Origin: an uncultured Bacteroidales bacterium
Lineage (GTDB): Bacteria; Bacteroidota; Bacteroidia; Bacteroidales; FEN-979
Reading direction: 5' to 3'
DNA: 36,710 nucleotides
Assembly (NCBI GenBank): GCA_903887775.1
Contig: CAISRB010000021.1
Span: forward strand, 1 to 36,710
Shown here one piece after another: positions 1 through 36,710 of the stretch (position 1 is the first letter of the stretch; every line of letters starts with the position of its first letter). The translations under genes and the position numbers were made by a program. The notes under the pieces were generated by a model, which was not told the origin of the DNA, made no database searches, and saw only the letters and a program-made list of their open reading frames with translations.

Positions 1-124
1 CATTCGCAGGATTAGCTCCGCTTCCTGCTCATTGCATTCGCAGGATTAGCTCCGCTTCCTGCTCATTGCATTCGCAGGATTAGCTCCGCTTCCTGCTCAT
101 TGCATTCGCAGGATTAGCTCCGCT
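1..124. repeat. 34-bp tandem palindromic repeat (about 3.6 copies, cut by window edge)
   Basis: Unit starts fall at 1, 35, 69 and 103, and the three complete units are identical. The fourth stops after 22 bases at about 124. Each full unit holds GCAGGA, then AGC-TCC-GCT, then TCCTGC, so it can fold into a stem of about nine pairs with a two-base bulge, like a REP element. The array may extend left of the window. There is no spacer between units, so it is not a CRISPR. The word GCAGGATTAG recurs at 34135-34144. Confidence 0.9.
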
Positions 125-151
125 GATCCATTTATTTGGGGGCATAACACC

Positions 152-192
152 AAACCCCTGGCTCGCTTCGCTCGCCAGGGGTTTTTCTTTTT
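152..192 (+). terminator. Hairpin plus T-run, likely rho-independent terminator
   Basis: An 11-bp perfect stem (152-162 with 174-184, AAACCCCTGGC pairing with GCCAGGGGTTT) has an 11-base loop and is followed by T-rich sequence to 192. It would stop plus-strand transcription coming from left of the window. The right arm is shared with a larger inverted repeat at 178-244. Confidence 0.6.
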
Positions 193-244
193 CCTTCTCG
201 GCCACAAAGCAAGCTTTGGGCCTCGGCGGAAAAAGAAAAACCCC
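178..244. repeat. 17-bp perfect inverted repeat with nested inner hairpin
   Basis: Positions 178-194 (GGGG-T5-C-T5-CC) are an exact reverse complement of 228-244. Inside, about 200-222 holds a second near-perfect inverted repeat (GGCCACAAAGC against GCTTTGGGCC, one base missing). The element links the terminator at 152-192 to the tRNA terminator at 230-262, and the alternative folds exclude one another. Confidence 0.75.
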
Positions 245-262
245 GTATGCTTTCGCATCGGG
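230..262 (-). terminator. Rho-independent terminator of the tRNA gene
   Basis: Read on the minus strand just past the tRNA, a hairpin (CCCGATGC, GAAA loop, GCATACGGG with one bulged base; plus positions 242-262) is followed by TTTTTCTTTTT. The position and the T-tract fit termination of the tRNA transcript. Confidence 0.75.
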
Positions 263-270
263 ATTCGTTG

Positions 271-342
<72 letters not shown>

Positions 343-353
343 ATATATTTTTG

Positions 354-361
354 TACCTTTG
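354..361 (+). promoter_or_regulatory. Possible -7 box for era
   Basis: TACCTTTG matches the Bacteroidota -7 consensus TAnnTTTG and lies about 80 bases before the era start. No TTTG is visible 19-21 bases upstream (that stretch is tRNA sequence), so this is a half-match only. Confidence 0.35.
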
Positions 362-397
362 TCTTTTGTATCGTGGTATAATTTGGATTCAGCGATG

Positions 398-429
398 CAA
401 AGATAGGGTTATTTTGCCGCATCTCAAAA
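398..429 (-). promoter_or_regulatory. Bacteroidota-type promoter for tRNA-fMet
   Basis: On the minus strand TTTTG (425-429) is followed by exactly 19 bases and then TATCTTTG (398-405), a full match to TTTG-N19-21-TAnnTTTG. Transcription would start near 394, about 50 bases before the mature tRNA end at 342. The promoter lies inside the leader of the divergent era gene. Confidence 0.75.
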
Positions 430-443
430 TTTATAAAACATTT

Positions 444-1382
444 ATGGCTCATAAAGCCGGGTATATAACCATTCTGGGTTATCCCAACGTCGGAAAATCA
501 ACCCTGATGAACGCTCTTGTTGGTGAAAAGCTGTCAGGTATCACACCCAAAGCCCAGACTACCAGGCACCGTATTATTGGGATACTGAATGGGGAAAACT
601 ACCAGATCGTGTTTTCAGATACCCCGGGTATTCTTACCCCAAAATACAAATTGCACCAGGCAATGGCTGCAGCTATAGGCTCATCAATTGCCGATGCAGA
701 TATTATTTTACTTGTTACTGAACCAGGTCTGAAATTCACCCACGAGGAAATCCTTGAAAGAATATTAAAAACAGAGCTTCCCGTAATAGTCCTTATAAAT
801 AAAATCGATACCATTGACCAGCATAAACTCGAGAAGGAAGTAGAGCAATGGGCTAAACTCCTGCCAAGGGCGGAGATCCTGCCGGTTTCTGCACTCCACA
901 ATTCGAACCTTGATTTGCTCAGGACACGTTTAGTCAAGCTTTTACCCCAGCATCCGCCTTTCTATGACAAGGATGAACTAACTGACCGGAATGAACGCTT
1001 CTTTGTTGCAGAGATCATCCGTGAAAAAATACTGATGAATTATTCCCAGGAAGTTCCATATTCGGTTGAAGTGGCAATTGATTCATTTAAAGAGGATGAG
1101 TCAATGATACGCATCAGGGCGATTATTTTTATTGCCAGGGAATCACAGAAAGCCATCATACTTGGTCACCAGGGTAAAGCAATAAAAAAACTTGGTACCG
1201 ACGCTCGCAAAGCTATCGAGGAATTTCTTGACCGTCATATCTTTCTTGAACTGCATGTGAAAGTTTCGAAGGATTGGCGGGAGGATGAGCTGCAGCTGAA
1301 ACGCTTCGGTTATATGATGGGGGAGGAGAATAATACAAAGCAAAAAGCGAAAAGCGAAAAGCGAAAAGAAAAAAGCGAATAG
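444..1382 (+). CDS. era: GTPase Era
   Basis: Era is a Ras-like GTPase with a KH RNA-binding domain that helps 30S ribosome assembly by binding near the 3' end of 16S rRNA. From the ATG at 444 the product has 312 aa, close to the usual 300. The N-terminus [15 protein letters not shown] matches Era, so the longer upstream reading frame is not used. G1 is GYPNVGKST (about residues 12-20), G3 DTPG, G4 NKID and G5 SAL. The C-terminal KH domain includes [13 protein letters not shown], followed by the typical Era ending. The last 15 or so residues ([14 protein letters not shown]) are low-complexity and encoded by an AAAAGCG-type DNA repeat that runs on past the stop. der follows 49 bases downstream. 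Confidence 0.96.
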
Positions 1383-1419
1383 CAAAAAGCGAAATTTCGC
1401 TTTTCCCCATTCGCTTTTC
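1336..1419. repeat. AAAAGCG-type simple repeat with palindrome, spanning the era stop
   Basis: Tandem variants of (A)AAAGCG, period mostly 8, begin in the last codons of era and continue into the gap before der. Positions 1385-1404 form a perfect 20-bp palindrome (AAAAGCGAAA then TTTCGCTTTT), and another TTCGCTTTT copy follows at about 1410. The palindrome could fold in RNA but has no real loop. Related sequence occurs on the other strand at about 21485-21503. Confidence 0.75.
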
Positions 1420-1431
1420 AACAATAAAAAT

Positions 1432-2754
1432 ATGTCCAAAATTGTAGCAATAGTAGGCCGCCCGAATGTGGGTAAAAGCACTCTTTTCAACCGTTTGGTG
1501 GGACAGAGAGAAGCCATTGTCGACCCCACCAGCGGAGTAACCCGCGACAGGCATTATGGAGTGTCGGATTGGAACGGGCATCAGTTTTCGGTGATCGACA
1601 CAGGAGGTTATGTTGACAATTCAGAGGATATCTACGAATCGGAGATCAAAAAACAGGTAAATCTGGCGATTGACGAATCTGATATCATACTTTTCATTGT
1701 GGATGCCAGGGAAGGAATCACTCCCATGGATGAAGATGTGGCGAATATCCTCCGCCGTTGCGGTAAGAAAGTTATTCTTGTTCCGAACAAGATCGACAGT
1801 GTAAAGCAGGCCAATATGGTCCATGAGTTCTATTCTCTTGGCTTACCTGAAATGTTTGGGATCTCAGCCGTTAACGGAAGCGGGACAGGGGAGCTCCTTG
1901 ACGCGGTCACAGCGCTTTTCCCTCCACTTGATGAGTCATCCGCTGAAAATAATGATGAATTACCTGATCTTCCGAGAATAGCTATCGTTGGCCGCCCCAA
2001 CGCCGGTAAATCCTCCCTGATCAATGTCCTTCTCGGCAACGACCGTAACATTGTTACTCCTTTGCCGGGAACCACCCGTGATTCCATCCATTCAGCATAC
2101 AACTCCTTTGGACTGAATTTCCTGCTTGTCGATACGGCAGGGATACGTAAAAAAGGCAAGGTCAAGGAGGATATTGAATTCTATTCGGTCATGCGCGCCA
2201 TCCGTTCTATAGAGAACAGCGATGTTTGTATCCTGATGATAGATGCTGAACGGGGTTTCGAGGCCCAGGATCTGAATATTTTCCATATCATAGACCGCAA
2301 CCATAAGGGCCTGGTCATTCTTGTCAATAAATGGGACCTGGTTGAGAAACAGACCAATACGCATAAGGAATTTGAAGAATCCATAAGGGAGCAAACTGCT
2401 CCTTTCCGTGATATTCCTATCGTATTCACTTCTGTTACTCAAAAACAGCGCATCCTGAAAGCGATGGAGACTGCAGTGGCCGTCTATAAAAACAGGATGC
2501 GGCAAATCCCCACGCGTGAACTTAATGACTTCATCCTTCCTGTTATTGAAAACACGCCTCCTCCGGCGGTTAAAGGAAAATATGTGCGCATCAAATATGC
2601 CACCCAGCTACCAACGGCATTTCCGTCATTCGTGTTTTTCTGTAATCATCCACAATACTTAAAAGACCCTTACCGTCGTTTTATTGAGAACAAATTAAGG
2701 GAACGATTTGATTTCACAGGGGCTCCCATCGAGGTATTTTTCCGGCAAAAATGA
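1432..2754 (+). CDS. der: Ribosome biogenesis GTPase Der (EngA)
   Basis: Der has two GTPase domains in tandem and a C-terminal KH-like domain, and acts in 50S subunit assembly. The 440-aa product has the usual length. The first G domain starts at once (GRPNVGKST, residues 8-16; DTGG; NKID). An acidic linker (about 163-178) leads to the second (GRPNAGKSS from about 186; DTAG; NKWD). The end (residues about 350-440) holds the KH-like domain with FCNHPQYL and a final FRQK, normal for the family. It lies between era and an S4-domain gene, and its stop overlaps the next start by 4 bases (ATGA, 2751-2754), so the two are translationally coupled. Confidence 0.97.
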
Positions 2755-3137
2755 AACAAGGGGTCAGGATCGATAAATGGTTATGGGCGGTGCGTCTTTT
2801 TAAAACCCGAAACCAGGCAACAGAAGCATGCAGATCCGGGAAAGTCAGGATAGACGGGCAAATTATTAAGCCCTCACGGGAAGTGAAGCCTGAGGATGAG
2901 ATCAGTATTTCTCATCAGTCCCTGACCAGAACGGTAAAAGTGATCCAGGCTCTTGAAAACAGGGTTGGTGCGCCGCTGGTCCCGGAATATATGCAGGATC
3001 TCACTCCTGAAAGTGAATTTTTGAGGGTTAAAATGATGAAGGCGGTAAATTTTGAATACCGGGATCCCGGCACCGGAAGACCCACTAAACGCCACAGAAG
3101 GGAAATAGAAGTGCTGAAAAAATATCTGGGGGAATGA
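2751..3137 (+). CDS. S4-domain RNA-binding protein (Hsp15/HslR-like)
   Basis: A small (128 aa), basic protein. The N-terminal half is a clear S4 domain: [15 protein letters not shown] (residues 6-20), then a helix and the loop [23 protein letters not shown]. Family members of this length resemble E. coli HslR (Hsp15), which binds stalled 50S subunits. The C-terminal part is charged ([19 protein letters not shown]) and may contact RNA. The gene overlaps der upstream and tonB downstream, each by an ATGA. The S4 assignment is firm; the exact role is inferred from the family. Confidence 0.85.
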
Positions 3138-3901
3138 AGACAAACCGTGTAATTGACCTGTTCGACATTGTTTTCACTGGAAGGAACCAGGCATATGGCG
3201 GTTATGTACTCAGGAAAAGTTATCCCAGAAACCTCCTTGTTTCCACCATCCTGGCCGTCTGCTTCGCTGTAATCATCGTTTTAACCCCCTTTTTGTACTT
3301 TTATTTTGAGCCGTTGCCGCTTCTTGACGACGACATGATCACGGATGTGGAATATTTCAGCGTTATGCCTCCTCCCAATGATGACGTGAACAAACTGGCC
3401 GGCTCATTGCCTGAGCAGGCCCCGGAAGAGATGGCTCCTGTGGTCACTGATTCGGTGACCGAAGAGAAACTGAAGCCTGTTGAAGACAAACCGCCTGTTG
3501 AAGAGGAAGAACGACCGGCTGATTCGGCAGGAAAAAGCCCCGGGAATGCTTTAAGCGGTTATGGAACCGGAGATGCAGACGGCTTAGTCTCGATGATCGA
3601 TGTATATCCCAGGTTTCCTGGAGGCGATGATGCAAGGCTTTGGTTCCTGCGGAAAAATGTCAGGTATCCTGAATCTGCAATGAAAGCCGGAACTCAGGGA
3701 GTAATTGTTGTAGTATTCATTATTGAAACTGATGGCTCAGTTTCAAATATCGAGGTGACGAAAGCGATTGGGGGAGGCTGTGATGAAGAGGCCATCAGGG
3801 TTGTTAAACTCATGCCCAGATGGGAACCGGCAAGACGTAATGGAAAAGCTGTACGCGTGGTCATAAGGATGCCCATTGTGTTTAAAATGCCCGGGAAATA
3901 A
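3134..3901 (+). CDS. Energy transducer TonB
   Basis: TonB carries proton-motive energy from ExbBD in the inner membrane to outer-membrane TonB-dependent transporters. The 255-aa product has a short cytoplasmic N-terminus, one membrane segment (about residues 33-56), an acidic and Pro-rich periplasmic linker (about 75-145), and a Bacteroidota-style TonB C-terminal domain: YPRFPGGDDARLWFLRKNVRYPE, an IETDGSVSNIEVTKAIGGG stretch and EEAIRVVKLMPRWEPARRNGK. The start overlaps the S4 gene stop (ATGA). No exbB or exbD is nearby, which is common for one of several TonB paralogues. A hairpin follows the stop. Confidence 0.92.
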   Translation: MKTNRVIDLFDIVFTGRNQAYGGYVLRKSYPRNLLVSTILAVCFAVIIVLTPFLYFYFEPLPLLDDDMITDVEYFSVMPPPNDDVNKLAGSLPEQAPEEMAPVVTDSVTEEKLKPVEDKPPVEEEERPADSAGKSPGNALSGYGTGDADGLVSMIDVYPRFPGGDDARLWFLRKNVRYPESAMKAGTQGVIVVVFIIETDGSVSNIEVTKAIGGGCDEEAIRVVKLMPRWEPARRNGKAVRVVIRMPIVFKMPGK

Positions 3902-3932
3902 AAAAAAGAGGCCGTCTAAAAAGACAGGCCTC
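3901..3932 (-). terminator. Hairpin terminator between converging genes
   Basis: GAGGCC-GTCT (3908-3917) pairs with AGAC-A-GGCCTC (3922-3932). On the minus strand the stem is followed by a run of T (plus-strand A run from 3907 back into the tonB stop), so it mainly ends the gene at 3961-4251. It may also slow transcription coming out of tonB. Confidence 0.7.
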
Positions 3933-3960
3933 CATTCATTCGAACAACTCAATGTCCTGA

Positions 3961-4251
3961 TTACTTCTTTTCAGGAGCTTTCTTTTCAGCTGGTTTATCG
4001 GCCGGCTTTGCAGCAGGCTTGTCGGCTGGCTTTGCAGCAGGTTTGTCGGCTGGCTTTGCAGCAGGTTTATCAGTTGCTTTTGTAGCAGGTTTATCAGTTG
4101 CCTTTATAGCAGGTTTATCAGTTGCATTTGCAGCAGGTTTTGCAGTTTCTTTCTTTTCAGCTGGTTTCTGATCCTTTGCCTGTGGTGTCTGTGCGAAAGT
4201 TAAACCAGCAAAAAGCATTAATGCTGATACTAATACAACAACTTTTTTCAT
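3961..4251 (-). CDS. Secreted Lys/Ala/Pro octapeptide-repeat protein
   Basis: I do not recognise a family. The 96-aa product starts with a clear signal peptide (MKKVVVLVSALMLFAGLTFA, cleavage likely between A20 and Q21). The mature part is very basic and made only of Lys, Ala, Pro, Asp, Thr, Glu, Gln and Asn with one Ile. Residues 43-90 are six octads of the form (A/P)(T/A)DKPAxK, ending in EKKAPEKK. The lack of hydrophobic residues implies a disordered, cationic export product. It resembles in composition the Ala/Lys/Pro tails of histone-H1-like proteins and periplasmic spacers. It has its own -7 box (4295-4302) and terminator, so it is probably a real single-gene unit. A role in binding acidic envelope polymers is only a guess. 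Confidence 0.75.
   Translation of the reverse strand: MKKVVVLVSALMLFAGLTFAQTPQAKDQKPAEKKETAKPAANATDKPAIKATDKPATKATDKPAAKPADKPAAKPADKPAAKPADKPAEKKAPEKK
3982..4125 (-). repeat. 24-bp coding tandem repeat (six copies)
   Basis: Six in-frame 24-bp units encode the DKPA octads. The copies nearest the 3' end are almost identical, while the upstream ones vary (ATD instead of PAD). This fits recent slipped-strand expansion and predicts length differences between strains. Confidence 0.85.
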
Positions 4252-4294
4252 AATGGTTTATGTTTATTGGTTAAAGGAATAATTTTTTGCGGCA

Positions 4295-4302
4295 CAAAGG
4301 TA
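4295..4302 (-). promoter_or_regulatory. -7 box (TACCTTTG) of the octapeptide-repeat gene
   Basis: On the minus strand TACCTTTG lies 43 bases before the ATG at 4251 and matches TAnnTTTG. No good TTTG is seen at the -33 spacing. The leader would be about 40 nt. Confidence 0.5.
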
Positions 4303-4376
4303 GATGTTTTTGTTACCCTTAAAGAAGCGCAAATATTAAGATTTTATAAAGAATAGTACCTGTCCCGGAATGGGAT

Positions 4377-7046
4377 TCATTCTTTTTCAGACAAAGCTTC
4401 CTTCATAATTTCCAGAATGCTCGCCTGATCAAAAGGTTTCGGCAGGTAATGTGTACAACCCTGTGCGATCAGCATATCCTTATCCCCGCTCATAGTATAT
4501 CCGGTAACTGCAATAATCGGAATGCCCTCATATCCCGGTATCTTTCTGATCTCTTTTGTGACGTCAATACCGTTAATACCATATCCAAGGTTTATATCCA
4601 TAAGGATTGCACGATACTTTTCTTTTCTGACCATTGTAAGAGCTGTTGCACCGTCAGGAGCATAGTCGACATTGCATATTTTTCTGAGAAAAAATTCGGT
4701 CAGCTCCTTATTCACAAGATTATCTTCAACCAACAAGACCCTGGATAGTTTTGTTATTTCTGTTTGTTGCACGAGGGGTGTAACAGTACCGGCAGATGTT
4801 TCCCCTTCGGTTGCGGAGACGTTCGGCTGATAAGGAATCCGGATGCAGAAGGTGGAACCTTTACCGGGTGTGCTTTCAAGAGTGATCGTGCCTTCAAGAA
4901 GGTCGATCGTTTTCCTGCATATCGTAAGCCCGATTCCGGAACCCTGGTACTTCCGGCCAAATCCTTCACTTGCCTGCCTGAACTCCTGGAAAATCAAGTC
5001 ATGATATTTTTTTTCGATACCAATGCCAGTATCACTTATCGAAATGACCACAAAATTTCCTGCTTTCGCCTTTTCGGTCGAAACATCAACAGTAACACCT
5101 CCTTTCTCGGTGAATTTTATAGCATTGTCAAGGATTTGGCGGCAAAGCTGTTTCAGGAGCTGCTCATCAGTATTCACATTGATGGAGGGGTCGGCATTTA
5201 ATGTGATCGTAAGATTTTTTTCCCTGGCCAGCGGGTCCATGGATCTGATGACGGCACTGATACTTTCTTGAACACATAACGGCCTGATTGAAAGGGCAAC
5301 TTTACCTGCCACGAGCTGCGATAACGTAATCAGAGAGTTCAGGGTTCCCATCAGCCTTCTTCCCGAAGAATGGATGTTATCGGCCATTACGGCATGATCA
5401 GTATCCTTCATCTCAGCTTTAAGGATCTCGGCAAACCCTAAAATGCCGTTTAAAGGCGTTCTTAGCTCATGACTGACGTTTGCGAGGATAGAGGACTTAA
5501 GACGATCCGATTCTTCAGCTTTTTCTTTCGCGATAATAAGCTGAATTTCAAAAGATTTTCTCAGTGTTATATCCCTGTCGGCACCCCTGTACCCTGTATA
5601 TTTTTGATGCGAGTCGAACAGGGGAATACCCGAAGATTCAAGATAAACGATATGCCCGTCGCGGTGAATAGCACGGTTTGTGAGCAGGTTTACCGGTTCG
5701 AAGTTATGGACGAAGTGCCTGAGTGCTTCTTTTACTTTGTCAACATCCTCAGCTGGCATAAATGAAAAAGGTGATTTGCCAAGCAGTTCTTCCGGACGGT
5801 ATCCGAGGATATTAAAAACTTTCGAACTAATATAAGTGTATTTCCACTGGGGATCTATTTCCCAGATATAATCGTTCGTGAGATTGACAATTGCGCTTAG
5901 CCGCTCTTCGCTTTCCTTGATGCGTGCTTCGGCCAGTTTGTTCCTTGTTATATCCCTGAAAATGCCAAAAGTGCCTGAAAATGTACCATTCGAATCATAT
6001 TGGGGAGTTGCTGTAACAATGATCCACCTTCTCTGCCCGTCAAGCCTGAGGACTTCAACTTCATAGATGCTCTTCTGGCCCTGCATCCGTTTTTGGGTTT
6101 GCCGTAAAATCTCGGAATGTGAAGATGGATGAATGAAATTCAATAGTTTTTGCCCGAGAAGCTGGGCAGCAGGAAGTCCAAATATATCACAGGCTACCGG
6201 ATTGACATAAGCAAAACGCTCATTCAGATCTACAACTCCGATACCTTCACCGATATTTTCCACCAACTCCCTGTAACGTTCTTCGCTTTCCCTGAGAGCT
6301 TTTTCCTTAAACCGTATATCAGAAATATCCCTGGCTATCAGTAAAATATATTTTACACCCTGAATCTCAACTACCTGGCCATAGGTCTGAACCGGGAGTT
6401 CGGTTTTGTCCTTCCTTTTCCAATGTGATTCGGTGCGGGGCAGCATGGCATTCCCTTTTCCATTCCTGAGAATATGTAAAGCATTCTCCCATTCTCCGGA
6501 AGGCAGTATGTCCTGCACTTTGAGTTCAACGATTCCATCTTTTGCATATCCCAGCAGATCAATTGTAGCCTGGTTCGCATCGACGATCTCAGCGGTATCG
6601 GGTTTGATCATCAGAATGGCTTCTGACGCCAGCTCAAAAAGAACATGATATCGTAACTCTTTTTGCTTTAACAATCTGTCGGACTTTTCAAGCCTTGTTT
6701 GAATGGCTTTAAGAAGTTCAGCAGATTCAAAAGGCTTTGTGATGTAATCATCGGCTCCCATCAGCATGCCATAGCGGATATCTTTGTTATCAGCTAATGA
6801 TGAAAGAAAAATAAAGGGAATATCTGATGTCGTAATGTCGCCCTGAAGAATCCTGTATACTTCATGCCCGTTCAAACCCGGCATGAGAATATCACAAAGT
6901 ATAATATCGGGGATTTGGATTTTTGCTATCGAGATGCCTTCATTTCCACCTGCAGCCTTAAATACCTCGAACCCGGCAGCTGTAAGGAAATTTGCGGTAG
7001 CCTCAAGGATAAGCCTGTCATCTTCTATCAGGAGGATCTTCTTCAC
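4377..7046 (-). CDS. Hybrid sensor histidine kinase (REC-PAS-PAS-PAS-HisKA-HATPase-REC)
   Basis: An 889-aa cytoplasmic signalling protein with no membrane segment. Order: REC1 (1-120, phospho-Asp D52 in CDILMPG, K104); three PAS domains (about 130-245, 255-375, 382-500), each followed by a PAC-type stretch such as RDIS or RDIT; HisKA with H526 in NVSHELRTPLNG; HATPase with N641 (DNAIKFTE), DTGIGI (672-677) and GSGIGL; and REC2 (768-889, D817 in LMDINLG, K870). The N-terminal REC suggests it receives phosphate from another kinase. The PAS domains suggest a redox or small-molecule input. There is no DNA-binding output, so phosphate probably leaves through REC2 to an Hpt or regulator elsewhere. 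A strong promoter (7051-7082) ends only about 4 bases before the ATG. Confidence 0.93.
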   Translation of the reverse strand: MKKILLIEDDRLILEATANFLTAAGFEVFKAAGGNEGISIAKIQIPDIILCDILMPGLNGHEVYRILQGDITTSDIPFIFLSSLADNKDIRYGMLMGADDYITKPFESAELLKAIQTRLEKSDRLLKQKELRYHVLFELASEAILMIKPDTAEIVDANQATIDLLGYAKDGIVELKVQDILPSGEWENALHILRNGKGNAMLPRTESHWKRKDKTELPVQTYGQVVEIQGVKYILLIARDISDIRFKEKALRESEERYRELVENIGEGIGVVDLNERFAYVNPVACDIFGLPAAQLLGQKLLNFIHPSSHSEILRQTQKRMQGQKSIYEVEVLRLDGQRRWIIVTATPQYDSNGTFSGTFGIFRDITRNKLAEARIKESEERLSAIVNLTNDYIWEIDPQWKYTYISSKVFNILGYRPEELLGKSPFSFMPAEDVDKVKEALRHFVHNFEPVNLLTNRAIHRDGHIVYLESSGIPLFDSHQKYTGYRGADRDITLRKSFEIQLIIAKEKAEESDRLKSSILANVSHELRTPLNGILGFAEILKAEMKDTDHAVMADNIHSSGRRLMGTLNSLITLSQLVAGKVALSIRPLCVQESISAVIRSMDPLAREKNLTITLNADPSINVNTDEQLLKQLCRQILDNAIKFTEKGGVTVDVSTEKAKAGNFVVISISDTGIGIEKKYHDLIFQEFRQASEGFGRKYQGSGIGLTICRKTIDLLEGTITLESTPGKGSTFCIRIPYQPNVSATEGETSAGTVTPLVQQTEITKLSRVLLVEDNLVNKELTEFFLRKICNVDYAPDGATALTMVRKEKYRAILMDINLGYGINGIDVTKEIRKIPGYEGIPIIAVTGYTMSGDKDMLIAQGCTHYLPKPFDQASILEIMKEALSEKE

Positions 7047-7050
7047 ACCA

Positions 7051-7082
7051 CAAATTTAATCATGCGCTGCTTGAAAACCAAA
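7051..7082 (-). promoter_or_regulatory. Promoter of the hybrid kinase, next to its start codon
   Basis: Minus strand: TTTG (7079-7082), 20 bases, TAAATTTG (7051-7058), a full consensus match. The last base of the -7 box is 4 bases from the ATG at 7046, so the mRNA should be leaderless or nearly so. Confidence 0.7.
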
Positions 7083-7107
7083 CTTTTCCTTAACTTATTC
7101 GAAAGTT

Positions 7108-7560
7108 TTATTCTTTATTTTTCGAGTCGATGAGTATCGTTACCGGCCCGCTGTTGACCAGATTGACCTCCATCATGGCACCGAAAATTCCGGTTTTGAC
7201 CTCAGTCCCCGCTTCCTTCGATAAGCAATTGATGAATGAATTGTAAAGCGGCACCGCCCGTTCCGGCTTTGCTGCAATTATATATGAAGGCCGGTTACCC
7301 TTTTTTGTAGATGCATGCAGAGTGAACTGACTTATGACTAAAATTTCTCCCCTTATGTTCGTTACAGAAAGGTTCATAACCCCTTCACTGTCGTCAAAGA
7401 TCCTGAGTCTGGCAATCTTACCACAAAGCCATAATACATCATCCTGATTATCATTCTCTTCAATGCCAACAAGAATCAAAAGACCTTCAAGGATTGCAGC
7501 TTTGACCTTTCCGTCAATTTCAACGGATGCTGATGATACTCTTTGGATTACACATCTCAT
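7108..7560 (-). CDS. dtd: D-aminoacyl-tRNA deacylase
   Basis: Dtd removes D-amino acids (and glycine from tRNA-Ala) wrongly attached to tRNA. The 150-aa length from ATG 7560 (MRCVIQRVSSASVEIDGK) matches the family; a TTG nine bases upstream is less likely. Both family motifs are present: SQFTL (about residues 77-81, active site) and the C-terminal NSGPVTILID (GPVT in place of the usual cis-Gly-Pro context NxGPVT). It is followed by the hybrid kinase about 60 bases downstream, which has its own promoter. Confidence 0.95.
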   Translation of the reverse strand: MRCVIQRVSSASVEIDGKVKAAILEGLLILVGIEENDNQDDVLWLCGKIARLRIFDDSEGVMNLSVTNIRGEILVISQFTLHASTKKGNRPSYIIAAKPERAVPLYNSFINCLSKEAGTEVKTGIFGAMMEVNLVNSGPVTILIDSKNKE

Positions 7561-7566
7561 ATTAAA

Positions 7567-7574
7567 CAAAGATA
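7567..7574 (-). promoter_or_regulatory. -7 box (TATCTTTG) directly before dtd
   Basis: The minus-strand TATCTTTG ends 6 bases before the dtd ATG (7560). No clear -33 TTTG. If used, the leader would be only a few bases. Confidence 0.45.
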
Positions 7575-7606
7575 CCAGGTTTTTATCTGAATTCGTACTG
7601 AAATGT

Positions 7607-7614
7607 TAGCTTTG
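7607..7614 (+). promoter_or_regulatory. -7 box (TAGCTTTG) of pdxJ
   Basis: TAGCTTTG ends 14 bases before the pdxJ ATG at 7629, giving a leader of about 10 nt. The -33 element is weak. It is divergent from the dtd box 33 bases away. Confidence 0.45.
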
Positions 7615-7628
7615 CATAAATTCTCCTG

Positions 7629-8342
7629 ATGACCACCTTAAGTGTTAATATCAACAAGATAGCCACCCTGCGAAATGCCCGTGGTGGAAACATGCCCGAT
7701 ATACTTAAAGTCGCAAAGGATTGTGAACGTTATGGGGCAGATGGCATTACCGTGCATCCACGTCCTGATGAACGGCATATCCGCTACCAGGATGTGCTTG
7801 ATCTGAAACCTGTTCTTCATACAGAATTCAACATTGAAGGCTATCCATCTGAAGCGTTTATAGCCCTGGTTAATAAGGTCAAACCCGCGCAGGTTACCCT
7901 CGTGCCGGATCCTCCCGGTGTTCTCACTTCGAACGCCGGATGGGATACCATTCAGCATGGACATTTTCTCAGCAACGTGATTGCCGGGTTTAAATCGGCC
8001 GGGATCAGGACATCCATTTTCATCGAGACAGATGAAAAAATGATACGGAATGCTGCAAAGACCGGGGCCGACAGGGTAGAGCTTTACACTGAAGCCTTTG
8101 CCCGCGAATATCATGACGATCCTGAAGCTGCGGTAAAACCCTTTCGTGAGGCCGCAGGAATCGCTCATGAGTCGGGGCTCGGTTTGAATGCAGGACATGA
8201 CCTTAACCTGACAAACCTCAGGTATTTTTATCAGAATGTTCCATATCTTTTGGAAGTCTCAATTGGTCATGCCCTGATATGCGATGCCTTGTATTATGGC
8301 CTTGAGAATACAATCCAGATGTACCTGAGGCAGCTAAAATAA
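7629..8342 (+). CDS. pdxJ: Pyridoxine 5'-phosphate synthase
   Basis: PdxJ condenses 3-amino-2-oxopropyl phosphate with 1-deoxyxylulose 5-phosphate to pyridoxine 5'-phosphate, the last ring-forming step of DXP-dependent vitamin B6 synthesis. The 237-aa protein is a TIM barrel of normal length. Family segments seen: [33 protein letters not shown] (His in the active site), SLFI-type strands read here as [30 protein letters not shown] and [16 protein letters not shown]. An adenosine-deaminase-like gene follows 19 bases downstream. Products of this pathway serve PLP enzymes such as the lysine aminomutase at 24060-25349. Confidence 0.96.
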
Positions 8343-8361
8343 ACCCTTCAGATGAAGCGCG

Positions 8362-9309
8362 ATGATGCCGTCAAAAAAAGTTTCTTTTAAAACAGCCTTG
8401 CAAAACAGGGACTTGAAAGCCATCCGAAGCCTGCCAAAATCAGACCTTCACAACCACTGTATGCTTGGGGGAAAAGCCTCCGTGATCAACAGGTTCTATG
8501 AACAAAAATTAAAACCTTTCCGTGCTGATAAAATGGGGATTGAACCTCTTAACAGATGGATTTATGAAGTTTACAAGCCTTTTATGGAAAGGCCCGGGGC
8601 TTTTGAAAAAGCCGTTGAGGCTGCATTTATCCAGGCGAAGCAGGACGGCATCAGGGTTCTTGAAATGAGTATGGACGGATTTTTCGGAAGCCTGTTCAAT
8701 GTGTCAGTTCCCAGGATGGTCGATACCTTGAAACACTATCATTCACTGATTGCACCGGAAATTGATTTCCGGCCCGAACTGGGCTTTCCGAAGACATTAC
8801 CCCTGAGGACGATATTGAAATATCTTGAACCCTTTCTTGCTTATGACTATTTCAGAAGTATTGATTTGTATGATGATGAGAATGCACAACCACTCGGGAA
8901 TTTTCGTGAACTCTACCGCTTTGCCCGGAAAGCCGGCCTGAAACTGAAAGCACATGCCGGGGAGTTTGGTGACGCCGAATCCGTCAGGAAAGCAGTCGAG
9001 ATGCTCGGCCTTGATGAGGTGCAGCATGGCATTGGAGCTGCAGGATCGCCTGATGTGATGCGCTGGCTTGCAGCGAATTCGATAAGACTTAATGTATGTC
9101 CCGAAAGCAATATAAAACTAAAAAGGGTAAAGTCTTACAAAACACATCCGATCAGGATCCTTTTCGATCATGGAGTCAGGGTCACAGTAAACTCGGATGA
9201 TGCCCTGCTTTTCAGGGCCGGGGTTTCGGAGCAATTCCTGAGGCTTTACCGCAGCGGTCTGTTCTCTGCTGCAGAACTTGAAACAATCAGGCTAAACGGG
9301 CTTTCCTGA
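8362..9309 (+). CDS. Adenosine deaminase-like amidohydrolase, short C-terminus
   Basis: Member of the metal-dependent adenosine/AMP deaminase family, which turns adenosine (or a related purine) into inosine. In the 315-aa product, metal ligands H30 and H32 (SDLHNHCMLGG), H198 with catalytic E201 (KAHAGE), H222 (VQHG) and D279-D280 (NSDDA) are all present. Two things are odd. The usual SDDP has become SDDA. The protein also stops right after NGLS, where family members normally run on for about 20 residues, and the gene's 3' end is only 15 bases from the converging ABC gene. The catalytic set is intact, so it is probably active, but the substrate is uncertain. Confidence 0.82.
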   Translation: MMPSKKVSFKTALQNRDLKAIRSLPKSDLHNHCMLGGKASVINRFYEQKLKPFRADKMGIEPLNRWIYEVYKPFMERPGAFEKAVEAAFIQAKQDGIRVLEMSMDGFFGSLFNVSVPRMVDTLKHYHSLIAPEIDFRPELGFPKTLPLRTILKYLEPFLAYDYFRSIDLYDDENAQPLGNFRELYRFARKAGLKLKAHAGEFGDAESVRKAVEMLGLDEVQHGIGAAGSPDVMRWLAANSIRLNVCPESNIKLKRVKSYKTHPIRILFDHGVRVTVNSDDALLFRAGVSEQFLRLYRSGLFSAAELETIRLNGLS

Positions 9310-9324
9310 AAGGGATAAAGTGAT

Positions 9325-12300
9325 CTAGGCCTTGCGGGCTTTCTTTAACTGCCCGAAATATTCAATGGTTTTTCGTAAGGTATTATGCAGAAGCGCCAGG
9401 TAGAGAATAATTGACATCAACCACAGGGCAGCAATATTAAACCATAAGGTATTTACCGCCAGCGGCCCAATGAACTTCACCGGAGCATAAAAATGGGATC
9501 TTCCTGTTTTTGACTCAGGGTCCAGAAACACAGGGTCTTTTTTCCTGATCAGTTTGTCTTTTCCTTGTATGACCTTATCGGATGAAGCAGAGTTCAGCAC
9601 CAGGTCGGCAAGATTTTCATTATAATAGTCCTTTTTAAGCGTATAAACCGCATCCTGCCCTATTTCATTCACCAGTTTCTCGTATATGGCATCATGCCTT
9701 GCACTTGCCTTGTTAAGTTGTGCCGAGAATGCAATGCTCAGTGAATCCAGGTACGACCTGAGCCGTGTATTCATCTCATCGGTAAGTCCTTCCGGAGTGA
9801 TCTGTGATACAAACATACCGGGTCTGAAACCAGCCTCTTTTTCCAGCTCCGGGATCTCGTTCCTGACGATCCGCAGATTTTGCAGGGTCCTGTCCCGGTT
9901 TTTCTGCTTTACGATATTCATCCTCGAATCGTCTAGCATTCCCTGCAAGGCCGGGATACAGAAAGCAGTTAAATAAGAATACTTTGAGATTTCCTTATCA
10001 GACTGGTAGAACCTTTGTTCGTATCTGTTATTGCTGAATTGTTCAACAGCCATAGCTTCGAAACTCCACCGGGAAGCCATCATGTCGCCAACAAACGGAA
10101 CATTCACACGTGAGCTTATTGAGGGGTTGAGGTTGTCGAACGATACCACTGTTCCGCTGAGAAGCAGCTGAGGCACCAGTATGAAGGGAATAAGGATATA
10201 AATGGCAACGATGGAGTCAAGTCCCGATGAGATATTCAAACCAGCCATATTGGCAAAACAGGAAACGCTGAAAAGAATAAGCCAGTAAGCAATCGTCATA
10301 CCTTTAATATCCAGAATCCAGTTCCCGATCAGCACATAAAGTAAAGTCTGGATGGCTGAAAGTACAAATAACAATATGATCTTTGAATTGAGGTAGCTGC
10401 TTCGGCTTAAGTGAAGAAAAGCCTCCCGCTTGAGTATCCTTCGGTCTCTGAAGATCTCCTCGGCGCTAACCATCATACCAAGAAAAAGCGCCACTACCAC
10501 GCTCATGAACATATAGGCAATAAGGTTCTTATTCCCACCGAAAAAATAGGTTTCACTGCCCGAATACCTTGTGAGGTAGGCCAGCAAAGCAGCAAGGAAA
10601 GGCGCTTCAAATAAATTGATGACCAGGTACTGGGTGTTCGTGACCTTTGTGAGCAGGTTACGTATGCCAAAAATGCTGAACTGCTTCAAACTCCCGGGTA
10701 CCTTGAAAAAATTCAGGGGGAGCTGCTGTTTCCGCGATGAAACTGTCAGCTTCGGCTGAATGTTCTTCCGGAACTGCTCGTACCACTCTGTTGGCGTGAC
10801 CTTACGGTTGACGGTCAGTTTCCCATACTCCGACACGGTTTTCGCCTCAGTGATCTGCAGGATTTGCTCAGGGTTCACATACCCGCAGTTCTGGCATTCA
10901 CTTTCGGTTGGATTGACGTGATTGCTGAGGGTCTTGAAGTAAGAAATGGCATCGATAGGGTTGCCGTAATAGATGGGGAATCCCCCTTTGTCCATGACGA
11001 GCAAAATGTCGAATAGTTTATAAATATCTGATGAAGGCTGATGAATATTCACCACAACAAGCCGTCCTTTCAGGGTTTGTTCCTTCAGAAGCAGCATCAC
11101 AAGCTCGGAATCCATCGATGAAAGTCCGGATGTTGGTTCATCGACGAACAGCACCGAGGGTTCACGAATCAGCTCCAGGGCTATATTCAGCCTTTTGCGC
11201 TGCCCCCCGCTGATGAATTTGTTCAGAGGATCGCCCACCCTGAGATCCTTGATCCCGATCAGTCCGATATCATTTAGCACTTTCAGAACAGCCTTCATCA
11301 GCTGCCTTGGGCTGAAATCCCTGAAACAGAGTTTGGCGTTGAAGTAGAGGTTTTCGAATACTGTCAATTCTTCAACAAGAAGGTCATCCTGGGGAACGAA
11401 ACCGATGACACCTTCGAGTTTCTCATTGTCGGTTCCGAGTTTGTAACCGTTAATGAGGATCTCTCCGCTGCGAAGTTGAAGACTGCCGTTAAATACATTC
11501 AGGAGGGTGGATTTGCCCACACCGCTTCCGCCCATGATACCTATCAGTTCGCCAGAATGCGCGGTGAAGCTGAACGGATGTATGCCATTGGTGCTGTTTT
11601 TAAAGCGGTATTCAATCTCATTGGCTGTAAATTCAATATCGATGGTTTCATCACCATGCAGGAACCTGGATGCGATGTCGGAATAATAAACGGGTATTAT
11701 CTTGAGATTTTTCAGGATAGCTCCGTTAGCGAGGAAAAAAGACCTGCAGGGTTGAATATTATGGCCATTCAGGTAAAGCGGGTCATTCCCGAGATAACGG
11801 GCAAAAAAGCGTCTTATGCTTGGGAAATACAACACCACGATACGCCCGTCCATATGCTCCCTGAAAAGTTTCTTCCCCCCGGGGGTTCCTGATTGCCCGT
11901 CGATGATCAGCAGATCCTGGTTCCGGATATCTTCGTGAAAGAGGTCCAGTGCAAAGTTGAGGGCATTGTTGTATTCAGAATCGGGTATGTTGAATGACGA
12001 TTTAAGCAGGCTTGTATACCTGAGCATATGCCCTGTCTCTTTCAGGCCCCGGCCGTACTCGTTACGGCATATCTCTTCAAGAAACTCGATGAACTTGATA
12101 AATACGATGAGTCGGTCAAGATAGGGGAGGTCTTTATAGATTTTTTGACAGATGACCGAGATTTTCTGCGAAATATCTATTGGAGCAGCCTCAGTTGGTT
12201 CTTCCAGTGGCTGGTGAAAGAAAAGAAGTTCATCAAAAAGTTTCAGGTACTCTTCAAGTTCCTCGCTGTTTAATTGTTCACGAAGGAAAGATCCGAGAAT

Positions 12301-12390
12301 GAGCCTGGAATTTTCAGAAGCCTGCTTCCTTGCTGTTGCCGCGACAGTGGCAAACAGCTGGACCAGGGCCATCAGAATTGGTTCGGTCAT
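9325..12390 (-). CDS. Large ABCG-like ABC transporter (ATPase fused to ABC-2 permease)
   Basis: A 1021-aa half-transporter with the ATPase before the membrane part, as in ABCG proteins. Residues 1-250 are a helical N-terminal region and a small beta-rich segment with no firm assignment. ATPase: Walker A GGSGVGKST (287-295), signature ISGGQRKR (393-400), Walker B VLFVDEPTSGL (413-423) and H-loop H450. A linker carries CxxC (C499, C502). Membrane helices lie at about 582-607, 625-645, 670-690, 700-720 and 727-748. A 230-residue, charged, probably periplasmic loop (750-975) follows, then a last helix (978-1002). Its start overlaps the stop of the lipoprotein gene (12387-12390), so the two are coupled. 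Substrate unknown; lipid or envelope export is an inference. Confidence 0.88.
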   Translation of the reverse strand: MTEPILMALVQLFATVAATARKQASENSRLILGSFLREQLNSEELEEYLKLFDELLFFHQPLEEPTEAAPIDISQKISVICQKIYKDLPYLDRLIVFIKFIEFLEEICRNEYGRGLKETGHMLRYTSLLKSSFNIPDSEYNNALNFALDLFHEDIRNQDLLIIDGQSGTPGGKKLFREHMDGRIVVLYFPSIRRFFARYLGNDPLYLNGHNIQPCRSFFLANGAILKNLKIIPVYYSDIASRFLHGDETIDIEFTANEIEYRFKNSTNGIHPFSFTAHSGELIGIMGGSGVGKSTLLNVFNGSLQLRSGEILINGYKLGTDNEKLEGVIGFVPQDDLLVEELTVFENLYFNAKLCFRDFSPRQLMKAVLKVLNDIGLIGIKDLRVGDPLNKFISGGQRKRLNIALELIREPSVLFVDEPTSGLSSMDSELVMLLLKEQTLKGRLVVVNIHQPSSDIYKLFDILLVMDKGGFPIYYGNPIDAISYFKTLSNHVNPTESECQNCGYVNPEQILQITEAKTVSEYGKLTVNRKVTPTEWYEQFRKNIQPKLTVSSRKQQLPLNFFKVPGSLKQFSIFGIRNLLTKVTNTQYLVINLFEAPFLAALLAYLTRYSGSETYFFGGNKNLIAYMFMSVVVALFLGMMVSAEEIFRDRRILKREAFLHLSRSSYLNSKIILLFVLSAIQTLLYVLIGNWILDIKGMTIAYWLILFSVSCFANMAGLNISSGLDSIVAIYILIPFILVPQLLLSGTVVSFDNLNPSISSRVNVPFVGDMMASRWSFEAMAVEQFSNNRYEQRFYQSDKEISKYSYLTAFCIPALQGMLDDSRMNIVKQKNRDRTLQNLRIVRNEIPELEKEAGFRPGMFVSQITPEGLTDEMNTRLRSYLDSLSIAFSAQLNKASARHDAIYEKLVNEIGQDAVYTLKKDYYNENLADLVLNSASSDKVIQGKDKLIRKKDPVFLDPESKTGRSHFYAPVKFIGPLAVNTLWFNIAALWLMSIILYLALLHNTLRKTIEYFGQLKKARKA

Positions 12391-13235
12391 TTGATAAAGG
12401 AATCCCTGACACTTTGTGTAAGATCGCCTATCTCTGCAGCTTTTCCCTGGGGCAGCTTCTTGTCAGCTTCCAGTCCGTAATTTGTATAAATTGCTTTAAG
12501 CTTGCTTACTTCATCACCAACCGGTTTAAGTTCGGAGTCCATGTTATATGCAGTGAGGATAGTGATCAGCTTATCAAGGTTTTCCTTCTGTTTGAAAATA
12601 ACGGTCGAGATAGCCTTGTTGTCTGCTGCAACCTGATTCAGTGAAGCAGTGAGATACAGGGCTTCTACAAACGTACCTGCAGCAACAAGCACTGCGATCT
12701 GGTTACGGTTGTTTTTACTCAGGAAATCATTGGTGCCATTAAAGATCTTTGTGACCATGTTCACCAGGGAGTCTTTATTGTTGTTGAATTTTTTAACTCT
12801 CTCGACAATACCCGGGTCATAAACACCTGCAATACCGAGATCGTTCGCAAGCTTTCCTGTACATGCTATGAATTTATTGGTTTCATCAACATAATTATAT
12901 GTTGATGAATAGGCAAGGTCGGCACTGTAAACACCAAGGTTCAGGGCTTTTGCCTTTTCGGTGGAATACTTCGTCACATTGGCCGGAGAATTGGTGATGT
13001 TAAAAATAAATCCGGCCTTTGCCCTCTGGAGCATCATCGTAACTTCAAACGGGGTGGGGAACTGGTATAGCAGATTCCTGTTTTCAGGCGAAAGGTTAAC
13101 ATCTTTCTTAATGGTATCTGCTGCTGACTGGTTGGCCTGTTTATCCTGGTTGGCCGTGTTGTTGCAGGAAGTCATCGCTAAAATTGCGCTAAGCGCCAGG
13201 AAAAGGCTCGTGAAAATTGTTCTGAATGCTTTCAT
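12387..13235 (-). CDS. Lipoprotein paired with the ABCG-like transporter
   Basis: No family recognised. The 282-aa product has a type II signal peptide with lipobox LAMTSC (Cys at residue 24), followed by a short disordered Asn/Gln/Ala-rich tether. The rest is mostly alpha-helical (about 50-282), with several hydrophobic-faced helices, for example NRNQIAVLVAAGTFVEALYL. No catalytic motif is seen. Its stop overlaps the ATG of the ABC gene, which argues for a shared job, such as a periplasmic accessory or substrate carrier of that transporter. A fair promoter lies at 13263-13292. Confidence 0.78.
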   Translation of the reverse strand: MKAFRTIFTSLFLALSAILAMTSCNNTANQDKQANQSAADTIKKDVNLSPENRNLLYQFPTPFEVTMMLQRAKAGFIFNITNSPANVTKYSTEKAKALNLGVYSADLAYSSTYNYVDETNKFIACTGKLANDLGIAGVYDPGIVERVKKFNNNKDSLVNMVTKIFNGTNDFLSKNNRNQIAVLVAAGTFVEALYLTASLNQVAADNKAISTVIFKQKENLDKLITILTAYNMDSELKPVGDEVSKLKAIYTNYGLEADKKLPQGKAAEIGDLTQSVRDSFIK

Positions 13236-13262
13236 ATCGTTATAAGTTTCTGAATGGATTAG

Positions 13263-13292
13263 CGAATTTACAGGATTTTTCTTAATGTCAAA
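13263..13292 (-). promoter_or_regulatory. Candidate promoter of the lipoprotein-ABC operon
   Basis: Minus strand: TTTG (13289-13292), 18 bases, TAAATTCG (13263-13270). It has one mismatch in the -7 box and a spacer one base short of the consensus. The leader would be about 24 nt. Confidence 0.4.
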
Positions 13293-13311
13293 GTCTTGTT
13301 AAAAAAAACAT

Positions 13312-14280
13312 TCAATTGGAATGCCTTATGATAATTTTATGGTTCTTCGGATTTTTTGCAGATTCGAATGCCTTAAGAATATCTTTAAACTCATACCTGC
13401 CCGAGATCATGGGTGAAGGGTCGATAAGCTTCCTTTCAAGAAGATTAAGTGCAGGTTGAAACAATCCACACCTTGAACCAAGTACTGTAAATTCATTGAT
13501 AACGATATTGTTAAGGTCCTGTTTCGCAGTATCGGCAACCGTTGTTTTCAATACCAGGGTCCCCTTTGGCCAAAGATGGGCCAATGCAACTGCAATGCCA
13601 TCGGCGCTCCCGGTACAGTCGATGCAAACCTCGGCTTTGTCCTCGGGTTGAACATCCTTTAAAGACTTTGAATTAATGCCCAGCCCTAATGCAAAATCAG
13701 TTTTCTCTTTTACAGTATCAATGGTTGTATAATCAAAACCCTGAAGCCTCGCAACCATCGAAACAAGCAACCCGAGTTTTCCTGCTCCGAAAATAAACAC
13801 AGTCTTCGAAGGCTTCATATGGAGCTGCTCAAAAATTTCAATTGCTGCAGCCAGGGGTTCGGTGAATACTGCAATATCAGCCGCTACCGAATCAGGGACA
13901 ATATGGAGATTTCCTGCAGGAAGTGAAATGAAATCGGCAAAAACCCCCTGTCGCCCGGCTATGCCGATAACTGTACGGTTTGTACAATGTGATTGCCTGC
14001 CGCTAAGGCAAAGGTAGCAATGCCCGCAGGAACAGTTTATTTCACCCACAACGGTTTTTTGATCCAACGCTTGGCCCGGCGCTAATACTTTCCCTGTAAA
14101 TTCATGCCCAAGCACTCCCCTGAAACCCATATATCCTTTGATGATTTCGAGATCCGTACTGCATATCGCAGAATAAAGGATCTTTATCAATACCTCACCT
14201 TCAGCAGGTTCCGGAACAGGGATCTCCCTGGTCAAAAGTTCATTGTCGAAAAACAGGGCTTGCATGATCGAATTCTTCAT
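13312..14280 (-). CDS. Zinc-dependent medium-chain alcohol dehydrogenase
   Basis: MDR-family oxidoreductase, 322 aa, probably NAD(P)-dependent oxidation of a polyol or alcohol. Catalytic zinc ligands C40 and H59-E60 (GHEFTG) are present, with E141 further on. The structural zinc Cys set is C85, C88, C91 and C99. The Rossmann glycine motif is FGAGKLG (about 164-170). The mature protein may start at M6 (14265), since MQALFFDNELLTREIP is the usual family start. The chain is about 20 residues shorter than typical MDRs. It is divergent from the histidine kinase gene, and the 58-bp gap contains a perfect 12-bp palindrome. Substrate not predictable. Confidence 0.88.
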   Translation of the reverse strand: MKNSIMQALFFDNELLTREIPVPEPAEGEVLIKILYSAICSTDLEIIKGYMGFRGVLGHEFTGKVLAPGQALDQKTVVGEINCSCGHCYLCLSGRQSHCTNRTVIGIAGRQGVFADFISLPAGNLHIVPDSVAADIAVFTEPLAAAIEIFEQLHMKPSKTVFIFGAGKLGLLVSMVARLQGFDYTTIDTVKEKTDFALGLGINSKSLKDVQPEDKAEVCIDCTGSADGIAVALAHLWPKGTLVLKTTVADTAKQDLNNIVINEFTVLGSRCGLFQPALNLLERKLIDPSPMISGRYEFKDILKAFESAKNPKNHKIIIRHSN

Positions 14281-14293
14281 TCGGATAACGAAA

Positions 14294-14324
14294 ATAAGTT
14301 AATTTTACATGTAAATAAAGCAAA
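14294..14324 (-). promoter_or_regulatory. Candidate alcohol dehydrogenase promoter with internal palindrome
   Basis: Minus strand: TTTG (14321-14324), exactly 19 bases, TAACTTAT (14294-14301; last two bases off consensus). The spacer holds a perfect 12-bp palindrome TTTACATGTAAA (14304-14315), which could be an operator. It also lies just upstream of the divergent kinase start at 14339. Confidence 0.4.
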
Positions 14325-14338
14325 TTTCAACAAATTGT

Positions 14339-15412
14339 ATGCGCCTTGCCGTTAAAATGAAACTTTTCATCTTTCTGTTCATAGCTGCCATTATGCTGCT
14401 TATTTTCCCGGCATATGAAATCATGGCTGATGCCAATAATTTGCATCATATCCTTTTCATCATATCGGCCATCGGCCTTGTCATAATTTTGATTGTTATC
14501 CTGCTGATATCCCGTTCCCTCAACGGATCATTCCGACAGCTTACATCAGAACTCAAAATGAAGAATGAAGAACTTGATGCTGCCCTCGCCCATTTACAGG
14601 ACGCCCGGGATCAGCTGGTTCAGTCGGAAAAGATGGCATCACTGGGCCAGCTTACGGCTGGCATATCCCACGAGATCAAAAACCCCCTTAACTTCATCAA
14701 TAATTTCTCGGAGCTTTCCATTGAACTTTTACAGGAAGCCCTCGCTGAAAAAGATAAACTTCTTTCCGGTCTCGGGGAGAAAGATGCCGGTTACCTGATA
14801 GGTGTTTTAAAGGATATAGAAGATAATGTAAAAAAGATCCATGATCATGGTAAGAGGGCGGATAGCATTATCAGGGGAATGCTGCTCCACTCCCGCGGCA
14901 AATCGGGAGAACGTGTACCCACCGACATCAATACCTTGCTTACCGAGTATGTAAACCTGGCTTACCATGGCATGCGCGCGACCGACCCATCCTTTAATAT
15001 TAAAATTGAAAATGATTATGATGAGAACCTGAAACAGGTCGATGTGATACCGCAGGATCTCAGCAGGGTGTTCCTGAACATGATCAATAATTCATTTTAT
15101 TCAACAAACCAGAAAAAGAAGGAATTAAGGGATGCATATTTTCCGGTCCTGAGAGTTTCCACAAAAGACCTGGGCGATCATGTTGAGATCAGGATACGCG
15201 ACAATGGAAATGGAATGCCCAAAGCAGTCCTTGAGAAAATCTTTAATCCCTTTTATACTACGAAACCTGCCGGTTCAGGCACAGGGCTTGGTTTGTCGAT
15301 CAGTTTCAATATTATCGTCCAGGAACATCAGGGGCAGATTAAAGTTGATTCAAAAGAAGGTGAATATGCCGAATTTATTATCACTCTTCCGAAATCATTA
15401 AATAAACAGTAA
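14339..15412 (+). CDS. Membrane sensor histidine kinase, first gene of a signalling-ABC operon
   Basis: A 357-aa kinase with two membrane helices (about 8-28 and 37-58) and almost no periplasmic domain, so it probably senses the membrane or a partner protein. A coiled coil (65-98) leads to the H-box with H111 (GISHEIKNPLNF). After a long dimerisation region comes the HATPase domain: N247/N250 (NMINNS), DNGNGMP (288-294) and GTGLGLS (314-320). The ATG at 14339 is used here; M7 at 14357 is possible. The response-regulator phosphatase starts 20 bases after its stop, so that is the likely phosphorylation target. Confidence 0.92.
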   Translation: MRLAVKMKLFIFLFIAAIMLLIFPAYEIMADANNLHHILFIISAIGLVIILIVILLISRSLNGSFRQLTSELKMKNEELDAALAHLQDARDQLVQSEKMASLGQLTAGISHEIKNPLNFINNFSELSIELLQEALAEKDKLLSGLGEKDAGYLIGVLKDIEDNVKKIHDHGKRADSIIRGMLLHSRGKSGERVPTDINTLLTEYVNLAYHGMRATDPSFNIKIENDYDENLKQVDVIPQDLSRVFLNMINNSFYSTNQKKKELRDAYFPVLRVSTKDLGDHVEIRIRDNGNGMPKAVLEKIFNPFYTTKPAGSGTGLGLSISFNIIVQEHQGQIKVDSKEGEYAEFIITLPKSLNKQ

Positions 15413-15432
15413 CCTTAAGAAATGGAAGTATT

Positions 15433-16614
15433 ATGAATGAAGATACGTTTAAAAATGTCAAGATCATGGTTGTTGACGATGAGGTTGATCTCGAACCCCT
15501 TGTCAAACAGAAATTCAGAAGGCAGATCAGGGATAGCGTTTACGATTTTGTTTTTGCGCATAACGGGCTTGAGGCTCTCAGCAAGCTGATCGAATATCCT
15601 GAAATAGGGATTATACTTTCCGATATTAATATGCCCGAGATGGACGGACTCACCCTTCTGATGAAGCTGAAGGAACTGAAAAACCCGGGGCTTAAGACAG
15701 TAGTCGTTTCTGCATACGGGGATATGGATAATATCCGCACTGCCATGAACCGCGGGGCTTTCGATTTCCTTACGAAACCCATCAATTTTGAGGACCTCGA
15801 AATTACTATCAATAAAACGATGGATGAGATCCTGCAGGTCAGGAGAGGCCTTGAAGAACATGACCAGCTGATTTCAATACAGCATGACCTTCTGACCGCC
15901 CGTGAGATCCAGCAGGCCATCCTTCCAAAGAATTTTCCCCCTTTCCCCGACAGGAAGGATTTTGACATTTTTGCTGCGATGAATGCTGCGAAGGAAGTGG
16001 GAGGGGATTTTTATGATTTCTTCATGATCGACAACGACAGGATAGGTTTCGTAATTGGAGATGTGTCGGGAAAGGGAGTTCCTGCAGCTATATTTATGGC
16101 CGTGAGCCGTACCATCATCCGGGCTACCGGTATCAAAGGCATACCTGCAGATGAATGCATGAATTATGTGAATAACCTTCTTTGCAATGAAAGCGTTGCA
16201 TCCATGTTCGTCACTGTGTTTTACGGAATACTGAATACGGCAAACGGGGAACTGGAGTTTGTCAATGCAGGGCATAATCCGCCGTATCTCATTACCCCGG
16301 CAGGGATTAAAAGTGTTGAGCTGACGAAAGGGACTGTGTTGGGGGGTATTGAACACTTCAATTACCGTTCATTGAAAATGACGATGGCCCCGGGTGATAT
16401 TCTTTACCTGTATACCGACGGTGTGACCGAAGCCTTTAACCGCAATGGCGAATTATACGGTGACGAAAGGCTTGAGGCTTTGCTTAACGCGAATCTCCGC
16501 TCAGATCATACACAGATTGTCAAAACAGTTTTGTCTGAGGTGGCCGCCTTTGCCACAGGGATACCTCCGAGCGACGATATAACGATGATGGCCATCAGAT
16601 ATTCCGGAAGATGA
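15433..16614 (+). CDS. Response regulator with PP2C (SpoIIE-type) phosphatase output
   Basis: A 393-aa two-domain protein. REC spans 1-125, with D64 in SDINMPEMDG as the phospho-acceptor, D15-D16 as acid residues, and K115. A helical linker (125-165, EEHDQLISIQHDLLTAREIQQ) leads to the PPM/SpoIIE phosphatase (165-393), with metal-binding acids in VGGDFYDFF (D192), GDVSGKG (D210), YTDGVTEA (D329) and SDDITM (D381, D382). All are intact, so it should be active. Such enzymes dephosphorylate STAS anti-anti-sigma proteins in partner switches; the next gene encodes a STAS protein and overlaps it by ATGA (16611-16614). Confidence 0.94.
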   Translation: MNEDTFKNVKIMVVDDEVDLEPLVKQKFRRQIRDSVYDFVFAHNGLEALSKLIEYPEIGIILSDINMPEMDGLTLLMKLKELKNPGLKTVVVSAYGDMDNIRTAMNRGAFDFLTKPINFEDLEITINKTMDEILQVRRGLEEHDQLISIQHDLLTAREIQQAILPKNFPPFPDRKDFDIFAAMNAAKEVGGDFYDFFMIDNDRIGFVIGDVSGKGVPAAIFMAVSRTIIRATGIKGIPADECMNYVNNLLCNESVASMFVTVFYGILNTANGELEFVNAGHNPPYLITPAGIKSVELTKGTVLGGIEHFNYRSLKMTMAPGDILYLYTDGVTEAFNRNGELYGDERLEALLNANLRSDHTQIVKTVLSEVAAFATGIPPSDDITMMAIRYSGR

Positions 16615-17780
16615 TCCTCACGAGGGAAAAAACATATGGTGCTTATCTGATTATTGAAATAGAGGGCCGGATCGATGGTCTGACTTCATCCACCCTGAAT
16701 AAAACATTCGAACAACTTTCCGAAGACGGAAACCATAAGCTGGTGGTCGATTTTTCGGCTGTTTCGTACATCAGCAGCGCAGGCTTAAGGGTTTTTTTAC
16801 AGGCACAAAAAAAACTGAGGCCCGTGGGTGGTGAGATCATCCTGTTATCAATGCAGGAATCAGCGATGGATGTGTTCAGGGTCAGCGGTCTGAATAATCT
16901 TTTCAGGATCATTTCGAAATTGGAAGAACTTGGTGATGCTGAGCCTCTCGCAGTCTCCCCGGCTGGTAGGGAAGAACATTTTATTTCGGATGACGGAGTA
17001 TTTCAATGGGAGTTCAGGGATGTGCCAAACGGGCATTATTCCGGCATTGGAAGTTCAGCAAAACTTCGTTCAGGCAATTATACAATAAGGGATATTGTCA
17101 CGATCTCCCAGACAGAGCTGCAGTTTGGTCTTGGACTGGCATCGATAGGTGAGTCCCTTATGGATTACAACAGTCTTTTTGGGGAATCGATGCTGGTTGA
17201 TCATCACTTCTTCGGTTACCCGGCCATGGAAATGCCGGCTGTGGATTATGCCTGGTATTCAAAGACCTATCCTGGCCCAGTACATTTTCTTCACGGGTTC
17301 AGTTTCTCGGGGGATTTCAGGCTTTGCCTCCGTTTTAGCTCAGCCACCTCTGTCAGCCTGCTGAGTTTAGCCAGGACCTCTGCAAAGATCAGCGGGAACA
17401 ATTTTTTTGGACTTGTTATGGTTGGGAAAAGTGCGGGAATTTATGGTTTGAATCTTAAAAAAATACCATGGCAGGAGAATTCGCCCGACCCACCCGATAT
17501 CCTGCATGAATCCAATTTTCCATCCTGGTTTGATTTCCCCGTTGAGGATACCGATATTCATAAAACCATTGTGGCGGTGGGTATATACTCTTGCAGCGGG
17601 AGCGAGGAAGAACTGCATATGCATGGGGTGGTTTTTTCAAAAGGACTGTTAGGCAAAACAGGTATGGATGTGCATGCTGAACTTCAGCGAATAGTGCAGG
17701 GTTCAGAACCTCTCAGGGTGGTTCATCTGCTTGAAGAAAGCAGATTTGTCAATGGACTCGCAGGCGTAATAACTTTTTAA
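16611..17780 (+). CDS. STAS domain fused to an unassigned C-terminal domain
   Basis: The first 100 residues form an anti-anti-sigma type STAS domain: IIEIEGRIDGLTSSTL, LVVDFSAVSYISSAGLRVFLQAQKKL, and an ending like VFRVSGLNNLFRI. S55/S56 in ISSAGLR are the candidate phosphorylated serines. A linker (about 100-120) leads to some 270 residues I cannot place. They are rich in Gly, Phe and Ser with amphipathic strands, including ELQFGLGLASIGESL, HFFGYPAMEMPAVDYAW and LHMHGVVFSKGL. The 389-aa length is far above the usual 100-115 of single STAS proteins. It is the probable substrate of the phosphatase encoded just upstream, and the fused permease starts one base after its stop. No RsbW-like kinase gene lies in the cluster. 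Confidence 0.82.
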   Translation: MILTREKTYGAYLIIEIEGRIDGLTSSTLNKTFEQLSEDGNHKLVVDFSAVSYISSAGLRVFLQAQKKLRPVGGEIILLSMQESAMDVFRVSGLNNLFRIISKLEELGDAEPLAVSPAGREEHFISDDGVFQWEFRDVPNGHYSGIGSSAKLRSGNYTIRDIVTISQTELQFGLGLASIGESLMDYNSLFGESMLVDHHFFGYPAMEMPAVDYAWYSKTYPGPVHFLHGFSFSGDFRLCLRFSSATSVSLLSLARTSAKISGNNFFGLVMVGKSAGIYGLNLKKIPWQENSPDPPDILHESNFPSWFDFPVEDTDIHKTIVAVGIYSCSGSEEELHMHGVVFSKGLLGKTGMDVHAELQRIVQGSEPLRVVHLLEESRFVNGLAGVITF

Positions 17781-17781
17781 T

Positions 17782-20631
17782 ATGGATCTCTGGATAGGTG
17801 CGATGAATCTTGGTTTCCTTTATGCCTTTATGGCTTTAGGGACTTTTATCACCTACAGGTATTTCAACATAGCTGATATCACCATCGACGGGAGTTTTAC
17901 TCTGGGTGCCGCCACCGGGGCCATACTGATAGTCGACGGATGGAACCCTTTCCTCGTCCTTCCCGTATCTTTCCTGGCCGGGGCCTGCGCAGGCTTTATA
18001 ACGGGCTTTATCCACACCAGGTTCAAAATTGACGGGCTGCTTGCAGGTATCCTGGTGATGACGGGATTGTATTCGGTGAACCTCCATGTGATGGGCAAAT
18101 CGAACATCCCGCTTATGAACCACCCGACCTTCGAGACAGTTGCCGCAGGGATCAACCCGGGGCTTCACCAGGAACTCTGGACCGGCATTTTGCTCCTCGC
18201 GGTGATAATCGCAGTATGGCTGCTGCTTTCGGCCTTTCTTAAATCTGACCTTGGGCTGACCATGCTTGCTACGGGGAACAACCCTACGATGATCTCAGCA
18301 CAGGGTGTCAGTACCGACAGGATGAAGATACTGGGAATTACCCTTGCAAACGGGATGGTTGGCCTTTCGGGTATCCTGATCGCCCAGTACCAGGGCTTCG
18401 CCGATATAGGCATGGGGATAGGGTCCATTATCTACAGCCTTGCTGCGGTTATCATCGGGCAGGCGCTTTTCAGAACCCGTAAGGTTTGGCTGGCAGTCCT
18501 CGGAGTGATCCTCGGGGCTGTAATCTTTCGCCTCGCTGTGGCCCTTGCTTTGAAGTCGGGGTTTGATCCTAACGACCTTAAGATATTGACTGCCCTGTTC
18601 GTCCTGCTTACCCTTGTGATTTCAAAATCGGTGAAATCCAGGTCAGGCCAGGAAACCAGGTTGAGGGCCTGGGTCAGGAAAAACAGGAAGCTGATTGTAT
18701 TGATCCTTATCCTTGCAATCTTCGGATGGATAATTTACCTGATTGCCGGTTCAGGCAAACCTCCCACGGCAAATGAGAAAAAGGTCAGGATCGGAATCAT
18801 CATGGCCAACCATAGCAGCGTTCTTACAAAGACCCGTGATGGTTTCATGAATGAGATGAAAGAGCTTGGTTATGTCAGCGGCCGCAACTGCCTGATCTCC
18901 GAGCTGAATGCCGAAGGAGATATCCCTGCGAACAAATCAATGGTTGACAAACTTATTGCCGACAAGACCGATATTTTTGTTGCATTTTCTTCGGCTTCCA
19001 CCCAGGCAGTGGTCAATAAAGTGAAGAATAAACCCGTGGTGTTTGCCACAGTGGCCAGCCCTTTTATTCTTGGAGCAGGAAAAACACCTATTGATCATCC
19101 GGCCAATGTTACCGGGGTATATGGGCAGGCGCCCGTTGCTAAACTTCTCAGGATCCTCACGAAATTCTTCCCGGGGCCGGTCAGGATAGGGACGATATAT
19201 AACCCGGGCTACCCCAATACTCGTGTTAACCTCGGCGACCTGAAAAAAGCGGTAAAAGAATTCCCGGGGATCACCCTTGTTGAGATGAGCGTGAGCGGTA
19301 CCTCTGAAGTTCAGCAGGCTGCTCAATCCCTCGCTTCCAAAGGGATACAGGCATTTTACCTGATCACCGACCTTACGGTTTTCGATGCTTTTGAGTCGGT
19401 TCTGAAGATCTCAAAGGCAGGCAGGATTCCCATTTTCGCAAATGATGCCGATTGCCTAGAAAGGGGGGCTTTCCTGGTCTACGGCTATGAATTCTATACA
19501 AGCGGGGTGCAGGCTGCGCGGCTTGCCGACAGGATCATCCGGGGAGAATTGCCTTCGGAGATCCCTTATGAACACTATGCCCGTTGCCTCCTGGGCATTA
19601 ACCGCGACCAGGCAGTGCAGTTCGGGATGACCATCCCCGATACCCTGGTCAAAGCAGCCGAAGCGACAATGTATAAAAACAAGTATTCCAAAAAAGCATT
19701 CAGGCTGCCAGTCGGGCAGACCCAGGGTAGGGTGGCAAGGATTGCGATATTCCAGTATACAAATAATACGTTGCTTAACCGTACAGTGAAGGGTATTAGG
19801 GACGTGCTTATCCGCGAGAAATATGCCAGGGGAAGAAAACTTGATATAACCTTCTACGATGCTTTGGGTGACTACGGTACCGCACAATCCATTGCGAAAG
19901 ATATTATTTCAAAGGATTTCGATTACATAGTAACCACATCCACCCTCGCGATGCAGACTCTTGCTGCTCATAATAAAAAAGTGCCACATGTGTTCTGTGC
20001 TGTTACGGACCCTATAAAATCAGGGGTTGCCAGGTCTCTGGACGATCACCAGGCCAATCTGACAGGCCTTGCAACGCCACAGCCGGTTGCAGCCACGATA
20101 CACCTGATGAGGACTCTCCTGCCAAAAGCCAGGAAAGTCGGAATGATTTGGACCATCTCGGAGATCAACTCGGAAATATGTACCAAATGGGCGAGGGAAG
20201 CTTGTGCAAAGGAAGGTTTCGTTCTCATCGAAAAAACGATCACAAGCACGGGTGAGGTCAATGAGGCTGTAAAATCACTCATATCTTCAGGAATAGATAT
20301 CTTTTTTATGTCGGGCGATGTGGCTGTATCCCAGGCTCTGCCTGTATTGAGCCGCATCATGCAGGACGTAAGAATACCATTTTTCAGTAATTGCTCTGAT
20401 GATATTTATTCAGGCACGATGGTGAGCCTCGGAGCCAGTTATTATGATGTGGGGAAGAAAGCTGCAGGAATACTTCTGGGTGTCATGGATGGCGCAAGCC
20501 CTGTTGATATACCGATCCAGATTTATGTTCCTAAAACCCTTGCCATTAATCTTGCTTTGGCCAGGAAATTTCAAATCCTGATCCCTGATTCGGTACTTCA
20601 GAAAGCAGTAATTAAACTTGAAAAATATTGA
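17782..20631 (+). CDS. ABC permease fused to two tandem TrpX-like substrate-binding domains
   Basis: A 949-aa fusion. Residues 1-282 are a membrane permease of the LivH/TrpY-like type, with about eight helices and motifs TYRYFNIADITIDGSFTLGAA and GLSGILIAQYQGFADIGMG. Residues 302-323 are an extra membrane helix that places the rest outside. Residues 335-625 form the first substrate-binding domain (VRIGIIMANHSS, then GYVSGRNC). Residues 650-945 form the second (VARIAIFQYTNNTLLNRTVKGIRDVL). Both resemble the ABC_sub_bind family (TrpX-like, linked to Trp/Tyr or other small ligands), and they differ considerably from each other. Normally these are separate lipoproteins. The gene ends with TGA inside the TTG start of the ATPase gene. 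Confidence 0.9.
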   Translation: MDLWIGAMNLGFLYAFMALGTFITYRYFNIADITIDGSFTLGAATGAILIVDGWNPFLVLPVSFLAGACAGFITGFIHTRFKIDGLLAGILVMTGLYSVNLHVMGKSNIPLMNHPTFETVAAGINPGLHQELWTGILLLAVIIAVWLLLSAFLKSDLGLTMLATGNNPTMISAQGVSTDRMKILGITLANGMVGLSGILIAQYQGFADIGMGIGSIIYSLAAVIIGQALFRTRKVWLAVLGVILGAVIFRLAVALALKSGFDPNDLKILTALFVLLTLVISKSVKSRSGQETRLRAWVRKNRKLIVLILILAIFGWIIYLIAGSGKPPTANEKKVRIGIIMANHSSVLTKTRDGFMNEMKELGYVSGRNCLISELNAEGDIPANKSMVDKLIADKTDIFVAFSSASTQAVVNKVKNKPVVFATVASPFILGAGKTPIDHPANVTGVYGQAPVAKLLRILTKFFPGPVRIGTIYNPGYPNTRVNLGDLKKAVKEFPGITLVEMSVSGTSEVQQAAQSLASKGIQAFYLITDLTVFDAFESVLKISKAGRIPIFANDADCLERGAFLVYGYEFYTSGVQAARLADRIIRGELPSEIPYEHYARCLLGINRDQAVQFGMTIPDTLVKAAEATMYKNKYSKKAFRLPVGQTQGRVARIAIFQYTNNTLLNRTVKGIRDVLIREKYARGRKLDITFYDALGDYGTAQSIAKDIISKDFDYIVTTSTLAMQTLAAHNKKVPHVFCAVTDPIKSGVARSLDDHQANLTGLATPQPVAATIHLMRTLLPKARKVGMIWTISEINSEICTKWAREACAKEGFVLIEKTITSTGEVNEAVKSLISSGIDIFFMSGDVAVSQALPVLSRIMQDVRIPFFSNCSDDIYSGTMVSLGASYYDVGKKAAGILLGVMDGASPVDIPIQIYVPKTLAINLALARKFQILIPDSVLQKAVIKLEKY

Positions 20632-21440
20632 TCGAGCTAAAAGACATAACGGTCCGTTTCAACCGTGGTTCAGTTGACGAAGTGCTTGCACTTAACAATG
20701 TCAGCCTGACGATAGGTGAAAGCGAGTTTGTGACGGTGATCGGCACAAACGGCTCAGGCAAATCTACACTGCTGAACCTCATCGCAGGTGATATTGTGCC
20801 TGATGAAGGAAAGGTTATTCTTGACGGTAAAGATGTGACACGCTGGCCGGCATACCGCCGGGCCTTTATTCTTTCCAGGGTATTCCAGAATCCATACCTC
20901 AGCACGGCCCCCAATATGACTATTGCCGAAAATCTTTTAATGGCGTGGTTCCGCGGGAAAAACCGCTACCCGAAATTCAGCCTAAGCAAGACCCTGCTTA
21001 AAGAATTCAGGCAAAGACTGGCCGATCTCGAGATGAACCTCGAAGACAGGATAACCAATACGGCGGGGACCCTGTCGGGCGGACAAAGGCAGGCTGTCAC
21101 CCTGCTCATGGCTGTTTTGGTAAAACCCAGGATACTTTTACTCGATGAGCATACTGCAGCCCTTGACCCCAAGTCGGCTGCGCAGGTTATTAAACTCACA
21201 GGAAAATTCGTGTCTTCTTACGGGCTCACTTCGCTCATGGTCACCCATGCGATGAAACAGGCTCTCGAAATGGGAACACGAATAATTATGATGCACAGGG
21301 GCCGGATCATCTCCGATATTCCTTCTAAAGATAAGGAATTGCTTACAGTCGAAGACCTGCTTCATAAGTTTGACAATATAAGAAAGAAGGAAAAACTTAC
21401 GCAGGAGATGCTCGCCAATTTCAAAAGACAATACGCGTAA
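20628..21440 (+). CDS. ABC transporter ATP-binding protein (partner of the fused permease)
   Basis: A 270-aa ATPase with Walker A GTNGSGKST (39-47), Q-loop VFQNPYLS, signature LSGGQRQ (149-155), Walker B ILLLDEHTAALD (169-180) and H207 in MVTHAMK. It resembles TrpZ/LivF-like subunits encoded with TrpX/TrpY systems. The start is a TTG at 20628 that overlaps the upstream stop (TTGA); it gives the expected MIELKDITVRF and no ATG fits. The C-terminus after 230 is a short helical tail. It is the last gene of the five-gene operon; a GTAC heptamer repeat and an AAAAGCG-like tract follow. Confidence 0.93.
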   Translation: MIELKDITVRFNRGSVDEVLALNNVSLTIGESEFVTVIGTNGSGKSTLLNLIAGDIVPDEGKVILDGKDVTRWPAYRRAFILSRVFQNPYLSTAPNMTIAENLLMAWFRGKNRYPKFSLSKTLLKEFRQRLADLEMNLEDRITNTAGTLSGGQRQAVTLLMAVLVKPRILLLDEHTAALDPKSAAQVIKLTGKFVSSYGLTSLMVTHAMKQALEMGTRIIMMHRGRIISDIPSKDKELLTVEDLLHKFDNIRKKEKLTQEMLANFKRQYA

Positions 21441-21445
21441 AGGAT

Positions 21446-21466
21446 GTACATGGTACATTGTACAAA
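21446..21466. repeat. Heptamer tandem repeat GTACANN (three copies)
   Basis: GTACATG, GTACATT and GTACAAA follow directly one after another. Because GTAC is self-complementary, the array also contains the palindromes ATGTACAT and TTGTACAA. It begins 5 bases after the ATPase stop codon. Confidence 0.6.
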
Positions 21467-21484
21467 TAATTTCGCATTTCACTT

Positions 21485-21503
21485 CTCGCTTTTTGCTTTT
21501 TCT
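21485..21503 (-). repeat. AAAAGC(G)-type tract, copy of the era-der element
   Basis: On the minus strand this reads GAAAAAGCAAAAAGCGAGA, close to the AGCAAAAAGCGAAA stretch at 1381-1394. It sits between the converging ATPase and GNAT genes. Confidence 0.5.
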
Positions 21504-21523
21504 CAGCGCCTGTAATATCTACT

Positions 21524-22012
21524 TTAAAATCTGTAGATATAGACCATCTTCGCATCGTTGTCCTTGTAATAATCGCTGATCTCTGCTTCGAGCTTATAGC
21601 CGAAGTTCAGGTAAAATTTACGCGTCGGAGTATACTTCTCAAGACCTGAGGTTTCAGCTATCACATATTTCCCGCCAAGTTCCCTGATGATCCGGTGTGT
21701 TTCTTCGAGAATAATTTTGCCTATTCCTTGTCCGCGGTAATCATTATGGGTAATGATCCAGAACAGATCATAACCGGCTTCAGTGCCACTAATATGGCCG
21801 TAACATGTATATGAAACGGGTTTGCCGTCAACTTCGGCAAACAGGAATTTGTACCCGCTGTGTTCCCCGTCTATCAGGGCTTCCTCAACAAGTTCGACCG
21901 CGACAGGGATTTCGAAATCATAGAAGAATCCTGTTGATTCGGCCATTTCTCTCACTGCCGAAACATCTCCGGGCAGTACGTTGTGGCGGTAAGTAAGTTT
22001 AAGTTTTTCCAT
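21524..22012 (-). CDS. GNAT-family N-acetyltransferase
   Basis: A 162-aa protein with a single GNAT fold. The acetyl-CoA pyrophosphate loop is DYRGQGIGKIIL (91-102), preceded by strand YDLFWIITH and followed by KYVIAETSGLEKYTPTRKFYLNFGYKLEAEISDYY, a typical motif B end with Tyr near the active site. It is last in a minus-strand run with lysine 2,3-aminomutase and two ATP-grasp ligases, 54 bases after the second ligase gene. In archaea, aminomutase plus acetyltransferase (AblA/AblB) make N-epsilon-acetyl-beta-lysine, so acetylation of beta-lysine or a product built from it is a reasonable guess. An 8-bp perfect inverted repeat (21515-21522 with 21533-21540) spans the stop codon. Confidence 0.88.
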   Translation of the reverse strand: MEKLKLTYRHNVLPGDVSAVREMAESTGFFYDFEIPVAVELVEEALIDGEHSGYKFLFAEVDGKPVSYTCYGHISGTEAGYDLFWIITHNDYRGQGIGKIILEETHRIIRELGGKYVIAETSGLEKYTPTRKFYLNFGYKLEAEISDYYKDNDAKMVYIYRF

Positions 22013-22066
22013 ATCGGGCTATCTGAATGCTACTTCAATAAATAAACTGTTCTCTGCTTCAGGGAA

Positions 22067-23062
22067 TTATTTCATTCGATCAGTCAATGGATGGCCTAAA
22101 GCATTTTCTACGATGCGCCTGATAACTTCGGTTTGATCCATACCTGCCATCTGGGAAGCAGCCATGAACCCGCCGGAACCCGAAAGACAGGGATTCGCAT
22201 TGATATCAATGACATAAGGATTTGAGTTGTGGTCGATCCTGAAGTCGAGACGCACATATCCTTTCAGGCCCAGCTTATTCCAGGTTTTTTTACAGATCTG
22301 TTTCATCTTGAGCTGTAAGGATTTATTAAGATTTTCAACTTCAAATGTTCTCTGGGTGTTCAGGTATTCAAAAGAATCTTCCTTCCATTTCGCGGTATAT
22401 CCCATAATCTTTGGCTTACCTTCAGGGAAATTCAAAAAATTCATCTCTGCAAACGGCAGGACTTCCGGTCCCTTCTTCCCCCCGATAATTGAAATGTTAA
22501 ATTCCCTGCCTTCAATAAATTCCTCAATGAAATAGTAATCTGCGTTCTTTTGGCTTAAAGACTTTATGAATTTTTTGTCATTGCCACTGAATACGTTTTC
22601 CTCATCAAGCCCCAGCGAACCCTCTTCCCAGATTGGTTTAAGGATATATTTTTTTTCACTGTCAAATTTCCCGGGTTCGTTGAGATCCATCCATGGAGGG
22701 GTAGGAATGCCAAGCCTTTTCATCTCGATCTTTGCTCTTAGCTTATTCGCGGCAAAGAACAGGGGGACCAGGGGCGATCCGGTAAATGGTATTTCAAGAT
22801 AATTGTAAACTGCCGCCGGAAAATAAACAAATTCTCCTCTGTTAAGAATGGTTTCAACCAGGTTGAATATAAAACAGGGTTTTATTTTCCTGATAGTATC
22901 GAGTGTCTTCTGGAGGTTCAGGTCCACCTGATCGGTCAGGACAGTGAAATTCAGTTCTTCGAGGGCTGTCTTAACTATTTCGACCTGCTCGAGAACATCA
23001 AGTTCATCTTCTGTAGGTTTCTCCGAAAGCCTGTTATAAAGGATTAAAGCGGTTTCTTTCAT
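22067..23062 (-). CDS. Divergent ATP-grasp ligase (Ddl-like), second copy
   Basis: A 331-aa ATP-grasp enzyme distantly like D-Ala-D-Ala ligase. The nucleotide-binding Lys is probably K142 (YILKPIWEEGSLGL). Metal ligands are in RLDFRID (D273) and VIDINANPCLSG (D286, N288), where the usual Glu of EVNxxPG is Asp. The N-terminal third (FIFNLVE, then YLEIPFTGSP) matches the Ddl-like pre-ATP domain. It shares little direct sequence with the neighbouring ligase at 23079-24056, so they are probably not a recent duplication and may act on different substrates. It starts 16 bases after that gene and likely forms an amide bond with an amino acid or beta-lysine. A peptidoglycan role is unlikely. Confidence 0.85.
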   Translation of the reverse strand: MKETALILYNRLSEKPTEDELDVLEQVEIVKTALEELNFTVLTDQVDLNLQKTLDTIRKIKPCFIFNLVETILNRGEFVYFPAAVYNYLEIPFTGSPLVPLFFAANKLRAKIEMKRLGIPTPPWMDLNEPGKFDSEKKYILKPIWEEGSLGLDEENVFSGNDKKFIKSLSQKNADYYFIEEFIEGREFNISIIGGKKGPEVLPFAEMNFLNFPEGKPKIMGYTAKWKEDSFEYLNTQRTFEVENLNKSLQLKMKQICKKTWNKLGLKGYVRLDFRIDHNSNPYVIDINANPCLSGSGGFMAASQMAGMDQTEVIRRIVENALGHPLTDRMK

Positions 23063-23078
23063 GCAGGGAGTTATAGGG

Positions 23079-24056
23079 CTAAATTTTCATCCGTTTTTGT
23101 GCCGATACCATGATCATTTGGATCAATTGCTTATACCCGATTCCCTGGAGTCTGCAAATAATTGGGAGATCCGAATGTACCGGATTCAGTCCGGCCAGCG
23201 GATTAACCTCCATGAACCCGGGAACCCCATTCTGATCGAGGCGGAGGTCGACTCTTCCCCCATCCCTGCAACTAAGCACCTTCCATGCCGAAAGGGCGAC
23301 ATCTTCGCAGGCCCTGGCAATGGGTTCATCGACGATGCGGTAAGTAATACGGTTTTCATAGAATTCCTTGTTCAGGTATGAATAGCCGTGTGCTTCAGCC
23401 TGTTCTGTAAATATTACTTCCATTGTTCCAAGGCTGCGTGCATCTTCGCCGGTGCCGACAATCGCAACTGTAAATTCCCTGCCGGGAAGGTAGGTTTCGA
23501 TGATTAGTCCCTGGGAATAGCTTGGCAGGAGCTCGAGGCAGACCTTCTCAAGTTCAGCCGGGTTGTCAACCTTGCTTTTTGCATTGATCCCTTTGCCTGT
23601 GCCTTCGGCAACCGGTTTGATGAAGAGAGGGTAAGGGAGACTTACGGAAGCTATGTCTCTCTTACTGGAAACGACAGTAAAATCAGGTGTTGGAACACCA
23701 CAATCCCTGACCACGTTTTTTGTAAGGCCCTTATGAAGAGTGAGGGCAAGGATAAGGGTATCGGAAAACGTATAGGGGATGTTATAGGCATCAAGCAGGG
23801 CGGGGACCTGGGCTTCGCGCCCTACCCCATACATGCCTTCACAGATATTGAATACCATCTCCCAGCGATCCCCTTTTGCAAGCCTGTTCACAAGCTGGCG
23901 TACATGACCGATACGATCGGTCGAATGCCCGAGATCCTGCAAAGCAGTTTCGATGGCTGCTACGGTTTCTTCTTTGTCAAATTCTGCTGTTTCTTCTTCA
24001 GAAAAACCTTCCTTCAGATAATCTGACCGCAGGTCATACGTAAGGCCGACTGTCAT
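23079..24056 (-). CDS. ATP-grasp ligase (Ddl-like), first copy
   Basis: A 325-aa ATP-grasp ligase. Pre-ATP domain: VFNICEGMYGVGREAQVPALLDA and IPYTFSDTLILALTLHKGLTK, which match the Ddl N-domain pattern. ATP-binding Lys K147 is in LFIKPVAEGTGKGI, and a second motif is ETYLPGREFTVAIVG. Metal ligands are D270 (GRVDLRLD) and E283/N285 (MEVNPLAGLNP, close to EVNTLPG of Ddl). It starts 3 bases after the aminomutase stop, so the two are almost surely co-translated. Annotation pipelines may call it D-alanine-D-alanine ligase. The context with a lysine aminomutase and a second ligase argues for a peptide-like product instead. Confidence 0.87.
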   Translation of the reverse strand: MTVGLTYDLRSDYLKEGFSEEETAEFDKEETVAAIETALQDLGHSTDRIGHVRQLVNRLAKGDRWEMVFNICEGMYGVGREAQVPALLDAYNIPYTFSDTLILALTLHKGLTKNVVRDCGVPTPDFTVVSSKRDIASVSLPYPLFIKPVAEGTGKGINAKSKVDNPAELEKVCLELLPSYSQGLIIETYLPGREFTVAIVGTGEDARSLGTMEVIFTEQAEAHGYSYLNKEFYENRITYRIVDEPIARACEDVALSAWKVLSCRDGGRVDLRLDQNGVPGFMEVNPLAGLNPVHSDLPIICRLQGIGYKQLIQMIMVSAQKRMKI

Positions 24057-24059
24057 AGG

Positions 24060-25349
24060 TCAGGAGAAATCGGGATATTGGTATTCCTTATTCTCGAAAT
24101 TCCTGAGTTTGGCATAGCCGTCTTCACCCCGGCCCAGGAAATAATCGGGCAGCAGAGGTATCTTCCCGCCACCGCCAGGTGCATCCACAACATAAGTCGG
24201 AACGGCATACCCACTGGTATGGCCCCTGAGGCCTTCCATGATCGCAAGGCCTTTCTTAATAGTTGTCCTGAAATGGCCTGAGCCCAGAACCGGGTCGCAT
24301 TGGTAGATGTAATAAGGTTTAACCCTTGCACGCAGTAATGAATGCATCAGGTTTGTCATCACCTTAATATCGTCATTGATGCCTTTCAGAAGGACAGTCT
24401 GGCTTCCAAGCGGGATCCCTGCATTGGCGAGCTTTTCGCAAGCTTCTTTCACTTCGGGGGTCAGCTCAGCTCCATGTGTAAAGTGTATGCTGAGGAATAA
24501 AGGATGGTATTTCTTCAGCATGTTCACCAGCGGGCGGGTGATACGCTGCGGCATAACCACCGGTACTTTCGTGCCAATGCGGATGATCTCCACATGAGGG
24601 ATGCTGCGCAAACGTGAAAGAAGATATTCGAGATGCAGGTCAGGCATGGTCAACGGGTCACCACCTGAGATAAGCACATCGCGGATCTCCTGATGATTCT
24701 GTATATAGTCCAGGCCGGCTTCCCAGGCCTTTACTCCAACATGGCATTTATCCGTTGCTACCATTCGCGTACGTGTGCAGTACCTGCAATAGGTAGAACA
24801 GAAACCTGTGACAAGGAACAACACCCGGTCAGGATAACGGTGAACGATATTTTCTACAGGGCTGTCATGCTCTTCTGACAGAGGATCGGCATTTTCTCCC
24901 GGATGTACGATAAATTCATCGAATACAGGAACTACGCTTTTGCGTAAGGGATCATCCGGGTTTGTCCTGTCAAGCAGGCTGATATAATAAGGAGTTATCC
25001 TCAGGGGCAACGAGTGGTTGTTGCCATCAGGTTTAACTTCATTATCGGACAGAGTGATGAACTTTGAAAGTTGCTGAATTGAGCGGGCGCTGTTCTTGAT
25101 CTGCCAATGCCAGTTATTCCAATCCTTAAGCGTCGCTTCAGGAAAGAATTCCTGTAAAAAGGCAAGAGAACGTTCAGAGGTTAATGATTTATCGCGATCT
25201 GTGCGGGACTTGAGGTATTCGTCTAGGAGAGAGGCTTCGTCTATGAAGGATGTTTTACTTGGAGGCTCTTCGTCTTCGGGGAGTTCAGGACGAGGAATGG
25301 CCAGCTTCTCGTTGGGTGATTTTTCCATTGCTGTTTTTTGAATGTTCAA
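24060..25349 (-). CDS. kamA: Lysine 2,3-aminomutase (KamA, radical SAM/PLP)
   Basis: KamA converts L-lysine to beta-lysine (3,6-diaminohexanoate) using a 4Fe-4S cluster, S-adenosylmethionine and PLP. The 429-aa chain has the radical SAM motif CSTYCRYC (C184, C188, C191), a SAM-binding GG in LISGGDPL, and the PLP lysine K396 in DAPGGGGK. The two acidic residues thought to hold the lysine side-chain amine (D293 and D330 of the Clostridium enzyme) appear as D352 (YQCDPVLGSGHFRT) and D389 (VVDAPGGGGK), which favours lysine over glutamate. The N-terminal 30 residues are Pro/Glu-rich and variable; M8 is an alternative start. It is first of four minus-strand genes (ligase, ligase, GNAT). Degradation genes of the 3-keto-5-aminohexanoate pathway are absent, which points to synthesis. 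Confidence 0.94.
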   Translation of the reverse strand: MNIQKTAMEKSPNEKLAIPRPELPEDEEPPSKTSFIDEASLLDEYLKSRTDRDKSLTSERSLAFLQEFFPEATLKDWNNWHWQIKNSARSIQQLSKFITLSDNEVKPDGNNHSLPLRITPYYISLLDRTNPDDPLRKSVVPVFDEFIVHPGENADPLSEEHDSPVENIVHRYPDRVLFLVTGFCSTYCRYCTRTRMVATDKCHVGVKAWEAGLDYIQNHQEIRDVLISGGDPLTMPDLHLEYLLSRLRSIPHVEIIRIGTKVPVVMPQRITRPLVNMLKKYHPLFLSIHFTHGAELTPEVKEACEKLANAGIPLGSQTVLLKGINDDIKVMTNLMHSLLRARVKPYYIYQCDPVLGSGHFRTTIKKGLAIMEGLRGHTSGYAVPTYVVDAPGGGGKIPLLPDYFLGRGEDGYAKLRNFENKEYQYPDFS

Positions 25350-25460
25350 TTAGTATTAATTTATAGATGTTCTTGTTAATTATAACGGATGAAGTAACGT
25401 TGAAATCTCAGATTATTATATAAAGAAAGTATTAACATTTTTATTTTCTTTTTTCGCGTA

Positions 25461-25468
25461 CAAAAATA
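25461..25468 (-). promoter_or_regulatory. Possible -7 box of the kamA operon
   Basis: TATTTTTG on the minus strand fits TAnnTTTG and would give a leader of about 108 nt before the ATG at 25349. No matching -33 box is seen. The surrounding gap (25350-25553) is very AT-rich, with no other clear signal for kamA. Confidence 0.3.
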
Positions 25469-25516
25469 CATCGCAATTAGCCTTGATTTTTATTTAATTT
25501 TGGTATTTATCATAAA

Positions 25517-25539
25517 TTTTGTTAACATTATTTTGTTAA
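25517..25539. repeat. 9-bp direct repeat TTTTGTTAA before the hydrolase
   Basis: TTTTGTTAA occurs at 25517-25525 and 25531-25539 (14-bp period), just upstream of the hydrolase start at 25554. It could be a promoter or operator half-site pair, or chance in AT-rich DNA. Confidence 0.35.
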
Positions 25540-25553
25540 TAAACTTCCTCTGA

Positions 25554-26324
25554 ATGAAGCTGTTCTGCAGGCAATCAGGAAACGGTCCACCGATGGTCAT
25601 TCTTCACGGACTGTTTGGTATTTCTGACAATTGGGTAAGCATTGCACGTGAACTTGGCGAACAGTATACTGTTTACGTTCCCGACCTTCGCAATCACGGG
25701 CAGTCGCCGCATAGTGATGTTTTGAATTTTAGTGCACTGGAGGATGATTTACTTGAGTTGACCGAAGAATACTCGCTCGGTGAAATCGTGCTTATGGGCC
25801 ATTCACTGGGAGGAAAAACAGCCATGCACTTTGCATTGCATCATCCGGAGAAAATTAAAAAACTGATCATTGTTGATATCGGACTGCGGAAAACCCCTGC
25901 GGATATGGAACATCAGATGCTGATCAATGCCATGCTGAACGTTGATTTGTCAAAGGCCAGGGCGCGGTCTGATGTGGATCGTCAGCTTGAAACAACAGTT
26001 CACAGCATGCGTTTAAGGCAGTTTTTATTGAAGAACGTTTACTGGCGCAACAAGCATGCACTTGACTGGAGGCTTAACCTGCCCGCGATAAATGATAATC
26101 TTTTAAATATGTTAGAAGGCGTTGATATTCCCGGACAATATACGGGGCCTGTTCTTTTCATTCGCGGCGGCCGTTCTGATTATATCCGTGATGAGGACCT
26201 GGGTGAGCTGAAAAATAAATTCCCCGGGCTCCTGGTGAAGACCATTCCGGAGGCCGGACATTGGGTTCACGCGGATTCACCCGGGGAATTCCTGCAAGCC
26301 GTCAGGGCTTTCCTTGATCAGTAG
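25554..26324 (+). CDS. Alpha/beta hydrolase (YbfF-like esterase)
   Basis: A 256-aa alpha/beta-fold hydrolase, close in layout to the YbfF esterase group. Oxyanion-hole HGLFG (18-22), YVPDLRNHGQSP, nucleophile S84 in GHSLGG, acid D in GGRSDYI (about 210), and catalytic His in AGHWVHADSP (about 237). No signal peptide, so it is cytoplasmic. The stop overlaps the stop of the converging LiaF-like gene by 7 bases (26318-26324). The natural ester is unknown; thioesterase or acyl-ester cleavage is typical of the family. Confidence 0.93.
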   Translation: MKLFCRQSGNGPPMVILHGLFGISDNWVSIARELGEQYTVYVPDLRNHGQSPHSDVLNFSALEDDLLELTEEYSLGEIVLMGHSLGGKTAMHFALHHPEKIKKLIIVDIGLRKTPADMEHQMLINAMLNVDLSKARARSDVDRQLETTVHSMRLRQFLLKNVYWRNKHALDWRLNLPAINDNLLNMLEGVDIPGQYTGPVLFIRGGRSDYIRDEDLGELKNKFPGLLVKTIPEAGHWVHADSPGEFLQAVRAFLDQ

Positions 26325-27250
26325 CGGCTTACATCAATACTGGAGACAGCGGTTTCAATGGTTATATAGACCTTCTTCTTACTGCTGTTGAAGTTTGATG
26401 TCTGATACATCCGGTCAGCTTTTTTCTCAAATCCTTTGAAATTTCTGCTGATCAGGAAAGACTCTGAGTTGATCTGGCAGCCTGAACCTTCGGGAACTTC
26501 AACTTTGATGGATGATGCTCCTGCATTCAGGGAAACAAACGTACGGGGACTTTTATCTCCCAGTCTCATCTTAATGGATGATGCGCCTGCATCGACTGAA
26601 ACGGTATCAATGATATAATTCGTGAGGTCGAGGTTCATTTCGGCCGCTCCTATGTCGAAAATCATTTTCCATGCAGGTTTTTCATTTAGTTTGATATCAA
26701 CCTTATTGCTGTGCACTGAACTTCTTACATGGTCTTTCTCGAGAGAGAGGTTTATGGTTTTTACACCCAGTGTGTCATTCGAGGTGAGTGAATAGTTACC
26801 AATATCGCCGGTTTTCTTAAAGCTTAAAAAATCGGAGGTGAGGCCTTCAATGGTAAATGAACCGGCTGCGGCATCAAGGTCAAGAATACCACGTTTTGTA
26901 AGGGAATCGGGAGGTACGCTGAGATCCTGTTCCGAGTAATTTCCGGGGCTGTTATTATCATCGTCGCTCCAGTCATAGTGGTGCTGCCATCCGTTATGAA
27001 GGCCCCACCATGGGGAGCGTTCGGTAAGCCGGTTGAAAAAAGTCACAGTGAAAGCAAGGACAATGATCACGGCAATTATCTTGTAAAGATCCTTGACTGG
27101 AAGGACAGCAATTCCCCAAAATACGAGGATCAGGGGCCAGAGGTTCCAGATGATGTGCCATCCGGAGTTAATTAATCCCAGGTTGCTCAGCAGTATCAGG
27201 AGGCCGAGAGCGATCAGGATAACAGGCCAGAAAACATGTCTGAATTTCAT
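26318..27250 (-). CDS. LiaF-like membrane protein with beta-repeat C-terminal domain
   Basis: The 310-aa product has three N-terminal membrane helices (about 6-27, 33-50 and 56-72) of the LiaI/LiaF-like type (PVILIALGLLILLSNLG, WPLILVFWGIAVL). From about 115, a domain of repeating beta strands follows (LDLDAAAGSFTIEGL, MIFDIGAAEMNLDLTN, SVDAGASSIKMRLGD, SLNAGASSIKVEVP). This looks like the repeat domain of LiaF/DUF4097-like proteins. Such proteins act with PspC domains in cell-envelope stress sensing. It lies 24 bases after a PspC-domain gene, so a joint role is likely. The regulator they would act on is not in the window. Confidence 0.8.
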   Translation of the reverse strand: MKFRHVFWPVILIALGLLILLSNLGLINSGWHIIWNLWPLILVFWGIAVLPVKDLYKIIAVIIVLAFTVTFFNRLTERSPWWGLHNGWQHHYDWSDDDNNSPGNYSEQDLSVPPDSLTKRGILDLDAAAGSFTIEGLTSDFLSFKKTGDIGNYSLTSNDTLGVKTINLSLEKDHVRSSVHSNKVDIKLNEKPAWKMIFDIGAAEMNLDLTNYIIDTVSVDAGASSIKMRLGDKSPRTFVSLNAGASSIKVEVPEGSGCQINSESFLISRNFKGFEKKADRMYQTSNFNSSKKKVYITIETAVSSIDVSRY

Positions 27251-27274
27251 ATAAGTTGATATTAATCGTGAATA

Positions 27275-27772
27275 CTATTTTTTTCCGGTAAAGGCATTAA
27301 AAAGAAGTCCGCCACCTATGACGACAAGGATGACAGGCCAGAGATCGCCAAAATCAATATTCGGAATGAGCTGGTTGGCCAGGAAAAGAGCACCAAGGGT
27401 TATCAGTACCAGTCCGCCAATAAGGCTTCCTTTTGATTTTGCATTTGAGTTGGGAGGTTCAGGCGCCTTAAAAGGATCCTGTGAAGAGAAAGGATCCTTA
27501 GGTTTCACTGGATCAGCCGAAGCTGAAGGTTCCTGGTTTGGAGAGGAAGAAGGAGATGACTGGGTGTTGAACTGTTCGTATGTGACAGGTTTTTCAGGAG
27601 TAACAACCCAAAGTACAAAGTAGATCAGCACACCTCCGCCACCTGCAAAGGCAAGGATGACGAAAGCAAGACGGAGCAGCAAAGGATCCGTGTCGAAGTA
27701 TTCAGCAAGGCCTCCGGCGACGCCCGCGATTTTGCGGTCAATGAGGCTACGGTATAAACGTTTAGGTTCCAT
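27275..27772 (-). CDS. PspC-domain envelope-stress protein
   Basis: A 165-aa protein. PspC domain at 1-60: KRLYRSLIDRKIAGVAGGLAEYFDTDPLLLRLAFVIL, then a Gly-rich membrane turn and YFVLWVVTPEKP. A Pro/Ser-rich linker (about 70-110, PSSSPNQEPSASADPVKPKDP) leads to two LiaI/LiaF-like membrane helices (about 114-131 and 140-158). Co-oriented between tatC upstream and the LiaF-like gene downstream. It is probably part of a membrane-stress response, by analogy with Psp/Lia systems. Confidence 0.9.
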   Translation of the reverse strand: MEPKRLYRSLIDRKIAGVAGGLAEYFDTDPLLLRLAFVILAFAGGGGVLIYFVLWVVTPEKPVTYEQFNTQSSPSSSPNQEPSASADPVKPKDPFSSQDPFKAPEPPNSNAKSKGSLIGGLVLITLGALFLANQLIPNIDFGDLWPVILVVIGGGLLFNAFTGKK

Positions 27773-27825
27773 TTTAAGTTTGTTTTTATGAAAGCTTAGA
27801 CGTTATTCCTGCAGGCAGGTTACAG

Positions 27826-28665
27826 TTAGCCGGCCGGCTGCATTTTCCTGCGGTACATTCGGGAAGAAAGAACAACGCTCAGTTCGAAAAGGCCGTAAAG
27901 AGGGATGGCAACGATCATCTGGCTGAAGACGTCGGGACTGGGAGTGATCACTCCGGCAGCGATAAGGATGATGACAAGGGTATGTTTCCGGTATTTTTTA
28001 AGAATGGCCGGTGTAAGGATACCGATTTTTGTGAGCAGTAATATCAGAACCGGAAGTTCAAAAACAAGACCCATCAGTAAGGTGAGAAGTGTGATATTGC
28101 TGACATAGGAAGTGAGGGCAATCTGGTTTTTCACTGTGGCGCTGACAGTGTATCCGCCAAGAAAATTAATCATCAGAGGGGCGACAAGAAAATATGAGAA
28201 CAGCACCCCGGTCACGAACAACAGGAATACAACGAAAACTGCCCCCCTCGATGCATTTCTCTCCTTTTCAGTGAGGCCGGGTTTGATAAACCTCCATAAT
28301 TCCCATAATATATAAGGCAGGGCAAGGATCAGTCCGGCTATAAGGGAAATGTTCATATGGGCAAGGAACTGCCCTGCAAGGCTGATGTTGATCAGTTCGA
28401 AATTCGACGGGTCAATGCAAAGAGAGGGCATTGAGATCATGCTTCCCAGCTTGCAAAGGAAACGGTAAGTGATAAAATCCTTTGATTTCGGCGCCAGGAG
28501 GATGGTGTCGAACAGGATGTCTTTAAAGGCAAATGCCAGGAGCGAAAAAAGGAATGCCACGAGTACCGAACGCCAGATAGTTCCCCTGAGCACGTCAAGG
28601 TGCTCCCAGAAGCTCATTTCTTCGCCTTCCTTATTTTTTTTACTGAAACCCGGTATTCCGATCAT
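27826..28665 (-). CDS. tatC: Sec-independent protein translocase subunit TatC
   Basis: TatC is the signal-peptide receptor of the twin-arginine pathway, which exports folded proteins. Six membrane helices are visible, with LPYILWELWRFIKPGLTEKERNAS (conserved Glu of the first periplasmic-to-cytoplasmic loop region) and GVITPSPDVFSQMIVAIPLYGLFELSVV near the end. The ATG at 28665 (MIGIPGFSKKNKEGEEMSFW) is chosen, since upstream residues are not family-like and a -7 box sits just before it; this gives about 279 aa. The N-terminal HLxELR motif reads HLDVLR, so the Glu that contacts the RR signal in E. coli (E15) is Val here. No tatA/B is adjacent. Confidence 0.92.
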   Translation of the reverse strand: MIGIPGFSKKNKEGEEMSFWEHLDVLRGTIWRSVLVAFLFSLLAFAFKDILFDTILLAPKSKDFITYRFLCKLGSMISMPSLCIDPSNFELINISLAGQFLAHMNISLIAGLILALPYILWELWRFIKPGLTEKERNASRGAVFVVFLLFVTGVLFSYFLVAPLMINFLGGYTVSATVKNQIALTSYVSNITLLTLLMGLVFELPVLILLLTKIGILTPAILKKYRKHTLVIILIAAGVITPSPDVFSQMIVAIPLYGLFELSVVLSSRMYRRKMQPAG

Positions 28666-28672
28666 AGAAAAG

Positions 28673-28680
28673 CAAAAGTA
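28673..28680 (-). promoter_or_regulatory. -7 box (TACTTTTG) directly before tatC
   Basis: The minus-strand TACTTTTG ends 7 bases before the tatC ATG (28665). The leader would be only a few bases. No good -33 TTTG. Confidence 0.45.
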
Positions 28681-28762
28681 AAAATAATTCCCGATCCTCT
28701 TTCCATTCGCGGCATTCATTTGACATTTTACCTAAAGACTTTATACATTTTATATGAGCCTG

Positions 28763-28793
28763 TTGTGTATTTGAGGTTTTTACCGTAGGTTTG
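28763..28793 (+). promoter_or_regulatory. Promoter of the RND efflux operon
   Basis: TTG (28763-28765), 20 bases, TAGGTTTG (28786-28793). It lies 19 bases before the GTG start at 28813 and drives the efflux genes. Confidence 0.55.
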
Positions 28794-28812
28794 AAATCTT
28801 ATTACAGCCGAG

Positions 28813-30060
28813 GTGTCTGCAGTTACTAAAAGATCAACTTTATTTTTATACCTGTTGCTGCTTAATCTTATTTTATACAGCCAGGTTCATGATCTTGATT
28901 ATTATATCAACCAGGGTGTGGCTAACAATCCTGTGTTAAAAGACCTGTCGAACCAGATCCGTTCAAACCAATACGACAGCCTGATCACGAGGGCTTCTTA
29001 TCTCCCCCAGGTCAGTTTTAACGCCATGATGATGTATGCACCGGTGGTCGACGGATGGGGATACAGTGATGTGATCACAAACGGGCAGGAGCTCAGCGGT
29101 ACTCTGAATGTCAATCAGCAGATATTCAATAAAAAAACGAGGGAGGTAAATTATCAGAAGGTCGGGCTGGAAAACCGCAGCCTGAAGAATTCCCGGGATC
29201 TGAGCATCAATGAACTGAAAAAAGCAATAACGGCACAATATCTTTCTGCATACTCAGCCTTGCAGGAATCGCAATTTCAGCAGGAGATACTTTCGACGCT
29301 CAAAGAGGAAGAAATGGTTTTAAAGATGTGGGTGCAAAAAGGCACTTACAGGCAAACCGATTATCTTTCGGTAAAGGTCGAGATCATACAGCTTGAAAGG
29401 AATATAAAGAATCTTGACCTTCAGTACAGGAAAGAATTTTCGAACCTTAATGTGATCTGCGGTTTAACCGACACTGCCCATGTCAGGCTGGGACTGCCTA
29501 CGATTGAAGAAATACTGAAAAAATCACCCGAAAATTCACTTTTCTTCAGGAAGTTTGTAATCGACAGTTTAAAAATCCAGACCGAGAAACTGCTCATCGA
29601 CCGTAAATATAAACCAACCGTGAACTGGTTTTCCGACGGGGGTCTGATCAATAATGAACCGGTCTACCTTTACCAGAATTTCGGGATCAGTTTCGGCATG
29701 AGCCTTAGCCTGCCGGTATATGATGGTAACCAGAGGAAATACAATTATAGCAAGATCAGGATACAGGAGGAGACAAGAAAGAATTACCGGGATTTTTTCA
29801 GGGCACAGTATAATGCACAGCTTAAACAGCTAAAAGAAGAGCTTGACAATGTCCGCTTACTTGCTGTTGACAATGACAGGCAGGTTGAGGTGGTGAAAAT
29901 GCTGGTGGCACAGGAAAGGGCCGAACTTAACAGCGGAACACTGACCATTACAGATTATATCCTGGCCTTAAAGAACCTGATCGAGGCTTTGCACGAAGGG
30001 GTGCAGTACCAGATCAGGGCACAATACATTCTGAACGAAATTAACTTCTGGAAACAATGA
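28813..30060 (+). CDS. Outer-membrane efflux protein (TolC family)
   Basis: The 415-aa product is the outer-membrane channel of a tripartite pump. The start is GTG 28813 (no ATG fits), followed by a signal peptide (STLFLYLLLLNLILYS). The mature part has the two long helical repeats of the TolC fold: DLDYYINQGVANNPVLKDLSNQIRSNQYDS, and a second half with FGISFGMSLSLPVYDGNQRKYNYSKIR. It is short for TolC proteins but in range for Bacteroidota members. The stop overlaps the adaptor start (ATGA). Confidence 0.9.
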   Translation: MSAVTKRSTLFLYLLLLNLILYSQVHDLDYYINQGVANNPVLKDLSNQIRSNQYDSLITRASYLPQVSFNAMMMYAPVVDGWGYSDVITNGQELSGTLNVNQQIFNKKTREVNYQKVGLENRSLKNSRDLSINELKKAITAQYLSAYSALQESQFQQEILSTLKEEEMVLKMWVQKGTYRQTDYLSVKVEIIQLERNIKNLDLQYRKEFSNLNVICGLTDTAHVRLGLPTIEEILKKSPENSLFFRKFVIDSLKIQTEKLLIDRKYKPTVNWFSDGGLINNEPVYLYQNFGISFGMSLSLPVYDGNQRKYNYSKIRIQEETRKNYRDFFRAQYNAQLKQLKEELDNVRLLAVDNDRQVEVVKMLVAQERAELNSGTLTITDYILALKNLIEALHEGVQYQIRAQYILNEINFWKQ

Positions 30061-30974
30061 AACAAAGGACGATAATGCTGTTCCTGCCGGGCTTGCTGGG
30101 CCTTGTTCTCCTGAGTTCATGCAGGAACAACCATGGGTCGGAAGAAAAAGCGGTAAGGGCGGTGGTCCCGGTGACCGTTACCGCTGTGAGGACCGGCACC
30201 ATGACCGAGTATGCAGAATTTCCTGCAACTTCCTCCTTTCTTGAGAAAGCAGTCATCAAGTCGCCAATCACAGGTTACGTGGAAAAATGTTTTGTATCGG
30301 CAGGGGACCGTGCAATAAAGAACGAGCTCTTGTTTGAACTCAGGACCAGGGAAGCAACCGTATTGTACCAGGACAGCGTGCATGCCCTGGGCATTACCGG
30401 GCTTATCCAGGTAAGGGCATCAATAGAAGGGCTTGTCACGATTATCAATCACCCGAAAGGAGACTTTATGCAGGAAGGCGAACCGCTTTGTACACTGGTC
30501 CTGCCACAGAGCCTGGTTTTCATCCTGGAGCTTCCCTATGAACTTAAAGATTACATCAGGCTGGGCAATGAATGCGTGCTTCTTCTGCCCGACAATGAAA
30601 AGCTGAGCGCCACGATTCATGCCGTATTACCTGCAATGACAGGCTCCTCACAGACAATACGGGTTATCCTTGAACCCCGGAAAACAATGCCGTTGCCCGA
30701 AAACCTTATGGCAAAAGTGAAAATTGTCAGGTCATTGAAAAATCATGTCCTCATACTTCCGAAGTCTTCCGTCCTCAGTGATGAGGTGATGAAGAGTTTT
30801 TGGGTGATGAAGCTGGTCAATGACACGATGGCGGTGAAAGTTCCCGTTAAAACAGGCATAACAGGCACCGACAGCATCGAAGTTGTTTCCCCCGCCTTTA
30901 CTGCTGCAGATCGTTTCCTTACCAGCGGCAATTACGGAATCGGGGATACCGCCATAATCAGGATAATCAAGTAA
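30057..30974 (+). CDS. RND efflux periplasmic adaptor (short, hairpin-poor lipoprotein)
   Basis: Membrane-fusion subunit linking the RND pump to TolC. The 305-aa product has a lipobox LLSSC (Cys 22). The barrel-sandwich (lipoyl-like) halves are near KSPITGYVEKCFVSAGDRAIKNELLFEL (about 70-97) and IEGLVTIINHPKGDFMQEGEPLCTLV. Between them only about 25 residues occur, so the long helical hairpin of AcrA-type adaptors is missing. The beta-barrel and membrane-proximal parts follow to 305. The next gene starts 15 bases downstream (ATG 30990). Confidence 0.86.
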   Translation: MKQRTIMLFLPGLLGLVLLSSCRNNHGSEEKAVRAVVPVTVTAVRTGTMTEYAEFPATSSFLEKAVIKSPITGYVEKCFVSAGDRAIKNELLFELRTREATVLYQDSVHALGITGLIQVRASIEGLVTIINHPKGDFMQEGEPLCTLVLPQSLVFILELPYELKDYIRLGNECVLLLPDNEKLSATIHAVLPAMTGSSQTIRVILEPRKTMPLPENLMAKVKIVRSLKNHVLILPKSSVLSDEVMKSFWVMKLVNDTMAVKVPVKTGITGTDSIEVVSPAFTAADRFLTSGNYGIGDTAIIRIIK

Positions 30975-30989
30975 GCCTTGCCGATTAAG

Positions 30990-33900
30990 ATGTTAAACCA
31001 GGATTATTACCGGAGATACACGAAGCCGACAATATTTGTCCTGCTCGTACTGCTTATCCTTGGCGGGTTTGCATACCGGCAGATGGAAACCCTGCTGTTC
31101 CCCGATGTGGTTTTCCCGAAGATAAGGATCATTGCCGATAACGGCGAGCAGCCTATCGATAAGATGCTGATCACCGTAACCCGTCCGCTCGAGATTGCAA
31201 TTAAAAGGGTGAACGGGATTGCATCCGTGCGCAGTTCAACGAACCGGGGAAGCTGTACAATCGAGGCCTTTTTTGAATGGAATACCGATATCAATGTTGC
31301 AAGGATGCAGCTTGAGGCCAGGATAAACGAGATCAAGAACACCCTGCCGTCCACCGCGAATCTTGTGATCGAGGCCATGAGCCAGAATATATACCCCGTG
31401 ATCGGGTACACCCTTGAAAGCGAAAAATACGGGCAGGTTGAAATGAAAAATGTGGCGATGTTCTTTGCCAAACCGCGTTTCTCTGAAGTCCAGGGGATAT
31501 CCAATGTATTTGTAAGAGGCGGGAAGACGAAGGAGTTCGTGATCAAACCCGATCCCATGAAAATGGTGCAGTTCGGCCTGAACCCCCAGAACCTTATCGA
31601 TGTATTGGGCAGGACCAATTTCATCGAGTCGAACGGGCTTCTTTCCGATTACCGCCGACTGTATCTTTCGGTCACCGACAGCCGGATCAACACCCTGGAT
31701 GAGCTGAAAAACCTGGTTATTCGGAACGACGGCAACAGGATCATCAGGCTGGGCGACGTTGCCATGGTCGAATTCCGGGAACAGCAGGAATTCATCCGCA
31801 TCAATGCCAACGGCCGTGAAGCAGTGATCCTCGATATCGTGAAGCAAAAAGGGAGCAATCTTCTCGATTTTGTAGAAAAAGTCCAGGAAAAGGCCAGGGA
31901 GATCCAGAAACAGCTTCCGCAGGGAATGGTGCTTAAAACATACTACAACCAGAGTGTGTTTGTAACCGATTCGATCGACAGCGTGCTGCGGGCCATTTAC
32001 GAAGGACTCATTCTGGCCCTGCTCGTGGTGGTTTTATTCCTGAGGTCATTCAGGGCCAGCCTCAATGTAATAATCATCATCCCGGTAACGCTTGCACTGA
32101 CCTTAACCGTTCTCTACCTTGCCGGCATCACCCTTAACATCATGTCGCTGGGCGCCATCGCAGCCTCTATAGGGCTTATCATCGATGATGCCATTGTTGT
32201 GATCGAGCAGATCCACAGGGTTCATGAAGAGAACCCCGAAAAAGACCTGCATTCTGTGGTGAGTGAAACCATAAAGATGTTGTTCCCCGCTATGGTCGGC
32301 TCATCCCTGAGCACCATCGTTATATTCTTCCCGTTTGTGATGATGAGCGGGGTGGCCGGAAGTTTTTTCAGGGAACTTACTGCTACGATGGAGATCACTC
32401 TGGTATGCAGCTTTATCACGACATGGCTGGGATTGCCGGCCCTTCACCTGGCTTTAGGTTACAAACACCGCAGAAAATCCCCGGCCGGGGAGCAGGGCCA
32501 GTATACCGGTAAGCATTCTTTAGCCTGGCTTCTTTGGTTTTTCGATAAGCCGGCTTTCGCACTGGGCTTTATCGTGATCCTCGCCGCCAGCGCGGTATTC
32601 CTGATCCCGAGACTGAATACAGGTTTTCTCCCGATACTGGATGAGGGGACCATAGTATTTGACTATCTCACGCCTCCCGGAACTGCACTCGATGCCTCCG
32701 ATGCGATGATGCGAAGGGTGGATACCGTTGTGCTGCATCATAAGGACGTGGCAACCTATATGCGCCGCCTGGGGACCAATATGAGTTCCAGCATCAGCAT
32801 GGCCAGCGGGGTGATACCCCCGAATGAAGGCGATTACCTGATCCAGCTAAAACCAGCGATAAACCGGTCAACTGAAGATGTAATTTCAGAATTAAGGCAA
32901 AGGGTTTCAGCCCAGGAACCTGCCCTTACGATAGAGTTCGGCCAGAGGATCGCCGACCTGCTGGGCGACCTTATCGGCCGTCCTGAGCCAATAGAAATAA
33001 AGATCTTCGGTGACGACAGAGCTCAGCTTGAAACCCTGGCTATAAAAGCCCAGAGCCTGCTTCAGAAGGTTAAAGGCATAGCCGACCTGAAGGACGGCAT
33101 CATCGTGGAAGGCCCGTCCATCAGCATTATTCCTGATGAAGCCAGGCTGGCCCAGTTTCACCTTAATGCCTCAGACCTCCAGACCCAGTTGCAGGCCAAT
33201 AACGAGGGAGTGAAAGTCGGGGAAGTGCAGAGTGGTGAACAGATGCTGAGGATACTGCTGAGGTTTACGGATTTCAGGGAAAATTACCTTGATAAGATAC
33301 TGGAGCAGCCGATCTTCTCTCCCGACGGCTCATTCCGCCCGCTTAAATATTTTGCCAGGGCCGAACTTTCAAAGGGCTTTCCCGATGTCACGAGGGAAGA
33401 CCTGAAATCGAATATAGTGATAACCGCCCGGCTCGAAAACCGGGACTTGGGCAGCGCTATGAATGAAATCAAAACCAGCCTGGCCAATGACCTGATCATG
33501 CCCCCGGGTTATTATATAGTATATGGCGGGACTTATGCCCAGCAGCAATCCTCATTCAATGAACTCCTGATGATACTGCTCGCCGCGATCGTGCTTGTAT
33601 TCACCATCCTGCTTTTCCTCTTCAGGGACCTGAGGATACCCCTGCTTGTAATATTCATCTCGGTACTTGGAACTGCAGGCTGCGTGTGGGCGTTGTATAT
33701 TACAGGCATACAGCTGAACGTTGGCAGCTATACCGGTATCATCATGATCGTGGGAATCATTGCCGAAAATGCCATTTTCACCGTAAACCAGTTCATGGTG
33801 ACCATGAAATCCACTTCAGGGGATGTTGATGCCTCGATACGCTATGCGATTTCGATGCGTATCAGGCCAAAACTGATGACCGCAATAGGAGCCATACTTG

Positions 33901-34100
33901 CCTTAACCCCCCTGGCCCTGGGGATAGGGGTCGGGGCCCAGATGCAACAACCACTGGCCATCGCCGTGATCGGCGGATTTATTGTGGCCATGCCTCTGCT
34001 GTTGTTCGTTTTTCCTTCCCTGCTGAGGCTTATTTATCACAGGTCAGCAACAAACCAGGCCTTAAGGACGCAGATGCAGGATGCAGGAGCTTCGCGCTGA
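30990..34100 (+). CDS. RND efflux transporter permease
   Basis: An inner-membrane proton/drug antiporter, about 1036 aa. The start is set at ATG 30990 (MLNQDYYRRYTKPTIFVLLVLLI); a TTG at 30978 would add 4 residues. Twelve membrane helices in two halves with two large periplasmic loops are apparent. The TM4 acidic pair is in GLIIDDAIVVIEQIH (about residue 400), and DEGTIVFDYLTPPG follows the TM7 region. TM10-12 include ILLAAIVLVFTILLFLF and GIIMIVGIIAENAIFTVNQFM. The C-terminal residues QMQDAGASR come from a GATGCAGGA repeat that runs on past the stop. Confidence 0.95.
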   Translation: MLNQDYYRRYTKPTIFVLLVLLILGGFAYRQMETLLFPDVVFPKIRIIADNGEQPIDKMLITVTRPLEIAIKRVNGIASVRSSTNRGSCTIEAFFEWNTDINVARMQLEARINEIKNTLPSTANLVIEAMSQNIYPVIGYTLESEKYGQVEMKNVAMFFAKPRFSEVQGISNVFVRGGKTKEFVIKPDPMKMVQFGLNPQNLIDVLGRTNFIESNGLLSDYRRLYLSVTDSRINTLDELKNLVIRNDGNRIIRLGDVAMVEFREQQEFIRINANGREAVILDIVKQKGSNLLDFVEKVQEKAREIQKQLPQGMVLKTYYNQSVFVTDSIDSVLRAIYEGLILALLVVVLFLRSFRASLNVIIIIPVTLALTLTVLYLAGITLNIMSLGAIAASIGLIIDDAIVVIEQIHRVHEENPEKDLHSVVSETIKMLFPAMVGSSLSTIVIFFPFVMMSGVAGSFFRELTATMEITLVCSFITTWLGLPALHLALGYKHRRKSPAGEQGQYTGKHSLAWLLWFFDKPAFALGFIVILAASAVFLIPRLNTGFLPILDEGTIVFDYLTPPGTALDASDAMMRRVDTVVLHHKDVATYMRRLGTNMSSSISMASGVIPPNEGDYLIQLKPAINRSTEDVISELRQRVSAQEPALTIEFGQRIADLLGDLIGRPEPIEIKIFGDDRAQLETLAIKAQSLLQKVKGIADLKDGIIVEGPSISIIPDEARLAQFHLNASDLQTQLQANNEGVKVGEVQSGEQMLRILLRFTDFRENYLDKILEQPIFSPDGSFRPLKYFARAELSKGFPDVTREDLKSNIVITARLENRDLGSAMNEIKTSLANDLIMPPGYYIVYGGTYAQQQSSFNELLMILLAAIVLVFTILLFLFRDLRIPLLVIFISVLGTAGCVWALYITGIQLNVGSYTGIIMIVGIIAENAIFTVNQFMVTMKSTSGDVDASIRYAISMRIRPKLMTAIGAILALTPLALGIGVGAQMQQPLAIAVIGGFIVAMPLLLFVFPSLLRLIYHRSATNQALRTQMQDAGASR

Positions 34101-34144
34101 TGCCGGATGCAGGATGATCGCGCTTCGCGTGGATGCAGGATTAG
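34071..34144. repeat. GATGCAGGA repeat cluster spanning the RND stop and the OsmC stop
   Basis: About four imperfect copies of (G)GATGCAGGA, two of them followed by a GCTTCGCG word, fill the gap. The RND stop (34098-34100) and the OsmC stop (34141-34143, minus) both lie in it. The last copy ends GCAGGATTAG (34135-34144), the same word as in the 1-124 array. Confidence 0.7.
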
Positions 34145-34560
34145 TCCAGTATTCTGATCTCGGATGTTATAGGCATGGCTTTTTTCAGCATGGCCGATAC
34201 ACCGCAATATTTCTCCTGTGAAAGGTCGATGGCCTTCTGAAGTTTGTCCAAAGGAAGGTCTTTTCCCCTGAATTCATAAACAATGTGCATGCTTGAAAAT
34301 TGCTTCGGATGTTCCTCTGTAACCTCACCTTTGACATCCACATTGAAATAATCGGGATTAACCTTCATTTTCTTTAGGATAGCGATCACATCCATCCCGG
34401 TGCAACCGGCAAGAGCCACGAGAATAAGGGGTTTGGGGCGGGGACCAAGATCCTTCCCGCCCACCTCTGCATCAGCATCCAGAATAATCTCATGCCCATT
34501 GACTTTTGCTTTAAAAGTCATTTCCGAAAGCCACTCTACGCTGGTTTTCTGGGTTGACAT
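34141..34560 (-). CDS. OsmC/Ohr-family peroxidase-like protein
   Basis: A 139-aa OsmC-family protein with both redox cysteines, C53 in LAGCTGMDV and C118 in EKYCGVSAML. These reduce organic or lipid hydroperoxides in the family. The central helix and beta-sheets match the YhfA/OsmC subgroup (QEKYCGVSAMLKKAMPITSE). It lies 1 base after the YgaP-like membrane gene, so the two are co-expressed; oxidative stress defence next to the bd oxidase is sensible. Confidence 0.93.
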   Translation of the reverse strand: MSTQKTSVEWLSEMTFKAKVNGHEIILDADAEVGGKDLGPRPKPLILVALAGCTGMDVIAILKKMKVNPDYFNVDVKGEVTEEHPKQFSSMHIVYEFRGKDLPLDKLQKAIDLSQEKYCGVSAMLKKAMPITSEIRILD

Positions 34561-34561
34561 T

Positions 34562-34765
34562 TTATTCTTTTTTCTTCGTGTTGATCTTAAAGGGGATATA
34601 TAAGGGGCAGAACCCGATAAGGCTCGTTAGTATGAAAATCCCGGCAAAGATCAGCAGGACGATACCCAGCACACCTGTAATGACTTTCGTAAAAAACAAT
34701 ACTGCTACCAGGACAGCAATCAGGATCCTGATTGTAATATCAATAGTTCCCATGTTCTTTTTCAT
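34562..34765 (-). CDS. Small YgaP-like membrane protein (DUF2892)
   Basis: A 67-aa protein with two membrane helices (about 9-26 and 28-48), and the family end LTSLIGFCPLYIPFKINTKKK with its conserved Cys-Pro. DUF2892 domains also occur fused to rhodanese in E. coli YgaP. The -7 box TATCTTTG at 34796-34803 precedes it. Function unknown, possibly sulfur or redox related. Confidence 0.87.
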   Translation of the reverse strand: MKKNMGTIDITIRILIAVLVAVLFFTKVITGVLGIVLLIFAGIFILTSLIGFCPLYIPFKINTKKKE

Positions 34766-34795
34766 GATTTCTCGGTTTTATTGTTAATACTGATG

Positions 34796-34803
34796 CAAAG
34801 ATA
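34796..34803 (-). promoter_or_regulatory. -7 box (TATCTTTG) of the YgaP-like/osmC unit
   Basis: The minus-strand TATCTTTG is 30 bases before the ATG at 34765, leaving a leader of about 27 nt. No clear -33 TTTG at the right spacing. Confidence 0.5.
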
Positions 34804-34862
34804 AAATTAATTAGTGATAATTAAGCGATTTATTTTTTTATGGGCATCAAGAGGGATCAGGA

Positions 34863-34892
34863 TTGCAATGTTAAGCACTTATATTATATTTC
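34863..34892 (+). promoter_or_regulatory. Candidate cydAB promoter
   Basis: TTG (34863-34865), 19 bases, TATATTTC (34885-34892; one mismatch to TAnnTTTG). The leader would be about 112 nt, in the 243-bp gap before cydA. No FNR-like site is obvious. Confidence 0.35.
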
Positions 34893-35008
34893 AGACCGTC
34901 GATATCAATGATGGATATTTTATTATATTAGCACATTGAATCCTTGCGACCACATTCCCGGGCGCTAAAGTCAGGGTTCTTCAATTATAACAAATCAAAA
35001 AATAATTT

Positions 35009-36547
35009 ATGACTCATATTGACTTTTCACTTGTAGACTGGTCAAGGGCACAGTTCGCGTTGACTGCTTGCTACCACTGGCTTTTCGTCCCTTTAACTTT
35101 AGGGTTGTCATTCATTATTGCCTTCATGGAGACGATTTACGTTAAAACAGGGAATGAAGAATGGAAGCGGCTGACGAAATTCTGGATGACCATTTTCGGG
35201 ATCAATTTTGCGATCGGCATTGCAACCGGTCTTATCCTTGAATTTGAGTTTGGCACAAACTGGTCGAACTATTCCTGGTTTGTTGGCGATATTTTCGGAG
35301 CGCCCCTTGCCATCGAAGGCATCATGGCATTCTTCCTCGAAACGACATTTATTGCGGTCATGTTTTTCGGATGGAACAAGGTGGGAAAGAAATTCCACCT
35401 GCTGGCTACCTGGCTGGTAGCTATCGGCAGTAACCTTTCCGCTTTATGGATATTGGTGGCCAATGGCTGGATGCAGCTGCCGGTGGGAATGAAATTCAAC
35501 CCCGATACGGCCCGGAATGAGATGGTTGATTTCTGGAAAATTCTTTTTTCACCCGTAGCTGTCAATAAATTCCTGCATACTGTTTCTTCCGGTTATGTGC
35601 TGGCTGCTCTCTTCGTTATCGGTGTAAGTTCATGGTACCTTTTAAAAAAACGAGATGTCCTGTATGCGAAACGAAGCATTGTTGTGGCTGCCAGTTTTGG
35701 TTTACTGGCTTCCATATTCATCTTGTTTACTGGTGACGGATCGGCCCGTGCCGTAGCCCATCACCAGCCCATGAAATTCGCAGCCATGGAAAATCTTTAC
35801 ATGGGCCAGCAGAATGCCCCTCTTGCCGCTTTCGGAATCCTGAAGCAGGATCCCAATGCACCAGGCCATAAAAAAATGAATTTCAGCTACCTTGTTGAGA
35901 TACCGGATGTTCTTTCGTACATGGCATTCCTTAACCCCAATGCCTATGTGCCGGGCATTTATGACCTGGTCCACGGAAATGCGGATCATGGCGTTCCTTC
36001 ATATAATGAACGGATTGCAAAAGGGGAAATCGCCATCAATGCCCTGGCTGCCTATAAAAATGCAAAACTGGCCGGGAATGATAGTCTGGCCAATATCATG
36101 CTGGTTACTTTTGAAAGGAATTATAACAATTTCGGTTACGGGTATTATGCAAACCGCGATGTCCATGAACTCATTCCTAACATCCCGATGAGTTTTTATT
36201 CATTCCGGATCATGGTATTCCTGGGCTTGCACTTTTTTGCCCTGATCCTGGTCGTTCTGATCCTTACTGTGAAAAACAGGATAGACAATAAAAAGGTTAT
36301 CCTCTACACGGCTCTCTGGACTATCCCGCTTGCCTATATCGCCTCGATGCTGGGCTGGATTGTTGCTGAAGTTGGGCGTCAGCCCTGGGTTATCCAGGAT
36401 ATCCTGCCAACCATCGCCGCCGTATCCCAGCTGAAAGCCTCATCGGTTCAGCTGACCTTCTGGCTGTTTGCTGTTTTCTTCACGGCCTTGCTGATTGCCG
36501 AGATCGGCATTATCCTAAAGCAGATCGGAAAAGGTTTTACCGCTTAA
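35009..36547 (+). CDS. cydA: Cytochrome bd ubiquinol oxidase subunit I
   Basis: CydA carries the three hemes (b558, b595, d) of the high-affinity quinol oxidase. The 512-aa chain has the ligands: H23 (YHWLFVPLT, counterpart of E. coli H19), H190 (KFLHTVSSGYV, E. coli H186), M402 (SFRIMV, E. coli M393), and E103/E111 in AIEGIMAFFLETTF (E. coli E99/E107). GRQPW (about 452-456) is the usual motif near the C-terminal helix. The Q-loop region is of normal length. cydB follows 30 bases downstream. It allows respiration at very low oxygen and protects oxygen-sensitive enzymes. Confidence 0.97.
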   Translation: MTHIDFSLVDWSRAQFALTACYHWLFVPLTLGLSFIIAFMETIYVKTGNEEWKRLTKFWMTIFGINFAIGIATGLILEFEFGTNWSNYSWFVGDIFGAPLAIEGIMAFFLETTFIAVMFFGWNKVGKKFHLLATWLVAIGSNLSALWILVANGWMQLPVGMKFNPDTARNEMVDFWKILFSPVAVNKFLHTVSSGYVLAALFVIGVSSWYLLKKRDVLYAKRSIVVAASFGLLASIFILFTGDGSARAVAHHQPMKFAAMENLYMGQQNAPLAAFGILKQDPNAPGHKKMNFSYLVEIPDVLSYMAFLNPNAYVPGIYDLVHGNADHGVPSYNERIAKGEIAINALAAYKNAKLAGNDSLANIMLVTFERNYNNFGYGYYANRDVHELIPNIPMSFYSFRIMVFLGLHFFALILVVLILTVKNRIDNKKVILYTALWTIPLAYIASMLGWIVAEVGRQPWVIQDILPTIAAVSQLKASSVQLTFWLFAVFFTALLIAEIGIILKQIGKGFTA

Positions 36548-36577
36548 TTTTTTATGTCATAACAAATCGAAGATACC

Positions 36578-36710
36578 ATGTTTGAATCATTATCCCTGTT
36601 AAGCCTGCAACAATACTGGTGGCTTATAGTTTCCCTTCTGGGAGCATTATTGGTTTTCCTGATGTTTGTCCAGGGAGGACAAACATTAATTTTTACTCTT
36701 GGAAAATCGG
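36578..36710 (+). CDS. cydB: Cytochrome bd oxidase subunit II (partial, runs off the window)
   Basis: The first 44 residues read MFESLSLLSLQQYWWLIVSL, then LLVFLMFVQGGQTLIFTLGKS. The first helix and FVQGGQTL are as in Bacteroidota CydB, which has no heme itself but is needed for assembly. It is cut by the window end. Confidence 0.9.
   Translation, partial: MFESLSLLSLQQYWWLIVSLLGALLVFLMFVQGGQTLIFTLGKS

Follow-up and report, generated by a model that had tools for sequence, protein, structure and literature searches.

A conserved cassette of a KamA-type aminomutase, two Ddl-fold ligases and an acetyltransferase as a candidate route to beta-lysine peptides

Gene organisation of the cassette

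What might a lysine aminomutase-like enzyme, two amino acid ligases and an acetyltransferase make together when their genes lie side by side? This question is raised by a 36,710-nucleotide stretch of DNA (the window) from an uncultured Bacteroidales bacterium. The initial annotation described four adjoining minus-strand genes separated by 3, 16 and 54 bases, and the open reading frame list shows exactly this arrangement. Along the minus strand, they encode a KamA-type radical-SAM/PLP aminomutase (24060..25328, 422 aa), a Ddl-fold ATP-grasp amino acid ligase, LIGA (23079..24056, 325 aa), recognised by family profiles, an AlphaFold2 model and Foldseek, a second Ddl-fold ATP-grasp ligase, LIGB (22067..23062, 331 aa), which is the cassette's exchanged and variable gene, and a GNAT acetyltransferase (21524..22012, 162 aa). 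KamA had been listed as 24060-25349, giving 429 aa from a TTG codon. All four genes are real, and the KamA start is probably ATG 25328 rather than 25349, because in an alignment of upstream regions the ATG is kept in five genus members and the TTG is missing from at least one of them (L064).

Upstream of KamA, a 23-base block (25450..25472, minus strand) is identical in five aligned genus members. It contains TATTTTTG at 25461-25468, a candidate promoter -7 box, labelled on the basis of what we take to be the Bacteroidota -7 consensus, TAnnTTTG. At Rfam gathering scores, no RNA family turned up near the cassette, the search giving a single tRNA only. None of the four proteins matched a PADLOC anti-phage model (0 families each), and an anti-phage system was set aside on this ground.

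KamA probably acts on lysine

Family profiles identified Radical_SAM and LAM_C domains in KamA, and the protein passed the NCBIfam KamA-family model TIGR00238 (372 bits against a cut-off of 199). Its top-scoring model among those listed was the lysine 2,3-aminomutase equivalog TIGR03820, at 466 bits against a cut-off of 525.4, a cut-off missed by all five cassette KamA proteins scored (the window, L033, L064, L142 and L163). The only PDB sequence match at E<=0.001 was L-lysine 2,3-aminomutase (2a5h), and the genome held no other match to KamA at E<=0.001. The window protein carries cysteines 184, 188 and 191 (CxxxCxxC), the PLP lysine K396, and both D352 and D389, which we take to be the two substrate aspartates of lysine 2,3-aminomutase; the earlier observation that these lysine-site residues are kept was thus correct. 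In an alignment of 111 KamA rows, which excluded hits of <=300 bits or <=1000 bases and included some genomes twice, the three cysteines, D389 and K396 were conserved in every row and D352 in 107.

Because the TIGR03820 cut-off was missed, lysine specificity rests on the best score and the two aspartates, and we regard this KamA family member as probably lysine-acting. The missed cut-off would also suit an enzyme acting on arginine or glutamate, with another beta-amino-acid peptide as its product. Consistent with this, glutamine replaces D352 in the KamA proteins paired with LIGA relatives at four loci (L045, L046, L047 and L052), and of these L046 and L047 were scored, both fitting arginine 2,3-aminomutase better than any other model while staying below its cut-off. 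For the window KamA, a substrate other than lysine appears unlikely, since its scores fall in the order lysine (466), glutamate (426) and arginine (382 bits) and both aspartates are kept.

LIGA and LIGB share the Ddl fold

Both ligases are Dala_Dala_lig_C proteins (PF07478), scoring 88.9 (LIGA) and 62.7 bits (LIGB) against a Pfam gathering score of 24. They missed the NCBIfam Ddl cut-off, with 150 bits for LIGA (among the matches listed, 25 of 34 families) and 95 for LIGB against 243 bits for the best model. The AlphaFold2 model of LIGA (pLDDT 88.6) had DdlB 8evy as its best Foldseek match, and that of LIGB (pLDDT 90.1) had Ddl 1iow as its best structure match. These predicted models confirm a Ddl fold for both proteins, and they bear on fold, not on substrates. 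No sequence feature marking LIGA or LIGB as beta-lysine-accepting was found. When aligned with the genome's own Ddl, both ligases shared its ATP-grasp core, along with Arg, Glu and Asn in the C-terminal motifs; the N-terminal GNSGEYEIS and the HGTPGEDG motifs of Ddl were, by eye, replaced in both. The canonical Ddl is encoded separately, on contig C27 (190 bits), and identity of the cassette ligases with the peptidoglycan Ddl was set aside for this reason.

Such ligases could still serve the cell envelope by making a beta-lysine dipeptide that enters peptidoglycan or another polymer. Ddl is the closest PDB relative of both, and the acetyltransferase points the same way: its profile best matches PDB 2r7h (154 positions, E 1e-53), which its depositors named 'putative D-alanine N-acetyltransferase of GNAT family' and for which the literature searched gave no function. 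We nevertheless consider an envelope role quite improbable, given the separate canonical Ddl, the replaced motifs and the neighbours of the cassette in the window, namely a convergent ABC transporter and an alpha/beta hydrolase.

The acetyltransferase is distinct from AblB

In NCBIfam, the cassette GNAT reached only rimI, at 35 bits and under the cut-off. The AblB model TIGR03827 matched neither this protein nor anything else in the genome; it was detected in 5 of 14 control genomes, including Methanosarcina acetivorans. The 3-keto-5-aminohexanoate cleavage enzyme (Kce/BKACE, PF05853) likewise had no match in the genome and was detected in 1 of the 14 controls. The EpmA model TIGR00462 was not reached: the genome's best score, 233 bits where 287 are required, came from a 568 aa frame that is most likely, we assume, lysyl-tRNA synthetase. 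With no AblB, EpmA or Kce found in the genome, readings of the cassette as a simple osmolyte pathway, as part of EF-P modification or as part of lysine fermentation are all weakened. The initial annotation had stated that degradation genes are missing, which holds for the single marker Kce. Its archaeal acetyl-beta-lysine parallel survives in that KamA lies beside an acetyltransferase, and breaks down in that this acetyltransferase is not AblB.

EF-P modification and lysine fermentation both employ a KamA-family enzyme, and beta-lysine made for EF-P modification of the EpmA/EpmB type, or in the course of fermentation, would account for KamA. Both roles are highly improbable here: besides the low EpmA score, KamA scored 265 bits with the EpmB model against 466 with the AblA model, and fermentation would lack Kce.

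The four genes form an evolutionary unit

Gene neighbourhoods were compared in the best 80 of at least 576 named loci found with LIGA, ranked by LIGA similarity, so the proportions are valid for close LIGA relatives and not for all; 6 of the 80 carry the same LIGA DNA as other genomes counted separately. Genes were counted by profile search (E<=1e-5), which replaced an ORF-based count that had missed 14 of the 80 loci, a loss put down to spurious long ORFs. All four genes occurred together at 56 of these 80 loci. KamA and LIGB were each found at 72 and GNAT at 61. Of the 72 KamA hits, 7 were partial, most of them where a contig ends, and the lowest-scoring of the seven, L093, reached 38 bits. 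Where the flanks extended at least 2 kb upstream and 5 kb downstream, 37 of 40 loci were complete; the exceptions were L096 (no KamA), L139 (LIGA only) and L161 (no GNAT).

Within the bacterium's own family and order, KamA, LIGA and LIGB were together in all 25 genomes examined and the full set in 21, and two relatives (L071 and L082) lacked a GNAT close to the ligases even though their contigs continued. The initial annotation had named, as a result that would speak against it, related genomes in which the four genes are never together, and the comparison gave the opposite. The same genes stood in another order at 12 of 20 loci picked by hand within the phylum, 19 of the 20 belonging to other classes; the 20 were drawn from 67 genomes with matches at E<=1e-20, many of whose weaker matches may be ordinary Ddl relatives. 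By record titles, carriers include Bacteroidetes, Deltaproteobacteria, Planctomycetes, Acidobacteria, Aminicenantes and others, and one carrier, Desulfatitalea alkaliphila (L113), is a named isolate. The four genes are an evolutionary unit and more than chance neighbours, and conservation over so many distant bacteria suggests a useful product.

By eye, RecG was also seen upstream of LIGA at several other-class loci, and Pit-type phosphate transporter genes were seen to follow the cassette in Syntrophaceae. Both were taken as mere neighbours of the cassette, not as parts.

These frequencies bear on osmolyte synthesis, in which KamA and GNAT would produce the N-epsilon-acetyl-beta-lysine known from methanogens, with the ligases making a dipeptide form of it or serving a neighbouring pathway. 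Archaea combine KamA with an acetyltransferase in this way, and two papers extend the pairing to bacteria, with ablA/ablB proposed for Pelobacter (PMC3543383) and, in a syntrophic propionate oxidiser, reported to be expressed (PMC11201294). We judge this reading to have a low probability, because the cassette GNAT is not AblB and because LIGB is as frequent as KamA in the 80-locus sample, which makes the ligases core parts.

LIGB is exchanged within the genus

In the window genus, LIGB is replaced by a form of about 45% identity (L058 carries an example of this second type), while KamA and GNAT follow the genus. The KamA and GNAT trees supported the genus (100/100). Genus monophyly was rejected for LIGB (AU p 5e-55), and for LIGA the value was 0.087, which does not establish exchange together with LIGB; these AU p values are optimistic, since the clades to be tested were chosen with the identities already known. 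The trees omit four long-branched rows (L071, L078, L081 and L082) and partial sequences. Each of 8 genus genomes held a single LIGB, a count from which a second copy could be missing because several of these genomes are 80-97% complete. Judged from these sequences, LIGB is probably the part that sets the variable portion of the product.

Natural fusions tie the cassette parts together

Gene fusions in one open frame were found in the same sample of the best 80 of at least 576 loci, LIGB-GNAT at 4 loci and GNAT-amidohydrolase-GNAT at 5, and such natural fusions tie the parts of the cassette together. A further cassette protein of 580-600 aa combines a GNAT-like domain with an acetylpolyamine-amidohydrolase domain and was present in 18 of the 80 cassettes, as counted with a profile derived from 7 proteins within this set of loci. 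Its class was tested on the L163 protein, which matched acetylpolyamine amidohydrolase 9gkz in the PDB (254 bits) and Pfam Hist_deacetyl (242 bits). No amidohydrolase was found in the surroundings of the window or at loci L033-L083; the genome's own unlinked homologue (C7:159923-160954, neighbourhood L172) matches the amidohydrolase part only.

Proposed pathway

We propose, with a probability of roughly 55%, that the cassette is a four-gene operon for non-ribosomal synthesis of an N-acetylated, beta-lysine-containing di- or tripeptide. The enzyme classes, the conserved catalytic residues, the co-location in distant taxa, the fusions and the LIGB exchange are observed; the substrates, step order, acetylation site and role of the product are inferred. 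KamA would convert L-lysine to beta-lysine (3,6-diaminohexanoate). LIGA and LIGB would each use ATP to form an acyl phosphate from a carboxylate and couple it to an amine in the manner of Ddl, and beta-lysine would thereby be joined to one or two more amino acids, with LIGB supplying the lineage-specific part. GNAT may acetylate an amine of the LIGB substrate or product, probably one of the terminal amines of beta-lysine. In the 18 cassettes where an amidohydrolase-type domain is joined to another GNAT-like domain, the amidohydrolase could strip an acetyl group, either unmasking a protected amine after ligation or recycling the product. The idea of one pathway running from KamA through the ligases to GNAT had already been put forward, and the conserved cassette, the gene fusions and the lysine-site residues strengthen it.

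More tentatively, the cassette could represent a so far undescribed pathway class across many phyla, in which a radical-SAM supplier of beta-amino acids is combined with a Ddl-fold ligase pair and reversible acetylation as protecting-group chemistry, and in which LIGB exchange varies beta-lysine peptides even within one genus; we find this broader generalisation possible and rather doubtful. The cassette offers a compact, testable system in which four or five enzymes would build beta-amino-acid peptides without an NRPS. The LIGB exchange amounts to a natural experiment, as near-identical KamA and GNAT with different LIGB should yield different molecules.

Comparison with known systems

The literature searched gave no product or function for the four-gene cassette, and the amidoligase neighbourhoods that Iyer et al. 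are said to have described in 2009 may already mention it. N-acetylglutaminylglutamine amide-type pathways of ATP-grasp and GNAT enzymes resemble the cassette in carrying out non-ribosomal ligation and acetylation by small stand-alone enzymes; they have an asparagine-synthetase-type protein, whereas the cassette has KamA and two Ddl-fold ligases. With the AblA/AblB pathway of methanogens for N-epsilon-acetyl-beta-lysine, the cassette shares a KamA-family aminomutase gene adjoining an acetyltransferase gene, but its GNAT belongs to another family, its two ATP-grasp ligases occur as regularly as KamA, and some cassettes add an amidohydrolase. The ligases resemble Ddl in fold, ATP-grasp core and C-terminal Arg/Glu/Asn, and differ from it in lacking the N-terminal signature and HGxxGEDG, in falling below the cut-offs of the best Ddl models and in being paired beside KamA. 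The accessible text of PMC2922099 mentions no KamA, beta-lysine or deacetylase, and that of PMC11532494 describes no GNAT-like/amidohydrolase fusion. In its C-terminal domain, the 580-600 aa cassette protein is like the acetylpolyamine amidohydrolases placed in cluster 4 of bacterial deacylases in PMC11532494, whereas the cassette form is fused to a GNAT-like domain and set in a KamA-ligase cassette.

Gene content of the window

The window is the complete contig C21 of a 3.83 Mb genome in 33 contigs. The initial annotation had placed four minus-strand genes at 21524-25349, with gaps of 3, 16 and 54 bases, and our ORF listing agreed. Family searches also bore out the enzyme classes assigned there: a radical-SAM aminomutase of the KamA family, two ATP-grasp proteins resembling Ddl (LIGA, 23079..24056; LIGB, 22067..23062) and one GNAT acetyltransferase (21524..22012). 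Lysine 2,3-aminomutase 2a5h was the only PDB sequence match for KamA (E up to 0.001), and the cassette's copy was the only KamA found in its own genome. D352 and D389 (numbering of the initial annotation), which we take to be the residues setting lysine specificity, were both present as claimed. The KamA start is probably ATG 25328, because in an upstream alignment this codon was kept across five genus members and the TTG preceding it was missing in L064.

A 23-base block upstream of KamA (25450-25472) was identical in five genus members of either LIGB type and is a candidate shared promoter or regulator site. Elsewhere, a single 949 aa frame (17782-20631), followed by an ATPase gene (20628-21440), joined a BPD_transp_2 permease to two ABC_sub_bind (TrpX-like) binding domains; it looks like an unusual importer fusion and is convergent with the cassette. 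A tRNA gene was found on the minus strand at 271-342 (Rfam RF00005, 70 bits).

Conservation and fusion of the cassette genes

LIGA was detected in 36 of 37 genomes of the window's family (own genome counted); in the rest of the order it was strong in 3 of 24 genomes, with a weak match in two more. Closer inspection covered 25 distinct relatives, of which 22 belong to the family and three to the order; KamA, LIGA and LIGB occurred together in all 25 and with GNAT in 21. Among the four lacking GNAT, L059 and L063 were cut by the contig end and L071 and L082 were not. In a phylum sample, LIGA matched 67 of 198 genomes, the own genome among them (E up to 1e-20). Twenty loci were chosen by hand from these genomes, 19 from other classes and one (L051, with LIGA only) from the window's class; 12 carried all four genes in the order LIGA-LIGB-GNAT-KamA, and KamA was present in 16.

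A scan of named genomes returned at least 576 LIGA relatives, of which the best 80 were assigned gene content by profile annotation; six of these shared identical LIGA DNA with genomes counted in the preceding samples. Among these best 80 of at least 576, KamA was found in 72 loci (7 partial), LIGB in 72, GNAT in 61 and the complete set in 56, and 37 of the 40 loci with ample flanks had all four. Record titles among the matches listed named Bacteroidetes, Deltaproteobacteria (also Syntrophus, Smithella and Desulfatitalea), Planctomycetes, Aminicenantes, Acidobacteria, WOR-3, Spirochaetales, Neomarinimicrobiota and Gammaproteobacteria, nearly all of them metagenome bins whose individual placements may be wrong.

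Within the same best 80, an additional protein of 580-600 aa occurred in 18 cassettes, some copies being cut by the contig end. At five loci this protein and the cassette GNAT were encoded in a single open frame, as were LIGB and GNAT at four. Such fusion is strong evidence that the fused activities serve one pathway, and we put the probability that the cassette genes form one pathway at about 90%.

In L163, the C-terminal part of the additional protein was an acetylpolyamine amidohydrolase (PDB 9gkz, 254 bits; Pfam Hist_deacetyl) and its N-terminal part was GNAT-like (Acetyltransf_1, 26 bits against a cut-off of 21). Bacterial polyamine deacetylases of this class constitute cluster 4 in PMC11532494. 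A polyamine-type deacetylase would fit a product with a terminal amine, as beta-lysine offers. The protein was absent from loci L033-L083, and the own genome held one homologue of the amidohydrolase part only, unlinked to the cassette.

Other genes accompanied some cassettes. An MFS transporter gene (L141:2156-3547; Pfam MFS_1) lay between LIGB and GNAT and is a possible exporter of the product. At the same position, two close relatives carried an opposite-strand gene (L064:7779-8669, L065:3491-4444), missing from the window, that by eye resembled an ABC-transporter membrane domain. Behind a Syntrophaceae cassette (L142:9641-12628) lay genes whose products by eye resembled a PhoU-type protein, a Pit phosphate transporter and diaminopimelate decarboxylase; relatives of these genes recurred in 4 to 7 loci.

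Ligase specificity and exchange

Confident predicted models of LIGA (pLDDT 88.6) and LIGB (pLDDT 90.1) had the Ddl (D-alanine--D-alanine ligase) fold, and their top PDB matches were Ddl enzymes. In alignment with the own genome's canonical Ddl, both ligases retained the ATP-grasp core as well as the C-terminal motif's Arg, whereas the Ddl N-terminal and HGxxGEDG signatures were replaced. On this basis, and assuming the roles of the aligned Ddl residues, LIGA and LIGB look like active ligases with a specificity other than D-Ala-D-Ala.

In an identity comparison within the genus, which included partial sequences, L057, L058, L059, L067 and L068 matched the window at 91-93% for KamA, 84-90% for GNAT where present, 71-72% for LIGA and 43-47% for LIGB; the LIGB of L064 and L065 matched at 86-92%. 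Genus monophyly had 100/100 support in the KamA tree (7 rows) and in the GNAT tree (6 rows); the LIGB alignment (8 rows) rejected it (AU p 5e-55). Window-type LIGB clustered with two other genera (L060, L066; support 100/99), a grouping rejected for KamA (p 4e-4) and GNAT (p 1e-7). The free LIGA tree gave the same pattern (97/93), with the genus clade not rejected (p 0.087). A search of all eight genus genomes found a single LIGB in each, the remaining matches being the adjoining LIGA only. Read plainly, the operon was inherited vertically and had its LIGB exchanged, perhaps together with LIGA; this means that LIGB probably determines a moiety that varies.

Proposed pathway and relation to known systems

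In the proposed pathway, KamA would make beta-lysine, LIGA and LIGB would assemble a dipeptide or tripeptide with it, GNAT would acetylate, and the amidohydrolase, in cassettes that have one, would deacetylate. We lean slightly towards an acetylated beta-lysine peptide as the product. This product may act as an osmolyte; because a profile search found AblB, the methanogen acetyltransferase for acetyl-beta-lysine, missing from the own genome, the methanogen osmolyte route as defined does not apply. Beta-lysine could instead serve EF-P modification (EpmA) or lysine fermentation (marker Kce), but neither protein was found in the own genome. PADLOC gave no match for the cassette.

At L045, L046, L047 and L052, a LIGA-like ligase adjoined a KamA with Q for D352, and neither LIGB nor GNAT was found. 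Two of these KamA proteins, those of L046 and L047, were scored, and for both the top model was arginine 2,3-aminomutase, at a score below its cut-off. These sequences hint at possible sister pathways with another beta-amino acid, beta-arginine.

No description of the cassette was found in the literature searched, mostly at the level of listings. All enzyme classes are already known; what looks new is how they are combined, how widely this combination occurs and that a ligase has been exchanged. We rate the cassette as belonging with stand-alone ATP-grasp peptide synthesis, an already known type of pathway.
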